64,000 bases of DNA from Clostridia bacterium (lineage in GTDB: Bacteria; Bacillota; Clostridia; Oscillospirales; CAG-382): the NCBI GenBank assembly GCA_017521025.1, contig JAFXEB010000022.1:1-64000 (forward strand). The letters run 5' to 3'. Position 1 is the first letter of the stretch, and the number at the start of each line of letters is the position of its first letter. The notes below the pieces were generated by a model. The model was not told the origin of the DNA. It saw only the letters and a list, made by a program, of their open reading frames with translations, and made no database searches. Both the position numbers and the translations under genes were made by a program. Shown here piece by piece: positions 1 through 64,000 of this stretch.

Positions 1-101
1 ATCTTACAATAATATATTGTTATTGTAGCTTTATTTATATAATGCCATTGAAATTTGTTATAATGTGTAAGATTATACCTAAACATGAAAGGACCTTACA
101 C

Positions 102-1010
102 ATGAACAAATATTCTGACATTTCTAACGAATTTGTTGAACAATTACGTTCGACTAAAAATCTTTCGATTAAAACGATAACCGCATATTTGTCTGATTTG
201 AAAGACTTTAACAATTATATGCTTGATAACGAAATCAACGAATATACGGTCGTCAAATACATTTCGTATCTTATGGATACACGCAAACTAGCAGACAGCA
301 CTATTAACCGAAAGCTCATTGTTTTGAAAATGTTTTTTGCATATATGCATCAGAAAGGATACACAAACAAGAACTATTTTTCGCATGTTTTCAAGTTCAA
401 AAAAGAAAGACGTTTACCAAAAACTTTAACTACAAAAGAAGTCTTTGCTATTTTGAAAGAAGTAAACCAAAGGCTTGAAAACTCAAATACAGATATTGCA
501 AAATGGAGAAACACTCGAAATCTAGCCTTGCTTGATATATTGATATGTACCGGGATCCGTATAGAGGAAGCATCCAACATTGCACTATCTGATATAATTA
601 CGTCCGAGCACACGATTCTTATCCACGGAAAAGGCAGAAAACAAAGATTGATATATATTTCTTGTCAAGAAACATGGAATAACATAATGCAATGGATAAA
701 GCTTCGTGGCAAAACGGATATTCATACCGATAAATTGTTTGTAAACCGTTACGGTAACCAAATAAGTATTCACGGTATAGAGTATGTTTTTAAAAATATA
801 AAACAAAGCACAAAAATTAATGAAAAAGCTACACCGCACTACTTAAGACATACATTTGCAACGAATCTATTAGCAAACGGCGCCGATCTTCGTTCCGTGC
901 AAGAACTGTTGGGACATAGTAGTGTGGCTACAACAGAAATATATACTGAAGTTAGTATTAAGCGAAAAAGGCAAGTGCTTAATAAGTTTAATTACAGGAA
1001 CAAATTGTAG
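102..1010 (+). CDS. Tyrosine recombinase/integrase (XerC/D type)
   Basis: This is a 302-residue site-specific recombinase that cuts and rejoins DNA through a phosphotyrosine intermediate. A SAM-like DNA-binding domain spans about residues 1-90 and the catalytic domain about 105-295. All six catalytic residues are visible: R153, K177, H246, R249, H272 and Y281. I chose the ATG at 102 because AAAGGA lies 6-13 bases upstream; an in-frame ATG at 42 has no ribosome binding site. Codons are AT-rich, unlike the region after 4 kb. Together with the serine recombinase downstream this suggests a mobile element, and no phage structural gene is in view. A housekeeping XerC is less likely given the composition. 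Confidence 0.93.
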   Translation: MNKYSDISNEFVEQLRSTKNLSIKTITAYLSDLKDFNNYMLDNEINEYTVVKYISYLMDTRKLADSTINRKLIVLKMFFAYMHQKGYTNKNYFSHVFKFKKERRLPKTLTTKEVFAILKEVNQRLENSNTDIAKWRNTRNLALLDILICTGIRIEEASNIALSDIITSEHTILIHGKGRKQRLIYISCQETWNNIMQWIKLRGKTDIHTDKLFVNRYGNQISIHGIEYVFKNIKQSTKINEKATPHYLRHTFATNLLANGADLRSVQELLGHSSVATTEIYTEVSIKRKRQVLNKFNYRNKL

Positions 1011-1280
1011 AGTCCACGATAAAGAGAATGTATTAATTACTTTTTTCTCTCTATTTATATAATGTCTAAAAACGTCAAAACGTCTATAAAAAATTGAAAA
1101 ATTTTTGTTTTTTTATTTTAAACACTTGAAAAGCGTTTGATTTTTGTTTTTTGCAGTTTAGGAGTTATAGTTATTGTATAGAAAAACGTTATGGGAAAAT
1201 GTTGCATCGGTTGTTGTTTTGTGAAAATTTATATATAAGGCTTAACTCTTTTTATGCGGTTTTAGAACGTGAATATATTA

Positions 1281-1304
1281 AAAAGCAGGGGAACCTGCTT
1301 TTTT
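1281..1304 (+). terminator. Intrinsic terminator in the recombinase intergenic region
   Basis: AAAAGCAGG and CCTGCTTTT pair around a GGAA loop and are followed by a run of six T. The structure is nearly symmetric and could act on both strands. It sits in a 500-base AT-rich gap (1011-1510) in which I see no convincing gene apart from the short ORF just before the serine recombinase. Confidence 0.7.
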
Positions 1305-1370
1305 ACTTGCCAAAATATCACTGGATTTTTATATTAACTCCGCATTCTTAAAAACAGAAAGGTGGAGTTT

Positions 1371-1514
1371 ATGTTAGGCAAAAGAAAAAGATAGCGCAAG
1401 CATTTTGACACGATGTTTGCGTTAGGTGGGTCAAAAACAGAACAAATGAAAGGGCGTGATGAAACTATGTTACAAAATAAAACTGAAAATTGGCAGGAGG
1501 GGAAAAGTGAATGA
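1371..1514 (+). other. Short ORF with in-frame TAG, overlapping the serine recombinase start
   Basis: An ATG at 1371 follows a good ribosome binding site (GGTGGAG). The frame reads seven codons (MLGKRKR), meets TAG at 1392-1394, then stays open to a TGA at 1512-1514 that overlaps the recombinase ATG as ATGA. Translation could also begin at the internal ATG at 1413 (33 codons) or 1446. The uninterrupted frame would be a 46-residue basic/polar peptide plus the amber codon. It may be a decayed small gene or a leader peptide that couples translation to the recombinase. I do not recognise the family. Confidence 0.4.
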
Positions 1515-2998
1515 CAGCGGTAATTTACGCAAGATATTCCTCGGACAGTCAGCGTGAGGAAAGTATTGACGGTCAGCTCCGTGAGTGTATGGCTTTTGCG
1601 GAAAGACAAGGTATTTCCGTAATTGATACCTACATTGACAGAGCATTGTCTGCGAAAACAGATAATCGACCGCAATTCCAAAAGATGATTAAAGACAGCT
1701 CCAAGAAAAAGTTTGATATAATCATTGTTTGGAAACTTGACCGTTTTGCAAGAAATCGTTATGACTCGGCGCGTTATAAAAATGCGCTCAAAAAGAACGA
1801 TGTCAAAGTAATCTCTGCAACCGAAAATATCTCTGCCGGTTCGGAGGGCATATTACTTGAATCGGTACTGGAAGGTATGGCGGAATACTACTCAGCAGAG
1901 CTTGCCGAAAAGGTTACAAGAGGTCTCACTGAAAATGCCTTGAAATGCAAATTCAATGGCGGTACTGTTCCAGTCGGCTATGTCATTAACAAGGAGCAGA
2001 TGTTTGAGATTGATCCGTTAAAAGCTCCCTGGGTACTTGAAGCGTTTAAGTTATACGACAAAGGCAAGACTATTAAAGAGATCGTAACCTTGTTGAACGC
2101 AAAGGGACTGACTACTTCTCTGGGAACGAAAATATCAATAAACATTGTAACGACTATGCTAAAAAATAGGCGTTACATCGGTGAATATAAGTTTCAAGAG
2201 ATTATTCACGAAAACGGTATTCCACAGATCGTTCCAAAGGATTTGTTCAACAAGGTGCAGGAGCAGTTACAGAAAAATAAAAAAGCCGCCGCAAGGCACA
2301 AGGCCGAGGACGACTATCTGCTGACTACCAAGTTGTTCTGTGGCAAATGCGGTGTCTATATGACCGGAGAAAGCGGTACGGGTAGGAACGGTACAGTACA
2401 CCGCTACTATAAATGCAACAATGCAAAGTACAAGCACGCCTGTGATAAAAAGACTGTTAAGAAGGAATGGATTGAAGATATTGTTGTTCGCTACACCAAG
2501 GAGTTGCTGTTACAGGACGATGTAATCGAAGATATTGCAAACATCGTACTCCGTGTAGCCAGCACCGAAAATACATCTGTAATCCTTCTAAAACAGCAGT
2601 TGAACGAAATCGAAAGAGCAATAGCCAATCTAATGAATGCTATCGAGCAGGGAATCATTACGACTACTACCAAACAGCGTATGATTGAACTTGAGACCAC
2701 CAAAGAAGAATTGGAATTAAAGATTATTAAAGAAGAACTGAAACGCCCTCCTCTTACCAAAGAGGGACTGATTTTCTGGCTGCACAGATTCCGCAGCTTA
2801 GATACAACGAAAAAAGAACACAAGCAGAGACTCATTGACAGCTTCGTAAATGCAGTGTATGTATATGACGATAAGCTGGTTTTGACCTTTAACTACAACG
2901 AAGCAAATACTACCGTTACTCTTGATGATGTAAATGGTTCGATTATAGAATGCTCTGGCGCACCAAATAATAACCGTCATTCTGATACAACGGAATGA
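1511..2998 (+). CDS. Large serine recombinase
   Basis: This 495-residue enzyme belongs to the large serine recombinases that integrate and excise mobile elements through a phosphoserine link. The resolvase/invertase catalytic domain covers about residues 1-145, with nucleophile Ser10 in YARYSS and the downstream arginines of the DRFARN segment. A recombinase domain follows (about 160-260), then a zinc-ribbon domain with C277, C280, C302 and C311, and a C-terminal coiled-coil-like segment (about 345-400). AGGAGG at 1496-1501 sets the ATG at 1511. A hairpin terminator overlaps the stop codon. Its composition is AT-rich like that of the first recombinase. Cargo or excision partners on the far side of the element are outside the window. 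Confidence 0.95.
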   Translation: MTAVIYARYSSDSQREESIDGQLRECMAFAERQGISVIDTYIDRALSAKTDNRPQFQKMIKDSSKKKFDIIIVWKLDRFARNRYDSARYKNALKKNDVKVISATENISAGSEGILLESVLEGMAEYYSAELAEKVTRGLTENALKCKFNGGTVPVGYVINKEQMFEIDPLKAPWVLEAFKLYDKGKTIKEIVTLLNAKGLTTSLGTKISINIVTTMLKNRRYIGEYKFQEIIHENGIPQIVPKDLFNKVQEQLQKNKKAAARHKAEDDYLLTTKLFCGKCGVYMTGESGTGRNGTVHRYYKCNNAKYKHACDKKTVKKEWIEDIVVRYTKELLLQDDVIEDIANIVLRVASTENTSVILLKQQLNEIERAIANLMNAIEQGIITTTTKQRMIELETTKEELELKIIKEELKRPPLTKEGLIFWLHRFRSLDTTKKEHKQRLIDSFVNAVYVYDDKLVLTFNYNEANTTVTLDDVNGSIIECSGAPNNNRHSDTTE

Positions 2999-3010
2999 CG
3001 GTTGTTTTAT
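2972..3010 (+). terminator. Terminator overlapping the recombinase stop codon
   Basis: AACCGTCATTC (2972-2982) pairs with GAATGACGGTT (2993-3003), an 11-bp perfect stem with a 10-base loop, followed by GTTTTAT. The stop codon TGA (2996-2998) lies inside the 3' arm, so the end of the gene and the terminator are fused. Confidence 0.75.
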
Positions 3011-3068
3011 ATCTAAAATCAGTGTTTTGAGCACTTTTTAGTTCCATTGACCGGTTCTGCCTGCTTCA

Positions 3069-3155
3069 AATCGTTAAAAGACAAGTAATCGTTAAATTAC
3101 AACCATAATCGTTGATTTATTGGGGTAATCGTTGAATTGTAGCCAATAATCGTTA
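3069..3155 (+). repeat. Five phased direct repeats AATCGTT(A/G)
   Basis: AATCGTT(A/G) occurs at 3069, 3087, 3107, 3127 and 3148, a spacing of 18, 20, 20 and 21 bases, about two helical turns, so the copies lie on one face of the DNA. The spacers differ. The array ends eight bases before the -35 box of the lipoprotein gene and begins 66 bases after the recombinase terminator. It could be an operator array, recombinase accessory sites, or the subterminal binding sites of a transposable element. Confidence 0.7.
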
Positions 3156-3162
3156 AAAAATA

Positions 3163-3191
3163 TTGAAAATCAAACTTGTTTATGATATACT
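3163..3191 (+). promoter_or_regulatory. Sigma-A type promoter of the small lipoprotein gene
   Basis: TTGAAA (3163-3168) and TATACT (3186-3191) are separated by 17 bases. Transcription would start close to the gene at 3212, directly downstream of the repeat array, which is well placed to regulate it. Confidence 0.65.
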
Positions 3192-3211
3192 ATAAAAAAG
3201 GAGGCGAGATT

Positions 3212-3688
3212 ATGAAGCCATTTAAACCATTTTTGTTTGTACTTTTGACCTTTGTTTTGATTGTATCTCTGAGTGGTTGCATCATAATTCCCTTGACAAA
3301 GTACTATGATATCTCCGCTGAAGAAGTAGTGTCTGTGCAGTTTTATGATTTGCGTAATCAAGATTCAGCACATTACTCCGGATTTGATACAATCCTTGAA
3401 CCTGTCTATACTATACCGGAAGAAGATACAGAAGATTTTTTAGATGATTTTTCAAAGCTTAAATTTTCCGATTCTATTGTCATTGTCCTTGCAGCAATCG
3501 ACCCCAGTTTTTATTACGGTGATTGGGTCGTAAGAATCAACTTTTCAAATGGTCAGTATACCTTTTATTCGTGCGGTGGATACGGTGAAACCTTTGATGC
3601 CGAAGGCAATTGCATATCTTCCACCCACTTCAGTTGCGATGACGAAGAACTCAAAACTTTAGTCGGTAAATACTATGAAACAGAGTAG
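3212..3688 (+). CDS. Small predicted lipoprotein, unknown function
   Basis: This is a 158-residue protein with a hydrophobic signal sequence (about residues 4-22) ending in the lipobox LSGC, so it should be a lipid-anchored surface protein. I recognise no domain in the mature part, which is acidic and rich in aromatic residues, with DE-rich stretches around residues 75-90 and 145-155. AAGGAGG at 3199-3205 sets the ATG at 3212; an in-frame ATG at 3176 lies upstream of the predicted transcription start. Composition is AT-rich, so it may be cargo of the mobile element or a gene beside its boundary. Confidence 0.75.
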   Translation: MKPFKPFLFVLLTFVLIVSLSGCIIIPLTKYYDISAEEVVSVQFYDLRNQDSAHYSGFDTILEPVYTIPEEDTEDFLDDFSKLKFSDSIVIVLAAIDPSFYYGDWVVRINFSNGQYTFYSCGGYGETFDAEGNCISSTHFSCDDEELKTLVGKYYETE

Positions 3689-3752
3689 CCGCATACATGA
3701 TATTATAGTACAATGTTAATTGCGATATAGTATTTCTTTGCGTGGTTCGACG

Positions 3753-3823
3753 ATGCACCCCCCTCGGTGTAAAATGCACCCCCTAAAATGACGTTGCACC
3801 CCCTTGCTTCAAAAGGGGGTGCA
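3753..3823 (+). repeat. TGCACCCCC repeat cluster with inverted copy
   Basis: TGCACCCCC appears as direct copies starting near 3754, 3775 and 3795 (spacing 21 and 20) and once inverted as GGGGGTGCA at 3815-3823. The last direct copy and the inverted copy form a strong hairpin with a short A-rich loop. Repeated sites at about 20-bp period near a terminus recall the subterminal transposase-binding repeats of IS21-family ends, but no transposase gene is present. The surrounding stretch 3689-3961 holds this cluster and one terminator and no gene I can support. Confidence 0.6.
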
Positions 3824-3856
3824 TTTGTATCAAAATTAGGGTTCATCTTCAAAAAG

Positions 3857-3893
3857 AAACGACAATTTTCGACAGAAGATTGTCGTTTTCTTT
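3857..3893. terminator. Bidirectional hairpin terminator
   Basis: AAACGACAAT (3857-3866) pairs with ATTGTCGTTT (3879-3888), followed by TCTTTTG on the plus strand and CTTTTTG on the minus strand. It lies about 75 bases past the end of tag and probably ends tag transcription on the minus strand. Confidence 0.65.
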
Positions 3894-3961
3894 TGTTCAC
3901 GAAACTCTTCACTTTTCGCTCGTTTCTTTAGGAACTTGTCGATGTGGGATTTGCAAGCCGG

Positions 3962-4582
3962 TCAGTCATAGTGAGTGACGTTAAGCTCCTTATCCTTGGG
4001 CACAGTGATGGTTGGATAGGCGGCATTTATCCTCTTGTAGCAGGGGCAATCTGAGCTATGGTCGTTGATCACACCGCAAGCCTGAAGGTGAGAATAAACG
4101 GTTATGCTGCCCAGATATTTGAAGCCTCTTTTCTTAAGGTCCCGAGCTATCGCATCCGACAGTCCGTTGCTTACGGGGATATCGCCCTCTGCGTGGCCTT
4201 CATATAGCAAGGTTTTGCCCTTTGTAAAGCCCCACAGGTAGCTTGAGAAGCTACCGTATTCTTCTTTTATTCTGAGAAAGCATTTTGCGTTGTTAATAAC
4301 TGCACGGACCTTGCCCTCGGAGCGTATCATACCCTCGGTGTTCAGTATACGCTCAACATGGGCGTCGGATAGAGCGGCTACCCTTTCGGGATCAAAGCCG
4401 CAAAAGCAGGTACGAAATATCTCCCGTTTTTTCATCATTAGGCTCCAGGAGAGACCGCACTGCATAGCCTCCATCATCAGGTATTCAAATTGCTTTACAT
4501 CATCGTGCACAGGGATGCCCCATTCGTTATCGTGGTAATCTCTCATAAGGGCACTGCCCGAGCACCAATTGCAGTATGACAT
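3962..4582 (-). CDS. tag: DNA-3-methyladenine glycosylase I
   Basis: The enzyme removes 3-methyladenine from alkylated DNA to start base-excision repair. At 206 residues it has the family length. The zinc-snap ligands fall at the same numbers as in E. coli Tag: C4, H17, H175 and C179. The base-pocket residues E38 and W46 are also present. A good ribosome binding site (GGAGGT) lies just upstream of the ATG. The gene is monocistronic, divergent from the hydrolase gene at 4705, and has its own promoter. Composition returns to that of the main chromosome here, so this is the first clear core gene after the AT-rich left end. Confidence 0.97.
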   Translation of the reverse strand: MSYCNWCSGSALMRDYHDNEWGIPVHDDVKQFEYLMMEAMQCGLSWSLMMKKREIFRTCFCGFDPERVAALSDAHVERILNTEGMIRSEGKVRAVINNAKCFLRIKEEYGSFSSYLWGFTKGKTLLYEGHAEGDIPVSNGLSDAIARDLKKRGFKYLGSITVYSHLQACGVINDHSSDCPCYKRINAAYPTITVPKDKELNVTHYD

Positions 4583-4611
4583 TTTTACCTCCGTTTTGTG
4601 ATTTGCGTACT

Positions 4612-4640
4612 ATTTTATCACAAGGGCGACGCAAAATCAA
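4612..4640 (-). promoter_or_regulatory. Promoter of tag
   Basis: On the minus strand TTGATT (4635-4640) and TAAAAT (4612-4617) are 17 bases apart, with a TGA extension just before the -10. Confidence 0.6.
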
Positions 4641-4652
4641 CGGCTTTACTTA

Positions 4653-4680
4653 TTGCATTTATCACGCTTTGTGGTATAAT
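4653..4680 (+). promoter_or_regulatory. Promoter of the beta-lactamase-fold gene
   Basis: TTGCAT (4653-4658) and TATAAT (4675-4680) are 16 bases apart with an extended -10 (TGG before TATAAT). It is back to back with the tag promoter. Confidence 0.65.
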
Positions 4681-4704
4681 CTTTAGGGAAAGGACGTGAT
4701 AAGT

Positions 4705-5565
4705 GTGAGTGCTTTTCTTGACAGCTTTACGAAATATATTAAAGAGAACAATATAAACGTATACAGAGTGGCGGAGATAGAGGGCGACGGTGAGGCGAGG
4801 GTGACTGAGCTTGCTGTATGCAATCCCTGCCAGAATTCTTACTCGGTTTCAAAATTCTTTACGCTGACCGCCGTAGGTATGCTTTGGGACGAGGGCAAGC
4901 TGGGGATGGAGGAAAGGCTTACCGATATACTTGCGCCCTACTGTCCCCACGGAATGGATGATAAGTGGAACAGCATAACAATTGAAATGGTTATAAAGCA
5001 TCACACAGGACTGCCCGAGGGGTATCTTGACATTGACTGCGACGATGCCACTAAATTTGGTGACGATTATCTTGGCTACGTACTCTCTACACCTGTGGGA
5101 GATACGGAGCGGTACTCATATACCGACGCCGATTTTTATCTGCTGTCAAGGGTAGTGGCAGAGCGTGCGGGGATGCCGATGTGCCGCTATTTGTGGGACA
5201 AGCTGTTTCTGCCCTTAGGATTCAGAGAGGTAGCATGGAGCTGTTGTCCTTTGAACCACGCCATGGGCGCTACGGGGCTGTACATACGCACAGAGGACAC
5301 GGTAAAGCTCGGCGCACTGTATCTTAACAAGGGGGTACACGGGAGCAAGCGGCTCTTATCCGAAGCGTGGGTGGATACCGTTACTGAAAGAGGATACCTG
5401 CCCTATTACACAAAAGAGGCTTACGGGCACGGTGGCATGAGGGGGCAGATGCTTTTGGTGCTGCCCAATGAGAACCTTGCGGTGGCGTGGCACGGCTGTC
5501 ACGGGGAGAGCAAGCTGCTTAAGGACTTTATAAGTAATTATTTTGATAAAAATACCGAGGACTGA
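4705..5565 (+). CDS. Beta-lactamase-fold serine hydrolase
   Basis: This 286-residue protein has the class C beta-lactamase/penicillin-binding-protein fold. The nucleophile motif is S47-V-S-K50, and a degenerate Tyr motif (YTD) follows near residue 137. No signal peptide is visible, so it is probably cytosolic and more likely an esterase or peptidase than a drug-resistance enzyme. I chose GTG 4705 because AAAGGA ends 11 bases upstream; GTG 4696 lies only two bases from that site. The gene ends two bases before the YgjV-like gene, so the two are probably co-transcribed. The substrate cannot be told from the sequence. Confidence 0.85.
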   Translation: MSAFLDSFTKYIKENNINVYRVAEIEGDGEARVTELAVCNPCQNSYSVSKFFTLTAVGMLWDEGKLGMEERLTDILAPYCPHGMDDKWNSITIEMVIKHHTGLPEGYLDIDCDDATKFGDDYLGYVLSTPVGDTERYSYTDADFYLLSRVVAERAGMPMCRYLWDKLFLPLGFREVAWSCCPLNHAMGATGLYIRTEDTVKLGALYLNKGVHGSKRLLSEAWVDTVTERGYLPYYTKEAYGHGGMRGQMLLVLPNENLAVAWHGCHGESKLLKDFISNYFDKNTED

Positions 5566-5567
5566 AG

Positions 5568-6116
5568 ATGTATAACTACACATTGTCGCAAATAGCGGGC
5601 GGTGCTACTCTTGCCTTTATGGTGGCCAGCTATTTCTGGAGGAGCAAAAGCGCTTACCTGCTTTTTCAGATAATAGGAATCATTTGTCTGTTCTTTTCTT
5701 ATTTGTTTGGCGAAGAGTATTTTGCTATGATCGCCATAACCGTAAGTCTGTCAAGGACGCTGACCTTTTTCCTTTACGAAAAGAAGGACAAGGAAGCGCC
5801 CATAGCTTTATCCTTTCTGTTTGCCGCCCTTACCGTAGGGGCATACGGTGTAATCAATATGGTCATATTGGATACGGCAAAACCATTGGATATACTGTAT
5901 CTGTGCGCACAGGTAGGCTATGCTTTTGTTTTCAGGATACGAAACATAAAGCTTGTACGGTATACGGTAACGGTGCCCCACGCTTTTGCTATTGCCTATA
6001 ATCTGCTTTTGGGCAATATGCTGTTTGTGGCTGTATCCTACGGATTTGAGCTATTGGCGGACCTGTTTGCTATCATAAAGTACGACTTTATGGGCAGGCG
6101 AACAGAAAAAAGTTGA
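5568..6116 (+). CDS. YgjV-like inner membrane protein
   Basis: This 182-residue protein consists almost wholly of hydrophobic segments (about six predicted, with short charged loops such as EKKDKE) and ends in a basic tail. Length and layout match the bacterial YgjV family, whose function is not established. It starts two bases after the hydrolase stop with a GAGGA site inside the preceding gene's end, which suggests translational coupling. No catalytic motif is visible. Confidence 0.72.
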   Translation: MYNYTLSQIAGGATLAFMVASYFWRSKSAYLLFQIIGIICLFFSYLFGEEYFAMIAITVSLSRTLTFFLYEKKDKEAPIALSFLFAALTVGAYGVINMVILDTAKPLDILYLCAQVGYAFVFRIRNIKLVRYTVTVPHAFAIAYNLLLGNMLFVAVSYGFELLADLFAIIKYDFMGRRTEKS

Positions 6117-6171
6117 CTTTGACGGCTTTTGATGCTATGATTTGAGTGTTATACTTAGAGGAGATATTTAT

Positions 6172-7020
6172 ATGGAACGTGTAGGATATTTTAACGGTCA
6201 GATAGGCTGTGTTGACGAGATGATGATACCGCTCTGCGACAGATCCGTATTCTTTGGCGATGCAGTGTACGAGGCTGTGCTTGTGCTTAACAAGAAAGCG
6301 TATACCCTTGAGGCGCATCTTGACAGGTTGTACAGTAGCTGTGCGCTTACCGAGATAAGCTTTGATATGACGAGGGATGAACTGAAGTCTGAGATTGCAA
6401 AGGTGATAGATGCATCCGAGGGTGATACTACGATGCTGTACATTCAGGTAAGCAGAGGCAAGGCACCCCGCAAGCACGAATACCCGAAGGACGCACGCCC
6501 TAATCTTATTATGTCTGTCACTCCCGTTAAGCTACCGCCTGCAGATAAGAGGGCAAGTTTGTTTAGCACCGAGGACTTGCGTTTTCAGTATTGCAACATA
6601 AAAACGGTTAATCTGTTACCCAATGTATTTGCCGCACAAAGGGCTACTGCGGCAGGAGCAACCGAGGCTTTACTGCACAGAGGCGAGCGTGTGACCGAAG
6701 CGGCGCACAGCAGTATACTTATGCTCAAGGACGGTGCGCTTGTTATGCCTCCCCTTGACAATCTCATACTGCCAAGCATCACCCGCGCAGTAGTAAAGAG
6801 GCTGTGCGAGGAAAACGGCATCCCTACCGAAAGCCGCATAATTACAGTGGACGAGCTTATGGCGGCGGACGAAATACTTCTGTGCAGTACTACGAAGAAC
6901 GTTATATGTGTATTTGAAATCGACGGCAATGCCGTAGGCGGCAAGGACAGAGCTCTTGCCACACGCATACAAGCTTTGTTTCACGAGGATATATACAGAG
7001 AGACGGGCGTAAGACTTTAA
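6172..7020 (+). CDS. dat: D-amino acid aminotransferase (class IV PLP enzyme)
   Basis: This 282-residue fold-type IV aminotransferase probably interconverts D-alanine and D-glutamate with their 2-oxo acids, supplying D-amino acids for peptidoglycan. The Schiff-base lysine is K144 in NIKTVNLLPN and the cofactor-facing glutamate is E176 in VTE. Both lie one position from K145 and E177 of the Bacillus enzyme. AGAGGAG (6157-6163) sets the ATG at 6172. RidA follows 26 bases later, a sensible partner because PLP enzymes release enamines that RidA clears. A branched-chain aminotransferase (IlvE) is an alternative given the ACT gene two genes downstream, but the K and E motifs fit the D-alanine branch better. 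Confidence 0.8.
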   Translation: MERVGYFNGQIGCVDEMMIPLCDRSVFFGDAVYEAVLVLNKKAYTLEAHLDRLYSSCALTEISFDMTRDELKSEIAKVIDASEGDTTMLYIQVSRGKAPRKHEYPKDARPNLIMSVTPVKLPPADKRASLFSTEDLRFQYCNIKTVNLLPNVFAAQRATAAGATEALLHRGERVTEAAHSSILMLKDGALVMPPLDNLILPSITRAVVKRLCEENGIPTESRIITVDELMAADEILLCSTTKNVICVFEIDGNAVGGKDRALATRIQALFHEDIYRETGVRL

Positions 7021-7046
7021 AACGCAGGTATAAGGAGGCATTTATT

Positions 7047-7433
7047 ATGGCTGATAAAATACATACCGACAAGGCGCCTGCGGCAATAGGACCTTATTCT
7101 CAGGCTGTTTGCCTTGGCAAAACGGTGTTTACCTCAGGTCAGATCCCTCTTGACCCCGAGACGGGACTTATGGTAGGCGAGGATATAACGTCACAAACCG
7201 AAAGGGTGTGCAAAAACCTCAAGGCGGTGCTTGAGGCGGCAGGGGCAAGTCTTGATAGCGTTATTAAGACTACCTGTTTTCTGGCTGATATGCAGGATTT
7301 TGCGCCCTTTAACGAGGTGTATGCAAGGTATTTTTCGGGCAAGCCCGCCCGCTCCTGCGTGGCAGTAAAGACCTTGCCTAAGGGTGCTATGGTCGAGATA
7401 GAGGCTATTGCCGAGATTGTAAAGGGGAATTAA
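7047..7433 (+). CDS. ridA: RidA family enamine/imine deaminase
   Basis: This 128-residue protein has the full RidA length. The family hydrolyses reactive enamine/imine intermediates such as 2-aminoacrylate to 2-oxo acids and ammonia, protecting PLP enzymes. The substrate arginine is R102 in PARSCVAV, followed by the conserved glutamates of VEIEAIA. AAGGAGG precedes the ATG. The gene lies between a PLP aminotransferase and an acetolactate synthase regulatory subunit with 1-26 base gaps, clearly one operon. Confidence 0.95.
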   Translation: MADKIHTDKAPAAIGPYSQAVCLGKTVFTSGQIPLDPETGLMVGEDITSQTERVCKNLKAVLEAAGASLDSVIKTTCFLADMQDFAPFNEVYARYFSGKPARSCVAVKTLPKGAMVEIEAIAEIVKGN

Positions 7434-7434
7434 G

Positions 7435-7941
7435 GTGAACAGATATACAGTTGCAGTGCTGGTGCGCAACCAGTTCGGCGTGTTAAACAGAGTTACCAGC
7501 ATGTTCAGACGAAGGCAGTTCAATATAAGCTCGCTGTCCGTTAGCGAGACCGAGTCGAACCAATACTCCCGCATCACCGTTACATTTGACGGGGAGGATG
7601 GCGCAAAGCAGCAGCTTATCAACCAGCTTTATAAGCTGCCTGACGTTTGCTCTATAAAGGAGTTTACCGCAGACAACTCGGTAAGCTGTGAGCTGCTTTT
7701 GATAAAGGTCAAAAACGACCCGGAGCACAGAGATGAGATAATGGCCGCCGCAACGGCGTTTTCTGCGGTTACGGTGGATTATTCCAAGGACTCTGTTATT
7801 TTCAGGATAGCAGACGATTCGAGAAGGATAGACGATTTCATTAACCTGATGAGAGACTACACTATTCTCGAGATATGCCGCACAGGATTTATTTCTCTTG
7901 AAAAAGGGAGCAGTACTATAAGGCACATCATCAACTTCTGA
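7435..7941 (+). CDS. ilvN: Acetolactate synthase small (regulatory) subunit, orphan
   Basis: This 168-residue protein has an N-terminal ACT domain (about residues 3-75, with NQFGVLNRVTSMF) and the C-terminal domain of acetolactate synthase small subunits (about 80-160). The family binds valine and gives feedback control to the catalytic IlvB subunit of branched-chain amino acid synthesis. It starts at GTG one base after the ridA stop, with AAAGGGG upstream. No ilvB, ilvC or ilvD lies next to it, so it must act with a large subunit encoded elsewhere. Confidence 0.88.
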   Translation: MNRYTVAVLVRNQFGVLNRVTSMFRRRQFNISSLSVSETESNQYSRITVTFDGEDGAKQQLINQLYKLPDVCSIKEFTADNSVSCELLLIKVKNDPEHRDEIMAAATAFSAVTVDYSKDSVIFRIADDSRRIDDFINLMRDYTILEICRTGFISLEKGSSTIRHIINF

Positions 7942-7960
7942 GTAAGGGGTTGTAAAAAAA

Positions 7961-8150
7961 GGCCGGAACGCAAGAAAAATATCATTTCATTAATACATGG
8001 TTGTTAATTGCGGCTGTTTTTGCCGCAATTAACTTTTTATTCATTTTCTTGCTATGAACGAACCTTCCCTCTCGCAGTACATAGTACAGCTTCGGGGGCG
8101 GTTCGTCCATTCCAACCATTTTTTCCTAACCCCTTTTTGAATGTAAAAAA
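7961..8150. repeat. Tandem repeat unit 1 (190 bp)
   Basis: First of three near-identical units, each starting GGCCGGAACG. It contains a perfect 12-bp palindrome (GTTAATTGCGGC 8003-8014 and GCCGCAATTAAC 8022-8033) followed by TTTTT, which makes a plus-strand intrinsic terminator. An outer inverted pair (GCAAGAAAA near 7970, TTTTCTTGC at 8044-8052) encloses it. A second stem pairs ACGAACC with GGTTCGT near 8057-8106. On the minus strand 8119-7982 is an intact 45-codon ORF behind a weak AGGA site. Whether the unit acts as DNA, RNA or coding sequence is open. Confidence 0.85.
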
Positions 8151-8339
8151 GGCCGGAACGCAAGAAAAATATCATTTCGTTAATACATGGTTGTTAATTG
8201 CGGCTGTTTTTGCCGCAATTAACTTTTTATTCATTTTCTTGCTATGAACGAACCTTCCCTCTCGCAGTACAAAGTACAGCTTCGGGGGCGGTTCGTCCAT
8301 TCCAACCATTTTTTCCTAACCCCTTTTTGAATGTAAAAA
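8151..8339. repeat. Tandem repeat unit 2 (189 bp)
   Basis: Copy of unit 1 with very few changes: one A lost from the poly-A run at its end, one base in the GTACAAAGTAC stem, and a C/T difference near 8179. The same palindromes are present. The 45-codon minus-strand ORF is intact at 8309-8172, with a Tyr to Phe and a Met to Thr change relative to unit 1. Confidence 0.85.
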
Positions 8340-8551
8340 GGCCGGAACGCAAGAAAAATATCATTTCGTTAAAACAAAAATATCATTTCATTAATACATG
8401 GTTGTTAATTGCGGCTGTTTTTGCCGCAATTAACTTTTTGTTCATTTTCTTGCTATGAACGAACCTTCCCTCTCGCAGTACATAGTACAGCTTCGGGGAC
8501 GGTTCGTCCATTCCAACCATTTTTTCCTAACCCCTTTTTGAATGTAAAAAA
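8340..8551. repeat. Tandem repeat unit 3 (212 bp) plus truncated fourth copy
   Basis: This copy carries a 21-bp internal duplication (the AAAATATCATTTC segment appears twice near 8355-8390). The minus-strand ORF is intact at 8520-8383 with one Pro to Ser change. A fourth copy begins at 8552 and breaks off after about 20 bases. Between the array and the terminator at 8622 I see only AT-rich sequence. Confidence 0.85.
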
Positions 8552-8621
8552 GGCCGGAACGTAAGAAAAAACTTTTTTAAAACAATCCATTTTTAAAACA
8601 CAGTTGTTGAGTACTTCACAC

Positions 8622-8660
8622 AAAAGGTCGGTAAAAAGCTTAGCTTTTTACCGACCTTTT
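8622..8660. terminator. Bidirectional terminator with perfect 18-bp stem
   Basis: AAAAGGTCGGTAAAAAGC (8622-8639) and GCTTTTTACCGACCTTTT (8643-8660) form a perfect stem with a 3-base loop. It ends the minus-strand CotH/VTC/DUF4956 operon 12 bases past the last gene and could also stop plus-strand transcription through the repeat array. Confidence 0.85.
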
Positions 8661-8671
8661 TGTTTGAGTTT

Positions 8672-9334
8672 TTAGTTGCGGCAATCTACGAGGGTTACGC
8701 TTCTTACGCCGCTCACAGCCTTTACACTGCTTACCACCGACTGTCTTGCAGAGGACATACCAAGCTCGTATATTATCTCAGTATAGCCGTCAGTTTGTAT
8801 CATAGAAGAAAGCTTATACTTTGCCTTTTTAGCCTCAAGCACCTGCTCTATCCTATATTCCGCTTCTCCCTCGATTCGGATAACGAGGAGATAAGGACGA
8901 GAGCCTGAGCCCGATACTATCCTTGCAACAACGGCAACCAAGCCGATAAACAGGCAGCCTACAACCGTTATCATATAAAAGCCCGCACCTGCGGTTATAC
9001 CTGCGGCAACGCTCCAGAACATAAAGGCGGTGTCGAATGCGTCCTTGATGGCGGTACGGAAGCGAACAATTGAAAGAGCGCCCACCATACCAAGGGACAA
9101 AGCCAGATTGGAGGTTATGGTCAGAACTATCATTGCGCTTATGACTGTGACAAGGAGTAAGGTTATCTCGTAGCCACGGTTAGAGGTAAGCTTTTTCACG
9201 GTAATGCGATATACCACGAGGATAAACATCGCCGCAAGGAATGCGGCAAAAAGACTTGCAACGGCTTTACCGATGCTGATATCCGTGCTGAAGCCTTCAA
9301 TTATACTCTTTTTAAACATATCTGCAAAGCTCAT
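8672..9334 (-). CDS. DUF4956 family membrane protein
   Basis: This 220-residue protein has three or four membrane segments between about residues 20 and 135, with the conserved basic loop SIVRFRTAIKD, then a soluble C-terminal domain (about 145-220) with alternating strands. These features match DUF4956, often found with polyphosphate polymerase and CotH genes. A role in exporting or organising the polymer made by its neighbour is inference. AAAGGAAGG precedes the ATG. It is the last gene of a three-gene operon. Confidence 0.85.
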   Translation of the reverse strand: MSFADMFKKSIIEGFSTDISIGKAVASLFAAFLAAMFILVVYRITVKKLTSNRGYEITLLLVTVISAMIVLTITSNLALSLGMVGALSIVRFRTAIKDAFDTAFMFWSVAAGITAGAGFYMITVVGCLFIGLVAVVARIVSGSGSRPYLLVIRIEGEAEYRIEQVLEAKKAKYKLSSMIQTDGYTEIIYELGMSSARQSVVSSVKAVSGVRSVTLVDCRN

Positions 9335-9359
9335 ATTATTTACCTTCCTTTAAGTAGTG

Positions 9360-10025
9360 TTACCTTAAAGCCTCTCGACAGAGGGCGTATTTTGATACAG
9401 AAAGCTGTTGACAGGGACAATTGCTGAGTTTGCGCACAAATGCAGGAAGGCGGTCATCGTATTTCACTTCCATAATGACCTGCCCTCTCGGCAAGGCGGG
9501 CACGCCTGCCAGGCTACCGTCATACAAACAGCGGGAATCCGAGGGGAGAGCCTCTATTTCCCTGTCGAAGGTCAGGCGGGTATTGGTGGGAACGTGAACG
9601 AATGCATCACGCTTATACCTGACGATTATAGATGGGCGCAGTCCCTTGGAGCGCAGCTCGCATATCAAGCCGTAAGCCTTTTCGGAATATTCCCCAACAT
9701 CAGTATAGCTTGACAAGCCATCTACCCCGTCAGCGCTTATCCTTGCGCTTATTTTTTCTGTAATGATGCCTGTCTTGATCTTTTTCTCCAGCCGCACAAA
9801 ATCACTTGAGAAACCGTAGGTACGGACACGGAATTTTGTATGCTCACGGATACCGTCAAGCTTTTCGTCAAGGGCGCTGTCATATATATCGTCATAGTAA
9901 AGGGAGCTTATGGTGTATGCGCCCCGAGAATTGGCATCACGTTCCATTGCCGCCTCAGCCCTTGCCCTTAGCATCACGTATTGGGCGTAGCTTATTATAT
10001 ATTTTTCTTCGTGACGTTTTGCCAT
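9360..10025 (-). CDS. VTC-domain polyphosphate polymerase
   Basis: This 221-residue protein is a single VTC-type catalytic domain, the tunnel-fold family that makes polyphosphate from ATP in yeast. The strand motifs appear in order: HEEKY (residues 5-9), SLYYDD, KFRVRTYG, LEKKIK, IIVRYKRDAF, LTFDREI, and the metal-binding glutamate in IMEVKYDD, then SKYALC. Basic residues line the tunnel in this family, and the K/R positions are kept. The start has AAGAGG upstream. It lies 23 bases after the CotH gene and 25 before DUF4956, so it is the middle gene of one operon. In bacteria the substrate is less certain than in yeast. Confidence 0.88.
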   Translation of the reverse strand: MAKRHEEKYIISYAQYVMLRARAEAAMERDANSRGAYTISSLYYDDIYDSALDEKLDGIREHTKFRVRTYGFSSDFVRLEKKIKTGIITEKISARISADGVDGLSSYTDVGEYSEKAYGLICELRSKGLRPSIIVRYKRDAFVHVPTNTRLTFDREIEALPSDSRCLYDGSLAGVPALPRGQVIMEVKYDDRLPAFVRKLSNCPCQQLSVSKYALCREALR

Positions 10026-10048
10026 ATGTGCCTCTTTTCATGCTATTT

Positions 10049-13000
10049 TTATATATTGAAGCCATAGCTTTTCATCTGAGCATCGCTAAGACCGAACCAG
10101 TTTTGAACATACTTTACAATATACGCCTCACGATTGTTAAAAAAGCTGCGTATGACCTGAACAGAGCTCTCCCACCTACTTGACGAAATGCTCCATCTCT
10201 CGCCGTCACGAGCCTTTTCAGGCTTCAGCATATTGTAATATCGGTCTATCGCCTCGTTTACCCGTTCCTTATTCCACACGTTCTCTATCTGCCAGGCAAA
10301 GCTCTTGATAAGCTTCTCCCTGAACACAGGGCTTTTCAGCATAGCGGTAACGAAGGTGGTGGGGAAATAGTCATTTCTGCCCGTGCCCGCAGGGTTAAGG
10401 TGGTCGCTTACGGTATCGTTGGAGGTGCTCATAACGGAATAGTCCACGTCAAACATTATCCAAGTCCATTTACCGCTGTCGGTCTTGAAGAACTTGACGT
10501 TTCCGTTGTCGAGGTTGGCTATATAGATCTGTGCGGCAACGAAGTTGGCATATTGGTCAATATCCACCTGACTTTCGACGTATGCGAAATACTCGGGGTT
10601 GGAGAGGTTATGGGTCTTGACGTAATTCAGCAGCGCCTTGTACTCTGCCGTACTGCCCTGCAGACGGTCAAGGGTAACCTCTTCCTTTGTAACGTTGAAG
10701 TTGCCTGCTATATAGTTTTCGTTGATTTTTTCACGGAGATAATAGATGCCCCAATACTGACCGTTGAGATAAAGTATCACAGCCTTGTTTTTCTGAACGG
10801 GCATATACATAGCGGTGGATGCCAGCTCGGTAAGCAAGGGATCCCTCATACGGGCAAGGTTGTAGTCCTGACCCGTACAGCGGAATATAAACGCCTCGTA
10901 GCTGTCAAGTCCGTCCTCGCCGAAAAGAGGATAGTCAAGCTGTGATGCGCCGTATTTTGCTCTGAAAAAGCAGGACAGCGACTTCATAGGCTGTTGACGG
11001 GAAAAGCCGCCGAAGATGCGTATACCGCAGGGGAGCGAAAAGCTGCCCGAATCCTCAAACAGCGCAACGGACGCCTCCTTCTCCCAAGAGTTCCAGAAGT
11101 TTGCCCCCACATAAGGTGCCTTGGAGCTTGCGTTGGGTCCCATAACGTAGATGCCCGTTTTCTCGTCCCAAAGATTTGAGGGAGTTGTAACAAGAGACGC
11201 CACGGGGAGGGTGTGGTTTTCGTTAACTATATAGCTGAATGCCTGAACGGGGCTGTTTTTCTTCCCTCTCTCTGCCGCAAACGCTCTTATCACCGTAGTT
11301 TTTGTGACACGGATAGGCTTGGTATACACATTGGAAAGAGTGGTAGGCTGAGTGCAATCAGTGGTGTAATACACGGTGCCCGTGGAGGAAAACACCACGT
11401 CTACGTAGTCAACATCGTTATATACCCCCTGTGCCGTGCCAAGGGTCAGCTCTGCCGTTTCGGCAGCCGCCTTGCCGTTGGAGGTGTGAGGTGTGACGGT
11501 AGCAAGAGTGTCAAAGCCACTTGCGCCGTCAGGACGCCCGTAAGAAACATCCGTTGCCAAGGTGGGGATAATAACGTAGTCCTCTGCCCTGCCGCCCTTG
11601 GTAAGATAAAGGCTGTCGCCACCCGAGGAAAGGCCGAAGGGTAGCACAGGGTAGCCTTTTAGAAGGTTTTCGGAATCAGTGCTCAGGAATACGATATAGT
11701 ATTCGCCTGCGGCGAGAGTGTAGTCGGGCAAAGCGCCCATATAAGGCTCATCGCTATCGTCGGACAGATAGTAGCCAGAAAGATTTACGGGGGACTGCGA
11801 AGCGTTATACAGCTCCACCCAGTCACAGCAGGTACCGTAAGAGCCTCTGAGACTGCTTTTGTTAGAGGAGATAAGCTCGGAAATGATAAGTCCTTTAGGC
11901 AAAGAAGCCTTCAGGTACTCCGCCCTGCCTGCATCGGTGTTTGCAAAGCCTATGGTGACCTCGCCCGCCTTATAGGCAAGCTCCTCACCGCCCTCTACTG
12001 CCGAAAGAGACATCCCCTGCCCTGCGGAGCTCAGCATAACCGCAGTACTGTGCCTATAGTCCGGAGCAGTCAGCACCAATGCCTCGCCCTCGGAAAGAGC
12101 AAAGGGGGCGTGCCACTCTTCGTCGCCGCCGTCACAAATGATAACAACACATTCACCGGAGGCAAGTGTCATCTCGGGGAGGGCGTAACGAAGGGGGTCA
12201 TCACCGTCGGTCAGATACCAGCCCTTAGTGCTTATCTCACCTTGGCTACGGTTGCAAAGCTCTACTGCATCGGCAAAGCTACCGTTTACGGGAGTGCCGT
12301 CGCCCGAAAGCAATATCTCGCTTATATACAGAGGTGCGTCCTCGTATACTCTGCTGTCTGCAAAAGCGGTCTCGCCGCTCTCGCTGTTGGGGTAGCCAAG
12401 GGATACGGCTGTTTCGTTATATTTGCCGTCCACCAAAGAAAGCGAGCGGTCATTTTGCGTAGCCGTGACCTCGGCAGAAATGTACTTACCCTCTGGAGAG
12501 CTGAGATACAGCGTTTCACCTACAGATAGCGCAAAGCTTGCGTGCAGCTCGCCGTCGGCGCCTGCAAGTCCGCCGTCACAGAACACCAATACAAAGCCGC
12601 CTGCCTCAAGTGTCATAGCAGGAAGCATATAGCGGTATCTTTCATCAGCCTTATCGGAAAGCCCGTAGCCACCGATAGACAGTGCTGTTCCGCTTACATT
12701 ATGAAGCTCCACCACATCGGAGAATACACCGTTCTTATCGGGGAGTGCGTATCTGTTGGAGGTGAGTATCTCATTTATCACAAGCGCGGGCGACGGGTCG
12801 GGAACACCTACTGTAAAGCCCTTGTAGCCCTCGTCGGTATTGGGGAAGCCGGGTGTAGGGCGATAGCTGAGCACATAGCTTTTGCCGTCCCACTCCATAA
12901 CCTGATTCTCCTCCATTGGCGAAACCGTTACCTGTGCGGCTGTGGAGCCGTCACGGTTATACAGAAAAACGTTTTCTCCGCCGCTTGCAGAGATAGAAAA

Positions 13001-13345
13001 CCCACAGGAGTCACGGTCAACAAACAGCACCATATACTCGCCTGCGCCGAAGGGGGTGTCCCCAAAGGGCTCAGAGCTTTTTGTGCCGTCGCTCAGGGTA
13101 AAGCCGTGAAGATTGCAGTCATCACCCCTGTTATATATTTCTATATAGTCGCTGCTTTTGCCCTGAGAGTCCTCTATGATATCGGTATTTTTTGCACAGA
13201 CCTCGGTAATGATTATATCTACTTTTTCGGCCGGTACGCCATGCTCTGTAGAAGACCCCAAGCGGTCAGTTACCACGCCTATCACTATAGCGCATACAAG
13301 GGCGCTGAGCAATAGCAGGGCAATTGCAATATCCTTTGATTTCAC
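10049..13345 (-). CDS. Secreted CotH kinase protein with lamin-tail domains
   Basis: This 1098-residue protein has an N-terminal membrane segment (residues 8-27). Four lamin-tail-like beta domains follow (about 45-145, 185-295, 340-430, 485-590), then a chitobiase-type C-terminal segment with YYTTDCTQPT (about 630-690) and a CotH kinase domain (about 700-1060). CotH motifs include FGGFSRQQPMKSL, the DYNLARMRD segment and WIMFDVDYS. CotH of Bacillus is an atypical kinase that phosphorylates spore-coat proteins; here the adhesive domains and secretion suggest phosphorylation or display at the cell surface, which is inference. It starts at GTG 13345 behind AAGGAG. It leads the operon with the polyphosphate polymerase and DUF4956. 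Confidence 0.9.
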   Translation of the reverse strand: MKSKDIAIALLLLSALVCAIVIGVVTDRLGSSTEHGVPAEKVDIIITEVCAKNTDIIEDSQGKSSDYIEIYNRGDDCNLHGFTLSDGTKSSEPFGDTPFGAGEYMVLFVDRDSCGFSISASGGENVFLYNRDGSTAAQVTVSPMEENQVMEWDGKSYVLSYRPTPGFPNTDEGYKGFTVGVPDPSPALVINEILTSNRYALPDKNGVFSDVVELHNVSGTALSIGGYGLSDKADERYRYMLPAMTLEAGGFVLVFCDGGLAGADGELHASFALSVGETLYLSSPEGKYISAEVTATQNDRSLSLVDGKYNETAVSLGYPNSESGETAFADSRVYEDAPLYISEILLSGDGTPVNGSFADAVELCNRSQGEISTKGWYLTDGDDPLRYALPEMTLASGECVVIICDGGDEEWHAPFALSEGEALVLTAPDYRHSTAVMLSSAGQGMSLSAVEGGEELAYKAGEVTIGFANTDAGRAEYLKASLPKGLIISELISSNKSSLRGSYGTCCDWVELYNASQSPVNLSGYYLSDDSDEPYMGALPDYTLAAGEYYIVFLSTDSENLLKGYPVLPFGLSSGGDSLYLTKGGRAEDYVIIPTLATDVSYGRPDGASGFDTLATVTPHTSNGKAAAETAELTLGTAQGVYNDVDYVDVVFSSTGTVYYTTDCTQPTTLSNVYTKPIRVTKTTVIRAFAAERGKKNSPVQAFSYIVNENHTLPVASLVTTPSNLWDEKTGIYVMGPNASSKAPYVGANFWNSWEKEASVALFEDSGSFSLPCGIRIFGGFSRQQPMKSLSCFFRAKYGASQLDYPLFGEDGLDSYEAFIFRCTGQDYNLARMRDPLLTELASTAMYMPVQKNKAVILYLNGQYWGIYYLREKINENYIAGNFNVTKEEVTLDRLQGSTAEYKALLNYVKTHNLSNPEYFAYVESQVDIDQYANFVAAQIYIANLDNGNVKFFKTDSGKWTWIMFDVDYSVMSTSNDTVSDHLNPAGTGRNDYFPTTFVTAMLKSPVFREKLIKSFAWQIENVWNKERVNEAIDRYYNMLKPEKARDGERWSISSSRWESSVQVIRSFFNNREAYIVKYVQNWFGLSDAQMKSYGFNI

Positions 13346-13374
13346 CTTTCAGGTCTCCTTTCTGTGATTTTTGT

Positions 13375-13403
13375 ATTATATCATATAACAGCCTGTATAG
13401 CAA
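13375..13403 (-). promoter_or_regulatory. Promoter of the CotH/VTC/DUF4956 operon
   Basis: On the minus strand TTGCTA (13398-13403) and TATAAT (13375-13380) are 17 bases apart, with TGA before the -10. It lies in the 71-base gap after the SGNH gene, so the operon is transcribed independently of upstream genes. Confidence 0.7.
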
Positions 13404-13416
13404 GTATTAATAGGCA

Positions 13417-14418
13417 TTATCTAGAGGGCATAAGTCCCTTCATAGAATCAGGATTCTGCCAGGTACCTGCCTGCTTACGGGCGGCGTAATCACGCAGGAT
13501 GACCGTCCACGCATTATAGGCGTACTTGGTAAGATGGCAGGCGGCGGCAGAGCCCACGTCGCTGCAGAAAGCGTCGCCGAGGCAATCGTTACCGTCGAGA
13601 AGGACGGTAGACACGTCTATAAAGTCGATACCGTTGGCGTTGCAGTAGTCGAGCACCTTTATGTTAAGGGTGCTTATGCTACCGTTATTGAGCTTGTGGG
13701 AAGAATAGTCGCTTGAATAGTGGAGGTATGTATTGCTGAGAACTACCACCTTTACACGGGGATAGGCGGTATTAAGCTCCTCTATAAGCTTTGTGGCAAG
13801 CTTATAGGTCTCCTCAACGCCTGTTTCGCCGTTGGCATATATGGCGATATCGTTAAGAGCCATAAGGGAGAGGTACACGGTGCCAACGCCCATAGCGCCA
13901 ACCGCCTCGGTTATCTTCATAGGCTTGCCCTGATAGGACGGTAGAGCACAGTCGGGGCTTTCAGCGGTTTGCTTCAGGTTGTTGTAAAGGCTGAAGCTGG
14001 CGGCAGCAAAGAAGGTGGAGTTTCCGAGGAAGGTGGAGTCCGTCACCCTTGCGTTATTTACGTAGTTTTTATAGTGGAGCATTATGGAATTGCCCACGAA
14101 AACGCTGTTGTTGAAATACGCATCTGTAAAATCGTAATTGAGCACCCAGTGCTCGCCGAAATACACTGCCCTTTCATCATAGCTCTCGGGATATAAAGGA
14201 GTGTTATCAATAACTGCACTGCTACTGCTCTCCTCAGAGGACTCAGGTGCGGAGGAAGCCTCTCCGTCAGATACATCCGCCGAGGAATCGGGCACAGATA
14301 TAAGGCTCTCGCCGCCCACGGAGGAGCTTGTATCATCGAGCATAACGTCGGTACAGCCCCAAGCGGCGAGCAAGGTCGCTATAACAAGTATAAAGCACAT
14401 AAATCTTATCGTTCTCAT
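13417..14418 (-). CDS. SGNH/GDSL-type lipoprotein
   Basis: This 333-residue protein has a signal sequence with a lipobox-like AAWGC (Cys22), a Ser/Glu-rich linker (about 25-75), then an SGNH hydrolase-like domain. Block I reads FVGNSIML (nucleophile Ser, GNS instead of GDS), block III ALND, and block V CSDVGSAAACHLT with the catalytic His. Such enzymes remove acyl groups from cell-wall or capsular glycans outside the cell. AAAGGA lies upstream of the ATG. It is followed on the same strand by the CotH operon, which has its own promoter. The substrate is not evident. Confidence 0.78.
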   Translation of the reverse strand: MRTIRFMCFILVIATLLAAWGCTDVMLDDTSSSVGGESLISVPDSSADVSDGEASSAPESSEESSSSAVIDNTPLYPESYDERAVYFGEHWVLNYDFTDAYFNNSVFVGNSIMLHYKNYVNNARVTDSTFLGNSTFFAAASFSLYNNLKQTAESPDCALPSYQGKPMKITEAVGAMGVGTVYLSLMALNDIAIYANGETGVEETYKLATKLIEELNTAYPRVKVVVLSNTYLHYSSDYSSHKLNNGSISTLNIKVLDYCNANGIDFIDVSTVLLDGNDCLGDAFCSDVGSAAACHLTKYAYNAWTVILRDYAARKQAGTWQNPDSMKGLMPSR

Positions 14419-14504
14419 ATTTTCATTATTCCTTTCTTTTTTACTATGTTAAACAACAAGTTGAAATTTATATTAAACAGCGTCTTTAGTTTATGCCGTT
14501 TCTG

Positions 14505-15692
14505 TCAACAACCCTCTGAGCTTATTATCCTGAGAGCCTCGGCACAGAGTGAAGTCTTTTCGTTTATACCGCCCGTATGCACATAAGCAAAGAGCTTTTC
14601 AAGAAGCGTTCCCATTTGTTTTCCGTTTACCGCGCCGAGCGCTTTCAGGTCAGCGCCATCCACAGCCAGCTCACGCAGTGTCAGAGGTAGCTTGCCGCAT
14701 TCCATAAGCGCAAGCCCGCTCTCCCAATTCGCAGGCAACCGTCCTCCCCTACGCTCAAGTAAGATGCAGGTCATACGGGCATCCTTAATGCCGTGCTTGC
14801 CTGCGTATACAGCCACTTCAAGCCAGCAGTCAAAGCCGTACCCGTAAAGAGCGAATGCGGCGGCACTTACCGACCTTGCCAAGCGCCTGTCGGTTTTAAG
14901 GCTTCTGCATAGCGTTTCAGCACCCTCGGCATTTCTGCCGCAGTGAGCAATAAACAGAGGCAGTCTGTACTCCTTTGGATACTTGCCGAGGTCGTCAGGC
15001 GCCTTTGCACCGAACAGGCACTCGGTTACGTAACTATGCTCGGCCAACACAGCTTCGGCATAGTCGCCCATTAATATCTGCCCAAGCTCGGACAAAACAC
15101 GCTCTGCTGCTATGTGCTGTAATAAATGCACCTTTGCCCTCATAGCCGCCACCGTATTCTTTTCAACGGTAAAGCCAAGCCTTGCAGCAAAGCGCAAGGC
15201 ACGGAGTATGCGCAGGGCATCCTCCTCGAAACGAAGCTCCGGATCGCCAACGGCACGGAGTATGCCTGCGGCGAGGTCTGCCTGACCTCCGTAGAAATCC
15301 AACATCCCCTCCGAGGGGCTGTAATACATAGCATTTACAGTAAAGTCTCTGCGTGCGGCGTCCTCTGCGGCACTGTTTGTATAAATGACCTTATCGGGAT
15401 GTCGGTGGTCCTTATATGTTCCTTCCTTACGCAGAGCGGTAATTTCAACACTTACACCCCTGTTTATCACGGTGACCGTGCCGTGCCTTATACCCGTAGG
15501 CAAGACTTTAAGATGGGCAAAAATGCTCATCACCTGCTTTGGAGTGGCTGAGCTTGTTATATCATAATCCTGAGGCTTAAGCCCCATCAGATAGTCCCTT
15601 ACACAGCCGCCCACCAGATAGGCACGGTGTCCCGCCCGTTCAAGGTCGGTAATAAGCTCTGATACCTCAAGGGGTATTAAACGAGAAAGCAT
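14505..15692 (-). CDS. cca: CCA tRNA nucleotidyltransferase
   Basis: This 395-residue class II nucleotidyltransferase adds or repairs the 3' CCA of tRNAs. The head motif LVGGCVRDYLMG with the metal-binding DYDI (residues about 26-46), RRDFTVNAMYY, and the neck motif EDALRILRALRFAARLGF are intact. No clear HD phosphodiesterase motif is visible in the C-terminal part. GGGGGAG precedes the ATG. It is the last gene in the long minus-strand run that begins at rfbA and follows the unknown Cys-motif gene by 15 bases, which suggests read-through or an internal promoter. Confidence 0.95.
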   Translation of the reverse strand: MLSRLIPLEVSELITDLERAGHRAYLVGGCVRDYLMGLKPQDYDITSSATPKQVMSIFAHLKVLPTGIRHGTVTVINRGVSVEITALRKEGTYKDHRHPDKVIYTNSAAEDAARRDFTVNAMYYSPSEGMLDFYGGQADLAAGILRAVGDPELRFEEDALRILRALRFAARLGFTVEKNTVAAMRAKVHLLQHIAAERVLSELGQILMGDYAEAVLAEHSYVTECLFGAKAPDDLGKYPKEYRLPLFIAHCGRNAEGAETLCRSLKTDRRLARSVSAAAFALYGYGFDCWLEVAVYAGKHGIKDARMTCILLERRGGRLPANWESGLALMECGKLPLTLRELAVDGADLKALGAVNGKQMGTLLEKLFAYVHTGGINEKTSLCAEALRIISSEGC

Positions 15693-15707
15693 ATCTCTCC
15701 CCCATTC

Positions 15708-16118
15708 CTAAGGACGTACCCATGGCAGTGTCCAATTTACGACTATATAAGGTTTACCATCCTTCACGAAAAAGGCGGCACTGAAATCCTTTTCTATAAG
15801 CGAAAAATCTGCCTCGTATTGGTCGGCTACATCGGTGTAGACCTCAGCAGAGGCGACTATGGGATAGAGGCACATATACCGCTGAGACAGCTCCTCCTCA
15901 CCCGGACCGTGCGCCCATACCACAGACGCTTTCTCGGGATGGATGCCGAGGCTTTTGAAAAAGCGCTCTTTTGTATAGCTGATGCGGCGCTGTCTTTCGC
16001 AAAAGTTGCGGCAGGAGGGACAAGAGCAATATCTGATGTCAGAAGCGGCATCGTCATAGTACGCCTTGGTAGCGATGATGTCGATATCAAATACGTTAGC
16101 GCCCAGCATATATACCAT
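15708..16118 (-). CDS. Conserved-looking Cys-motif protein, unknown function
   Basis: This is a 136-residue soluble protein I cannot name. A compact cysteine cluster (C31, C33, C36, C40 in YCSCPSCRNFC) could bind zinc or another metal, and the C-terminal half is rich in Val, Tyr and Trp with predicted strands. A strong GGAGGA site sets the ATG at 16118. It follows the second half-transporter by 41 bases and precedes cca by 15. It may be the last member of the envelope operon or a housekeeping gene paired with cca. Confidence 0.72.
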   Translation of the reverse strand: MVYMLGANVFDIDIIATKAYYDDAASDIRYCSCPSCRNFCERQRRISYTKERFFKSLGIHPEKASVVWAHGPGEEELSQRYMCLYPIVASAEVYTDVADQYEADFSLIEKDFSAAFFVKDGKPYIVVNWTLPWVRP

Positions 16119-16159
16119 TGTTTTTCCTCCTCACCTTTATTTCGGCACAAAAGCGCCAT

Positions 16160-16522
16160 TTACTCTCCGCTCACAAGATAGGGCGACTCCAGCATAAACA
16201 CTGCTATTCCGCCGATTATAAGAAGCAGTCCAAGGGCCTTTCGGCGTGTTATCTTTTCCTTGAACACGAGCCTGCTGAGCAAAGCTACGAAAAGATAGGT
16301 CACGGCGGCAATTGCGTGAGCTACCTTGAGCGGGATATACCGCTCGGCAAACACGTTAAGCGCCAATACACAGAAGAGTATGCCGTAGGAAGCTATGACC
16401 CACGGATTAAGGTATTCATACAGCTTGCCCCTGTGTGCCTTACGGGCAGACACGTTAAGCAGTATCTGAGACACTGCGCTGGCAAAGGCGTTAAAGACTA
16501 CAAGTAAATAAAACTTAATCAT
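16160..16522 (-). CDS. SMR/EamA-like small transporter, half 1
   Basis: This 120-residue protein has four membrane segments, the size of SMR transporters and of the ArnE/ArnF flippase halves. It overlaps the next small transporter gene by 8 bases, so the two are made together and probably form a heterodimer. In an operon with a dTDP-amino-sugar aminotransferase and an ArnC-like glycosyltransferase, a role in flipping an undecaprenyl-linked sugar across the membrane is plausible but inferred. A multidrug SMR pump is the alternative. Confidence 0.78.
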   Translation of the reverse strand: MIKFYLLVVFNAFASAVSQILLNVSARKAHRGKLYEYLNPWVIASYGILFCVLALNVFAERYIPLKVAHAIAAVTYLFVALLSRLVFKEKITRRKALGLLLIIGGIAVFMLESPYLVSGE

Positions 16523-16868
16523 CCTTCAAAGACACCAGTACAACGCCCGCCACTATCATAAGTGCGCCTATGACGTTTGTTACTGTGATTCCTTCCTTAA
16601 AGATGACGGCGGAAAGCAAGAGCACCCACACGGTGGTGACGCTTTTGTTAGAATACGCCACGGAGGGCTCAAAGGGCTTTATCGCCTGCTGCCATAGGAT
16701 TGCGTAGACGCCGAGGATAAGTACCATCAGCCCGAAATACAGAACGTATTTCAGGGACAAAAAATCCTCGCCCGCCGCAAACTTTGACATCACCGTTACA
16801 CCTGAGTATAACAGGATGGAAAAGTGCAGGAGAAGCAAATTTTTGAACGATATAAGTTTTTTCTTCAA
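16515..16868 (-). CDS. SMR/EamA-like small transporter, half 2
   Basis: This 117-residue protein has four membrane segments with short loops; the third-to-fourth helix region (FKEGITVTNVIGALMIVAG) is typical of the drug/metabolite transporter fold. Its gene overlaps the 5' end of half 1. The two halves are clearly different sequences, as in ArnE and ArnF. It follows the acyltransferase by 15 bases and belongs to the same operon. Confidence 0.78.
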   Translation of the reverse strand: MKKKLISFKNLLLLHFSILLYSGVTVMSKFAAGEDFLSLKYVLYFGLMVLILGVYAILWQQAIKPFEPSVAYSNKSVTTVWVLLLSAVIFKEGITVTNVIGALMIVAGVVLVSLKDD

Positions 16869-16883
16869 AGCACTTCGCCTCCA

Positions 16884-17432
16884 TTACACCGTGTATTCAA
16901 AATCCAGCTCACGCACCACACGGGCGGGGTTGCCTGCCACCACGGTATTGGGAGGTACGTCCTTTGTGACAACGGCGCCTGCACCTATCACCGCATTGGG
17001 CCCTATGGAACTGACACCGGGCAGAATGATTGCATGTGCACCTATCCAAGTGCCGTCCTTTATCTCCACCCTATGGAGCTTGGTTTCTTTATTTTCAGAG
17101 GTGAAACCGGTTTTTATGGGATGGGAGTGAGAATATATCTCCGCACCTGCAGACAGGGTAACATCGTTGCCCAGCACTACCTCACCCGTGAAGTCAATAT
17201 GCACATCTCTTGCGATAATAGCGTGCTTGCCCACAGTAAGCCTACCGCCATCCTTTCTGCGGTGGGTGCGGACAAAGCGTACGTTGTTTTCGATAACCGC
17301 ACGCCTGCCTATCTTATACAGCATACGGTATATCAGAACACGAAGGCTTTGAAAGACAGGAAAATTAAAAAGCTCTATCCCGAAGATTATCTGCATTATT
17401 CTGCGAAAGCCCTCAACGATTATATATTTCAA
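16884..17432 (-). CDS. Hexapeptide-repeat acyltransferase
   Basis: This protein of about 182 residues carries left-handed beta-helix hexapeptide repeats (about 65-170), with HSHPI and the terminal motif GAGAVVTKDVPPNTVVAGNPARVV of sugar O- or N-acyltransferases. A hydrophobic N-terminal stretch (about 12-35) may bind the membrane. I favour the TTG at 17432 because AAAGGA lies nine bases upstream and just after the preceding stop; an in-frame start at 17471 would overlap that gene. It probably acylates the sugar made by the operon, perhaps the 4-amino group, which is inference. Confidence 0.82.
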   Translation of the reverse strand: MKYIIVEGFRRIMQIIFGIELFNFPVFQSLRVLIYRMLYKIGRRAVIENNVRFVRTHRRKDGGRLTVGKHAIIARDVHIDFTGEVVLGNDVTLSAGAEIYSHSHPIKTGFTSENKETKLHRVEIKDGTWIGAHAIILPGVSSIGPNAVIGAGAVVTKDVPPNTVVAGNPARVVRELDFEYTV

Positions 17433-17446
17433 ACCTTTACATCCTT

Positions 17447-18316
17447 TCAAAGCCCGTCTCTTATGTGACAAAAGGCATCCTCAAGCCCGTAGGCGGCGGT
17501 AAAGCCAAGCTCCCTCTCCGCCTTTGTAACATCCATCAGAAAGCAATCTGTGCTCTCGGGCTTGGTGTAGTCGTGTACAAGGTTGCCCTCGTTGCCGAAG
17601 ACACGGTTTATGCACTGAGCCAATTCAAGCGCCGAATAGCTGTACCGCATACCGATATTATAGATGCCGCCGCAGTCGCCCTTAGATAGAGCGGCGAGTA
17701 TGGCGGCAGAAACGTCCTTAACGTAAATATATTGCTTTTTTGCACTGCCGTGCCCGTAGATGATCTGTGTCCTGCCTGCTATGGCGTTATCTATAAGGGT
17801 GTTTAGCAAAAATCCCTTGCGTTCACCCATACCGATGACCTGTGCAAACCGCAAACATTTAATATTCATACCCTTGCTTGCGTTATAGTAAAGAGCCAGT
17901 GCATCGGTCGCCGCCTTTGATGCGCCGTACATACTGTAGGGAGGACAAGCGTCGGTCTCCCTCCATGGCATAGCACCGCCCGAATATGCCGCAGTGGATG
18001 AGGCGAACACTACGTTCTTTATGCCTAAGCTATGGAAAACAGAAAAATACTCTGCGCCAAGGCTGACGTTAAAGCTGTAATCCCCGTGAGAAAAGCTTGC
18101 CGTAGGGCGTCTTGCGGCAAGAAGCACTGCAGCATCACAGTCCTGCAACGCACCATATACATCGCAAGTTGCGGAGAGATCCACGAATTCAAAGCCGTCT
18201 ACCGTCTGTCTCGGCTTTGCGTAGTCAAGTCCCCTTACGCTGTTGCCCGCACCGCAGGCGGCGGCGCAAAGCTCGGTGCCTATAAAGCCCGATGAGCCTA
18301 TTACGGCGATCCTCAT
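17447..18316 (-). CDS. NAD-dependent sugar epimerase/dehydratase
   Basis: This 289-residue protein belongs to the extended short-chain dehydrogenase family. It has the nucleotide motif GSSGFIGTE (residues 8-16) and the catalytic YGASK, with the active-site Ser/Thr around SSTAAYSG. It may act as a 4-epimerase or reductase on the nucleotide sugar. The ATG overlaps the stop of the ATP-grasp gene (ATGA). With rfbA, rfbB and the aminotransferase already present, its step probably comes later in the pathway, but the substrate cannot be read from the sequence. Confidence 0.85.
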   Translation of the reverse strand: MRIAVIGSSGFIGTELCAAACGAGNSVRGLDYAKPRQTVDGFEFVDLSATCDVYGALQDCDAAVLLAARRPTASFSHGDYSFNVSLGAEYFSVFHSLGIKNVVFASSTAAYSGGAMPWRETDACPPYSMYGASKAATDALALYYNASKGMNIKCLRFAQVIGMGERKGFLLNTLIDNAIAGRTQIIYGHGSAKKQYIYVKDVSAAILAALSKGDCGGIYNIGMRYSYSALELAQCINRVFGNEGNLVHDYTKPESTDCFLMDVTKAERELGFTAAYGLEDAFCHIRDGL

Positions 18317-19428
18317 ATCTCGCCCTCCACTATCTTAAAGCCGCCCTTTTCGATATATCCGTTAGAGCTCTTTACTTTGTCACCGTTTTCGTAATACCAT
18401 TGCAGATACACGGCGTCGTCTGTGCTGTACTTGCTTCTGTCATAGAGCTTGCCCGGCTCCTCGCTGAGAAACTCAAGATAGCAGGGCTTTACGGGGTAAT
18501 CCTTTATCTCCCCTGCAAAGCTACGCTCTCCCGTAAGCATATCCACGGTCATAGCCAGCAGGTCAACGCCTGTTGCATATCTGATAAGCCTCCACATATG
18601 GCATCCGTCAAGACGTGGCGTTACCTCCAGCAGCTTGGGGTATTTGCCGTCCTTCATCTTTATCTGGAAATACGATGGGCCGTTCTTTATATCGAGGGCA
18701 TCGAGCACACGACTGACCAGGTCGATTATACGCTCGGCGCTCTCGCCCTTGCCGTATTTGCTCGGTATGATGTGCTTGTGGATGAGGCCGCCCGGATAGT
18801 TCGCCCAAACGATGCGGTCGGAGATAAGAGAGAACACGATTTTGCCGCCGCAGGAAAAGCAGTTTACGGATATCTCGTCGCCGTCAACGTACTCCTCGAC
18901 AATTATCCTTTTGTTATTTGCAAAGCTCATAGAAGCATCAAAATGCTTTTTATAATCCTCATAGCTGTCTATGCGGTACACGCCACGCTGACCCTGAGAA
19001 TCCGTAGGCTTCATAATAAGGGGATAGTCAAGCTCTATTGCCGCATCCACCGACTCTGCCTCTATAAACCTGAGATTGCCCTCAAAGCCGTTGCCAAGCC
19101 TTTTTCTGAAAACGGTCTTGGTGTTACACGCCACAGCGGTATCACTGCTTATAAAAGCAGGCAGACCGAGCCTTTCGCTGACCCTTGCGGCTGTGGGCAT
19201 AGCCAGATCGGAGCCTACGGAATAAACGTAGTCTGCACCCAGCTCTTTTGCGTAAGCCTCTACAGCGTCGGTGTCCTTTATGTTTATCTGTCTGAACCCG
19301 TCGGCATACTTCTCAGCCGCATCGCCGCTCAGGTAGCTGCAGGCATATACACGATGCCCCTTGTCCTTGCAATACCTGATAACGTCGGTCTGCGCCTGAC
19401 CTGTGCCAAGAATCAGTAACTTTTTCAT
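18313..19428 (-). CDS. ATP-grasp ligase
   Basis: This 371-residue protein has an N-terminal nucleotide-like fold (LILGTGQAQTDVI), a preATP-grasp region and an ATP-grasp domain (about 110-300) with the lysine of PLIMKPTDSQGQRG, the hinge IIVEEYVDGDEIS, and the metal-binding LLEVTPRLDGC segment. ATP-grasp enzymes activate a carboxylate as an acyl phosphate and join it to an amine. In this operon the amine could be the 4-amino group of the sugar, so attachment of an amino acid or other acid is the most interesting possibility. It overlaps its neighbours on both sides by 4 bases. Confidence 0.85.
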   Translation of the reverse strand: MKKLLILGTGQAQTDVIRYCKDKGHRVYACSYLSGDAAEKYADGFRQINIKDTDAVEAYAKELGADYVYSVGSDLAMPTAARVSERLGLPAFISSDTAVACNTKTVFRKRLGNGFEGNLRFIEAESVDAAIELDYPLIMKPTDSQGQRGVYRIDSYEDYKKHFDASMSFANNKRIIVEEYVDGDEISVNCFSCGGKIVFSLISDRIVWANYPGGLIHKHIIPSKYGKGESAERIIDLVSRVLDALDIKNGPSYFQIKMKDGKYPKLLEVTPRLDGCHMWRLIRYATGVDLLAMTVDMLTGERSFAGEIKDYPVKPCYLEFLSEEPGKLYDRSKYSTDDAVYLQWYYENGDKVKSSNGYIEKGGFKIVEGEI

Positions 19429-20375
19429 TCGTCTTTTTCCTTCCCTTCCTTAACAGTGACACTGCGTATGACATACTGAGGCTCTTTATTCATACCTAAA
19501 AACATACGCCCAAGATATTCACCTATCAGTCCCAAAAACATAAATGTCAGACCGAAAAGGAAGCAGATTATGATTATTGTAGAAGGCCAGCCCATTGCCA
19601 TATTCGGCGTTATGAACAGCTTTTTGATAAGGACGAACAATCCCGAAAGCAGGCTGACTATCGAAAAGAAGTAGCCCATATAGGTGCAGAGCCTGAGAGG
19701 AACTATTGAAAAGCCCATTATACCCGACCAAAGCTTCAAAAGCTTTTTGAATGTATAGCCCGATTCCCCGACAGTGCGCTCAAAGTGCTTGATAGGGATA
19801 CAGCTTATGTTGCGTGTAGTCCTGAGCACCAACCCCTGCAGATACGAATATCCGTGGCTGTACTGCACCATATATTCCATAACAAAACGTTGCATTACAA
19901 AAAAGCTGGAGGTCTTCATCTCCTTGGGTTTACCTATGAGAATACGCACGGACAGATAGTTGAGCTTACTGCCGAGGTTGCGGAAAAAGCCGTGCTTTTT
20001 CTGCTCATAATAGCCGTATACCACGTCATAACCCTTGTCAAGCTCGCTTAGAAGTGCAGAAAGCTGTGAGGGGTGGGTCTGCATATCGTCATCCATACAG
20101 ATTATCACCTCGCCCTTTGCGAAGGAAAAGCCTGCCATAGTAGCGTTATGCTGTCCCGTATTCTTTGCCAAATCAAGGGCGGTTACGTTGTCATATTCTT
20201 GGGCAAGTGCCTTTATGGTCCTTGCGGTAGCACCGCCATCGGGGGAGCAATCGTTCACAAGCACAAATTCAAAGGGCGTTCTGCCAAGCCGTGTAAGCTC
20301 TGCAGAGGTCTCCTCTACTACGGTAGCTATGGTTTTTGATGATTTATAGCAAGGAATTACTACAGAATATTTCAT
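19425..20375 (-). CDS. ArnC-like family 2 glycosyltransferase
   Basis: This 316-residue protein has a GT-A domain (about 1-225) with VVIPCYKSS, the first Asp of VNDCSPDGG, and the metal-binding MDDDMQTHPSQ. Two membrane helices follow near residues 233-255 and 270-292, then a cytosolic tail. This layout is that of ArnC, GtrB and related enzymes that transfer a sugar from a nucleotide to undecaprenyl phosphate. It overlaps the ATP-grasp gene by 4 bases and follows the aminotransferase by 18. It is the likely step that moves the amino sugar onto the lipid carrier. Confidence 0.9.
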   Translation of the reverse strand: MKYSVVIPCYKSSKTIATVVEETSAELTRLGRTPFEFVLVNDCSPDGGATARTIKALAQEYDNVTALDLAKNTGQHNATMAGFSFAKGEVIICMDDDMQTHPSQLSALLSELDKGYDVVYGYYEQKKHGFFRNLGSKLNYLSVRILIGKPKEMKTSSFFVMQRFVMEYMVQYSHGYSYLQGLVLRTTRNISCIPIKHFERTVGESGYTFKKLLKLWSGIMGFSIVPLRLCTYMGYFFSIVSLLSGLFVLIKKLFITPNMAMGWPSTIIIICFLFGLTFMFLGLIGEYLGRMFLGMNKEPQYVIRSVTVKEGKEKDE

Positions 20376-20393
20376 TATGCTACAGTTCCTTTA

Positions 20394-21527
20394 TCAAACA
20401 GTCTTATAAAACTCCCAAACGGCGTCAATGACCCTTGCGGCTTCGTCCTCGGTGATTCCGTAATACATAGGCAGTCTCAGCAGACGCTCGCTCTCCTTGG
20501 TGGTGTATCTGTCCTCACCGCTGAAGCGTCCGAAGCGTTTACCGGCCGGTGCGCTGTGCAGAGGGATGTAATGGAAGGCGGATGCTATACCACGCTCCTT
20601 AAGATGGGCTATAAGCGCTCCACGCTCTGACAGCTCCTTGGTTTTTATATAGTACATATGGGCATTATGGGCACAGCCCTCGGGGATATACGGCAGCTCT
20701 ATCCTGCCGCTTGCCGCCAGCTCCGCAAGCCCCTTATTGTAAAGCTCCCAAACAGCAAGACGTGCATTATTTATCTCATCTGCTATCTCAAGCTGAGCGT
20801 AAAGATAGGCGGCATTCATATCGCTGGGAAGATAGGAGGAGCCGTAGTCCACCCAGGTATATTTGTCCACCTGTCCACGGAAAAAGCGACTGCGGTCGGT
20901 GCCCTTTTCCCTGATTATCTCTGCCTTTTCTATAGCCGCCTCTCTACCTATGAGGAGTGCACCGCCCTCACCCATACTGTAGTTTTTCGTCTCGTGAAAG
21001 CTAAAGCAGCCAAAATCACCCATGGTACCCAGCGCCTTGCCCTTATAGCTCGCCATAACGCCCTGAGCCGCATCCTCCACCACGTACAGTCCGTGGGCGG
21101 CGGCTATGGCGTTTATCGTATCCATCTCGCAGGATACGCCTGCGTAGTGGACGGGCACTATCACCCTGGTTTTTGAGCTTATGGCGGCTTCTACAAGCCT
21201 TTCGTCCATATTCATGGTGTCGGGTCTTACGTCAACAAAAACTATAGTTGCGCCACGCTGTACAAAGGCATCTGCCGTTGACACGAAGGTGTAGGAGGGC
21301 ATTATTACCTCGTCGCCGGCCTTTACGTCGCAAAGGAGTGCCGCCATTTCAAGCGCATGGGTGCAGGAGGTGGTGAGCAACGCCTTGGGGGTGCCTGTTT
21401 GCTGTTCTATCCACGCACTGCACTGTTTTGTAAACGTGCCGTCGCCGCATATTTTGCCCATTGCAACAGCGGTTTTTATATACTCAAGTCCCTTGTCTGC
21501 CACGGGCGGACGGTTGAAGGGAATCAT
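20394..21527 (-). CDS. rffA: dTDP-4-dehydro-6-deoxyglucose aminotransferase (RffA/WecE-like)
   Basis: This 377-residue DegT/DnrJ/EryC1/StrS aminotransferase has its PLP lysine at K181 in FHETKNYSMGEGG, the same number as in E. coli RffA (WecE), and the cofactor motif VEDAAQG. RffA makes dTDP-4-amino-4,6-dideoxygalactose from the product of RfbB. The adjacent rfbA and rfbB, and the absence of rfbC and rfbD, support this over rhamnose synthesis. I set the start at the ATG of MIPFNRP, with GAGGTG upstream; a longer in-frame start would overlap rfbB. The exact epimer made (galacto or gluco) is not certain. Confidence 0.88.
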   Translation of the reverse strand: MIPFNRPPVADKGLEYIKTAVAMGKICGDGTFTKQCSAWIEQQTGTPKALLTTSCTHALEMAALLCDVKAGDEVIMPSYTFVSTADAFVQRGATIVFVDVRPDTMNMDERLVEAAISSKTRVIVPVHYAGVSCEMDTINAIAAAHGLYVVEDAAQGVMASYKGKALGTMGDFGCFSFHETKNYSMGEGGALLIGREAAIEKAEIIREKGTDRSRFFRGQVDKYTWVDYGSSYLPSDMNAAYLYAQLEIADEINNARLAVWELYNKGLAELAASGRIELPYIPEGCAHNAHMYYIKTKELSERGALIAHLKERGIASAFHYIPLHSAPAGKRFGRFSGEDRYTTKESERLLRLPMYYGITEDEAARVIDAVWEFYKTV

Positions 21528-21555
21528 TTTTTCAACACCTCTTTGCTTTTCTGAT

Positions 21556-22611
21556 TCAGGCATCGCCGTACATTTTGCCGTAATAGTTCATATAGTCGCC
21601 GTTTACAATGTTTGCCGTCCATTCCTTATGGTCAAGATACCATTTTACCGTTTCGGCAATACCCTGTCCGAAGCTGTATTCAGGTGCCCAGCCCAGCTCT
21701 GTGCTTATCTTTGTATTGTCTATAGCGTAGCGGCGATCGTGACCGGGACGGTCCTTTACATAGGTGATAAGACCTTCATCACCACCGCACGCCTCTATTA
21801 TCAGCTTTACTATTTCGATATTTGCCTTTTCGTTATTACCGCCGATATTATATATCTCACCACCCCTGCCCTTTTCAAGCACGGCGAATATGCCCTTACA
21901 GTGGTCGCTCACGTGGAGCCAGTCACGAATCTGCATACCGTCACCGTATACAGGCAAAGGCTTGCCTTGAATACAGTTATTGAGCATAAGCGGGATAAGC
22001 TTTTCGGGAAACTGATAGGGGCCGTAGTTGTTGGAGCAACGGGTTATATTGACGGGCAGACCGAAAGTCTCGTGATATGCTCTGACAAACAGGTCGGCAG
22101 ATGCCTTTGACGCTGAGTACGGGCTGTTGGGAGAGAGAGGAGTAGTCTCTGTGAACCTGCCGGTCTTACCCAATGCGCCGTATACCTCGTCCGTGGACAC
22201 CTGCAGAAACCTTACGCCTTCTTTATAATCACGGCTGTATTTGTCGTTTGGAAACAGCTTCCAATGCTTTTTGGCACAATCAAGCAGCACCTGCGTGCCA
22301 AGCACGTTGGTTTTTAAGAAGCACTGAGGGTCAACGATACTGCGGTCAACGTGGCTTTCTGCCGCAAAATTCACCACCGTGTCGATAGCTTCTTCCTCAA
22401 AAAGCCTGTCCACGGCATCGGCGTCGGTTATATCGCCTTTTACAAAGCGGTAATGTGAACCCTCTGCTATCCCCTCAAGGTTTTCAAGGTTGCCTGCGTA
22501 GGTAAGCGCATCCATATTTATTATGCGTATATCTCTGCCCAGAGACAGCGCATATCTTACAAAGTTACTGCCGATAAAGCCTGCGCCGCCCGTTACAAGT
22601 ATATTTTTCAT
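21556..22611 (-). CDS. rfbB: dTDP-glucose 4,6-dehydratase
   Basis: This 351-residue enzyme converts dTDP-glucose to dTDP-4-dehydro-6-deoxyglucose with bound NAD. GGAGFIGSN lies at the N-terminus, followed by STDEVYG with the catalytic Thr-Asp-Glu, and the YSASKAS tyrosine/lysine pair. The length is typical. It lies 12 bases after rfbA. Here the product probably feeds the RffA-type aminotransferase next door. Confidence 0.96.
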   Translation of the reverse strand: MKNILVTGGAGFIGSNFVRYALSLGRDIRIINMDALTYAGNLENLEGIAEGSHYRFVKGDITDADAVDRLFEEEAIDTVVNFAAESHVDRSIVDPQCFLKTNVLGTQVLLDCAKKHWKLFPNDKYSRDYKEGVRFLQVSTDEVYGALGKTGRFTETTPLSPNSPYSASKASADLFVRAYHETFGLPVNITRCSNNYGPYQFPEKLIPLMLNNCIQGKPLPVYGDGMQIRDWLHVSDHCKGIFAVLEKGRGGEIYNIGGNNEKANIEIVKLIIEACGGDEGLITYVKDRPGHDRRYAIDNTKISTELGWAPEYSFGQGIAETVKWYLDHKEWTANIVNGDYMNYYGKMYGDA

Positions 22612-22623
22612 AATATCTTCCTT

Positions 22624-23490
22624 TTATTGCTCCACAAGTGAAAGTATATACTGACCGTAGTCTGTCATCTTAAGGCTCTCGCCCACCTTGCGGAGCTGTT
22701 CTTTGGTAATAAAGCCACGGCGCCACGCTATCTCCTCAAGGCAGGAGATATAAAAGCCCTGTCTGGACTGCACCGCCTCCACATACATCGCCGCCTTAAG
22801 AAGTCCCTCGGGCGTGCCCGTATCAAGCCAAGCCATACCTCTGCCCATCAACTCCACGTTAAGCATCCCCATCTCAAGATAAGCGTTGTTGACGGAGGTT
22901 ATCTCTATCTCTCCACGCTCCGATGGCTTTATGCCTGCCGCTATATCGCAGACCTTACTGTCATAAAAGTATAGACCCGGTACGGCATAGCTGCTTTTGG
23001 GCTTTTCAGGCTTTTCCTCTATGGAGATGACCTTTTTATCCTTATCAAACTCCACCACGCCGAAGGCACGGGGGTCCTTTACGGGATAGCCGAAAATAGT
23101 TGCACCCTCGGTTCTATGCAGTGCTTTCTTCAGCGCCATAGTAAGGTTTTGACCGTAAAAGACGTTGTCGCCCAGTATAAGACACACATTATCGCCGTTT
23201 ATGAAATCCTTGCCGATAATGAATGCGTCGGCAAGTCCCCTCGGCTCCTCCTGCACTGCGTAAGAAAGCCTTGCGCCGAAGCGTGAACCGTCACCCAAAA
23301 GAGTTTTGTAGCTGTCTATATCCTCGGGGGTGGAGATAAGCAATATTTCATTTATGCCGCCCAAAAGAAGGGTGGATATGGGGTAGTATATAAGGGGCTT
23401 ATCATAGACGGGCAAAAGCTGCTTTGAAACAGCCTTTGTTAGGGGGTAAAGCCTTGTGCCCCTGCCGCCTGCAAGCACTATTCCTTTCAT
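22624..23490 (-). CDS. rfbA: Glucose-1-phosphate thymidylyltransferase
   Basis: This 288-residue enzyme makes dTDP-glucose from dTTP and glucose 1-phosphate. The nucleotide loop [11 protein letters not shown], the [10 protein letters not shown] segment, LGDNVFYG and [11 protein letters not shown] are intact. It is the first gene of the long operon, with a good promoter 42-70 bases upstream. It competes for the same glucose 1-phosphate pool as the glycogen genes downstream in the window. Confidence 0.97.
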
Positions 23491-23531
23491 AATTCGCTAA
23501 TGCACGACCTTTCCCTAATAACTCAAATTAC

Positions 23532-23560
23532 ATTATAACAGCAATGCTCTTTTATTGCAA
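23532..23560 (-). promoter_or_regulatory. Promoter of the amino-sugar operon
   Basis: On the minus strand TTGCAA (23555-23560) and TATAAT (23532-23537) are 17 bases apart. It is the only clear promoter before the run of about ten genes that ends at cca. Confidence 0.7.
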
Positions 23561-23618
23561 GGAGTTTTTTTAGACGCAGCAAAAACCCATCGTCTGCGTG
23601 GTAGCATAGCTGATTTCT

Positions 23619-23648
23619 ATTGACTTTGATATAAAAAGGGGGTATAAT
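23619..23648 (+). promoter_or_regulatory. Promoter of the phosphoribosyltransferase gene
   Basis: TTGACT (23619-23624) and TATAAT (23643-23648) are 18 bases apart, 33 bases before the start codon. Confidence 0.65.
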
Positions 23649-23680
23649 GTTAAAAAATAAACTGTGTGGAAGTGAGATAT

Positions 23681-24238
23681 ATGAACTACTATCCTGTTAA
23701 AATAGGTCGGGCAGAAAGAGATCTGCCGCTGTGCCCTCTTAATGATGAGCTTTCTATTGCCGCATTTGTGGTTTTTGGCGACTACGAGCTGACGGTGGAA
23801 TGTGCCTCGGAGCTGTTGAAGCTCGCACCCGAGCACGATTATCTTGTTACCGCTGAGGCGAAGGGGATTCCCATAATACACGAAATGGCAAGGCAAAACG
23901 GCGAAAAGCGCTATATGCTGGCGAGGAAGAATCCTAAGCTGTATATGACGGGCGTATTTGAGGTAACGGTGCGCTCTATCACCACTGCCAAGGAGCAAAA
24001 GCTGTACCTTGACAAGGCAGATGCCGAGCTTATGAAGGGCAAGCGTATTCTTATCGTTGATGACGTTATCTCCACGGGTGAGTCGCTGCGCGCCATAGAG
24101 GAACTTGTTCTGGCGGCGGGCGGTGAGATAGTGGGCAAGATGGCGGTGCTTGCAGAGGGCGACGCTGCAGATAGAGACGATATTATTTTCCTTGACAAGC
24201 TCCCCCTTTTCAAAGCAGACGGCACCCCTATCTCATAG
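23681..24238 (+). CDS. Phosphoribosyltransferase (adenine PRT-like)
   Basis: This 185-residue type I phosphoribosyltransferase has the PRPP-binding motif ILIVDDVISTGESL (about 124-137) and the TAEAKGIPIIHEMAR segment that resembles adenine phosphoribosyltransferases. The family transfers ribose 5-phosphate from PRPP to a purine base for salvage. It is monocistronic, with its own promoter and terminator. The N-terminal 30 residues differ from typical Apt, so xanthine or another base remains possible. Confidence 0.8.
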   Translation: MNYYPVKIGRAERDLPLCPLNDELSIAAFVVFGDYELTVECASELLKLAPEHDYLVTAEAKGIPIIHEMARQNGEKRYMLARKNPKLYMTGVFEVTVRSITTAKEQKLYLDKADAELMKGKRILIVDDVISTGESLRAIEELVLAAGGEIVGKMAVLAEGDAADRDDIIFLDKLPLFKADGTPIS

Positions 24239-24260
24239 ACATTTAAACGAAGGTAAACTA

Positions 24261-24290
24261 AAAGCGCAGTCCAAACGGACTGCGCTTTTT
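24261..24290. terminator. Terminator between convergent genes
   Basis: AAAGCGCAGTCC and GGACTGCGCTTT pair perfectly around AAAC, followed by TT on the plus strand. It separates the phosphoribosyltransferase from the zinc-ribbon gene. Confidence 0.85.
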
Positions 24291-24333
24291 GCTGCTTATT
24301 TATTGTTTATTTATTAAACCACAAATTCGCAAA

Positions 24334-24606
24334 TTACTGCTTCTGAGCTGCGAAGCACTCGCTGCAGTAAACAGGTCTGTCATCGGAAGGCTTGAAAGGA
24401 ACCTTTGCTTCCTTACCACAGCTTGCGCAAGTAGTGGTGAAGAATTCTCTGGGGCCTCTTGCAGCGTTCTTCTTAGCGTCACGGCATGCCTTGCAGCGCT
24501 GGGGCTCATTCTGGAAGCCACGCTCTGCGTAGAACTGCTGCTCGCCTGCGGAAAATACGAACTCTGCGCCGCATTCCTTACAAACTAAGGTCTTGTCTTC
24601 GTACAT
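24334..24606 (-). CDS. Small zinc-ribbon protein with four CxxC pairs
   Basis: This 90-residue protein carries eight cysteines in four CxxC pairs (C9/C12, C38/C41, C60/C63, C81/C84), enough for two zinc ribbons. The first half resembles the small zinc-binding domain proteins common in Firmicutes (VCKECGAEFVFSAGEQQF). The middle is basic and may bind nucleic acid. The function is not known. It follows the sigma factor on the same strand with a 51-base gap. Confidence 0.85.
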   Translation of the reverse strand: MYEDKTLVCKECGAEFVFSAGEQQFYAERGFQNEPQRCKACRDAKKNAARGPREFFTTTCASCGKEAKVPFKPSDDRPVYCSECFAAQKQ

Positions 24607-24657
24607 AATTTTTACCTCGCTTTGGTATAATGTTATTTTTCGGGTTGCCCCGTTTTA

Positions 24658-25212
24658 TCAAACAAGCTTTTTCAGCTTGGCTTTGATCCTTTGTATTGCG
24701 TTGTCAATGCTTTTCTCGTTTTTGTTTAGGCGTTTTGCTATTGACGCATAAGGGATCTCTGCCAAATACATCTCAAAAACCTTTTTTTCGTAAGGGGATA
24801 GAACCGAGAAAACCTTTTTCATAAGCTGTGCAGTGCTCTCCATATCTATGAGTATCAGCTCAGGACTCTCTCCATCACCATTCTCGCAGACAGAATATAC
24901 ATCCTCCACAGGGAAAGACCTTACCTGCCTGCCGCTACGGCGCAGATATGAAGTTATGCTGTTCTTAACGCATGCGGACACGTAGGTCGCAAAGCTTGAT
25001 CTGTCACTGTCATAGCTACGGACCGCACGCAGAAGCCCCAAAAGCGCCTCCTGCATAAGATCCTCACGCTCAGACTCATCCACACCCAAGGACGATATGT
25101 AACTGTACAACAAGCCGTGATAGCGGCTCGCCAACGCACCGAAAGCGTCACTGTCACCCTCCTTAGCGGAGGCGACAAGTACACTCTCCTCAAAGATACT
25201 GTCCTTGTTCAT
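24658..25212 (-). CDS. Sigma-70 family RNA polymerase sigma factor (SigH-like, small)
   Basis: This protein of about 184 residues has sigma region 2 (about 15-90, with REDLMQEALLGLLRAVRSYD) and region 4 (about 125-180, with LSPYEKKVFEMYLAEIPYASIAKRLNKNEKSIDNAIQRIKAKL) — helix-turn-helix included — and lacks regions 1 and 3. It resembles the SigH branch used at sporulation onset but is shorter than Bacillus SigH. The start is uncertain: ATG 25212 has only a weak upstream site, and a TTG at 25266 is in frame. A strong sigma-A promoter lies upstream. No anti-sigma gene is adjacent. Confidence 0.88.
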   Translation of the reverse strand: MNKDSIFEESVLVASAKEGDSDAFGALASRYHGLLYSYISSLGVDESEREDLMQEALLGLLRAVRSYDSDRSSFATYVSACVKNSITSYLRRSGRQVRSFPVEDVYSVCENGDGESPELILIDMESTAQLMKKVFSVLSPYEKKVFEMYLAEIPYASIAKRLNKNEKSIDNAIQRIKAKLKKLV

Positions 25213-25305
25213 CAATGTGACCAACCATTTTCTTGCCCGTTTTGCACGAAAAGCCGCACAAAACAAACACTTAAGTATAAAAACTAAATCTTAACCTTAC
25301 TTGCC

Positions 25306-25333
25306 ATTATAGCACTTTTAGACAAATTGTCAA
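25306..25333 (-). promoter_or_regulatory. Promoter of the small sigma factor gene
   Basis: On the minus strand TTGACA (25328-25333) and TATAAT (25306-25311) are 16 bases apart. It would give a leader of roughly 85-90 bases before ATG 25212. Confidence 0.7.
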
Positions 25334-25367
25334 TAGATTTTTTAAAAATCGTTGTTGTAATATTATA

Positions 25368-26468
25368 CTAATTTTTTAAGTAATTTTCGGTTATTATTTC
25401 CATATTTTCGAGTTTTAGCAAAGCATCCTTCGCTAAAGCAAGCTGACAGCGGCCTCTGTCAAGGTTGTGGGTTGGGTATGCTATCTTGAAATAAACGTCG
25501 CCCTGAAGATAATCCGTAAGAAAACGGACAGCGTTCTCCAACGTCATCAGGATAACGCCCCAAGGCATATTTCTTATCTCAATATCAGAGAGCTTGCCCA
25601 GCATAGGCGGGATGAAGCCCTCAGCCAACGCACTGTATCGCTCAAGGTCAAGGGAGACCTTTGAAAGGTCCGTTTCATCCTCGGCAGCGGTGTTTGCCGC
25701 ATATCGGACTGCGTCACCAAAATCGTGCATGGCGAAGCCGGGCATTACCGTGTCAAGATCGATCACGGCAAGAGGTGCACCAGTGCTTACGTCTATCATT
25801 ATGTTGTTGCCCTTGGTATCGTTATGGGTGACACGGAGCGGTATCTCACCCCTCCTGTACATTTCAGCAAATCTGTCAGCATAGCAGAATACGCTTTCTA
25901 TATACTCAGCCTCAGCCTTTATATCTGCCGCTCTGCCCACCGCATCCTCGGCATACGCCTTAAAGAAATCCTCAAAACGCTTCTTTGTATCGTGGAAACG
26001 TGGGATAGTCTCATAAAGGTCGCCGCAGGGGAAGTCGGATAGCATAGCAAGGAAGGTGCCGAAGCCACGACCGATAGCAACCAACAGCTCGCAGTTGAAC
26101 TCGTCATAAGTAGTGGCGTCATAGACAAAGGAAAGCACACGCCAACAGTCGCCGTTTTCAGCAAAATACAAGCCCTCACCGTCATGGTCATAGAGCTTTA
26201 ACACCATACGCTTGGCATCGGGAACGCCGAGTGCGTCCAGCTTGCGGCGCATATGAGCGGTTACTTCTCTTACGTTTTTGACTATAAGCTCAGGGTTTTT
26301 GAAAACGAATACATTGACCTTTTGGAAAAGGTAGGACTTTTCTTTACCGTCAACATCAAGGTCCACCCTGAAGGTGTCATTTATATGTCCCCTCTTCAAA
26401 CGGGTAACGCTCTTCAGTCTTCCATTTAGCTGGTAGATATCACATATCTGCTGAAATATCTTATCCAT
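25368..26468 (-). CDS. APH-fold sugar kinase (NahK/maltokinase-like)
   Basis: This 366-residue phosphotransferase has the aminoglycoside-kinase fold. The catalytic loop is VTHNDTKGNNIM, and the metal-binding segment reads AVIDLDTVMPGFAMHDFGDAVR. The latter wording is close to that of N-acetylhexosamine 1-kinases. As the last gene of the glycogen operon it probably phosphorylates a sugar released by the GH13 enzyme, or an amino sugar; this is inference. GGTAAGG sets ATG 26468; an in-frame start ten codons upstream has no site. Confidence 0.85.
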   Translation of the reverse strand: MDKIFQQICDIYQLNGRLKSVTRLKRGHINDTFRVDLDVDGKEKSYLFQKVNVFVFKNPELIVKNVREVTAHMRRKLDALGVPDAKRMVLKLYDHDGEGLYFAENGDCWRVLSFVYDATTYDEFNCELLVAIGRGFGTFLAMLSDFPCGDLYETIPRFHDTKKRFEDFFKAYAEDAVGRAADIKAEAEYIESVFCYADRFAEMYRRGEIPLRVTHNDTKGNNIMIDVSTGAPLAVIDLDTVMPGFAMHDFGDAVRYAANTAAEDETDLSKVSLDLERYSALAEGFIPPMLGKLSDIEIRNMPWGVILMTLENAVRFLTDYLQGDVYFKIAYPTHNLDRGRCQLALAKDALLKLENMEIITENYLKN

Positions 26469-26528
26469 TACCTTACCGCCTGTTCTTTTATTGCACATCC
26501 GTGCTTTATCATTATATGCGGCGATAAA

Positions 26529-28412
26529 TTATTTGCTAAGTTTTAATATATCGCCCTTAAAGCTCTTTAATTTATATGTATTCTTATAGCGCTTGCCCGA
26601 AAGCAGTGATACCCATACACCGTCGAGCCTGACTGTTTCGTCAGCGTCGCCCACGTTGGCAAGCACTGCCAGCTTATCGGCGCCGCTATACCTCTCGAAA
26701 GCGAAAACGCCGCCTTTTGCCTTCAGTATCCTGAAGCCCTCTGCCGCAAGCAAAGGCTCCTTCGCCCTGAGTGTACCGAGCTTTTTGTACCAATCGCAAA
26801 GCTCTGTATCCACATTGTGCCACGGGAAGGGGCGGCGATTAAAGGGGTCTTTATAACCCTCCATACCTACCTCATCACCGTAATAAACGCAGGGGATACC
26901 CGGGAGAGTCATCTGAAGCATAGACGCCATCTTCAGACGCTTCTTTGCCAAGCGGCGTTGGGATGCTGTCATACGCTTTGTTGCCTTGACTGCGTTACTG
27001 CAGTCCTCTGCCCTGTCGCCGCCGAGCACGGTTAAGATACGCTCGGTATCGTGGGTACCGATTATGTTCATCATATACGCCATCTTGTGGGGCGGATAGT
27101 GACGGTAAAGGGCCCACACGGTATGGCCGAGCGCCTCAGCGTTTCTATATAGTGCGTACTCAATAAGCCCGTTCCTTAAAGGATAGTTCATAACGGCGTC
27201 AAGCTGAGCGCCCTGAAAATAACGCTTGCGCTCACCGTAGGCAACCTTGTCGGAAGCATCCTCCCACACCTCGCCTACCATATACGCATCGCTCTTGCGC
27301 TTTTTGACTGCGGCGGAAAGCCCCTCGGTAAAGTCACCCTCCAGCTCGTCTACAACGTCAAGGCGGAAGCCCGAAGCACCCATACCCATATATTTATCCA
27401 CCACACCGCCCTTACCGTATATAAGCTTACGGAAGGACTTTGTCCTGTTGACCTTGGGAAGATTGCCTATACCCCACCAAGCCTCATATTTATCGGGATA
27501 GTCAATAAAGCTGAACCAATCGTAGTACGGACTTTTCTTGCCGTAAAAGGCACCCTTGCCGCCGTATTTACCAAAGTGGTCGAAATAAAGGCTATCGTCC
27601 CCCACGTGGTTGAATACACCGTCAAGGATGACACCTATGCCCTGCTCTGCGGCACGGTCGATAAGGTACTTTAATGCCTCATCGCCGCCGAACATTTCGT
27701 CTACCTGCATATAGTCGCCCGTATCGTATTTATGGTTTGAATATGCCTTGAATACGGGGCTTAAGTAGATACAGCTTACGCCCAGTTCTTTTAAGTACTC
27801 AAGCTTTTCGGCAACACCCCAAAGGGTACCGCCGAAAAAGGTATTGTTGCGTAAGAAGGCGCCGGGGTATTCGGGAAACTCGGGAACACCGTTTTCCCAA
27901 TCGGTGTAAAGCACCGCATCCTCCCTCAGGGGAACTTCCTTGCAGCCCTTATAAAAGCGGTCCACAAAAATGTGGTAAATGATGCCGCCCGAAAGCCAGC
28001 GTGGTGCCTCATACTCTTCGTCATAGACGAGAACACGGTCTGCAAACACCTTATCACGGCATTTCCAACCATCCTCGGTGACATACCATATACCCGACGG
28101 AGTATGAAGCTGGTAGCCGTAAAAGTACAGCCCTCGGTCAGGGGTATAGGAAACGTCAAAGCTATAAACGTCATAGCCGTCCTCAAGGTCTGTCCAGACG
28201 CCCTCAGTATAGGACTCAGCCTCACCGTCGGCAGCAAAAAACAGATATACATTAAGCGCACCGAGGGCACGCCTCACCCTCAGCTCGAAGGTAAGGCGTG
28301 CGCCCTTGGAAACCGTGCACATTTTAGTTACTGTCCCGTCGACGGAAAGCAGAGAGCGCACACAGGGGCTCGCTTGCATCTCCGAATACGGGTTTAATAC
28401 TCTGAAAGACAC
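26529..28412 (-). CDS. GH13 alpha-amylase family enzyme (neopullulanase/maltodextrinase-like)
   Basis: This 627-residue glycoside hydrolase has an N-terminal beta domain (about 1-125), as in neopullulanases and cyclomaltodextrinases, then the catalytic barrel. The triad is D352 (GFRLDVVDE), E381 (GEVWED) and D455 (GTHDTER), with ILDGVFNHVGDD before it. No signal peptide is seen, so it should act on cytosolic maltodextrins or debranched glycogen. It starts at GTG behind AAAGAGG. It lies between glgP and the sugar kinase and probably degrades limit dextrins left by the phosphorylase. Exact bond specificity is open. Confidence 0.92.
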   Translation of the reverse strand: MSFRVLNPYSEMQASPCVRSLLSVDGTVTKMCTVSKGARLTFELRVRRALGALNVYLFFAADGEAESYTEGVWTDLEDGYDVYSFDVSYTPDRGLYFYGYQLHTPSGIWYVTEDGWKCRDKVFADRVLVYDEEYEAPRWLSGGIIYHIFVDRFYKGCKEVPLREDAVLYTDWENGVPEFPEYPGAFLRNNTFFGGTLWGVAEKLEYLKELGVSCIYLSPVFKAYSNHKYDTGDYMQVDEMFGGDEALKYLIDRAAEQGIGVILDGVFNHVGDDSLYFDHFGKYGGKGAFYGKKSPYYDWFSFIDYPDKYEAWWGIGNLPKVNRTKSFRKLIYGKGGVVDKYMGMGASGFRLDVVDELEGDFTEGLSAAVKKRKSDAYMVGEVWEDASDKVAYGERKRYFQGAQLDAVMNYPLRNGLIEYALYRNAEALGHTVWALYRHYPPHKMAYMMNIIGTHDTERILTVLGGDRAEDCSNAVKATKRMTASQRRLAKKRLKMASMLQMTLPGIPCVYYGDEVGMEGYKDPFNRRPFPWHNVDTELCDWYKKLGTLRAKEPLLAAEGFRILKAKGGVFAFERYSGADKLAVLANVGDADETVRLDGVWVSLLSGKRYKNTYKLKSFKGDILKLSK

Positions 28413-28446
28413 AGAAAAATACCTCTTTACGGTGTTTTAATGTTTA

Positions 28447-30867
28447 TTAGTCAAGCTGCTTCTTCAAATACCAGATATCTCTTGCATAGTCCTCTATGCT
28501 TCTGTCAGCGGCGAACTTGCCTGCCTTTGCGATATTGATAAGGGACTTCTTATTCCAAGCCTCTTTATCGCCGTATGCCTTCACGAGAGCCTCGTGCGCA
28601 TCCTGATAGAAGTCGAAATCTGCAAGACACATATAGGGGTCTGCAATACCGTAGGAGTAAAGCAGATAGTTTGCGATATCAGAGAAGGATCTGCCGTTGA
28701 AGCCTGTCTGCAGATAGTCAACAGCCTTCTTGAGAGATTCGTTACGGTTGTAGTAGTAGGAGGAAGCATAGCCCTTCTTCCACAGCTCGTCAACCTCTTC
28801 TGCGGTATGACCGAAGATGAAGATGTTGTCCCTGCCTACCTCCTCGCACATCTCAACGTTTGCGCCGTCAAGAGTACCGATGGTAACTGCACCGTTTATC
28901 ATAAACTTCATATTGCCCGTACCGCTTGCCTCTTTACCCGCAAGAGAGATCTGCTCACTTACATCTGCGGTGGGGATAAGCTTTTCAGCAAGGCTTACGT
29001 TATAGTTTTCAAGGAAGAGAACATTGAGCTTTTCCTTTATCTTAGGATTCTTTGCGATATCTGCACTGATGTAGCAGATAAGGCGGATGATATCCTTAGC
29101 CATATAGTAGCCGGGAGCTGCCTTGCCGCCAAACATATAGGTAACAGGCTTGATATCCAGGTCAGGGTTATCCTTAAGTGCGCAGTAAACGCTGATGATA
29201 TGGATAGCGTTAAGGAGCTGACGCTTATACTCGTGGATACGCTTTACCTGTACGTCATAGATAGAATCAGGGTCAATGGAAACGCCTGCTGTGCGCTTCA
29301 TATAGTTGGAGAAGTCAACCTTGTTTGCGTGCTTGATATCAGCAAGAGCGTTAAGCACGGACTTGTCGTCCTGATACTTCAGGAAAGAAGCAAGCTGAGA
29401 AGCGTCGGTGCGGTAGCCGCTGCCGATGGTCTCGTCAAGAAGGGAGGCAAGACGGGGGTTGGAGTAGCAAAGCCATCTTCTGTGAGCGATACCGTTGGTT
29501 ACGTTTAGGAACCTGTCGGGATACATGTCGTTGAAGTCCCTGAAGGTGTTGTTCTTGAGTATGTCGGAATGGAGGGCGGAAACACCGTTTATCTTGTGAG
29601 AGCCGACAACAGAGAGGTTAGCCATTCTTATCTGACCGTGGTTGATAATGGACATTCTGCCAACCTTATCCCAGTTGCCGGGGAAACGGTCCCAAGCCTC
29701 AGCACAGAAGCGCTCGTTTATCTCACGGATGATCATATAGAGTCTGGGCAGCTTAAGACGGAAGAGGCCCTCGTTCCAGCACTCAAGCGCCTCGGGCATT
29801 ACGGTATGGTTGGTGTAGGAAACGGTACGAACCACCATATCCCAAGCGTCCTCCCAAGAGTAGTTGTGCATATCCATAAGTATACGCATAAGCTCGGGGA
29901 TACAGAGGGCGGGATGGGTATCGTTGATGTGGATAGCGACCTTCTCGGGCAGGGTGTTCAAGTTCTTGAACACGGAGATGTGATCCTGAATTATGTTCTG
30001 GAGAGAAGCGCTTACGAGGAAGTACTGCTGACTGAGACGAAGCAGCTTACCCTCGGGATGGTTATCGTTGGGGTAAAGCACCTTGGAGATGGTCTGAGCC
30101 ATGGTGTTCTCCTCAACAGCCTTTATATACTGACCCTGAGAGAATAGCTCCATATTAAAGTTACGGATATCCTGTGCCTTCCAGAGCCTGAGGGTGGTGA
30201 TAGCCTTACTGTCTGCGCCTGAAACAAGCATATCGTAAGGAATAGCCTCAACCTCCTCATAATTCTCGTGGATTATCTCACAGCGTCCGTTATCCCACTT
30301 TTCGGAAATAGTGCCACCGAAACGGACAACGCAAGACTTATCCTGACGGGGTACGAGCCATGCGTCGCCGCCGGGAAGCCAGATATCGGGGAGCTCTATC
30401 TGCTCACCCTCTGCCAGCTTCTGCTTGAACAGACCGTATTCGTAAAGTATAGAATAGCCTCTTGCGGGATAGGAAAGGGTGGAAAGAGAGTCCATAAAGC
30501 AGGCGGCAAGTCTGCCGAGACCGCCGTTACCCAAGCCGGGGTCAGACTCCATCTCATATATCTCGTCAAGGTCAAAGCCGTGCTCCTTAAGAACCTCACG
30601 GTAGGTATCCTCTATACCAAGGTTGTTAAGGTTGGTGCGCAAGGATGTACCCATAAGGAACTCCATACACATATAATAAACCTTTTTCATACCCTTGGCT
30701 CTGGTGTCGGCATTGAACTGCTTACGCTTCTGCGCAAGAATATCTCTCACGGTGAGTACGGTTGCCTTATACATCTGGGTGGAATCTGCTTCCTCTATCG
30801 GCACACTGAAAAACCTTGAGAGCTTATTCTGTATTGCCTCTTCTACTTGATTACGCTTAACGGTCAT
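28447..30867 (-). CDS. glgP: Glycogen/starch/alpha-glucan phosphorylase
   Basis: This 806-residue GT35 phosphorylase releases glucose 1-phosphate from the ends of alpha-1,4-glucans with PLP. The cofactor lysine is K654 in GTGNMKFMINGAVT; GNGGLGRLAACFMDS marks the N-terminal active site. Length and motifs are those of the classic family. AAGGAG precedes the ATG. Having synthesis and breakdown genes in one operon means the two are expressed together, so flux must be set by enzyme regulation. Confidence 0.98.
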   Translation of the reverse strand: MTVKRNQVEEAIQNKLSRFFSVPIEEADSTQMYKATVLTVRDILAQKRKQFNADTRAKGMKKVYYMCMEFLMGTSLRTNLNNLGIEDTYREVLKEHGFDLDEIYEMESDPGLGNGGLGRLAACFMDSLSTLSYPARGYSILYEYGLFKQKLAEGEQIELPDIWLPGGDAWLVPRQDKSCVVRFGGTISEKWDNGRCEIIHENYEEVEAIPYDMLVSGADSKAITTLRLWKAQDIRNFNMELFSQGQYIKAVEENTMAQTISKVLYPNDNHPEGKLLRLSQQYFLVSASLQNIIQDHISVFKNLNTLPEKVAIHINDTHPALCIPELMRILMDMHNYSWEDAWDMVVRTVSYTNHTVMPEALECWNEGLFRLKLPRLYMIIREINERFCAEAWDRFPGNWDKVGRMSIINHGQIRMANLSVVGSHKINGVSALHSDILKNNTFRDFNDMYPDRFLNVTNGIAHRRWLCYSNPRLASLLDETIGSGYRTDASQLASFLKYQDDKSVLNALADIKHANKVDFSNYMKRTAGVSIDPDSIYDVQVKRIHEYKRQLLNAIHIISVYCALKDNPDLDIKPVTYMFGGKAAPGYYMAKDIIRLICYISADIAKNPKIKEKLNVLFLENYNVSLAEKLIPTADVSEQISLAGKEASGTGNMKFMINGAVTIGTLDGANVEMCEEVGRDNIFIFGHTAEEVDELWKKGYASSYYYNRNESLKKAVDYLQTGFNGRSFSDIANYLLYSYGIADPYMCLADFDFYQDAHEALVKAYGDKEAWNKKSLINIAKAGKFAADRSIEDYARDIWYLKKQLD

Positions 30868-30905
30868 ATTAGTTTCTCCTTAAAATTCTGTGTTTTTGCT
30901 TTGTA

Positions 30906-32345
30906 TTAAGCTAAGAACTCCTCGTACATCTTTATGTACTCGGTAGCTGATTTATCCCATGAAAAGTCTACGTTCATTACCTTTTGAACAAGAGACTTCC
31001 ATTCATCCTTGTTGCTGTACATCGCAACGGCACGCTTTACTGCGCCCAATAGATCTTCTGCAGAGTAGTTGGCAAAGGTGAAGCCGTTGCCGCCCTCAGG
31101 CCAGCCTATATCCTTGATAGAGTCATAAAGACCGCCCGTTTCCCTTACTATCGGAACGGTGCCGTAGCGGGAGGCTATCATCTGCGCAAGTCCGCAAGGC
31201 TCACTCTTGGAGGGCATAAGGAACAGGTCTGCGCCTGCATATATCTTTTTGGACATATCCTTGTTGTACATAAGCAGGGTGCTTACCTTGCCCTTGTTGC
31301 CGTCTGCCAGATGCCAGAAAAAGTTCTCGTAGGTGTAGTCACCCTGACCGAGCACAACTATCTGAACATCCTCCTTGACGAGCTCATCAGCGGCGAGCAT
31401 AACTATATCTATGCCCTTGTGACCCGTAAGACGGGATATTATTGCGATAACGGGAACGTCATCCCTCTCCTCAAGCCCTACAAGCTTCTGAAGCTCACGC
31501 TTACCAACGGCCTTACCGCTCAGATCCTCAGAGGAATAGTTTGCGTACACCTCAGTATCGGTCACGGGGTTGTAGTAGCCGATGTCGATGCCGTTCAGTA
31601 TACCACGCAGCTTACCCCTGTTCTGCTCAAGCACGTGATGGAGCCCGCAGGAAAAGCGGGGCGAAAGTATCTCAAGCGCATAGGTGGGGCTTACGGTAGT
31701 AACGATGTCAGCGCAGACTATAGCACCCTTCATCAGGTTAAGTGCGCCGTTATAGTCTACTATCTCCCTGTCGCTGTTATCAAGGTCGAACACGTCACCC
31801 AATATCTCGTGACCGTATACACCCTGATATGCGATGTTGTGGATAGTAAATACCGTCTTTATATTCTTGTACTTCTCGTCCCACGCATAGCGGCGCTTAA
31901 GGTAGATAACGGAAAGTGCGCTTTGCCAATCGTGAGCGTGGAGCACATCGGGGAAGAAGTCTATTATGGGAAGAGTCTCCATAACGGCACGGCAGAAAAA
32001 AGCGTATCTTTCGCCATCGTCATAGCTGCCGTAAAGGGTGGGACGCTTGAAATAGTACTCGTTATCAAGGAAATAGTATATAACGCCGTCCTTCTCAAGC
32101 TTATAGATGCCAAGATACTGGCGACGCCATGAAAGGCTTATATAGGTCTCACATATCTTTGTGAGCATAGACCTGTGCTCATCTTTCATGCTGCCGTAAA
32201 GAGGCATAATAACACGAACATCCAATGCGCCGCCCGACGCATTGTTCAGAGCCGCAGGAAGGGAGCCTATAACATCACCCAAGCCGCCCGAGGAGGCAAA
32301 GGGCACCGCCTCGGAAGCAACGAAAAGTATTTTTTGCTTTCTCAT
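30906..32345 (-). CDS. glgA: Glycogen synthase (ADP-glucose)
   Basis: This 479-residue GT5 enzyme extends alpha-1,4-glucan from ADP-glucose. The C-terminal donor site is present (SRLTGHKGID and SKSEPCGLAQM, ending in GGLYDSI). The N-terminal KTGGL motif of the family reads SSGGLGDV here, so the lysine that contacts ADP-glucose in E. coli (Lys15) is replaced by Ser. Everything else is intact, so I expect an active enzyme with altered donor contact. AAGGAGG precedes the ATG. The gene lies 25 bases after glgD. Confidence 0.96.
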   Translation of the reverse strand: MRKQKILFVASEAVPFASSGGLGDVIGSLPAALNNASGGALDVRVIMPLYGSMKDEHRSMLTKICETYISLSWRRQYLGIYKLEKDGVIYYFLDNEYYFKRPTLYGSYDDGERYAFFCRAVMETLPIIDFFPDVLHAHDWQSALSVIYLKRRYAWDEKYKNIKTVFTIHNIAYQGVYGHEILGDVFDLDNSDREIVDYNGALNLMKGAIVCADIVTTVSPTYALEILSPRFSCGLHHVLEQNRGKLRGILNGIDIGYYNPVTDTEVYANYSSEDLSGKAVGKRELQKLVGLEERDDVPVIAIISRLTGHKGIDIVMLAADELVKEDVQIVVLGQGDYTYENFFWHLADGNKGKVSTLLMYNKDMSKKIYAGADLFLMPSKSEPCGLAQMIASRYGTVPIVRETGGLYDSIKDIGWPEGGNGFTFANYSAEDLLGAVKRAVAMYSNKDEWKSLVQKVMNVDFSWDKSATEYIKMYEEFLA

Positions 32346-32370
32346 TATATAAAAGCCTCCTTAACCAGTT

Positions 32371-33501
32371 CTACACAACAGTGAGCTTGTCGATAAAGAA
32401 GGGTCTTGTCTCATGACCCGAAAGCACTCTGCCGTCACGGATAACAACATCCTTATCGGTTATTACGCAGTTAAGGCTTACATTCTCGCCTATGAGGGTA
32501 TCCTGCATAAGTATAGAATTCTTGATGACGGTGTTTTTGCCAACCTTAACACCACGGAACAGTATGGAGTTTTCAACGGTACCGTATATCTCGCAGCCGT
32601 CTGCAATAAGAGAGTTCTTAACGTTACAGCCCTCCTCGTAAATGGTGGGGCTGGAGTTGCGTATCTTAGTATATACGGGACGGTTCTTTACGTTGAAAAG
32701 ACTGTCTCTTGCAGAGGAGCTGAGCAGGTCCATATTGCACATATAGTAATCCGTGAGCGAGTTTATGCCTGCAAAATAGCTGTCATAACGGTACACACGG
32801 AAATCGCAGGTGTCAAGGTTCTTGGCAATAACGTCCTTGGTGAAGCTGGAATAGCCGTGTGCCGAGGCATCCATCAGCAGGTTCATAAGGTACTGACGGC
32901 GCATTACCATTATGTTAAGGTTTATATCTCTGTAGCCTGTAACTATACCGTTAGCGTCGGAAACGTCGATTATCCTGCCGTCACCGTCGGACTCGACGAT
33001 CTCAACGTTCTTCACATCATGGGTCAGATACATACGTTTTACAGCCACTGTTATATCGGAGCCGTTTTGTATGTGAGCGTTTATCATCTCGCTCAGGTCC
33101 ATATTGCAGATAACGTCACAGTCGGAGAGGATCACATACTCCTCCTTGCAGGAGGAAATAAACTCGACCATACTCTTGAGCGCCTCAAGACGGGTGTTTA
33201 CAAGAGAGTTCTGACTGTTTGCAAAGGCTGTGATGAAGGGAGGCAATATCTTGATACCGCCCGAGCGCCTTGCAAGGTCCCAATCCTTACCTGTACCGAT
33301 GTGGTCCATAAGAGACTGGTAGTTATAGTGGGTAACGACGCCCACGTGGGTTATACCCGAATTTACAAGGTTGGAAAGAGTAAAGTCTATAAGCCTGTAT
33401 CTGCACCCGAAGGGTACGCTTGCCATAGTCCTTCTTCTCGTAAGCTCGCTTACGTTTTTATCATGAATATTAGAAAAGATTATACCTACTACTGTTGCCA
33501 T
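32371..33501 (-). CDS. glgD: Glucose-1-phosphate adenylyltransferase regulatory subunit
   Basis: This 376-residue paralogue of GlgC lacks the nucleotide loop: where GlgC reads GGQGSRL this protein reads SNIHDKNVSEL. The rest of the fold (IDFTLSNLVNSG, DWDLARR) and the C-terminal beta-helix are kept. In Firmicutes GlgD forms a complex with GlgC and raises its activity. It starts 3 bases after the glgC stop behind GGAGGTG, which would favour 1:1 production. Confidence 0.95.
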   Translation of the reverse strand: MATVVGIIFSNIHDKNVSELTRRRTMASVPFGCRYRLIDFTLSNLVNSGITHVGVVTHYNYQSLMDHIGTGKDWDLARRSGGIKILPPFITAFANSQNSLVNTRLEALKSMVEFISSCKEEYVILSDCDVICNMDLSEMINAHIQNGSDITVAVKRMYLTHDVKNVEIVESDGDGRIIDVSDANGIVTGYRDINLNIMVMRRQYLMNLLMDASAHGYSSFTKDVIAKNLDTCDFRVYRYDSYFAGINSLTDYYMCNMDLLSSSARDSLFNVKNRPVYTKIRNSSPTIYEEGCNVKNSLIADGCEIYGTVENSILFRGVKVGKNTVIKNSILMQDTLIGENVSLNCVITDKDVVIRDGRVLSGHETRPFFIDKLTVV

Positions 33502-33504
33502 AGC

Positions 33505-34725
33505 TTACACCTCCTCCGTACTGCCTTCAAGCTCCGCAAGGAACGCCTCGTCTGCCTTTACGCCGCCGGGAATAACGGTACCTGCCTTTATGTCAAGTCC
33601 GAAGCCGATAAGAGATATGCCCTTGCCCAACTCCATAGGCTCGCCTACCTTGGCGTTGACACCTACAACGGTATCGCTGTCCATAATGCAGTAGTTGACC
33701 TCTGCATTCTCGGAAATAACACAATCACGCATAATTACGCTATCCTTTACCACGGCGCCCTTGGCTACTTTTACGCCGCTGGAGAGAACGCTGTTTATAA
33801 CCGTGCCGTATATCTCGCAGCCGCCCGTAACAAGGCTGTTTTCAACGGTTGCGCCGTTGCCGAGGAAGTGGGGAGGATTGGAGGAATGGCGGGCGAAGAT
33901 GCGCCAGCTGCTGTTATTAAGGTTGAGAGCGGGTCTGTCGCCAAGAAGGTCCATATTTGCCTCCCAGAGGGAGTCGATGGTACCAACGTCCTTCCAATAG
34001 CCCGTAAAGGGATAAGCATACAGCTTCTCGCCTGCGCCGAGCATAGCGGGAATTATATTCTTACCGAAATCCTTTTCACTGTTCTCGTCTGCCTCGTCGG
34101 CGATAAGGTACTTATAAAGCTCCTTCTTGGAGAACACGTATACGCCCATGGATGCCTTAGTGCTCTTAGGCTGCTTAGGCTTTTCCTCAAACTCGTATAC
34201 TCGGTTATCCTCATAGGTATTCATTATACCGAAGCGGCTTGCCTCGGAAAGAGGCACATCTATTACGGCGATAGTGCAAGCGGCACCCATACGCTTATGG
34301 TAATCCACCATTGCACTGTAGTCCATCTTATATATATGGTCGCCCGAAAGAACTACCACATAGTCGGGATCGTACTTATCAAGGAAGTGCAGATTCTGAT
34401 ATATCGCATTTGCGGTGCCCTTATACCAATCGGCACGCTTCTGTCCCTGATAAGGAGGAAGCACCATAACGCCGCCGAAGGTCCTGTCAAGATCCCAAGG
34501 CTGACCGTTGCCGATATACTCGTTAAGCGCCAAAGGCTGATACTGAGTGAGGACGCCTACCGTGTCGATACCTGAGTTGATACAATTGGAAAGGGTAAAG
34601 TCGATTATCCTGTACTTACTGCCGAAGGATACCGCAGGCTTGGCTACTCTCTGCGTAAGCAGATAAAGTCTGCTGCCCTGACCGCCTGCAAGCAGCATTG
34701 CCACACATTCTTTCTTTTTGATCAT
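33505..34725 (-). CDS. glgC: Glucose-1-phosphate adenylyltransferase catalytic subunit
   Basis: This 406-residue enzyme makes ADP-glucose from ATP and glucose 1-phosphate, the committed step of glycogen synthesis. The loop [14 protein letters not shown], the KPAVSFG segment, the glucose-1-phosphate-binding EEKPKQPKS and the C-terminal left-handed helix are present. I chose the ATG of MIKKKE because AAGGGA lies about nine bases upstream; two further ATGs just before it sit too close to that site. Its start overlaps the end of glgB. It pairs with GlgD. Confidence 0.96.
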
Positions 34726-34726
34726 G

Positions 34727-36598
34727 TCATTCATTCCCTTCAAATTTCTTTATTGCAGTAAAGCCCGAAGGCGGAACCTTTATCTTGATGTAGTCACCCC
34801 AACCGTCATCGCAGGAGGACATAAGACCGTTGTTTACACAGCCGCCACCACCGTAATCGTTGCTGTCGCTGTTCAGTATTTCCTTATACACGCCCTTTTC
34901 GGTTACAAGGATGTTGTACTCCCTCTCCACGGGGGCGAAGTTAAGCACCACCGTGACGCAGTCGCCATTCTTGGCAAAACGGCGGTAAAGCAGAGTGTTA
35001 TCGTTTGCCCTGTCAGCATCAAGCCACTCAAAGCCTGCGCTGTCACCATCCTGCTCCCAAAGCGCCCTCTCCTCAAGGTAAAAGGCGTTAAGGTCGGAGA
35101 CGTAGCGCTGGAAGCGTGCGTGCATATCGTAGTCAAGCATAAACCATTCGAGGCTGTTGGCAAAATCCCACTCTCTGAACTGTGCAAATTCGCAGCCCAT
35201 AAAGAGAAGCTTTTTGCCCGGATGGGTCATCATATAACCCAAATAGGTCCTTGCAGTGGCAAATTTGTTGTGGTAATTACCCGTGCATTTATCCACCAAG
35301 GACTTTTTGCCGTGCACCACCTCGTCGTGAGAAATGGGAAGCACGTAGCGCTCCTTATAAGCGTACATCATCGAAAAGTTCATCTTGGTGTGCAGATCCT
35401 TGCGGTACACGGGGTCAGCCTCTATATATTTCAGGGTATCGTTCATCCACCCCATATTCCATTTCATGCTGAAGCCGAGGCCGTCACCGTGGGTTATGCC
35501 ATTATATGAGGTAGCCTCCTCCGCTATCATAAGCACGTCGGGATATCTCCCCTTCATCTCCCCGTTAAGCTTCTTAAAAAACGCAATGGTCTGGATGTTC
35601 ACGTTGCTGCCGTCGGGGTTAGGCAACCACTCACCCGCCTTCCTGCCGTAGTCAAGATACAACATAGAGGACACAGCGTCCACCCTCAAGCCATCTATAT
35701 GATACTTCTCTGCCCAATACATCGCATTGGATATGAGGAAGCAGCTTACCTCGTTACGTGCCACGTCAAAGCAACGGGTGCCCCACTCCTTATGCTCCTG
35801 CCTGTCCCACCCCTGATACTCGTACAGGGGACCGCCGTCAAACTCGTAAAGCCCGTGGGCGTCCTTGGGGAAGTGGGCAGGTACCCAGTCCATTATCACA
35901 CCCAGACCTGCCGAATGAAGCTTGTTGACAAAATACATAAAATCGTGAGGTGTGCCGAAGCGGGAGGTTGGTGCATAGTAGCCGCAGACCTGATACCCCC
36001 ATGAGCCGTCATAAGGATGCTCCGCAACCGGCATAAGCTCAACGTGGGTATATCCCATACGCTTAGCATAGGCAGAAAGCCTGTCGGCTATCTCACGGTA
36101 ATTGAGATACTCGCCGTTCTCGTCCCTTTGCCATGAGCCAAGGTGCACCTCGTATATATTCATAGGCACCGACGGAGTTTCGTTTCTTGCAAGGCAGGAG
36201 AAATGCTTACTGCGATACGCCATATAGCCTTCATCCGTCCACTCAAAACCTTCTATATCATAGATACGCGAGGCGGTGTTTGCCAAGGTCTCCGAATAAA
36301 AGGCGTAGGGGTCTGCCTTATAACGGCAGGTGCCGCAACGGTCTATGATATACTTGTACCTTGCACCGTCGCAAAGGTCAGGGTGGCTGTATGTAAGCTC
36401 CCACACACCGCCTATATCCTTCATTGGCAGGTCGGCTTTCCAATCATTGAAGTCGCCTGACAGATAAACCATATCTGCATTGGGTGCCCATACCCTGAAG
36501 GTATAGCTGCCGTCTTCATTAGGATGCGCACCAAGATACTCGTAGGCGTAGTAGTTCGTGCCCTGCTTGAACAGGTATAATGCCAGATTGTCAGCCAT
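34727..36598 (-). CDS. glgB: 1,4-alpha-glucan branching enzyme
   Basis: This 623-residue GH13 enzyme forms alpha-1,6 branches in glycogen. An N-terminal CBM48 domain (about 15-110) precedes the catalytic barrel with D307 (GLRVDAVSS), E360 (MIAEEATS) and the ISHDEVVHG aspartate. GGAGGG before the ATG at 36598 fixes the start; an ATG seven codons upstream is less well placed. It follows the WG-repeat gene by 21 bases and overlaps glgC. Confidence 0.97.
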
Positions 36599-36619
36599 AC
36601 TCAATCCCTCCGTTTTCAT

Positions 36620-37876
36620 CTATGAGGATATCTTGCCAAAAACGTAATTACCGTATTTTTGTTCGTATGCTATTATAACACCGTCCTGACAGTCGCTGAG
36701 GCTGTCATAGACCATTGGGATCACCGTGTTACCGTCAAGGTCGATCATACCCCACTTGCCGTCTGCACCGCAGACAGCCGCAAGCCCTTCATAAAAGGGG
36801 CGCCCATTAACATAATCGGGATCTGTTATCCAGCGAAGGCCGCTGCTCATATATCCGTACACAGCGCTATCCTCGCCGTTTGTATCGGCATAACTCTGAC
36901 GAAGGAGCAGCACGCCGTCGGTATAGGAAACCACGGAAAAGCCACTCGGTAACGGAACAGCCTTGCCGTTTCTGTCTATAACTATGCTCTCGCCCGAGGA
37001 GCTGTAAACACGAAGAAGCCCGTTCTTGTAGAAGAAGCAGCCCTCCGCCTCGGTACCGCTGCCCTTGGGTGCGTAGTACGGTGTGCCGTCCTTTGGGGTG
37101 ACAAGCTCACCTATGATATTATACACGAAAAGCCTGCCATCACCGTCCACGGCAACTATACGGTCCTCTGACACGCCGTATACATCGGCATATATGGGAG
37201 GGACTATCTCTCCACCGTCAGCACCGACCATACCGTAAAGACCGTTTACGCCGTAGACCCTGTAGCCACTGTCAGCCCCCGATGCATAGGAAGGGTAATA
37301 GCCGACGCCTTTATCGAAGTTCACCGCATCGTAGCTTGTGGTATGGAGACCGCCGTTTTCGTAATAATAATAGACGCCGTCCTTATAAAACAGCACTCTC
37401 CCCTCTCCGTCACGGATGTTCTGCATAACCGCACCGTCAAGGGAAGCTCCTATCTCGGCAAGACCGTCACATGGAGCGTGCACGGAAAGCGTATTGCCCG
37501 CCGCATCAGTACGCAGAACGTAGCCCATTCTGAGAGAAAGCCCGCCATCACCTATCACACCCAGCGGCTTCAAAGAAAACCTTGATATGAAGGTACTGCC
37601 CATTTGATAAACGCCCTTGTAAAGTCCGCCGTCAGTCACACCAAGGGACGACGCAAAGCTGTCGGCGGTAATGACCGTCGCCTCCTCGGAGGAGTCATTA
37701 TCTACATCCTCCCCCTCATCAGGAACGGCACCCTCCTCCTGCCTGAGATACATATAGTCCTCGTCCATAAAGGGGAGAGCACCTTTATCAAAAGCCATAA
37801 CGTAGACCACCGATATCACTACGGCGACTATGGCGAATAAATATTGATATAATCCGATAAGCAAGCTTTTTTTCAT
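36620..37876 (-). CDS. WG-repeat membrane-anchored protein
   Basis: This 418-residue protein has one N-terminal membrane segment (about residues 4-28), an acidic linker, then WG-type repeats (for example YGMVGADGGEIVPPIYADV and WGMIDLDGNTVIPMVYDS) that should form an extracytoplasmic beta structure. The promoter at 37921-37949 lies downstream of an in-frame ATG at 37972, so the start must be about 37876, although its ribosome site is weak. Leading the glycogen operon is unusual. A sensing or surface role tied to carbon storage is speculation. Confidence 0.82.
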   Translation of the reverse strand: MKKSLLIGLYQYLFAIVAVVISVVYVMAFDKGALPFMDEDYMYLRQEEGAVPDEGEDVDNDSSEEATVITADSFASSLGVTDGGLYKGVYQMGSTFISRFSLKPLGVIGDGGLSLRMGYVLRTDAAGNTLSVHAPCDGLAEIGASLDGAVMQNIRDGEGRVLFYKDGVYYYYENGGLHTTSYDAVNFDKGVGYYPSYASGADSGYRVYGVNGLYGMVGADGGEIVPPIYADVYGVSEDRIVAVDGDGRLFVYNIIGELVTPKDGTPYYAPKGSGTEAEGCFFYKNGLLRVYSSSGESIVIDRNGKAVPLPSGFSVVSYTDGVLLLRQSYADTNGEDSAVYGYMSSGLRWITDPDYVNGRPFYEGLAAVCGADGKWGMIDLDGNTVIPMVYDSLSDCQDGVIIAYEQKYGNYVFGKISS

Positions 37877-37920
37877 ACCGAATTCTTTCTTTTCCACCTT
37901 TGCATTATTACTCAAATCAC

Positions 37921-37949
37921 AGTATACACTATTTTGCCCGCTTTTGCAA
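37921..37949 (-). promoter_or_regulatory. Promoter of the glycogen operon
   Basis: On the minus strand TTGCAA (37944-37949) and TATACT (37921-37926) are 17 bases apart. It appears to drive eight genes from the WG-repeat gene to the sugar kinase, all on one strand with small gaps. Confidence 0.7.
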
Positions 37950-38051
37950 GATGATTTTATATTTTCTTCCACAATATATAGAGGAATTTCGGGCAGTTAT
38001 TCCGTTATGGTTAATTTTGTACAAAAAATTTAAAAAATTTCAAAAAAGCTA

Positions 38052-38080
38052 TTTACAAGTCGGAAAAATTGTGATACTAT
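38052..38080 (+). promoter_or_regulatory. Promoter of rpsO-pnp
   Basis: TTTACA (38052-38057) and TACTAT (38075-38080) are 17 bases apart, with TGA directly before the -10 (extended type). The predicted start near 38087 gives a leader of about 140 bases. Confidence 0.6.
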
Positions 38081-38086
38081 CTATGG

Positions 38087-38229
38087 AGATGCGGAAACAG
38101 GTTCGCATCAAGGAAATACGGTTGGCTCGGTTTACAGGTTTTAGGGCGCCATTTGGGCGGCGTTTCGCTTCACCGGACCTTTTGCCAAGCCTTCCCGAAT
38201 AAATTTTTTATTTTTTATGGAGGTGTACC
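38087..38229 (+). promoter_or_regulatory. Structured rpsO leader, candidate S15 autoregulatory RNA
   Basis: The leader contains a hairpin GATGCG/CGCATC (38088-38093 with 38104-38109), a long-range stem GGTTGGC with GCCAAGCC (38120-38126 with 38184-38191, one bulged G), and GC-rich inner segments around 38143-38160. Ribosomal protein S15 represses its own mRNA through 5' structures in several bacteria, and different lineages use different folds. I infer such a role from position and structure only. Confidence 0.45.
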
Positions 38230-38496
38230 ATGATATCCAAGGAAACCAAGCAGGCAATTATTAAGGAATACGCAGTTCACGAGGGCGACACAGGTTCTCC
38301 CGAGGTTCAGATCGCTGTTCTCACCAACAGAATCCAGTCCCTCACCGAGCACCTTAAGGCTAACCCCCATGACCATCATTCCAGAAGAGGTCTTCAGCAG
38401 ATGGTTGGTAAGAGAAAGAAGTTCCTCAACTACCTCATCAAGAACGACATCGAGCGCTATCGTTCCATTATCGAGAGACTTGGCCTGAGAAAGTAA
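38230..38496 (+). CDS. rpsO: 30S ribosomal protein S15
   Basis: This 88-residue protein is full-length S15, which binds 16S rRNA early in small-subunit assembly. [19 protein letters not shown] and [20 protein letters not shown] are the family signatures. GGAGGTG precedes the ATG. It lies 16 bases before pnp, the usual order in bacteria. Confidence 0.99.
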
Positions 38497-38512
38497 GAGA
38501 GAAGAATAAAGT

Positions 38513-40603
38513 ATGTTTGAGAATTACAGAGTATTTGAGACCACCCTTGCCGGCAGACCCTTTGTGGTTGAGACCGGTAAGATGGCACAGCTTGCCAACG
38601 GCTCTTGCCTCATACGCTACGGCGAAACGGCAATACTCGCTACGGCTACCGCTTCCAAGGCGCCCCGTGACGGTATAGATTTTCTGCCTCTTTCCGTAGA
38701 TTTTGAGGAAAGGCTTTATTCTGTTGGCAGAATCCCCGGTAGCTGGAACAGACGTGAAGGCAGACCCGGGCAGAGCGCTATCCTCACCAGCCGTGTTATC
38801 GACAGACCTATACGTCCTCTTTTCCCCAAGGATCTGAGAAACGACGTTAACCTTAACCTTATGGTTATGTCTGTTGACCCCGACTGCTCTCCCGAGATCG
38901 CAGGTATGATAGGTGCGTCCATCGCCCTTTCTATCTCCGACATTCCGTGGAACGGCCCTATTGCAGGCGTTTCTATCGGTCTTGTTGACGGCAAGCTTGT
39001 GGTAAACCCCACTGCCGAGCAGAAGGAGAACAACGAGCTTGAGCTTACCGTTGCCGCTTCCAGACAGAAGGTGGTAATGATAGAGGCAGGCGCTAAAGAG
39101 GTTGATGACGATACGGTTTACGAGGGCATTATGCTTGCTCACGAGACCATCAAGCCTCTTATTGATTTTATTGACAGCATCGTTGCCGAGATCGGCAAGG
39201 AAAAGTTTGCATACCCCTCTTGTGAGGTTGACCACGACCTGTTTGACAGGATCGAGGCTATGGTAGCCGAGGACGTTAAGGCTGCTCTCGACACCGATGA
39301 CAAGAGTGTACGTGATGCAAGGTTGCAGCCTATTTACGAGCGTGTTTATGAAGAGCTTGCAGAGGATTATCCCGACAGCAAGGTTATGATAGACGAGTGC
39401 ATGTACAAGCTGCAGAAGAAGATAGTACGCCACTGGCTCCTTACCGAGCAGAAGCGTGTTGACGGCAGACGTATGGACGAGATTCGTCCTCTCGCCGCTG
39501 AGGTAAGTCTTCTTCCCCGCACCCACGGCTCCGGTATGTTCACCAGAGGTCAGACTCAGGTCTGCTCTATTGCAACTCTCGCTCCCATCAGAGAGCAGCA
39601 GTTGCTTGACGGCATAGACCCCGAGGACACCAAGCGTTATATGCACCACTACAATATGCCCGGCTTCTCTGTTGGCGAGGCTAAGTCCTCCAGAAGCCCC
39701 GGCAGACGTGAGATCGGTCACGGCGCACTGGCTGAGCGTTCTCTTGAGCCCGTTCTCCCCTCCAAGGAGGAGTTCCCTTACGCTATCCGTGTAGTATCCG
39801 AGGTAATCAGCTCCAACGGTTCCACCTCTCAGGCTTCCGTTTGCGGCTCTACTCTCGCACTTATGGACGCAGGCGTTCCCATCTCCGCACCTGTTGCAGG
39901 TATCTCCTGCGGTCTTATTACCGAGGGTGAGAGATGGATGACTATGATAGATATCCAGGGTCTTGAGGACTTCTTTGGCGATATGGACTTTAAGGTTGCA
40001 GGCACAAAGAAGGGCATTACCTCTATTCAGATGGACCTGAAGATCGACGGTCTTACCCCTGAGATAATCCGTTCCGCTCTGGACACCACCCGCAAGGGCA
40101 GATTCTATATCATTGACGATATAATCCTCCCCTGCATCGGCGCACCCAGAGAAGACGTTTCCAAGTACGCACCCAAGATGATATCCACCAAGATACCCGT
40201 GGACAAGATCCGTGAGGTTATCGGTACCGGCGGCAAGGTCATCCAGAAGATCTGTGCTGATACAGGCGCTAAGATCGACATCGAGGATGACGGCTCCGTA
40301 TTCATTGCGGCTGTTGACAAGGAAGCAGGCTACAAGGCACTTGAGATCGTTAACGCTATCGCATTTGACCCCGAGATCGGCACCGTATTCACCGGTAAGG
40401 TTACCAGAATCCTTACTTTCGGCGCATTCGTTGAGTTTGCACCCGGTAAGGAGGGTCTCGTTCACATTTCCAAGCTTGACAAGAAGCGTGTCGGCAAGGT
40501 AGAGGACGTTGTTACCGTTGGTGATGAGATCAAGGTCAAGGTTATTGAGATAGACGATCAGGGCAGAATAAACCTCTCCCGCAAGGATGCTCTTGACGAC
40601 TGA
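38513..40603 (+). CDS. pnp: Polyribonucleotide nucleotidyltransferase (PNPase)
   Basis: This 696-residue 3'-5' phosphorolytic exoribonuclease has two RNase PH domains (about 10-230 and 320-545), the second carrying the active-site region around MDIQGLEDFFGDMDFKVAG. A KH domain (about 555-615, GTGGKVIQKI) and a C-terminal S1 domain (about 625-692) follow. It degrades and tails mRNA, often within a degradosome. Length and domains are complete. Confidence 0.98.
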   Translation: MFENYRVFETTLAGRPFVVETGKMAQLANGSCLIRYGETAILATATASKAPRDGIDFLPLSVDFEERLYSVGRIPGSWNRREGRPGQSAILTSRVIDRPIRPLFPKDLRNDVNLNLMVMSVDPDCSPEIAGMIGASIALSISDIPWNGPIAGVSIGLVDGKLVVNPTAEQKENNELELTVAASRQKVVMIEAGAKEVDDDTVYEGIMLAHETIKPLIDFIDSIVAEIGKEKFAYPSCEVDHDLFDRIEAMVAEDVKAALDTDDKSVRDARLQPIYERVYEELAEDYPDSKVMIDECMYKLQKKIVRHWLLTEQKRVDGRRMDEIRPLAAEVSLLPRTHGSGMFTRGQTQVCSIATLAPIREQQLLDGIDPEDTKRYMHHYNMPGFSVGEAKSSRSPGRREIGHGALAERSLEPVLPSKEEFPYAIRVVSEVISSNGSTSQASVCGSTLALMDAGVPISAPVAGISCGLITEGERWMTMIDIQGLEDFFGDMDFKVAGTKKGITSIQMDLKIDGLTPEIIRSALDTTRKGRFYIIDDIILPCIGAPREDVSKYAPKMISTKIPVDKIREVIGTGGKVIQKICADTGAKIDIEDDGSVFIAAVDKEAGYKALEIVNAIAFDPEIGTVFTGKVTRILTFGAFVEFAPGKEGLVHISKLDKKRVGKVEDVVTVGDEIKVKVIEIDDQGRINLSRKDALDD

Positions 40604-40625
40604 TTTTTACGCTGTATAACAAATT

Positions 40626-40654
40626 AAGGAGTTGCGATTTTGCAGCTCCTTTTT
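40626..40654 (+). terminator. Terminator after pnp
   Basis: AAGGAGTTGC pairs with GCAGCTCCTT (one G-U), followed by TTT. It lies 22 bases past the pnp stop. Confidence 0.8.
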
Positions 40655-40669
40655 GTATCTCCCCTCTTC

Positions 40670-40699
40670 TTGACAGGCTTTGCTTTTATGTGTTACAAT
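40670..40699 (+). promoter_or_regulatory. Promoter of the DUF3842 gene
   Basis: TTGACA (40670-40675) and TACAAT (40694-40699) are 18 bases apart with an extended TGT before the -10. It argues against starts upstream of 40700. Confidence 0.65.
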
Positions 40700-40729
40700 G
40701 CTTTTCAGGAAGGCGGTGTTTTACTTAAT

Positions 40730-41146
40730 ATGAAAAAGCTTATAGTGATAGACGGTCAGGGCGGAAGGCTCGGAAAACGGATAATAGAGCGTGTGCTTGA
40801 TATACTGCCCGAGGCTGAGATCATCGCAGTAGGTACAAACAGCACTGCCACGGCGGAGATGCTGAAGGGCGGCGCTAAGAAGGGGGCGTCGGGAGAAAAC
40901 GCTATAATCGTTGCCTGCCGAAGCGCAGATATAATTGCAGGCCCCGTAGGCATAATTGCCGCCGATGCCCTGATGGGAGAAATGACACCTGCAGCCGCAG
41001 GCGCCGTGGGTGCCTCTGCCGCCCACAAGGTACTGCTGCCTGTAAGCAAATGCGGGATAACCGTTGCAGGGGTCGGGGAGATGAATTTGTCTGCCCTTAT
41101 AAATGACGCCGCAGATATTATCGCAGGACTTCTCGGTAAGGCGTGA
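40730..41146 (+). CDS. DUF3842 family protein
   Basis: This 138-residue protein begins with a Rossmann-like strand and glycine loop (LIVIDGQGGRLGKRI) and has the repeated Ala/Gly-rich segments typical of DUF3842, a clostridial family of unknown function. NIAGPVGII-like and VGASAAHKVLLPV segments suggest a nucleotide-binding fold. The start at 40730 fits the promoter, although the AGGAAGG site is somewhat far (about 15 bases). It precedes the ECF transporter gene, which has its own promoter. Confidence 0.8.
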   Translation: MKKLIVIDGQGGRLGKRIIERVLDILPEAEIIAVGTNSTATAEMLKGGAKKGASGENAIIVACRSADIIAGPVGIIAADALMGEMTPAAAGAVGASAAHKVLLPVSKCGITVAGVGEMNLSALINDAADIIAGLLGKA

Positions 41147-41154
41147 TTTATAAC

Positions 41155-41183
41155 TTGACAAAAGGTCTGATATATGGTATATT
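41155..41183 (+). promoter_or_regulatory. Promoter of the ECF S-component gene
   Basis: TTGACA (41155-41160) and TATATT (41178-41183) are 17 bases apart, with TGG before the -10. The start would be near 41190, at the first base of the structured leader. Confidence 0.7.
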
Positions 41184-41189
41184 TTTCTG

Positions 41190-41313
41190 GGTGGCATGAA
41201 GCCCCACGGTAAGTCCCGAAGGACGAGATCTTATTTGCTCAACCTGCCGCACCTTCAAGATGCGGTGCTTCTCTGCAGAGAAGCGTAGATTTTGATATTT
41301 TGGGAGATACTGT
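41190..41313 (+). promoter_or_regulatory. Structured leader RNA, candidate riboswitch
   Basis: From the predicted start to the ATG the RNA can form several stems: GTCC-CGAA-GGAC (41213-41224), CCGCA/TGCGG (41247-41265) and GCTTCTC/GAGAAGC (41267-41284). The 5' GGTGGCA (41190-41196) can instead pair with TGC..CACC (41245-41253), which overlaps the second stem, so two exclusive folds are possible. This is the usual design of a metabolite switch, and vitamin ECF transporters are common targets. I do not recognise a known class. There is no strong U-tract, so translational control is likelier. Confidence 0.5.
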
Positions 41314-41844
41314 ATGAACAAGAACCTTAAAAAGCTGACTTATTCCGCCGTACTGCTTGCGTTGGCATTTTTGCTTCCCTTTATTACCGCAAACAATATG
41401 GAGCTTGGCAACGCCTTTTGCCTGATGCACATACCCGTGCTTCTGTGCGGCCTTATTTGCGGCCCCGTATGGGGTACCGCTATGGGTGCGGTTGCACCTC
41501 TTTTGAGGAGTGCCGTAATCGGCGCACCTCCCTTCCCCACCGTTGCTTTACCTATGGCCTTTGAGCTTGGTGCTTATGCCCTTGCGGCAGGTCTTATGTA
41601 TAAGCTATTGCCGAAAAGGATGCCCTACGTTTATCTGAGTCTGTGTGCCGCTATGGTTTTCGGGCGGATAGTGCACGGCACGGTCAAGTTTTTGCTGTAT
41701 GGCTTCAAGGGCGGCTTTTCGGGATACATTACCGGCACGGTGCTTGTTTCGTGGCCGGGCGTGCTGGTACAGCTTTTGCTGATACCGCTGATATTCATTG
41801 CACTTAAACGGGCAAAGCTTTTGCCTGAAAACAATAAAATTTAA
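41314..41844 (+). CDS. ECF transporter S component
   Basis: This 176-residue protein has six membrane segments of the vitamin-uptake S-component type (LALAFLLPFITANN, the GPVWGTAMGAVAPLLRSA segment and PMAFELGAYALAAG). The S component binds the vitamin and joins a shared ATPase/EcfT module encoded elsewhere. The substrate cannot be fixed; pantothenate, folate or a related cofactor are candidates by general likeness. GGGAG precedes the ATG. Control by the leader RNA is probable. Confidence 0.85.
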   Translation: MNKNLKKLTYSAVLLALAFLLPFITANNMELGNAFCLMHIPVLLCGLICGPVWGTAMGAVAPLLRSAVIGAPPFPTVALPMAFELGAYALAAGLMYKLLPKRMPYVYLSLCAAMVFGRIVHGTVKFLLYGFKGGFSGYITGTVLVSWPGVLVQLLLIPLIFIALKRAKLLPENNKI

Positions 41845-41861
41845 AAAAGGATGTATTTACC

Positions 41862-42386
41862 ATGAAGCTTAAGATCTTACTTGCTCTGCTTATGACCCTC
41901 GTTACCCTGTTTTCAGCTTGCGGCGGCGAGACCGCCGACTCCTCTGTTGCCGACAGCAGCGAGGAAGCTGTTTCCTCCGAGGAAAGCAGTGAAGAGGTTT
42001 TGGAATTCGTTCCCTTTATCGCAAAGGCTGTGAAGAAGGATGACGGTATCGTTACCGTTACCGTTTCTCTGCCTGCCAACGTAAGCTTTGGCTGTGTTTG
42101 CCTCAGCGTATCAAAGAACCTTGAGTACGTTGCAGACAGCATGAAGTCCGATATCGGCGCTACCATTAACCCCGCTTATTCCAAGGACGGCTTGAACGGT
42201 CAGTACGCAACCTTCGCTTCTATCGAGAGCTATGACGAGGGTGCTGTAGTATTTACCGCTGACTACAGGATCACAGGCGATAGCGCAGGCGCCGAGGATT
42301 TCACCTTCCCCAAATGGGAGCACGGCAATGAGCTTAAGCTCGTTTCCGACCAGAACGCCGGCACCATGACCGTTGATTTCAACTGA
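41862..42386 (+). CDS. Lipoprotein with a single beta-rich domain
   Basis: This 174-residue lipoprotein has a signal peptide with lipobox FSAC (Cys20), an acidic Ser/Glu linker (about 25-45), and a C-terminal domain of about 125 residues rich in alternating strands (GIVTVTVSLPANV and GAVVFTADYRIT). The pattern recalls carbohydrate-binding or cohesin-like beta sandwiches, but I see no decisive motif. It follows the ECF gene by 17 bases and may be co-transcribed. A terminator follows. Confidence 0.75.
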   Translation: MKLKILLALLMTLVTLFSACGGETADSSVADSSEEAVSSEESSEEVLEFVPFIAKAVKKDDGIVTVTVSLPANVSFGCVCLSVSKNLEYVADSMKSDIGATINPAYSKDGLNGQYATFASIESYDEGAVVFTADYRITGDSAGAEDFTFPKWEHGNELKLVSDQNAGTMTVDFN

Positions 42387-42411
42387 TCGGCACCAAATAG
42401 CTTATATTTTA

Positions 42412-42449
42412 AGAGCTGTAAAAAACGTGTTTTTTACAGCTCTCTTTTT
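42412..42449. terminator. Terminator after the lipoprotein gene
   Basis: AGAGCTGTAAAAAAC (42412-42426) and GTTTTTTACAGCTCT (42429-42443) form a perfect 15-bp stem, followed by CTTTTTA. Confidence 0.85.
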
Positions 42450-42505
42450 ATTCACTCAAGAAATTTGTTTATTTATTGCGTTCCAAACGGTTTTTACGTC
42501 CTCTG

Positions 42506-43087
42506 CTATTTTTCGAGAGAGAGAACGACCGTAATAACCGCCAGCATTATCACACTGGAGTTCATCCCGGAAAGCAGGCTCAGCACCAGTCCCGCACCGC
42601 ACATAAAGAGCACAGAGAAGCTGTTAAGCGTGCTTATCGCACTGAACGCCGCATACTCGTCATATCTCATAGAAAGCAGTATCCGTGCCGCCTCGCCCCC
42701 GTCCAGCGTTTTAGCTGGCAACAGATTTACCAAGGCGTAGCAAATGCAGGCGGCGAAATAGAGTTTTCCGTAGATGCCGAAAACAGAAAACAGCCCCAAG
42801 GGGGCAAGAGCGAGGTTTGCGGCTATACCGCCCACGGATATGGCAAGCTCCTTGGGATAGCTTTGCATGCCGCCGTAATACATTCTGCCGCCCCAAAGCT
42901 CGATATCAAAACGGTCCACGCTGACGCCGCAAAGAAAAGCGGCAAGTATGTGGCCGCCCTCATGCACTGCCGCCGCAAGAAATATTGCGATAAAAGCAGG
43001 CAAGCCGTTAAGCAACACCAGAAAGCTTACGCCCAGAGGGACCAGCAGGTTGAGTCTTATACCTTTTTTAGGAAAGCTTATATACAT
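42506..43087 (-). CDS. Site-2 protease (M50), SpoIVFB-like
   Basis: This 193-residue intramembrane zinc protease has HEGGH (H42, E43, H46) in the second membrane segment and the partner aspartate D129 in NLLPAKTLDGG. Five or six hydrophobic segments are seen. Small M50 proteins of this type include SpoIVFB, which releases pro-sigma-K in the mother cell. Its position beside spoIIGA-sigE supports a sporulation role by inference, but no SpoIVFA partner is adjacent; the small membrane protein upstream might serve. Its ribosome site lies within the end of that upstream gene. Confidence 0.88.
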   Translation of the reverse strand: MYISFPKKGIRLNLLVPLGVSFLVLLNGLPAFIAIFLAAAVHEGGHILAAFLCGVSVDRFDIELWGGRMYYGGMQSYPKELAISVGGIAANLALAPLGLFSVFGIYGKLYFAACICYALVNLLPAKTLDGGEAARILLSMRYDEYAAFSAISTLNSFSVLFMCGAGLVLSLLSGMNSSVIMLAVITVVLSLEK

Positions 43088-43093
43088 AGCCGA

Positions 43094-43282
43094 TTACCTT
43101 AGCAGATCAAGAAATGCTGTGTTGCGGCTCGGGGTATTGCCAAAGCCGCCGAACACCTGCAATGCCGCAGACCCTGACAGCTCTGCCTCTTTTATGAGAT
43201 ATACACCCGTAAAGACTATTATTGCCGCAAGAATCAGCCACAGAAAAACGTTTTTTACACCCGAATTGAATTTTGGATACAT
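43094..43282 (-). CDS. Small single-pass membrane protein
   Basis: This 62-residue protein has one membrane segment (about 12-30) flanked by basic residues at the N-terminus and a Gly/Ser-rich tail. A strong AAGGAGG precedes the ATG. It ends six bases before the site-2 protease start, with that gene's ribosome site inside its last codons, so the two are coupled. I do not recognise the family. It could anchor or inhibit the protease. Confidence 0.7.
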   Translation of the reverse strand: MYPKFNSGVKNVFLWLILAAIIVFTGVYLIKEAELSGSAALQVFGGFGNTPSRNTAFLDLLR

Positions 43283-43329
43283 AAATTAATCCTCCTTACC
43301 CTAAAAAATATTAAGCGTCCCCTTAAATT

Positions 43330-43363
43330 ATGACATTTTTTATGGGGTGGCGGCGTATATAAT
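43330..43363 (+). promoter_or_regulatory. Candidate spoIIG-type promoter with 22-bp spacer
   Basis: ATGACA (43330-43335) and TATAAT (43358-43363) are 22 bases apart. The B. subtilis spoIIG promoter has the same unusual 22-base spacing and needs Spo0A to position polymerase. I see no perfect Spo0A box, only a loose match around the -35. Confidence 0.5.
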
Positions 43364-43389
43364 TCCCGTGAAGGAGGGAGACGGCGGTA

Positions 43390-44232
43390 ATGGAAGAGAC
43401 CGTAATCTACGGCGACGTGCTGTTTTTGATAAACCTGCTTACGGACGGGCTGTGTCTCGCCGTAACCGCACTGCTGATGGGAGCGCCCTTTGTGCTGTGG
43501 CGCTTTGCGTTGGGCTGTGTATTGGGAGGGCTGTACTCCTTGGCGGCTTTGCCTATAGGTGAGCTCAATGCGGCGTTTGCACCGGTGTTTCATTCGGCGG
43601 CGGCATTGATAATTTGCTTTACCGCCCTACCCTCCCACGGGATAAAGAGCGTGCTTACCAACTCGCTTTGCTTTTTTATAACCTCTGCCCTGCTTGGAGG
43701 GGTCCTTTGTGCGGTATTCACCCTATGCGGAGACTATGCGTTTTATAACGGCGCTTTGTACACAGAGCTGTCGGCGGCCGGGCTTATAGGCAGTGCGGTA
43801 GTGACTGCCGCTGTGCTGTGCTTTTGCATCTTAAGGCACAAGGGTAGAAGCAGTGGGAGGCACGGCAGTCTGCGGATATATTTCAGAGGTAAGCGCTGTA
43901 CGCTGTTTTGCTTAGCAGATAGCGGAAACCTTGCCTGCTGTCCTTTTACGGGACTACCCGTGGTGATAGCCAAGGCCTCAAGGCTGTATGACCTGTTTGA
44001 GCCTGAGGAGCTGAGGGCATACAAGGACACGCCCGTTGCCTCCGACATCCGTCCTTTGCCGCTGAGCGGCATCGGTGGCGAAAGGCTTTTTCCCTCATTT
44101 ACGGCAGAAAAGGCAGAGGCAAAGCTGATGGGAGACAGAGGCTACCGTGAGGTGCGGCTGTGCGTTGCCGTTGATTTTGACGGAGACAGCTACGGAGGCT
44201 GTGACGCAGTGGCTCCGTGGAACGTGTTTTAA
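43390..44232 (+). CDS. spoIIGA: Sigma-E processing peptidase SpoIIGA
   Basis: This 280-residue protein has five N-terminal membrane segments (about 8-148) and a C-terminal aspartic protease domain with the catalytic D177 in LADSGN. SpoIIGA cleaves the pro-sequence of sigma-E at the septum after a forespore signal. Length and layout fit, and sigE follows 15 bases after the stop codon. GAAGGAGGG at 43370-43378 lies about 11 bases before the ATG. Confidence 0.93.
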   Translation: MEETVIYGDVLFLINLLTDGLCLAVTALLMGAPFVLWRFALGCVLGGLYSLAALPIGELNAAFAPVFHSAAALIICFTALPSHGIKSVLTNSLCFFITSALLGGVLCAVFTLCGDYAFYNGALYTELSAAGLIGSAVVTAAVLCFCILRHKGRSSGRHGSLRIYFRGKRCTLFCLADSGNLACCPFTGLPVVIAKASRLYDLFEPEELRAYKDTPVASDIRPLPLSGIGGERLFPSFTAEKAEAKLMGDRGYREVRLCVAVDFDGDSYGGCDAVAPWNVF

Positions 44233-44247
44233 GGGGTGCTGAGAAAT

Positions 44248-44964
44248 ATGAATAAAATTATGTCAGCCATAGCAAGGCTATATCTAAAGCTTTTTTCAAA
44301 AGGAGCGGCAAGCGCCCATTATATTAACGGCCCCTGTCTGCTGCCGCCGCCGCTGTCACCCGAAGAGGAGGCTCAATACATAGAAAAGGCAGAGTCCGAC
44401 CCTGCCGCCAGGAACGTGCTTATAGAGCACAATCTGCGGCTGGTGGTGTATATTGCCAAAAAGTTTGAGTGCCCTGCGGTAGGGATAGAGGATTTGATAT
44501 CCATAGGCACTATCGGTCTTATGAAGGCGGTCAACACCTTTAAATGCGACAAGCAGATAAAGCTTGCCACCTACGCATCACGTTGTATCGAAAACGAGAT
44601 ACTTATGTACATGAGAAAGATAGGCGGAAAAACGGAGCTGTCTCTTGATGAGCCGCTGAACACCGATTGGGATGGCAACGAGCTTTTGCTGTCGGATATA
44701 CTTGGTACGGAAAACGATTACGTATACAGCGCCATTGAAAACGACGAGGAAAAAAAGATAATAAGGCAAGCGCTGTCAAAGCTTTCCGACCGTGATAGGC
44801 TGATAATTGAAAAGCGTTTTGGCTTTGGCAGTGCCGCAGACAAGGAGCTGACGCAAAAGGAGGTTGCTGATCTGCTTGGCATATCACAGTCATATATTTC
44901 AAGGCTTGAAAAGAGAATAATCGATAAGCTTAAGGAGGAGCTTTGCAGGCTGGGCATGAAGTAG
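44248..44964 (+). CDS. sigE: RNA polymerase sporulation sigma factor sigma-E
   Basis: This 238-residue sigma-70 factor controls early mother-cell genes in sporulation. Region 2 (about 55-125, [18 protein letters not shown]), region 3 and region 4 (about 175-230, with [25 protein letters not shown]) are present. The N-terminal 25 residues look like a pro-sequence ([18 protein letters not shown]) to be removed by SpoIIGA. I chose ATG 44248 over GTG 44236 because of its spacing to AAGGGG. Confidence 0.95.
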
Positions 44965-44976
44965 AAAACAAAAAAC

Positions 44977-45005
44977 TTGACAAGCGAGGTGTTGGGTGAT
45001 ATAAT
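44977..45005 (+). promoter_or_regulatory. Consensus promoter of the NYN-domain gene
   Basis: TTGACA (44977-44982) and TATAAT (45000-45005) are exactly 17 bases apart with TGA before the -10, a full consensus. A hairpin CTTCGTAT/ATACGGAAG (45020-45042) follows in the short leader. Confidence 0.8.
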
Positions 45006-45057
45006 TTTTTCGGTGAATGCTTCGTATAAATCCATACGGAAGGAGGTGTAGGAGGCT

Positions 45058-45861
45058 ATTTTTCGGTTATTTGGCAAAGGCGGCGATGAGGTGAAGCAGA
45101 CGCCCTCCCCTATCAAAACGGGTAAGGAGGGGCTGCCGTCTGCAGTGGTCTTTGTTGACTACGAGCATTGGTATATATCCCTTAACAACAACTACGGCAT
45201 ACGCCCCAATATAAAGGGCTGGTTTGAGGATCTGCAAAGCAGGGTGAACGTGAAAGAGGTTATGTTTTTTGCAGATTTTTCTCACCGCAATTTAGCTGAG
45301 GAGATAGGTCGTATCAGACCATATACCAACAAGATCATTGACACTCGCTCGCCAAACGGCACGCAAAAGGATTTTACCGACTTTATTATACTTGACAACA
45401 TTTATCAGAAGGCACTGCTGGCAGACGATATAGAGGCATTCATTCTTTTCTCGGGTGACGGACATTTCAGCTCGGTTACGGCGTTTTTGAAGAACATATA
45501 CGGCAAGGAGGTTGGCGTGTACGCCATTAAGGGCTGTTTCTCAAAACAGCTTATGGAGACCTCTACGTGGACCGTTTCTCTACCCGACGAGGCTGATATT
45601 TACGGACTGTATTATCAGAAAATTTTTGAGCACCTGAAAAGCGAGGAAAACAAAAAATCCAAGAACCTGCCGACCTTTCTTAAGGTGGTGGACGCAGTGT
45701 CCAAGGACAAAAAGCTTGAACGTAAAAAGGTTGTTGCCGCACTCGACAGGCTTATCGCCGAGGGTGTTATCACGAAGCGCAGTATAGGCGGCAGAGGTGC
45801 ATCTGCCAAGGACGCTTTGTTTGTAGATTGGGATATGGCGGCTAAACACGGGCATATATAG
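45058..45861 (+). CDS. LabA-like NYN-domain protein, apparent AUU start
   Basis: This protein of 267 residues (256 if started at GTG 45091) has an NYN/PIN-like nuclease domain (about 30-170 of the longer form) with the acidic residues of VFVDYEHW, TDFIILDNIY and FSGDGHF, then a winged-helix-like tail (about 200-255, KKVVAALDRLIAEGVITKRS). NYN domains cut structured RNA in several systems; substrate unknown here. An excellent site AAGGAGGTG (45040-45048) points to ATT at 45058, giving a natural beginning MFRLFGKGGDE. A stop at 45049 excludes anything longer. GTG 45091 has only a weak site. Confidence 0.82.
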   Translation: MFRLFGKGGDEVKQTPSPIKTGKEGLPSAVVFVDYEHWYISLNNNYGIRPNIKGWFEDLQSRVNVKEVMFFADFSHRNLAEEIGRIRPYTNKIIDTRSPNGTQKDFTDFIILDNIYQKALLADDIEAFILFSGDGHFSSVTAFLKNIYGKEVGVYAIKGCFSKQLMETSTWTVSLPDEADIYGLYYQKIFEHLKSEENKKSKNLPTFLKVVDAVSKDKKLERKKVVAALDRLIAEGVITKRSIGGRGASAKDALFVDWDMAAKHGHI

Positions 45862-45923
45862 CGTTTTTTTACGAATTGGTACATATTTTTTTGAAAAACA
45901 TCTTATTTTTTTGATAAACGCTA

Positions 45924-45951
45924 TTGCTTTTACAGTTTTTTATGGTATAAT
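45924..45951 (+). promoter_or_regulatory. Promoter of the rimP-nusA-infB operon
   Basis: TTGCTT (45924-45929) and TATAAT (45946-45951) are 16 bases apart, with TGG before the -10. Confidence 0.55.
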
Positions 45952-45978
45952 AATATCAATGATGATAGCATAGTTTAA

Positions 45979-46010
45979 AGAGTGAGCATTTTTAATGCTC
46001 GCTCTTTTCA
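45979..46010 (+). terminator. Leader terminator of the rimP-nusA operon
   Basis: AGAGTGAGCATT pairs with AATGCTCGCTCT (one G-U) around TTT and is followed by TTTCACATTGTTT. It lies between the promoter and rimP, so it would act as an attenuator. In B. subtilis NusA is reported to limit its own operon through a terminator in the same place; similar control is inferred here. Confidence 0.65.
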
Positions 46011-46049
46011 CATTGTTTATTATTTCTTACTTTGAGGTGTGAGATATTT

Positions 46050-46517
46050 ATGGCAAAGAACGTTGCTAAAACCGTTGAGGAGCTTATTAAGTCCACCGTT
46101 GAGGGGCTTGGCATCACCCTTTGGAACGTTGAGCTTGAGAAGGAGGGTTCGGGACTGAACCTGCTTGTTACCATAGATAAGGACGAGGGCATAACCATAA
46201 ACGACTGCTCCGAGGTGACCAGAGCGATAGACCCTATGCTTGACGAGGCTGACCCTATCCCTACCTCCTACTGTCTTGAGGTTTCCAGCGTAGGCGCCGA
46301 GAGGGTGCTGAAGCGCTCCGAGCATTATGACTACGCCGTAAGGACGGCACTGCCCGTTACCGTAAAGCTGTTTGCTGCTTACGAGGGCGCTAAGGAGCAC
46401 GTGCTTGTAATGAAGGGCTGGGACGAGAACGGCTACACCTTTGAGAAGGGCAACGGTGAGGTTCGTTTTGAGAAGAAGGCCGTTGCGAGGCTTTGTATAT
46501 TCCACGAGATACAGTAA
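46050..46517 (+). CDS. rimP: Ribosome maturation factor RimP
   Basis: This 155-residue protein helps assemble the 30S subunit. The N-terminal domain (about 1-80, with LNLLVTIDKDEGITINDCSEVTRAIDP) and the small C-terminal beta barrel are present, and YCLEVSSVG is the usual joining motif. GAGGTG about ten bases upstream sets ATG 46050. It opens the classical operon with nusA, rnpM, infB, rbfA, nrnA and truB. Confidence 0.95.
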   Translation: MAKNVAKTVEELIKSTVEGLGITLWNVELEKEGSGLNLLVTIDKDEGITINDCSEVTRAIDPMLDEADPIPTSYCLEVSSVGAERVLKRSEHYDYAVRTALPVTVKLFAAYEGAKEHVLVMKGWDENGYTFEKGNGEVRFEKKAVARLCIFHEIQ

Positions 46518-46569
46518 AGTAAATTAAGGCAGTGAGAGCTGCCGTGAAATTATATGCGAGGATAAAATA

Positions 46570-47652
46570 ATGAACAAAGAGTTTTTTGAAGCCCTTGAGC
46601 TACTTGAAAAAGAAAAAGGCATATCTGCCGCTTATATGATGGAAAAGGTCGAGGCGGCTTTGGTTTCTGCTTACAAGCGTGACAACGGCGGACAGGACAA
46701 CGTGCGTGTCAAGCTTGACCCCGTTAAGAAGGAGGTTCGCTTGTACCGCCGTCTTGATATCGTTGAGGAGGTTACCGAGCCCGACACCCAGATCTCTCTG
46801 GAGGAGGCGCTTACCAAGTCCAAGAAGTACAAGGTGGGCGACGTTTATGAGATAGAGGTAAAGACAAAGAATTTCGGCAGGATCTCTGCCCAGACCGGCA
46901 AGCAGGTCATCATCCAGGGTATCCGTGAAGCGGAGAGAGGTATGATGATAAAGGAATATGACGAAAAGAAGGAGGAGATCGTTTCTGCCATTGTTACCCG
47001 TGTTGATCCTACCACCGGCAACGCTACCCTTGAGATAGGCAAAAACGAGATGGTCCTTTACAGAAACGAGCAGATACCTGAGGAAAGCCTGCAGGTGGGC
47101 GACCGCATCAAGGTGTTCATCACCGAGATACGCCGTGAGACCAGAGGCCCCTCTATTATCCTCTCCCGAGTTCACCCCGGTCTTGTCACCCGTCTCTTTG
47201 AGCTTGAGGTGCCCGAGGTAAAGGACGGCACCGTTGTTATCAACGCCGTTGCAAGAGAGGCAGGCAGCAGAACCAAGATAGCTGTCAGCTCTACCAACCC
47301 CGAGGTTGACCCCATCGGCTCCTGCATAGGCCCTAAGGGCACAAGAAAGAACGCTATTTCCGCCGAGCTTGTTGGCGAGAAGATAGATATTATCAAATAC
47401 AGCGAGGTTCCTGAGGAATTCATTTCCGCATCCCTTGCTCCTGCAACGGTGCTTTCCGTTGTAAAGACTACCGAGAGCGATAACTCCTACAGAGTGCTCG
47501 TTAATGACGACCAGCTTTCTCTTGCTATAGGCAGGAAGGGTCAGAATGCGAGACTTGCCGCAAAGCTTACGGGCTGTAAGATAGACATTAAGAGTAGCCG
47601 CACCCTTGAAGAGCTTGACGATGAGGAAGACGAGGGCGTAAGCGAGGAGTAG
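46570..47652 (+). CDS. nusA: Transcription termination/antitermination factor NusA
   Basis: This 360-residue protein has the N-terminal polymerase-binding domain (about 1-125), an S1 domain (about 135-200), and two KH domains (about 205-345; GSCIGPKGTRKNAI and LAIGRKGQNARLAAKLTG). It ends in an acidic tail and lacks the C-terminal AR repeats of E. coli NusA, as is usual in Firmicutes. It modulates pausing and intrinsic termination. A weak AGG site precedes the ATG. Confidence 0.98.
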   Translation: MNKEFFEALELLEKEKGISAAYMMEKVEAALVSAYKRDNGGQDNVRVKLDPVKKEVRLYRRLDIVEEVTEPDTQISLEEALTKSKKYKVGDVYEIEVKTKNFGRISAQTGKQVIIQGIREAERGMMIKEYDEKKEEIVSAIVTRVDPTTGNATLEIGKNEMVLYRNEQIPEESLQVGDRIKVFITEIRRETRGPSIILSRVHPGLVTRLFELEVPEVKDGTVVINAVAREAGSRTKIAVSSTNPEVDPIGSCIGPKGTRKNAISAELVGEKIDIIKYSEVPEEFISASLAPATVLSVVKTTESDNSYRVLVNDDQLSLAIGRKGQNARLAAKLTGCKIDIKSSRTLEELDDEEDEGVSEE

Positions 47653-47704
47653 CTTTCTCCGCTCCCCTACCGTGGGAGGGATAATATTTACGGAGTTGAT
47701 CGAT

Positions 47705-47983
47705 ATGGCTGAAAAGGAAAAACACATCCCCTTGCGGAAATGCATCGGCTGCCAGCAGATGCTGCCTAAGAAGGAGCTTGTGCGCATAGTTAAAAACGGG
47801 GACGGCATAAGCATTGACCCTACGGGCAAGGCGGACGGGCGTGGCGCATATATATGCCGTGGCGGCGACTGTCTTAAGACGGCGGTCAAATCCAAGCGTC
47901 TTGAAAAGGTTTTTCGCTGTCAGATACCCACGGGGATTTATACAGAGCTCGGTGAGCTTTTGTCGAATATGGAGGTGCGATGA
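47705..47983 (+). CDS. rnpM: RNase P modulator RnpM (YlxR, DUF448)
   Basis: This 92-residue protein has the DUF448 signatures IPLRKCIGCQQMLPKKEL and GRGAYICRGGDC. YlxR/RnpM binds the RNA of RNase P and lowers its activity in B. subtilis. A GGAG site sets ATG 47705. Its usual neighbour ylxQ (an L7Ae-like protein) is missing: infB starts three bases after the stop. Confidence 0.93.
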   Translation: MAEKEKHIPLRKCIGCQQMLPKKELVRIVKNGDGISIDPTGKADGRGAYICRGGDCLKTAVKSKRLEKVFRCQIPTGIYTELGELLSNMEVR

Positions 47984-47986
47984 TAT

Positions 47987-50299
47987 ATGGCAACTATTGA
48001 AAAGTACAGAATTAACACCTTGGCTAAGGACCTCAATTTAAAGAACAAGGACTTAATACAGCTTCTCAGCGACCACGGTATGCCCAGAAGAAGCTCTATG
48101 TCCGTGCTTGAGGAGCCTGAGCTGAGCATTATATTTGAATACGTAACACAGAAAAATCAGGTAGACCTTACTGCCTTTTTCAAGTATTATGACGATAAGA
48201 AGGCGGCAAAGAAGGCTGAGGACGAGGCAAAGAAGGCGGCGGCTGAGGCTGCTGCGGCGGCAGAGGCCGAGAAGGCAGGCGTGCCCGCAAAGAAGACTGA
48301 GAGCCAGAAGAAGGGCGCCGCACCCGTGAAGAAGAAGGATAAGACTCAGGTTCGTCACGTGGATACCCGTGGCGGCGTTGCTGTTGACCTTTCAAAATAC
48401 GACGAAAAGCTTGATAAGTACGACACCCGTACCGACAAGGACAGCAAGAACGTTCAGCGTATAAAGAAAAAGAACAATCAGCAGCGTCCCGACCACAAGG
48501 GCGGCTTTAACAAGGCTGAACAGAAAAAGGCTCCCTTTAAGCCCAAGCCCGTTAAGCTTTCTATCACGGTGCCCGACGAAATAACCGTTTCCGAGCTGGC
48601 AAGCAGGATGAAGACTGCTGTTGGCGAGGTTATCAAGCGACTTATGAAGATGGGCGTTATGGCAACGGTAAACGAGAGCATTGACTATGATACCGCTTAC
48701 CTGCTCTGCGACGATATGGGTATTGAGGTTACAAAGGAGGTAGTGGTCACTATCGAGGAGCGCCTCTTTGACGAGAGCGTTGACAGCGAGGAGCAGCTTG
48801 TTCACAGAGCGCCCGTTGTTGTTGTTATGGGTCACGTTGACCACGGTAAGACCTCTTTGCTTGACGCTATCCGCAACACCAACGTTACCTCCGGCGAGGC
48901 CGGCGGTATAACCCAGCACATCGGTGCATACAGCGTTTCAATAAACGGTGAGGACATCACCTTCCTTGACACCCCCGGTCACGCCGCTTTTACCGCTATG
49001 CGTGCAAGAGGTGCTAATATTACCGATATAGCCGTTCTTGTTGTTGCCGCAGATGACGGCATTATGCCTCAGACTGTAGAGGCTATAAACCACGCTAAGG
49101 CAGCAGGCGTTTCTATCGTTGTTGCGATAAACAAGATGGATAAGCCCACCGCTAACCCCGAAAACGTAAAGAACGCTCTCGTTCAGTACGGGCTTGTTCC
49201 CGAGGAGTGGGGTGGTGACGTTATCTGCGTACCCGTTTCTGCTGTGAAGAGGACGGGTATTGAGGATCTGCTTGAGATGATACTGCTCAACGCCGAGGTA
49301 ATGGATCTGAAGGCTAACCCCAACAGAGCTGCAAAGGGCGTTGTTATAGAAGCAAGGCTTGACAAGGGCAGAGGCACGGTTGCTTCCATCCTTGTACAGA
49401 ACGGCACCCTTAAGATGGGCGATATCGTTATCGCCGGTACATCCGTGGGCCGTGTAAGAGTTATGCTTAATGACAAGGGTCAGAGGATAACCGAGGCGGG
49501 TCCCTCCTGCCCTGTTGAGATAACGGGTCTTTCCGAGGTGCCTGAGGCAGGCGACCTTATTTACGCCGTTAAGGACGAGAAGATGGCGAGAGAGCTTGTT
49601 GAAAAGCGCAAGCAGGAGAAGAAGGATGCTGAGTTCAGCCGTGCCGCTAAGGTCAATCTGGACGATCTGTTCAGCCAGATAAGTGATGGCGTTAAGGAGC
49701 TTAACATCATAGTTAAGGCCGACGTACAGGGCTCTGCAGAGGCAATCAAATCCAGCCTTGAGAAGCTCTCCAACGAAGAGGTAAAGGTAAGAGTTATTCA
49801 TACGGGTGTTGGCGGTATAAGCGACAACGACGTTATGCTTGCAGACGCCTCCAACGCAATAATTATCGGCTTCAACATCAGACCCGATAAGTCTGCCCTC
49901 TCCTCCGCTTCGGAAAAGAACGTTGATATCCGAACCTACCGTGTAATTTATGAGTGTCTTGAAGAGGTAGAGGCGGCTATGAAGGGTATGCTCGCTCCCA
50001 AGTTCAAGGAAGTGATACTTGGCAGAGCCGAGGTAAGACAGACCATTCACGTTCCCAACGTAGGCACCATAGCAGGCTCTTACGTACAGGACGGCAAAAT
50101 CACCAGAAACGCATCTATCCGAGTTGTCCGTGACAGCGTGGTAATTTTCGAGGACAAGATATCCTCTCTGCGCCGCTTTAAGGACGACGTTAAGGAGGTT
50201 GCTACCAACTTTGAGTGCGGTGTAGGTCTTGAGAAGTTCAACGATATCAAGGTTGGCGATATACTTGAGGCCTTCGTTATGGAGGAAATCAAGGCTTAA
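47987..50299 (+). CDS. infB: Translation initiation factor IF-2
   Basis: This 770-residue GTPase brings initiator tRNA to the 30S subunit and promotes joining of the 50S. An N-terminal IF2-N domain and a charged Lys/Ala/Glu-rich linker (about 60-175) precede a second IF2-N domain, then the G domain with [12 protein letters not shown] and INKMDKP, and domains II-IV. The N-terminal part is shorter than in E. coli but normal for Firmicutes. GGAGGTG precedes the ATG. Its stop overlaps the rbfA start (TAATG). Confidence 0.98.
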
Positions 50300-50661
50300 T
50301 GGCTCACAGAATTGACAGGATAAATGAAAGCGTTGCAAGGGAGCTGACGGAGATACTCCGCAACGTGAAGGACCCAAGGGTTTCGGGTGCTTTTATCAGC
50401 ATTACAGGGGTAGACGTTTCTGCCGACCTTTCCTTTGCCAAGATATATTACAGCGTACTCGGTCCCCACGACCCAAAGCTTAAGAAGGGGCTTGAGTCTG
50501 CAAGCGGCTATATCAGAGGGGAGCTTGCATCAAGGCTGAATATGCGTACAACGCCTAAGCTCAGCTTCTTTCCCGATGATACGGCCGAAAGGGCGATGAA
50601 GATATCCGATATGCTTAAGAATATTGAATATTCCTCTTCTACGGAGGACAACGATGAATAA
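50299..50661 (+). CDS. rbfA: Ribosome-binding factor A
   Basis: This 120-residue KH-like protein matures the 30S subunit near helix 1 of 16S rRNA. VARELTEILRNVKDPRV and the AKIYYSVLG strand are typical. Its start overlaps the infB stop and its end overlaps the start of nrnA, which implies translational coupling on both sides. Confidence 0.96.
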   Translation: MAHRIDRINESVARELTEILRNVKDPRVSGAFISITGVDVSADLSFAKIYYSVLGPHDPKLKKGLESASGYIRGELASRLNMRTTPKLSFFPDDTAERAMKISDMLKNIEYSSSTEDNDE

Positions 50662-51610
50662 TATCAGTTATACAGAGGCTGCTGCGCTCTTTACAGAGCG
50701 CAACGGCTTTGTAGTTTTTACACACGGTAACCCCGACGGCGACACCATCGGCTCCGGCGTGGCACTTGTCAGGATACTCAGGGCTATGGGGAAGGACGCT
50801 GTGGCAATATGCGCTGACCCCATACCGCAAAAGCTGAGCTTTTTAGCAAGGGACGGTGTTTTTGTAAACGAGCTCCCTTCCCAGGTGGAAACCGCAGTTG
50901 CGGTGGACGTGGCAAGCGCTGCCATGCTGGGCGGTCTTGAGCGCTTTACCGAGGGGCGTGAGTTTGATATAGCTATTGACCATCACAAGATAAGTACTGC
51001 CCCCGCCAAGGCGAGAATAGTAAGATCCGACTATATAGCAAACGGTGAGATAATATTTGAGCTTATGCCCTATCTTGGCGTAGAGCTTGACTGCGATATT
51101 GCAGAGGCCTTGTATACCGCCATCAGCTCGGACAGCGGCGGCTTCAGATACAGCAACACCAGACCCGAGACCTATGAGTGCGCCGCAGCACTGCTGAGGA
51201 CGGGTATTGATTTTTCTGCTATAAACAGACGGCTCTTTGAGCAAAAGTCGCCCGTACAGATAGACCTTGAGCGTGAAGCCTACAACACGCTTTCTCTTCA
51301 CCACGGCGGCAAGCTTGCTATTGTTGCATTCGATGACGATATCACCGTGAGGCTTGGGGTAAGCGACAGCGATTTTGAGTCGGTGAACCAGATACCGAGG
51401 CAAATACTTGGTGTGGAGGTATCGGCAGTAATACGCCCGAGAGGCGACGGAGTAAAGGTATCTCTGCGCTCTAACGAGTATTTTGATGTGGCAGAGCTTG
51501 CAAAACGGTATGGCGGCGGCGGACACATTCACGCCGCAGGCTACAGATACGAGGGGCGCTCGGCTGAGGCGGCTGAAGCTCTTATCAAGGATTTGGACGG
51601 TTGTTTTTAG
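50654..51610 (+). CDS. nrnA: DHH phosphoesterase (nanoRNase/pAp phosphatase)
   Basis: This 318-residue protein has an N-terminal DHH domain (motif HGNPDGDTIGSG, and IAIDHHK) and a C-terminal DHHA1 domain with GGGGHIHAAGY. NrnA degrades very short RNAs and converts 3'-phosphoadenosine 5'-phosphate to AMP. GGAGG sets ATG 50654, which overlaps the end of rbfA. The rbfA-nrnA-truB order is common in Firmicutes. Confidence 0.95.
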   Translation: MNNISYTEAAALFTERNGFVVFTHGNPDGDTIGSGVALVRILRAMGKDAVAICADPIPQKLSFLARDGVFVNELPSQVETAVAVDVASAAMLGGLERFTEGREFDIAIDHHKISTAPAKARIVRSDYIANGEIIFELMPYLGVELDCDIAEALYTAISSDSGGFRYSNTRPETYECAAALLRTGIDFSAINRRLFEQKSPVQIDLEREAYNTLSLHHGGKLAIVAFDDDITVRLGVSDSDFESVNQIPRQILGVEVSAVIRPRGDGVKVSLRSNEYFDVAELAKRYGGGGHIHAAGYRYEGRSAEAAEALIKDLDGCF

Positions 51611-51613
51611 TAT

Positions 51614-52522
51614 ATGGACGTTAGCGGTATAATTATAGTTAACAAGCCTGCAGGTGTCAGCAGCCATAGGATAGTCAACATTGTCCGCAGGGTATATGAT
51701 AACAAGACCGTAGGGCATACGGGTACCCTTGACCCTATGGCGACCGGTGTACTGCCCGTGCTTGTAGGCAGAGCCGTTAAGGCGGCGGAATATATGCAGG
51801 ACCACGATAAGAGCTATCTTGCAGGAGTGAGGCTTGGCATCACCACGGACAGCGGCGACACAACGGGCAGTATCCTGTCGGAGCACGGCGGTCCCCTCCC
51901 CTCCTTTGAAGAGTTCAAGGCGGCAGCCGAGAGCTTTGTGGGAGAGATGGAACAGGTGCCCCCCATGTATTCAGCCCTGAAGGTTGGCGGCGTAAAGCTG
52001 GTAGACCTTGCGAGGAAGGGCATTGAGGTGGAGAGAAGAGCGAGAAAGATACACATATATTCTCTTGATGCCTTTGAAAAGGACGGCGTTTTTTATATCG
52101 ACGTGGCTTGCTCCAAGGGCACCTACATACGCACCCTTTGCGAGGATATCGGCAAGGAGCTTGGCTGCGGTGCGGCTATGTGCTCGCTTTGCCGCAGTAA
52201 TGCGGGCGGCTACAGCCTTGAGGAGGCTTATACCGTTGAACAGCTTGAAGCTATGAGCGAGGAGGAGCTTATGGCGGCGCTGATACCGGTAGAGTCGCTG
52301 TTTGCAGAGCATCAGCGTATAACACTGCCCTCTTTTTTCTCAAAGCTTTTTAAAAACGGCTGTGAGATATACTTTAAAAAGCTGCGACCCAAGGGTATTG
52401 ACACATCGGCAGAGGGCGTGTTGTATCAGATATGGGATGCTGACGGTTTTATCGCACTTGGTGAAAGCGCTATTTTTGAAAAGGGTATGGCTATCAGGGC
52501 AAAAAAAATGTTTTTTAACTGA
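51614..52522 (+). CDS. truB: tRNA pseudouridine(55) synthase
   Basis: This 302-residue enzyme makes pseudouridine 55 in the T arm of tRNAs. The catalytic aspartate is D40 in HTGTLDPMATGVLP; KGTYIRTLCEDIG is the second signature. A C-terminal domain of about 60 residues follows, of the usual size. It starts three bases after the nrnA stop and is the last gene of the operon, followed by a strong terminator. Confidence 0.97.
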   Translation: MDVSGIIIVNKPAGVSSHRIVNIVRRVYDNKTVGHTGTLDPMATGVLPVLVGRAVKAAEYMQDHDKSYLAGVRLGITTDSGDTTGSILSEHGGPLPSFEEFKAAAESFVGEMEQVPPMYSALKVGGVKLVDLARKGIEVERRARKIHIYSLDAFEKDGVFYIDVACSKGTYIRTLCEDIGKELGCGAAMCSLCRSNAGGYSLEEAYTVEQLEAMSEEELMAALIPVESLFAEHQRITLPSFFSKLFKNGCEIYFKKLRPKGIDTSAEGVLYQIWDADGFIALGESAIFEKGMAIRAKKMFFN

Positions 52523-52532
52523 CGCTTATATT

Positions 52533-52567
52533 AAGGGGTGCATTTTTTGTAATGCGCCCTTTTTTTC
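52533..52567 (+). terminator. Terminator of the rimP-truB operon
   Basis: GGGTGCATT pairs with AATGCGCCC (one G-U) around TTTTGT, followed by seven T. Confidence 0.88.
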
Positions 52568-52617
52568 ATACAATATTAACTTTTGTTTGTTAAATTGTAA
52601 GCAGTGAGGTGTATATT

Positions 52618-53286
52618 ATGCGAATTCTTATTGCAGACGACGAAAGAGACCTTAATGCGGTCATTACAAGAAGGCTATCCATGGAGAAATATACGGTGGA
52701 TAGCTGTTATGACGGCGAGGAAGCATTGGATTACCTGCGTTTTGCGGAATACGATGCCATAGTGCTTGATATAATGATGCCCAAGAAAAACGGACTTGAG
52801 GTTTTAAGGCAGCTACGCAGCAGCGGTGATATGACGCCCGTTATACTGCTTACCGCTAAGGACGCCATATCGGACAGGGTCGAGGGGCTTAATACAGGCG
52901 CTGACGATTATCTGATAAAGCCGTTCTCCTTTGACGAGCTTATTGCAAGGCTCAGGGCTGTTACAAGAAGAAGTTGCGGCATTGTCACAAACGTGCTGAC
53001 GGCAGGCGACCTTGTTATGAACCTGAACACACATACCGTAACAAGAGGCGGTAAGGAGATAAGCTTGTCCTCTAAGGAGTTTTCGATACTTGAATACCTT
53101 GTGCGCAACAAGGGCAACGTGCTGTCCAGAGAGAAGATAGAGGAGCATATCTGGAACTACGATTATGAGGGCGGCAGTAACGTTATTGACGTATATATAA
53201 GCTACCTGAGGAAAAAGATAGACGGCGATTTCGAGACGAAGCTTATCCATACGATACGTGGTGTAGGTTATATAATCAAGGAATGA
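52618..53286 (+). CDS. OmpR-family response regulator
   Basis: This 222-residue regulator has a receiver domain (about 1-115) with D7, D8, the phosphorylation site D51 (IVLDIMMPKKNG) and the lysine of IKPFS, then an OmpR/PhoB winged helix (about 128-220, ending IRGVGYIIK). GAGGTG sets ATG 52618. The kinase gene follows seven bases later. The signal and target genes are not evident; no transporter or resistance gene lies nearby. Confidence 0.95.
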   Translation: MRILIADDERDLNAVITRRLSMEKYTVDSCYDGEEALDYLRFAEYDAIVLDIMMPKKNGLEVLRQLRSSGDMTPVILLTAKDAISDRVEGLNTGADDYLIKPFSFDELIARLRAVTRRSCGIVTNVLTAGDLVMNLNTHTVTRGGKEISLSSKEFSILEYLVRNKGNVLSREKIEEHIWNYDYEGGSNVIDVYISYLRKKIDGDFETKLIHTIRGVGYIIKE

Positions 53287-53293
53287 CAGAACT

Positions 53294-54796
53294 ATGAAAA
53301 AGCTTAACATAAAGACTAAATTTTCTTTATACATCGCATTGGTTATGGCGGCGTTTGCTTTAGTGCTTATGCTGTTTACCGTAACCATTGCACGCACCTC
53401 TGCCGAAAACAGCCTTAAGATGGATCTGAGGGAAGAGGTAGACCTGCTTTTGGAACGGATAGGCTATGAGGAGATAAGACTTGATACCATGCCTCCCGAG
53501 GGGATACCCAACAATAAGTTCAAGGATGAAAGCGGAATGCCCGAAGACCTTAGTGGTATGGAAGGAATGATGCCGCCCGAGGGAGAAGGAAGATTTCCCG
53601 ACAAAAGGCCCTTTGATTACGTATTGAAAGTCCCCGAGGATATTTCCTATGTATCAGACGGCGTTTCCTTTTACATTTATGCACCTGCCACCTCCAGAGA
53701 CGAGGAATTTGTAGGCGGGTCTTTACCCGAGGGCGTATATTTTGACGAGCATTGCAAGGAAAACAAGATAGTAAAGACAGACAAGCACTACACCTTCACA
53801 AGATTTATAGAGATGCCGAACTCCGCAGAGGGCGGTGTTTGGATAGTAGGTACGATATCCACCTATATGAGCAGCACCATCGCCTTCGACGCCACCAAGT
53901 ATGCTCTTTTGATAATCCCCGTTGTCATAGTGCTCGCCGCTCAGTACGGTTACAGCATTATGAAGCGTGCCTTTAAGCCTGTAGCCGCTATTACCGAGAC
54001 TGCCTCAGGAATAGCCAAAGGTGACGACTTGAGCCTGAGGCTTAATATGGGCGACGGCAAAGACGAGATAGGCAGGCTTGCATCGACCTTCGACGATATG
54101 CTTGACACGATAGAGGCTAATTTTAACCGTCAGAAGCAGTTTACAGCCGATGCATCTCACGAGCTGAGGACTCCCGTTGCGGTCATTATGGCGCAAAGCG
54201 AGCTTGCCCTTGACCCGAAAGCAACGAAGGAAGACGTTGTTTCTGCTATTGAGAGCATAAATAGGCAAAGCCATAAGATAAACAAGCTTTTGTCAGAGCT
54301 TTTGACCCTTGCACGCTCTGACAACAAAAAGGCCGTGCTTGAAAAAGAGGAGTTTGACCTGCGTGAGCTTGCCGACATTATCGTTGAGGAGCAGACACTG
54401 TACGCAGAGGAAAGAGGGATTACGCTGAAGACCGAGAACGGAGATGCGGTAAGCGTATTTGCAGACCGCACTCAGATAATGCGTGTACTGATAAACCTCA
54501 TCAACAACGCAATCAAGTACGGCAAGAATGGCGGCAAGGTCACGGTAAGCGTCGAAAGAGACACTGAGGGGCACGCCCTTTGCAAAGTAGCCGATGACGG
54601 CATAGGCATCGCTCCTGAGGATATGGACAAGATATGGAACAGGTTTTATCGCTGTGACAGTGCAAGAACGGCAGATGCCGAGGGCAGTATGGGACTTGGG
54701 CTTTCTATGGTGAAAAGCATTGTTGAGGGACATGGAGGCAAGGTTACCGCAGAAAGCGTGCCCAATGAGGGCTCGGTGTTCGGATTTACGCTGTAA
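53294..54796 (+). CDS. Sensor histidine kinase
   Basis: This 500-residue kinase has a first membrane helix (about 10-32), an extracytoplasmic sensor region of about 165 residues rich in Pro/Met/Glu, a second helix (about 202-222), a HAMP domain (about 225-275), the H-box with H289 (ADASHELRTPVAV), and the ATPase domain (VADDGIGIAPEDMDKIWNRFYR, GLGLSMVK). It partners the upstream regulator. The sensor region matches no domain I know; its acidic, methionine-bearing stretch (about 75-110) might bind metal or a cationic peptide, which is speculation. Confidence 0.94.
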   Translation: MKKLNIKTKFSLYIALVMAAFALVLMLFTVTIARTSAENSLKMDLREEVDLLLERIGYEEIRLDTMPPEGIPNNKFKDESGMPEDLSGMEGMMPPEGEGRFPDKRPFDYVLKVPEDISYVSDGVSFYIYAPATSRDEEFVGGSLPEGVYFDEHCKENKIVKTDKHYTFTRFIEMPNSAEGGVWIVGTISTYMSSTIAFDATKYALLIIPVVIVLAAQYGYSIMKRAFKPVAAITETASGIAKGDDLSLRLNMGDGKDEIGRLASTFDDMLDTIEANFNRQKQFTADASHELRTPVAVIMAQSELALDPKATKEDVVSAIESINRQSHKINKLLSELLTLARSDNKKAVLEKEEFDLRELADIIVEEQTLYAEERGITLKTENGDAVSVFADRTQIMRVLINLINNAIKYGKNGGKVTVSVERDTEGHALCKVADDGIGIAPEDMDKIWNRFYRCDSARTADAEGSMGLGLSMVKSIVEGHGGKVTAESVPNEGSVFGFTL

Positions 54797-54809
54797 ATGG
54801 CGAAAGCTG

Positions 54810-54838
54810 TTGACAAAAGCACGGTAACGTGATAAAAT
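54810..54838 (+). promoter_or_regulatory. Promoter of the zinc-ribbon membrane protein gene
   Basis: TTGACA (54810-54815) and TAAAAT (54833-54838) are 17 bases apart, with TGA before the -10. Confidence 0.7.
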
Positions 54839-54864
54839 GATGAAAAATTTGGAGGTATTATATT

Positions 54865-55470
54865 ATGAGCTACGGCATTGTTGCTATCCTTGGCTTTATT
54901 TCCGCACTGGTATGCACTATTCTTGTTTGCATATTCGTTCTCCCCGAAAAGAAGAGACCTTCTCTTAATGGTTTTTTCAAGGGTCTTCACGATATTTTCA
55001 ATTTCAAGCAGCTGCTTATTGAAAAGATACTGAAGTTTTGCTATGTGTTTGCTACCCTTTCCAGCATACTTACAGGCTTTTTCATGCTGTTCTCCGTTGA
55101 GACCTATTATGATTACAGCTACTACGGAATAACAGAGCACACAAGCTGGGTAGGTTACAGGGGGCTTTTGGTGATGCTTCTCGGCCCTATCGTTATCAGG
55201 CTTATATTTGAGGCATCTATGATGTTCATACTGCTTGTAAAGAACGTCATACAGATAAACGGCAAGCTTAAGAGCCGGAATGATAGCGAGGAAAACAAGG
55301 ACGTTTTCGAGCCTGCAGTACCCGTATTTACTGCAAAGGCGCCCATACAGCAGCCTATCGTTAACGATCAACCCGCCCAGCAGAGCGCACGTGTATGTGT
55401 GAATTGCGGAAACACATTGGGTGATACCGACATATTCTGCAAGAGCTGTGGCACACGCAACGCCGAATAA
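54865..55470 (+). CDS. Membrane protein with C-terminal zinc ribbon (DUF4282-like)
   Basis: This 201-residue protein has membrane segments near residues 5-27, 55-78 and 95-125, a charged linker, and a C-terminal zinc ribbon of two CxxC pairs (CVNCGNTLGDTDIFCKSCG). The central part, with FFKGLHDIFNFKQL before two helices, resembles DUF4282. The function is unknown. GGAGGT precedes the ATG, and it has its own promoter and terminator. Confidence 0.82.
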   Translation: MSYGIVAILGFISALVCTILVCIFVLPEKKRPSLNGFFKGLHDIFNFKQLLIEKILKFCYVFATLSSILTGFFMLFSVETYYDYSYYGITEHTSWVGYRGLLVMLLGPIVIRLIFEASMMFILLVKNVIQINGKLKSRNDSEENKDVFEPAVPVFTAKAPIQQPIVNDQPAQQSARVCVNCGNTLGDTDIFCKSCGTRNAE

Positions 55471-55491
55471 TAGAGCCTGAGCAAGCATTTT

Positions 55492-55533
55492 AACGCTTTC
55501 CTCCCCTATTTGGGGACGGAAAGCGTTTTTTGT
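55492..55533 (+). terminator. Terminator after the zinc-ribbon membrane protein
   Basis: AACGCTTTCC-TCCCC pairs with GGGGA-GGAAAGCGTT around a short AT loop (one unpaired C), followed by TTTTT. Confidence 0.85.
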
Positions 55534-55612
55534 TTTATTTATCCGCAGTCCGAGGCTTTTCGACAGCCTAAAAATGGTAAGATCGTCAAAACAAAATCAA
55601 GGAGGAAGATAT

Positions 55613-56500
55613 ATGGGGTTTGCCGAAAAATTAGGGCTTAAAAAGCCGTCGTTGCCTGCGCTGAGCTACATACCCGTAAGCAAGCTTACGCCAAGCTCGC
55701 TACAACCCAGACGGCAGTTTGACAACGAGGGTCTTGAGTCACTCGCCCACAGCATTAAGCAAAGCGGAGTCTTACAGCCGCTGTGTGTACGCCCGAGAGA
55801 AAACCTGCCACGGGTCAGCATCAACGGTCAAGTGGTGACTGCTGAGGCCATATATGAGATCATCGCAGGGGAAAGGCGGTGGCGTGCGGCAAGGCTTGCG
55901 GGGCTGGACAAGGTTCCTTGTATAGTTATGAACACCGCCACAGGTGAGAGCGCAAAGATAGCACTTGCAGAAAACTTTTATCGCCGTGACCTGAACTTTT
56001 TTGAACAGGCGGCGGCTATGCAAAACATTATGCTTATCTGCGGACTTAACCAAACCGAGCTTGCGGACACCCTTGGCGTCAGTCAGTCTATGGTGGCTAA
56101 TAAGCTGAGGCTTTTGAAGCTGTCGGAGGAGGAGAGGCGGATCGTTATGGACTGCGGATATGCGGAGCGTACCTGCCGTGCTTTTTTGAGGATAGAGCGT
56201 GAGGATGCGCGGCTTAGGCTTTTGCGCAGTGCCGAGGCGAACAGATACAGCGGCGAGGAGTGCGAAAGACGGGTGGAAGCATATCTTAAAGGGCAAGGCG
56301 CTGTCGACACAACGAAAAAAAAGAGCACCCATCACAAAATGATAGGCGCTCTCAGCGATATTCGTTTCTTTATCAATTCGGTTGACAAGGCAATAGGCCT
56401 TGCCGCCGCCGCAGGCTTTGAGGTGGAAAGGTGCGACAGTGACCTTGGAGACTATTATGAGCTGAGGCTCGTCATACCGAAGGTTCGTAAAAGGGGTTAG
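55613..56500 (+). CDS. noc: ParB/Noc family DNA-binding protein
   Basis: This 295-residue protein has the ParB N-terminal CTPase domain (about 18-115, with QPRRQF and AGERRWRAARLAGL), a helix-turn-helix (about 140-180, LADTLGVSQSMVANKLRLL) and a C-terminal dimerisation region. ParB and Noc bind parS or NBS sites and spread as CTP-dependent clamps in chromosome segregation or nucleoid occlusion. No parA is adjacent, so Noc is somewhat more likely than Spo0J. AAGGAGG sets the ATG. Its stop codon overlaps that of the convergent serine hydrolase gene by four bases. Confidence 0.87.
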   Translation: MGFAEKLGLKKPSLPALSYIPVSKLTPSSLQPRRQFDNEGLESLAHSIKQSGVLQPLCVRPRENLPRVSINGQVVTAEAIYEIIAGERRWRAARLAGLDKVPCIVMNTATGESAKIALAENFYRRDLNFFEQAAAMQNIMLICGLNQTELADTLGVSQSMVANKLRLLKLSEEERRIVMDCGYAERTCRAFLRIEREDARLRLLRSAEANRYSGEECERRVEAYLKGQGAVDTTKKKSTHHKMIGALSDIRFFINSVDKAIGLAAAAGFEVERCDSDLGDYYELRLVIPKVRKRG

Positions 56501-57627
56501 TCACAGGCCTTTTCGTATTCTGCAGTGCAAAGGTTATGGAAAATGCGACGGAAGCGGAAAAGACGGTCGGAGGAACGGGTGAAGTGGACACGGTTGGTAA
56601 GCAGGACTACAAACAGTCCGCTATCGCCGTGAACGTAGATAGAGGTGCCCGTATAGCCGTTATGACCAAAGGAGCCGCCCGGATAAAGGTCGCCCATAGC
56701 GCTGAGGGTGTTGGTGCGCTTGACAACAAAGCCAAGTCCCCTGCCCTCTCCGCTGACCTGAGTAGTCAGGTCAGTGCGTGCAAGCTTCATCAGCGAGGGA
56801 GAAATGAACACGCCCTTATCGGTCATACCGCCACGGGAGAGCATGGTAGCGAATTTTGCGCAATCCTCTGCCGTAGAGTAGATGCCTGCGTTGGCGCTGA
56901 CGCCGTTAAGGAAGCAAGCGTTCTCATCGTGGACGATGCCCTTTTTGTATGCACCGAGCTTTTCTGAATACTCGGTAACAGCGATGTCGGTATAGCCCTT
57001 ATCGTTGGGGCAGTAGCAGGTGTTGGTCATCCCGAGAGGGTCAAATACAAGCTCCTTTGCCAGAACATCAAGAGGCTTGCCGCCTATCTTTTCAAGTATT
57101 TTGCCGAGAAGAATATATCCCATACAGGTATACTCTACCTTAGTGCCCGTAGGACTTGACAGGGGCTTATCAAGGATTATCTGCGCTACCTCGTCAGGAG
57201 TCCTGCCGTCCTCCTCAAGCAAAAAATGAGCCTTTATTCCGCTGGTATGGGTAAGGAGGTGTCTTATCTCGATATCCTTTTTGTCCTCAGGAACGGGTAC
57301 AAAACGGCTTATGCTATCAAACAGGGCGAGCTTGCCCATATCTATCATACGGAAAGCCACCATTGTGGTGGAAAGTATCTTGGTGCAGGACGCCATATCG
57401 TAAAGGGTGCTGCCGGTCACGGGCACTATCCTGCCGGTAAAGTGCTCAGGCTCCTTGTCAAAGCAAGGCTTGTCATCGTCAAAAACGCTTGCATTACCGT
57501 AATAATTGGTGTAGAACACACCGTCCCTATCGCCTATGGCGAGGGCGGCACCGGGGAATGCCCTGTTCTGTATCTCCTCAAGTATAGCTCTGTCTATAGC
57601 ATCGCTGTTAAAAGTTCTTTTAAGCAT
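56497..57627 (-). CDS. Beta-lactamase-family serine hydrolase (class C-like)
   Basis: This 376-residue protein has the penicillin-recognising fold: SxxK as SCTK in DMASCTKILS (about residue 79), a Tyr motif YTC in place of YxN, and the third motif as HNG in FGHNGYTG. There is no signal peptide. Members of this group act as esterases, D-aminopeptidases or unknown hydrolases. It is unrelated in detail to the smaller hydrolase at 4.7 kb. It starts 12 bases after the prfA stop, so it is probably co-transcribed with prfA. Confidence 0.88.
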   Translation of the reverse strand: MLKRTFNSDAIDRAILEEIQNRAFPGAALAIGDRDGVFYTNYYGNASVFDDDKPCFDKEPEHFTGRIVPVTGSTLYDMASCTKILSTTMVAFRMIDMGKLALFDSISRFVPVPEDKKDIEIRHLLTHTSGIKAHFLLEEDGRTPDEVAQIILDKPLSSPTGTKVEYTCMGYILLGKILEKIGGKPLDVLAKELVFDPLGMTNTCYCPNDKGYTDIAVTEYSEKLGAYKKGIVHDENACFLNGVSANAGIYSTAEDCAKFATMLSRGGMTDKGVFISPSLMKLARTDLTTQVSGEGRGLGFVVKRTNTLSAMGDLYPGGSFGHNGYTGTSIYVHGDSGLFVVLLTNRVHFTRSSDRLFRFRRIFHNLCTAEYEKACD

Positions 57628-57639
57628 AAAGCGCCTCCT

Positions 57640-58707
57640 TTACTGTTCGCCCGCCTTGAGCTTTTCTGCTCTGTCGGCGGTGATAAGTGCGTCTACCATC
57701 TCGTCTATTCTGCCGTTGAGGAAGTTCTCGAGAGAATAAAGGGTCATACCGATTCTATGGTCGGTGACTCTGCCCTGAGGGTAGTTGTAGGTGCGGATAC
57801 GCTCACTGCGGTCACCCGTACCTATCTGAGACTGGCGCTCGCTGGCAAGGCTCTCTGCCTTTTTGCGCTGCTCAAGGTCATAAAGACGGGATTTCATTAT
57901 CTTGAGCGCCTTGTCCTTGTTCTTTATCTGGCTGCGCTCGTCCTGACAGTCTACCACGGTGCCTGTGGGAATGTGGATAATACGGATAGCAGACTCGGTC
58001 TTGTTTACGTGCTGACCGCCTGCGCCTGCGCTGCGGTGACGGGTTATCTCAAGCTCGTCCATATTCAGCTCAAAGTCTACGTCCTCCATCTCGGGAAGCA
58101 CTGCCACGGTTGCCGTAGAGGTCTGTATCCTGCCCTGACTTTCGGTCTCGGGCACACGCTGTACACGGTGCACGCCGCTTTCAAACTTGAAACGGCTGTA
58201 GGCACCCGTGCCCTCTACCATAAAGGATACCTCCTTAAAGCCGCCAAGCTCTGTCTCGTTGGCGTTTACAAGCTCGCACTTAAAGCCTGACGCCTCGGCA
58301 AACATAGTATACATACGGTAAAGCACGCCTGCGAAAAGCGCCGCCTCCTCACCGCCTGCACCCTGACGTATCTCGATAATAACGTTTTTGTCATCGTTGG
58401 GATCCTTGGGCAGAAGCAGTATACGAAGCTCTTCGGTGATGCTCTCCATAGCCTCTTTATTGGTAGCATATTCCTCGGCTGCAAGCTCCTTCATCTCAGG
58501 GTCGCTGTCAGCCATCATCTCCTCTGCCTCGGCAAACGCCTGAGCCGCCGCCTTGTATTCACGGTACTTGGTGACAACCTCCTCAAGAGACTTGTACTCC
58601 TTCATTATAGCGGTATAGTTTTCGATATTGCTTATTATGGCAGGGTCGGAAAGGCTCTCCTCAAGACCCTCAAAGCGCTTTTCAATTTCCGCAAGTTTAT
58701 TAAGCAT
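57640..58707 (-). CDS. prfA: Peptide chain release factor 1
   Basis: This 355-residue class I release factor reads UAA and UAG stop codons. The catalytic GGQ lies in GAGGQHVNKTESAIR (about residue 230) in the standard order with the codon-recognition domain. AGGAG precedes the ATG. The presence of a normal RF1 argues against general reassignment of UAG in this organism, which bears on the amber-interrupted ORF at 1.4 kb. Confidence 0.97.
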   Translation of the reverse strand: MLNKLAEIEKRFEGLEESLSDPAIISNIENYTAIMKEYKSLEEVVTKYREYKAAAQAFAEAEEMMADSDPEMKELAAEEYATNKEAMESITEELRILLLPKDPNDDKNVIIEIRQGAGGEEAALFAGVLYRMYTMFAEASGFKCELVNANETELGGFKEVSFMVEGTGAYSRFKFESGVHRVQRVPETESQGRIQTSTATVAVLPEMEDVDFELNMDELEITRHRSAGAGGQHVNKTESAIRIIHIPTGTVVDCQDERSQIKNKDKALKIMKSRLYDLEQRKKAESLASERQSQIGTGDRSERIRTYNYPQGRVTDHRIGMTLYSLENFLNGRIDEMVDALITADRAEKLKAGEQ

Positions 58708-58792
58708 ATATTTTCTCCTAAATCAGTTATATGTTCTACCCTTTGGGTGTCTCACATAAAAATGAAACAAAAAGGAAAGGAAACTAAGGTTT

Positions 58793-59725
58793 ATGAAACA
58801 GAATTTGTATCTGCCCGAGGGCAGACTATTGAACACGTCGGCAAACAGACTTGCCACTGCCACAGCAGATGCCCTTGAACGGGCATATCTGGACGGTGCA
58901 ATACTCGAAGGGGTCTGCACCCTTTGCGACAACGAAAGGAATCTGCACGTAAGGCTTGGGCCCTACACTGGTATTATCCCCTACAGCGAGTGCGTTTATC
59001 TGCGTGAGGGGGAACGCCCCAAGGATATTGCCATCATCAGCAGGGTGGGCAAAGCCGTTTGCTTCAAGGTGCTTGAAATGCGGCGTGAGGGCGATACACT
59101 GCGCCCCGTGCTGTCACGCAGACTTGCACAGCTTGAATGCTCCCTTGCTTACATAGACAGGCTGAGCTCGGGAGACGTAATACCTGCCCGTGTGACTCAT
59201 CTTGAGTCATTTGGCGCCTTTGTTGACGTTGGCTGTGGCATTGTGTCGCTGTTGCCCATTGACACCCTCTCCGTCTCACGCATATCCCACCCCAAGGACA
59301 GGCTCGATGCGGGGCAGGATATACTTGTTGTGGTAAAGTCCTCAGACTATGCCAGCGGCAGAATAAGCCTCTCCCACCGTGAGTTGCTTGGAACCTGGCA
59401 GGAAAACGCCGCCCTCTACTGCCCCGGTCAAACCGCCGCAGGCATTATACGCAGTATAGAAAGCTACGGCGTGTTCGTTGAGCTTACACCTAACCTTGCA
59501 GGGCTTGCCGAATACCGTGAGGGTGCTGAGGTAGGTAAAAGTGCCGCCGTCTACATAAAAAGCATTATCAAGGACAAAATGAAGGTCAAGCTTGTTATTA
59601 TAGACACGTACCCCTCGGAGGGGCGACCCATGCCTATGAACTATTTTATCAGGCAGGGGCACATAGACTATTGGCGTTATTCTCCTACCGAATGTGAAAA
59701 GGTGGTGGAAAGCGTGTTTGCCTGA
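58793..59725 (+). CDS. S1 RNA-binding domain protein
   Basis: This 310-residue protein carries three S1-type OB folds (about 38-105, 128-195 and 205-275), the second and third with the best signatures (ESFGAFVDVG, ESYGVFVEL). It resembles short ribosomal protein S1-like proteins of Clostridia, which bind mRNA or ribosomes. The N-terminal 30 residues are not S1. AAGG repeats precede the ATG. It is divergent from prfA and convergent with the aconitase gene. Confidence 0.88.
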   Translation: MKQNLYLPEGRLLNTSANRLATATADALERAYLDGAILEGVCTLCDNERNLHVRLGPYTGIIPYSECVYLREGERPKDIAIISRVGKAVCFKVLEMRREGDTLRPVLSRRLAQLECSLAYIDRLSSGDVIPARVTHLESFGAFVDVGCGIVSLLPIDTLSVSRISHPKDRLDAGQDILVVVKSSDYASGRISLSHRELLGTWQENAALYCPGQTAAGIIRSIESYGVFVELTPNLAGLAEYREGAEVGKSAAVYIKSIIKDKMKVKLVIIDTYPSEGRPMPMNYFIRQGHIDYWRYSPTECEKVVESVFA

Positions 59726-59733
59726 GTGCTGTC

Positions 59734-61992
59734 TTAGTATTTACGGTAGTAGTTTATAAGGCAACCTTCAAGGATGATGCGCTTTTCATCCTCTGTAAGC
59801 TTGGGCAGGGTGAGCGTGGTCTCGCTTACCTTGCCGCCGCTTATTACATAAGCCTTTATTTCGCCGTCGGCATTCTCGATGCCCTTCCTTATGCCCTTGA
59901 CAAGCAGATAATCACCGCAAGCAAAGTCGGCAGGAGCATAGGTGGTAAAGGGCACCATACCCCAGTTTATAAGGTTACTTCTGTAACGCTTTGTAGCGTA
60001 CTCAAGTGCAATATTTGCGCCGCCGCCGAGAACGCGCTGGCAGGATGCCGCCTGCTCTCTCGCAGAGCCGTCACCGGGCTTGTTGGCATAAACAAGGCTC
60101 GCTATACCCGTTGCCTTTTTGCTGAAGTCTATGCCTGCGGCCTTTATTGCGTTGTATACGTTAAGGAGTTCGGGAAGAACCTCGGTCACGTCACCGCCCG
60201 AAAGCCTTGCCTTCTCTGCCGCTCTTATCTCCTTTGCTCTGCCAACATACTCGGGCACCTTTCTGGAAAGCGCAAACTGAGAGAGCCTTTCGGGGTTGGA
60301 GCGGTAAGAGGAGGTCTCACCTGAGGGGATAAGCTCATCCGTAGTAGTTACGGGGTCGGTTATATATGCGGCAACCTTGTAAAGCATATCCTCGGGAAGT
60401 GCCTGTATCTCGGGCCAATCGGCAATATTGGGACCATACACAAGCTCTGAGCCCTTGTCTGCCTTGCCGTAGCCGCTGTATACACGGCTTGCATAGGCAC
60501 TGCCGTCATAGCTGTACTCGGGAACGGTATCGTCATAGTCTATCTCGGTAGCAGGGGTGAGCACGCCGCCGTTCCTTGCGCTGGCGGCAATACTGCGTGC
60601 ATCCATCAATGCTACGGAGGATATCTGTCCCTCGCCGGGCTTGGAGCCCTCACGGTTGGGGAAGTTACGAGTGCTGTGGCGGATGCTGAGCGCACCGTTG
60701 GCAGGAACGTCGCCTGCGCCGAAGCAGGGTCCGCAGAAGGCGGTCTTAATAACTGCGCCGCACTCTGCAAGAGTCTTCAGCACGCCGCTCTTGATCATCT
60801 CCAGGTATACGGGCTGGCTTGCGGGATACACGGAAAGGGAGAAGGCACCGCTACCCGTTGTGCCGCCCTCAAGTATCCTTGCGGCGGCGTGAAGGTTCTC
60901 GTAGATGCCGCCTGCACAGCCTGCGATAACGCCCTGCTGTACGTTGAGCTTACCGTTTACAAGCTTATCTGTAAGCTTGTAATCCACTCTGCCGCCGAAG
61001 ATGCTCTTTGCATCCTCCTCGCACTTTCTTAGTATATCGGCAGGGTTTGCTATAAGCTCCTTTACGGTATAAACATTTGCAGGATGGAAGGGCAACGCTA
61101 TCATGCTCTCCACCTCGGAAAGGTCGAGCTCTATAAGTCCGTCATAGTAGGCGGGCTTTTCTATTTTCATTTCCTTATACTCGTCTGCTCTGCCGTGCTT
61201 TGCAAGATATTCCTTTACCTTGCCGTCGGTCTCCCACACAGAGGAGAGGCAGGTGGTCTCGGTCGTCATAACGTCGATGCCGTTACGGTAATCAACGCTG
61301 AGAGAGGATATACCCTCCCCGACAAACTCTATTACCTTGTTCTTTACAAAGCCGCTTTCAAAGACCTTGCCGATAATGGCAAGTGCCACGTCCTGAGGGC
61401 CTACACCGTGACGAGGTGCACCCTTAAGCACTATCGCCACCTTCTCGGGACGGTCTATATCATAGGTACGGCAAAGAAGCTGTTTAACAAGCTCGGGGCC
61501 GCCCTCCCCTATAGCCATACAGCCAAGTGCACCGTAACGGGTGTGGCTGTCAGAGCCAAGTATCATCTTGCCCGGTGCGGCAAAGCACTCACGCATATAC
61601 TGATGTATTACTGCTATATGGGGAGGCACGTAGATGCCGCCGTATTTCTTTGCGGCGCTGAGGCCGAAAACGTGGTCATCCTCGTTTATAGTACCGCCAA
61701 CGGCGCAGAGGCTGTTGTGGCAGTTTGTGAGCACATAGGGCACGGGAAAGCTTTCAAGCCCGCCTGCCCTTGCGGTCTGGATGATGCCCACATAGGTTAT
61801 ATCGTGGGATGCCATAGCGTCAAACCTGAGCCTCAGCTTATCCTCACTGCCCTTATTGTGGTCGGCAAGTATACGGTAAGACAGGGTGTTTTTGTCACAG
61901 CCCTCGGCCTTTATGCCCGTTGCGGCGAAGAGCTCCTCCTCACCGCTGTATATATTGCCATCGTAGTAATACGCTTTGTTATATAACTTCAT
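59734..61992 (-). CDS. acn: Aconitate hydratase
   Basis: This 752-residue enzyme interconverts citrate and isocitrate with a 4Fe-4S cluster. The cluster cysteines are C359 (IAGCAGG), C420 and C423 (FCGPCFG), very near the numbering of mitochondrial aconitase (358, 421, 424). GSDSHTRYGALG and the C-terminal swivel domain are present. I chose the ATG at 61992 behind GAAAGGCG; an in-frame start twelve codons upstream overlaps obg. It lies 19 bases after obg, an unusual neighbour, so it may be read from that operon. A related hydratase is possible, but the cysteine set supports aconitase. Confidence 0.9.
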   Translation of the reverse strand: MKLYNKAYYYDGNIYSGEEELFAATGIKAEGCDKNTLSYRILADHNKGSEDKLRLRFDAMASHDITYVGIIQTARAGGLESFPVPYVLTNCHNSLCAVGGTINEDDHVFGLSAAKKYGGIYVPPHIAVIHQYMRECFAAPGKMILGSDSHTRYGALGCMAIGEGGPELVKQLLCRTYDIDRPEKVAIVLKGAPRHGVGPQDVALAIIGKVFESGFVKNKVIEFVGEGISSLSVDYRNGIDVMTTETTCLSSVWETDGKVKEYLAKHGRADEYKEMKIEKPAYYDGLIELDLSEVESMIALPFHPANVYTVKELIANPADILRKCEEDAKSIFGGRVDYKLTDKLVNGKLNVQQGVIAGCAGGIYENLHAAARILEGGTTGSGAFSLSVYPASQPVYLEMIKSGVLKTLAECGAVIKTAFCGPCFGAGDVPANGALSIRHSTRNFPNREGSKPGEGQISSVALMDARSIAASARNGGVLTPATEIDYDDTVPEYSYDGSAYASRVYSGYGKADKGSELVYGPNIADWPEIQALPEDMLYKVAAYITDPVTTTDELIPSGETSSYRSNPERLSQFALSRKVPEYVGRAKEIRAAEKARLSGGDVTEVLPELLNVYNAIKAAGIDFSKKATGIASLVYANKPGDGSAREQAASCQRVLGGGANIALEYATKRYRSNLINWGMVPFTTYAPADFACGDYLLVKGIRKGIENADGEIKAYVISGGKVSETTLTLPKLTEDEKRIILEGCLINYYRKY

Positions 61993-62011
61993 AAGCCGTT
62001 TTCGCCTTTCT

Positions 62012-63277
62012 TTACAATACAAAATCAAATTCTATGCCGTATATCTCCACAGTGTCGCCATCCTGCACCCCTGCATCCTCAAGGGCCTTGATGACGCCGC
62101 TGTTCTTAAGCACACGCTGGAAGAACATAAGCGACTCTCTGTCATCAAAATTCACACCGCCGCAGACACGCTTTATCCATTCGCCCTCTACGTGGTATAC
62201 ACCATCCTCACGCTTTATCTCAACGCTCCTGTCGGTGTAGTCAATCTCTATATCCTCGGTCATCTCGCTCTCATAAGTGGTGAGCGGAGGGAGTGTGTCA
62301 AGCAGCTCGGCAACGTAGCGCATAAGCTCGTCGATACCCTGCCCCGTAAGACCCGACATAAGGAACAGTTTTTGTCCCTTTCTTGCGGCGTAGCGCTTTA
62401 TCCTTGCAAGGGTATCCTTATCATAGCCGGTGTCTATCTTATTGCCCACAAGTATCTGGGGACGGGAGGCAAGGTCTGCGCTGTATTTCTTTAGCTCGGC
62501 ATTTATTTTTTTGATATCCTCAAGAGGGTCCTCACGCTCGGAGGCAGACAGGTCAAATATATGAAGTATAAGCCTGCATCTATCAATATGACGCAGAAAA
62601 TCGTGACCGAGACCCAAGCCCTCGGAGGCACCCTCTATAAGGCCGGGTATGTCTGCTACAACAAAGTCCTTTTCATATATGCGCACAACACCGAGATTGG
62701 GCGCAAGCGTGGTGAAATGGTAGTTTGCCACCTTGGGGTTGGCGGCAGAAATCTTTGAAAGGAGGGTGGATTTGCCCACATTCGGGAAACCTGCCAGACC
62801 TACATCGGCAAGCATTTTAAGCTCAAGAGTGAGCTCCTTATATTCGCCCTCAAAGCCGTTCTTGGCAAAACGGGGCACTTGTCTGGTAGCGGTGGCGAAA
62901 TGAGTATTGCCCCAGCCACCCCTGCCGCCCTTTGCGGCTATATAGGGGAGACCGTCAGACATATCGTGGATGACCCTGCCCGTATTGGTGTCCTTTATTA
63001 CGGTACCACGGGGTACGGGAAGCTTAAGGTCAGCGCCGCTTTTGCCTGCAAATTTTCTGCCCTGACCGTTATCACCGTCAGGAGCTTTGAACTTGCGGCG
63101 GTTTTTGTAGTCCAGCAGGGTGTTGGTGCCCTCATCTACCACGAAAACGATATTGCCGCCCTTGCCGCCGTCGCCGCCGTCGGGACCGCCCTTTGCCACG
63201 TATTTTTCACGGCGGAAGGACACGGCGCCGTCGCCGCCCTTGCCTGCCTTTATTGTTATTGCAACCTTATCTATCAT
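62012..63277 (-). CDS. obg: GTPase Obg/CgtA
   Basis: This 421-residue GTPase acts in 50S assembly and stress response. The Gly-rich Obg fold (about 1-155) is followed by the G domain (GFPNVGKSTLLS, DIPGLIEGA, GNKID) and a C-terminal OCT domain (about 340-421). GGAGGTG sets ATG 63277. It follows rpmA with a terminator-like hairpin in the gap. Confidence 0.98.
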   Translation of the reverse strand: MIDKVAITIKAGKGGDGAVSFRREKYVAKGGPDGGDGGKGGNIVFVVDEGTNTLLDYKNRRKFKAPDGDNGQGRKFAGKSGADLKLPVPRGTVIKDTNTGRVIHDMSDGLPYIAAKGGRGGWGNTHFATATRQVPRFAKNGFEGEYKELTLELKMLADVGLAGFPNVGKSTLLSKISAANPKVANYHFTTLAPNLGVVRIYEKDFVVADIPGLIEGASEGLGLGHDFLRHIDRCRLILHIFDLSASEREDPLEDIKKINAELKKYSADLASRPQILVGNKIDTGYDKDTLARIKRYAARKGQKLFLMSGLTGQGIDELMRYVAELLDTLPPLTTYESEMTEDIEIDYTDRSVEIKREDGVYHVEGEWIKRVCGGVNFDDRESLMFFQRVLKNSGVIKALEDAGVQDGDTVEIYGIEFDFVL

Positions 63278-63309
63278 AGGAAACACCTCCGTTCAGGGCA
63301 TAAAAAAAC

Positions 63310-63351
63310 AAAAGGAGCTTAGTCGGGCACCTGTCCCGATAAACTCCTTTT
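63310..63351 (-). terminator. Terminator/attenuator between rpmA and obg
   Basis: On the minus strand AAAAGGAGTTTATCGGG pairs with CCCGACTAAGCTCCTTTT around ACAGGTG (a few mismatches), followed by GTTTTTTT. It would end most transcripts after rpmA and let a fraction reach obg. Confidence 0.8.
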
Positions 63352-63364
63352 AATTTAAGCTTTG

Positions 63365-63655
63365 CTATTTTGCGGCAGCTTCAGCATAAACGCTGCACTT
63401 TTTCCTGCCGTTCTTCATAGGCTCAAACTTAACAACACCGTCAGAAAGAGCGAAAAGAGTATCGTCCTTACCGATGCCTACGTTTGTGCCGGGGTGGATC
63501 TTGGTACCACGCTGACGAACGAGGATGTTGCCAGCGAGAACAAACTGACCGTCTGCTCTCTTGGCGCCGAGACGCTTAGACTCGGAATCTCTACCGTTCT
63601 TGGTGGAACCAACGCCCTTTTTATGTGCAAAAAACTGTATGGAAATTCTAAGCAT
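63365..63655 (-). CDS. rpmA: 50S ribosomal protein L27 with cleavable N-terminus
   Basis: This 96-residue L27 begins MLRISIQFF before [15 protein letters not shown]. In Firmicutes the short extension is removed after the FF by the Prp protease encoded next door; otherwise it would block the peptidyl transferase centre. The cleavage site would be after Phe9. Gene order rplU-prp-rpmA is standard. Confidence 0.98.
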
Positions 63656-63661
63656 TTTCTA

Positions 63662-63973
63662 CTACTCCTTTACAAGAATATTTTGCGGATATTCTGCGGA
63701 CAGAGCCAAAAGCTCATCTCTGAAAGAGGACAGGACTGTCAGCGCAGCATCGCTCTTTTCATTAACGGAAAAGCGGATAGTGCCGCTGTCCTCATCCACA
63801 TCAAGGGAGGAGGAGACGCCGAAGCCTGTTTCAATAGTGTTTATAGCCAGCATTGTCATAGCGCTGATAGCCGCACACACTATATCCTGCCCCGCAACGT
63901 CATAGCCTGCGTGACCTTTTATCTCAAAGCCCGTATACTCCGCAGCTTTGCCGAAAAACGATGCAGTAACCAT
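63662..63973 (-). CDS. prp: Ribosomal-processing cysteine protease Prp
   Basis: This 103-residue protease has the dyad H21 and C33 in GHAGYDVAGQDIVCAAIS. It cuts the N-terminal extension of L27 in Firmicutes. It lies six bases before rpmA and four bases after the end of rplU. Confidence 0.95.
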   Translation of the reverse strand: MVTASFFGKAAEYTGFEIKGHAGYDVAGQDIVCAAISAMTMLAINTIETGFGVSSSLDVDEDSGTIRFSVNEKSDAALTVLSSFRDELLALSAEYPQNILVKE

Positions 63974-63977
63974 TACA

Positions 63978-64000
63978 TTAAGCGATGGAAACTATCTGAA
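63978..64000 (-). CDS. rplU: 50S ribosomal protein L21, C-terminal end (partial)
   Basis: The last six codons read QIVSIA followed by TAA on the minus strand, running off the window edge. The ending fits L21 and the gene order rplU-prp-rpmA. With so few codons the call depends mostly on context. Confidence 0.6.

Follow-up and report, generated by a model that had tools for sequence, protein, structure and literature searches.

A conserved leader RNA of Clostridia as a candidate regulator of nickel-pincer cofactor genes

The 64,000-nucleotide stretch of Clostridia bacterium contig JAFXEB010000022.1 analysed here (the window) carries, between a DUF3842 gene and the gene for an ECF transporter S component (S), a leader that we read, with a probability of roughly 0.6, as the cis-regulatory RNA of a Clostridia regulon for the nickel-pincer nucleotide (NPN), with S as the predicted importer of NPN or the pincer nucleoside. 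The leader is a candidate regulatory RNA of this cofactor and its salvage rather than a riboswitch of a known vitamin type, and S is probably the cell's route for scavenging the cofactor. The features of the window, and two related fusion genes from other genomes, are as follows.

40730-41146, + strand: DUF3842 gene, a conserved neighbour of the leader, encoding a small Rossmann-like protein (PF12953, E 6e-47)
41155-41183, + strand: sigma-70-type promoter, TTGACA-17-TATATT, extended -10
41190-41205, + strand: hairpin H1, loop C-AUGAA-G; the helix covaries in 45 relatives
41213-41224, + strand: hairpin H2, GUCC-CGAA-GGAC; the helix covaries in relatives
41247-41265, + strand: hairpin H3 (antiterminator position), CCGCAcC-UUCAA-GaUGCGG
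41265-41286, + strand: terminator-like hairpin with an interrupted U-rich tail behind it (41290-41301)
41206-41313, + strand: possible long helix between 41206-41232 and 41286-41313, in which the Shine-Dalgarno GGGAG (41302-41306) would be masked
41314-41844, + strand: ECF transporter S component, predicted NPN/pincer-nucleoside importer (PF12822)
L185:660-2471 and L186:799-2601, - strand: S-LarA fusion ORFs of 604 and 601 aa

The promoter lies between the two genes and matches the consensus at 11 of 12 positions (TTGACA at 41155-41160, TATATT at 41178-41183, 17 nucleotides apart, with an extended TG), in agreement with an earlier note on this DNA that had the leader starting at a strong promoter. 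Transcription is predicted to begin at about 41190, with H1 at the 5' end, and the same promoter-to-hairpin distance recurs in leaders of orthologous S genes. The earlier note had proposed two mutually exclusive helices. One, CCGCA (41247-41251) with TGCGG (41261-41265), makes a good hairpin (about -6.4 kcal/mol) and corresponds to the conserved H3, which occupies the position of a GAUAC..GGUGUC hairpin in relatives. The complementarity behind the other, GGTGGCA with TGC..CACC, is real but weak and lies outside the conserved structure (-3.4 kcal/mol, versus -6.7 for the local H1 on the same 5' arm); the conserved exclusive pair is instead H3 and the terminator. H1, H2, the terminator-like hairpin and the Shine-Dalgarno-masking helix did not figure in that note. 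An ATGAAG at 41196 was considered as the start of a leader peptide; the same loop reads CTGAAG, CAGAAG or ACGAAG in relatives, and it is therefore a loop motif and not a start codon.

Folded up to the AUG, the window leader has a minimum free energy of -49 kcal/mol (z -4.2; 0 of 200 shuffles as stable), a value due to the helix that would mask the Shine-Dalgarno sequence and that is mutually exclusive with H2. This helix is a single-sequence prediction and is absent from the closest relatives folded, and the decisive evidence for the leader is comparative rather than the folding z. The leaders of orthologous S genes often share this layout, with H1 opening the transcript behind a promoter, H2 next, and H3 and a terminator beyond an AU-rich linker. 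The hairpins are small and their loops end in GAA or CAA (most often AGAA, CAA, ACAA, UGAA, ACGAA or AUGAA, C-G closed), and the last hairpin competes with an intrinsic terminator; in relatives the 3' arm of H3 is common to the terminator, giving the mutually exclusive structures, one of them a terminator, of an attenuator. In 14 S-gene leaders (alignment A2), RNAalifold recovered the terminator along with H1 and H2, compensatory changes occurring in 16 of the 27 pairs, and the combinations H1+H2+H3 and H1+H2+terminator each beat 500 of 500 shuffles on every measure. Covariation in homologous leaders, which the earlier note had named as a check, was also found among 45 leaders of all regulon genes: in an alignment fitted to the model, and hence biased towards the structure, both partners change in 24 of 27 base pairs (0/500 shuffles), and covariation scores 0.70, compared to 0.25 for shuffled alignments and about 0.1 for slid controls.

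Covariance model R2, whose training set excludes the window leader, located it in a 20 kb search at 41178-41298 with 27.9 bits (E 5e-4), the next match scoring 11.7, and model R1 gave it 16.4 bits. These scores mark it as a real, if diverged, member of a conserved Clostridia attenuator family. Its divergence and its terminator, which is weaker than those of relatives and shares just one base with H3, count against the main reading. The window leader might be a degenerate, non-functional copy, or one that controls translation only, as the interrupted U tract, the lack of real overlap between H3 and the terminator and the strong masking helix would suggest; we regard this as rather unlikely, given that the hairpins, the promoter spacing and the gene order are kept and that R2 recognizes the copy. 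The weak terminator does make translational control possible, and control of the window copy may act through masking of the Shine-Dalgarno sequence.

R1 matches occur in 48 of 394 genomes of the window's order, the weak ones including plain terminators. Matches of R1 or R2 near E 0.001-0.01 include such terminators (e.g. L162, L165, L168, L169, L174, L176, L213 and L216) and were left out as members. A leader-like match of 53 bits at L208 (G459:C12:4471-4598) has no clear gene directly downstream.

The family is absent from Rfam 15: the window gave nothing even at E 10, in line with the earlier note, which had not recognised the leader as TPP, FMN, cobalamin, THF or preQ1, and a scan of 40 relatives' loci returned tRNA, tmRNA and chance matches only. 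The guanidine-II riboswitch (mini-ykkC) likewise consists of short tandem hairpins with related tetraloops, and a few leader loops read ACGA. The leader differs from it in that most loops are AGAA (the commonest), UGAA, ACAA, CAA or AUGAA, in that the regulon concerns NPN and nickel instead of guanidine, and in the lack of an Rfam match; this class, defined by two ACGR tetraloops, was rejected on the rarity of ACGA.

The genes behind the leader point to the function of the family. S is the commonest gene behind good leaders, and larE-larB-larC operons share the leader with it. LarB, LarE and LarC build NPN from nicotinic acid adenine dinucleotide (PMC11770544), and operons with LarE, LarB or LarC follow the leader at L143, L144, L145, L151, L153, L159, L160, L163, L166, L167, L171 and L172. 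In other orders of the class a lar operon again stands behind the leader (L207), and the commonest layout is leader, S and a P-loop kinase similar to uridine kinases (L204-L206, L211, L212, L214, L217-L219), which is a candidate pincer-nucleoside kinase. Such a kinase gene also adjoins S at L149:1629-2684(+) and at L155. Lar operons behind the leader begin with genes for two small proteins that are probably located in the membrane (MACF.. and MTLL..; L163:2050-2427(-) and 1736-2050(-), also L143, L145, L151, L172 and L207), for which there was no Pfam or NCBIfam match. A second leader at L036 (5215-5336, +) precedes a gene for a SAM-dependent methyltransferase. One good leader (L150 / L192, 51.8 bits) precedes alaS in genome G218, an outlier in which profile matches to LarA, LarC and DUF3842 are all absent, and this case is evidence against the main reading.

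Leaders also stand before CbiM-CbiQ-CbiO (L175), a NikA-like binding protein (L156) and FecCD permeases (L154, L158), and a CsoR-family metal-sensing repressor (PF02583) is encoded within the leader-S-LarC operon at L036:4813-5133(+). These loci would suit an RNA that responds to nickel or cobalt ions and not to the pincer cofactor. We consider this improbable, since most leaders precede S, even in genomes without a LarC match, which would have no evident reason to sense free nickel directly, and since the Rfam NiCo family gives no match. The NiCo (czcD) riboswitch is known for efflux genes; a link to nickel or cobalt may be common to both RNAs, whereas the genes here are those of uptake and synthesis. 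An analogy in gene content is the cobalamin riboswitch, a single RNA set over the synthesis and import of a cofactor as well as metal uptake. The RNA is unrelated and the predicted cofactor here is NPN. An ordinary vitamin, which the earlier note had thought the likely ligand, is disfavoured by a regulon that points to NPN or to nickel/cobalt.

That the leader precedes an ECF transporter gene, as the earlier note had it, is borne out by the match of S to PF12822 (59.3 bits, cut-off 30.7). The folate-type S component FolT (TIGR04518) belongs to the same PF12822 fold family, but S scores 28.7 bits against it, under the cut-off of 60, and differs in its LarA/LarC context; a PDB sequence search with S gave no relative apart from a weak FolT hint. 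G305 and G255 each have S and LarA fused in a single ORF (604 and 601 aa, respectively) that carries ECF_trnsprt, Lar_N and LarA_C domains. Scored with the NCBIfam profile of nickel-dependent lactate racemase, the LarA part of the G305 fusion is above the cut-off. S adjoins LarA in G229 and G182, where both LarA proteins pass the same cut-off, and is followed by LarC in G203, G402 and L036.

The distribution of these genes across genomes (mostly incomplete MAGs) is complementary. Among 81 genomes with a strong LarA, 3 have both LarC and S, 29 LarC only, 38 S only and 11 neither, a near-exclusion of S and LarC with p=8e-10. LarB is missing from 11 of 19 genomes with LarC and S, compared to 2 of 66 with LarC and without S (p=2e-7); both tests ignore relatedness, and the p-values overstate the evidence. 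None of the LarA-positive, LarC-negative, S-positive genomes tested has LarB above cut-off. The window's own genome (G000, 86% complete) has a LarA of 620 bits (NCBIfam cut-off 460) and gave no LarC or LarB match. Its larA (L184, G000:C20:53000-58500) lies behind malate/lactate-type dehydrogenase and malic enzyme genes, and no leader-like hairpins were seen by eye upstream of it.

The simplest explanation is that S probably imports the pincer nucleotide or nucleoside. S could instead carry an ordinary vitamin or nucleoside (e.g. a nicotinate compound as precursor of NPN, or a thiamine precursor), the link to Lar proteins being indirect. Weak ThiW and folT-family scores of S, its uridine-kinase-like partner gene and a gene reading like thiD ahead of some distant Lachnospiraceae homologues all fit such a substrate, as do the many genomes that have S but neither LarA nor LarC. 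The S-LarA fusions and S-LarC operons, the complementarity of S to LarC and LarB, and the occurrence of one leader family before both S and lar operons make it unlikely in our judgement. The roughly 86 S-positive genomes lacking both LarA and LarC nevertheless weigh against import of the pincer compound as the general role of S, and imply that S there either has other substrates or serves an NPN enzyme still to be discovered. In about 15% of genomes larBCE occurs without larA, which points to undiscovered NPN proteins (PMC11796402), and S-positive genomes without LarA are therefore no contradiction by themselves.

A conserved neighbour of the leader is DUF3842, present in 27 of 30 R1-positive genomes, in all 5 further genomes with a leader (together 32/35) and in 12 of 49 R1-negative ones, several of which carry diverged leaders. 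In S, lar and FecCD loci the gene immediately precedes the leader; in other orders it neighbours the S-kinase operon, and in G402 it follows the leader and precedes S and LarC. The hairpin loops of one leader tend to belong to the same class (0.77 vs 0.525 expected from shuffles; 0/5000), and this joint drift suggests a co-evolving partner and suits a protein better than a fixed small ligand. DUF3842 may bind the loops as the sensor, or it may be a protein that handles NPN. There is an appreciable chance, if well short of even, that the leader RNA senses nothing and that DUF3842 binds NPN or nickel together with the tandem loops in protein-mediated antitermination, working like the ANTAR regulators yet unrelated to them. 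Arguing against this are the three leader-positive genomes without a DUF3842 match (G143, G218 and G354), the equally good fit of an NPN-handling enzyme to the same distribution, and the predicted structure (pLDDT 88), for which a fold search gave generic Rossmann-like matches of middling score and no RNA-binding lead. A PDB sequence search found no relative of DUF3842, and a literature search no report on it.

The ANTAR (EutV/NasR) RNAs offer a precedent for such a protein, with two small tandem hairpins of conserved loop sequence, the last overlapping the 5' arm of the terminator, as in the leader. ANTAR-responsive RNAs are defined by hexanucleotide loops with A1 and G4 (PMC3369931), whereas the leader has up to three hairpins with C-G closed loops of 3-5 nucleotides ending in AA. 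ANTAR regulation itself was rejected on this loop rule. A search of the window's genome (86% complete) for ANTAR proteins gave no match, and the control genomes were silent too.

In the main reading, the regulon would comprise cofactor synthesis (larE/B/C), metal uptake (CbiMQO, NikA-like, FecCD) and the predicted importer S, often paired with its nucleoside-kinase-like partner. RNA polymerase would start at the promoter and the small GAA/CAA-loop hairpins would form at once, the last of them, the antiterminator, competing with the intrinsic terminator. Which of the two forms would depend on how much pincer cofactor or nickel is present, as sensed by the RNA itself or via an RNA-binding protein, for which DUF3842 is the candidate. 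At low levels H3 would form and the genes be read, and at high levels the terminator would form; the sign of the response may also be the opposite. We propose that, with the cofactor level setting which hairpin forms, a shortage of the cofactor turns on both its synthesis and uptake. The earlier note's term, candidate riboswitch, holds for a conserved, switching cis-regulatory leader, and is less apt in the strict sense of direct sensing by the RNA, in that the sensor may be the DUF3842 protein. A more specific proposal, which we hold tentatively and at slightly less than even odds, is that the family represents either a new NPN-sensing riboswitch class or DUF3842-dependent protein-RNA attenuation, combined with NPN salvage in which S imports, the kinase re-phosphorylates and LarC, where present, re-inserts nickel.

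A literature search found no earlier report of an NPN transporter or an NPN riboswitch. If the main reading is true, the leader and S would be, respectively, the first RNA regulator connected with the nickel-pincer cofactor and the first candidate NPN importer, as far as the literature searched shows, and DUF3842 and the S-linked kinase become testable unknowns of the NPN field. Import by S would also explain the NPN supply of bacteria that have LarA and lack LarB and LarC, and would suggest that NPN is traded between bacteria in gut communities.
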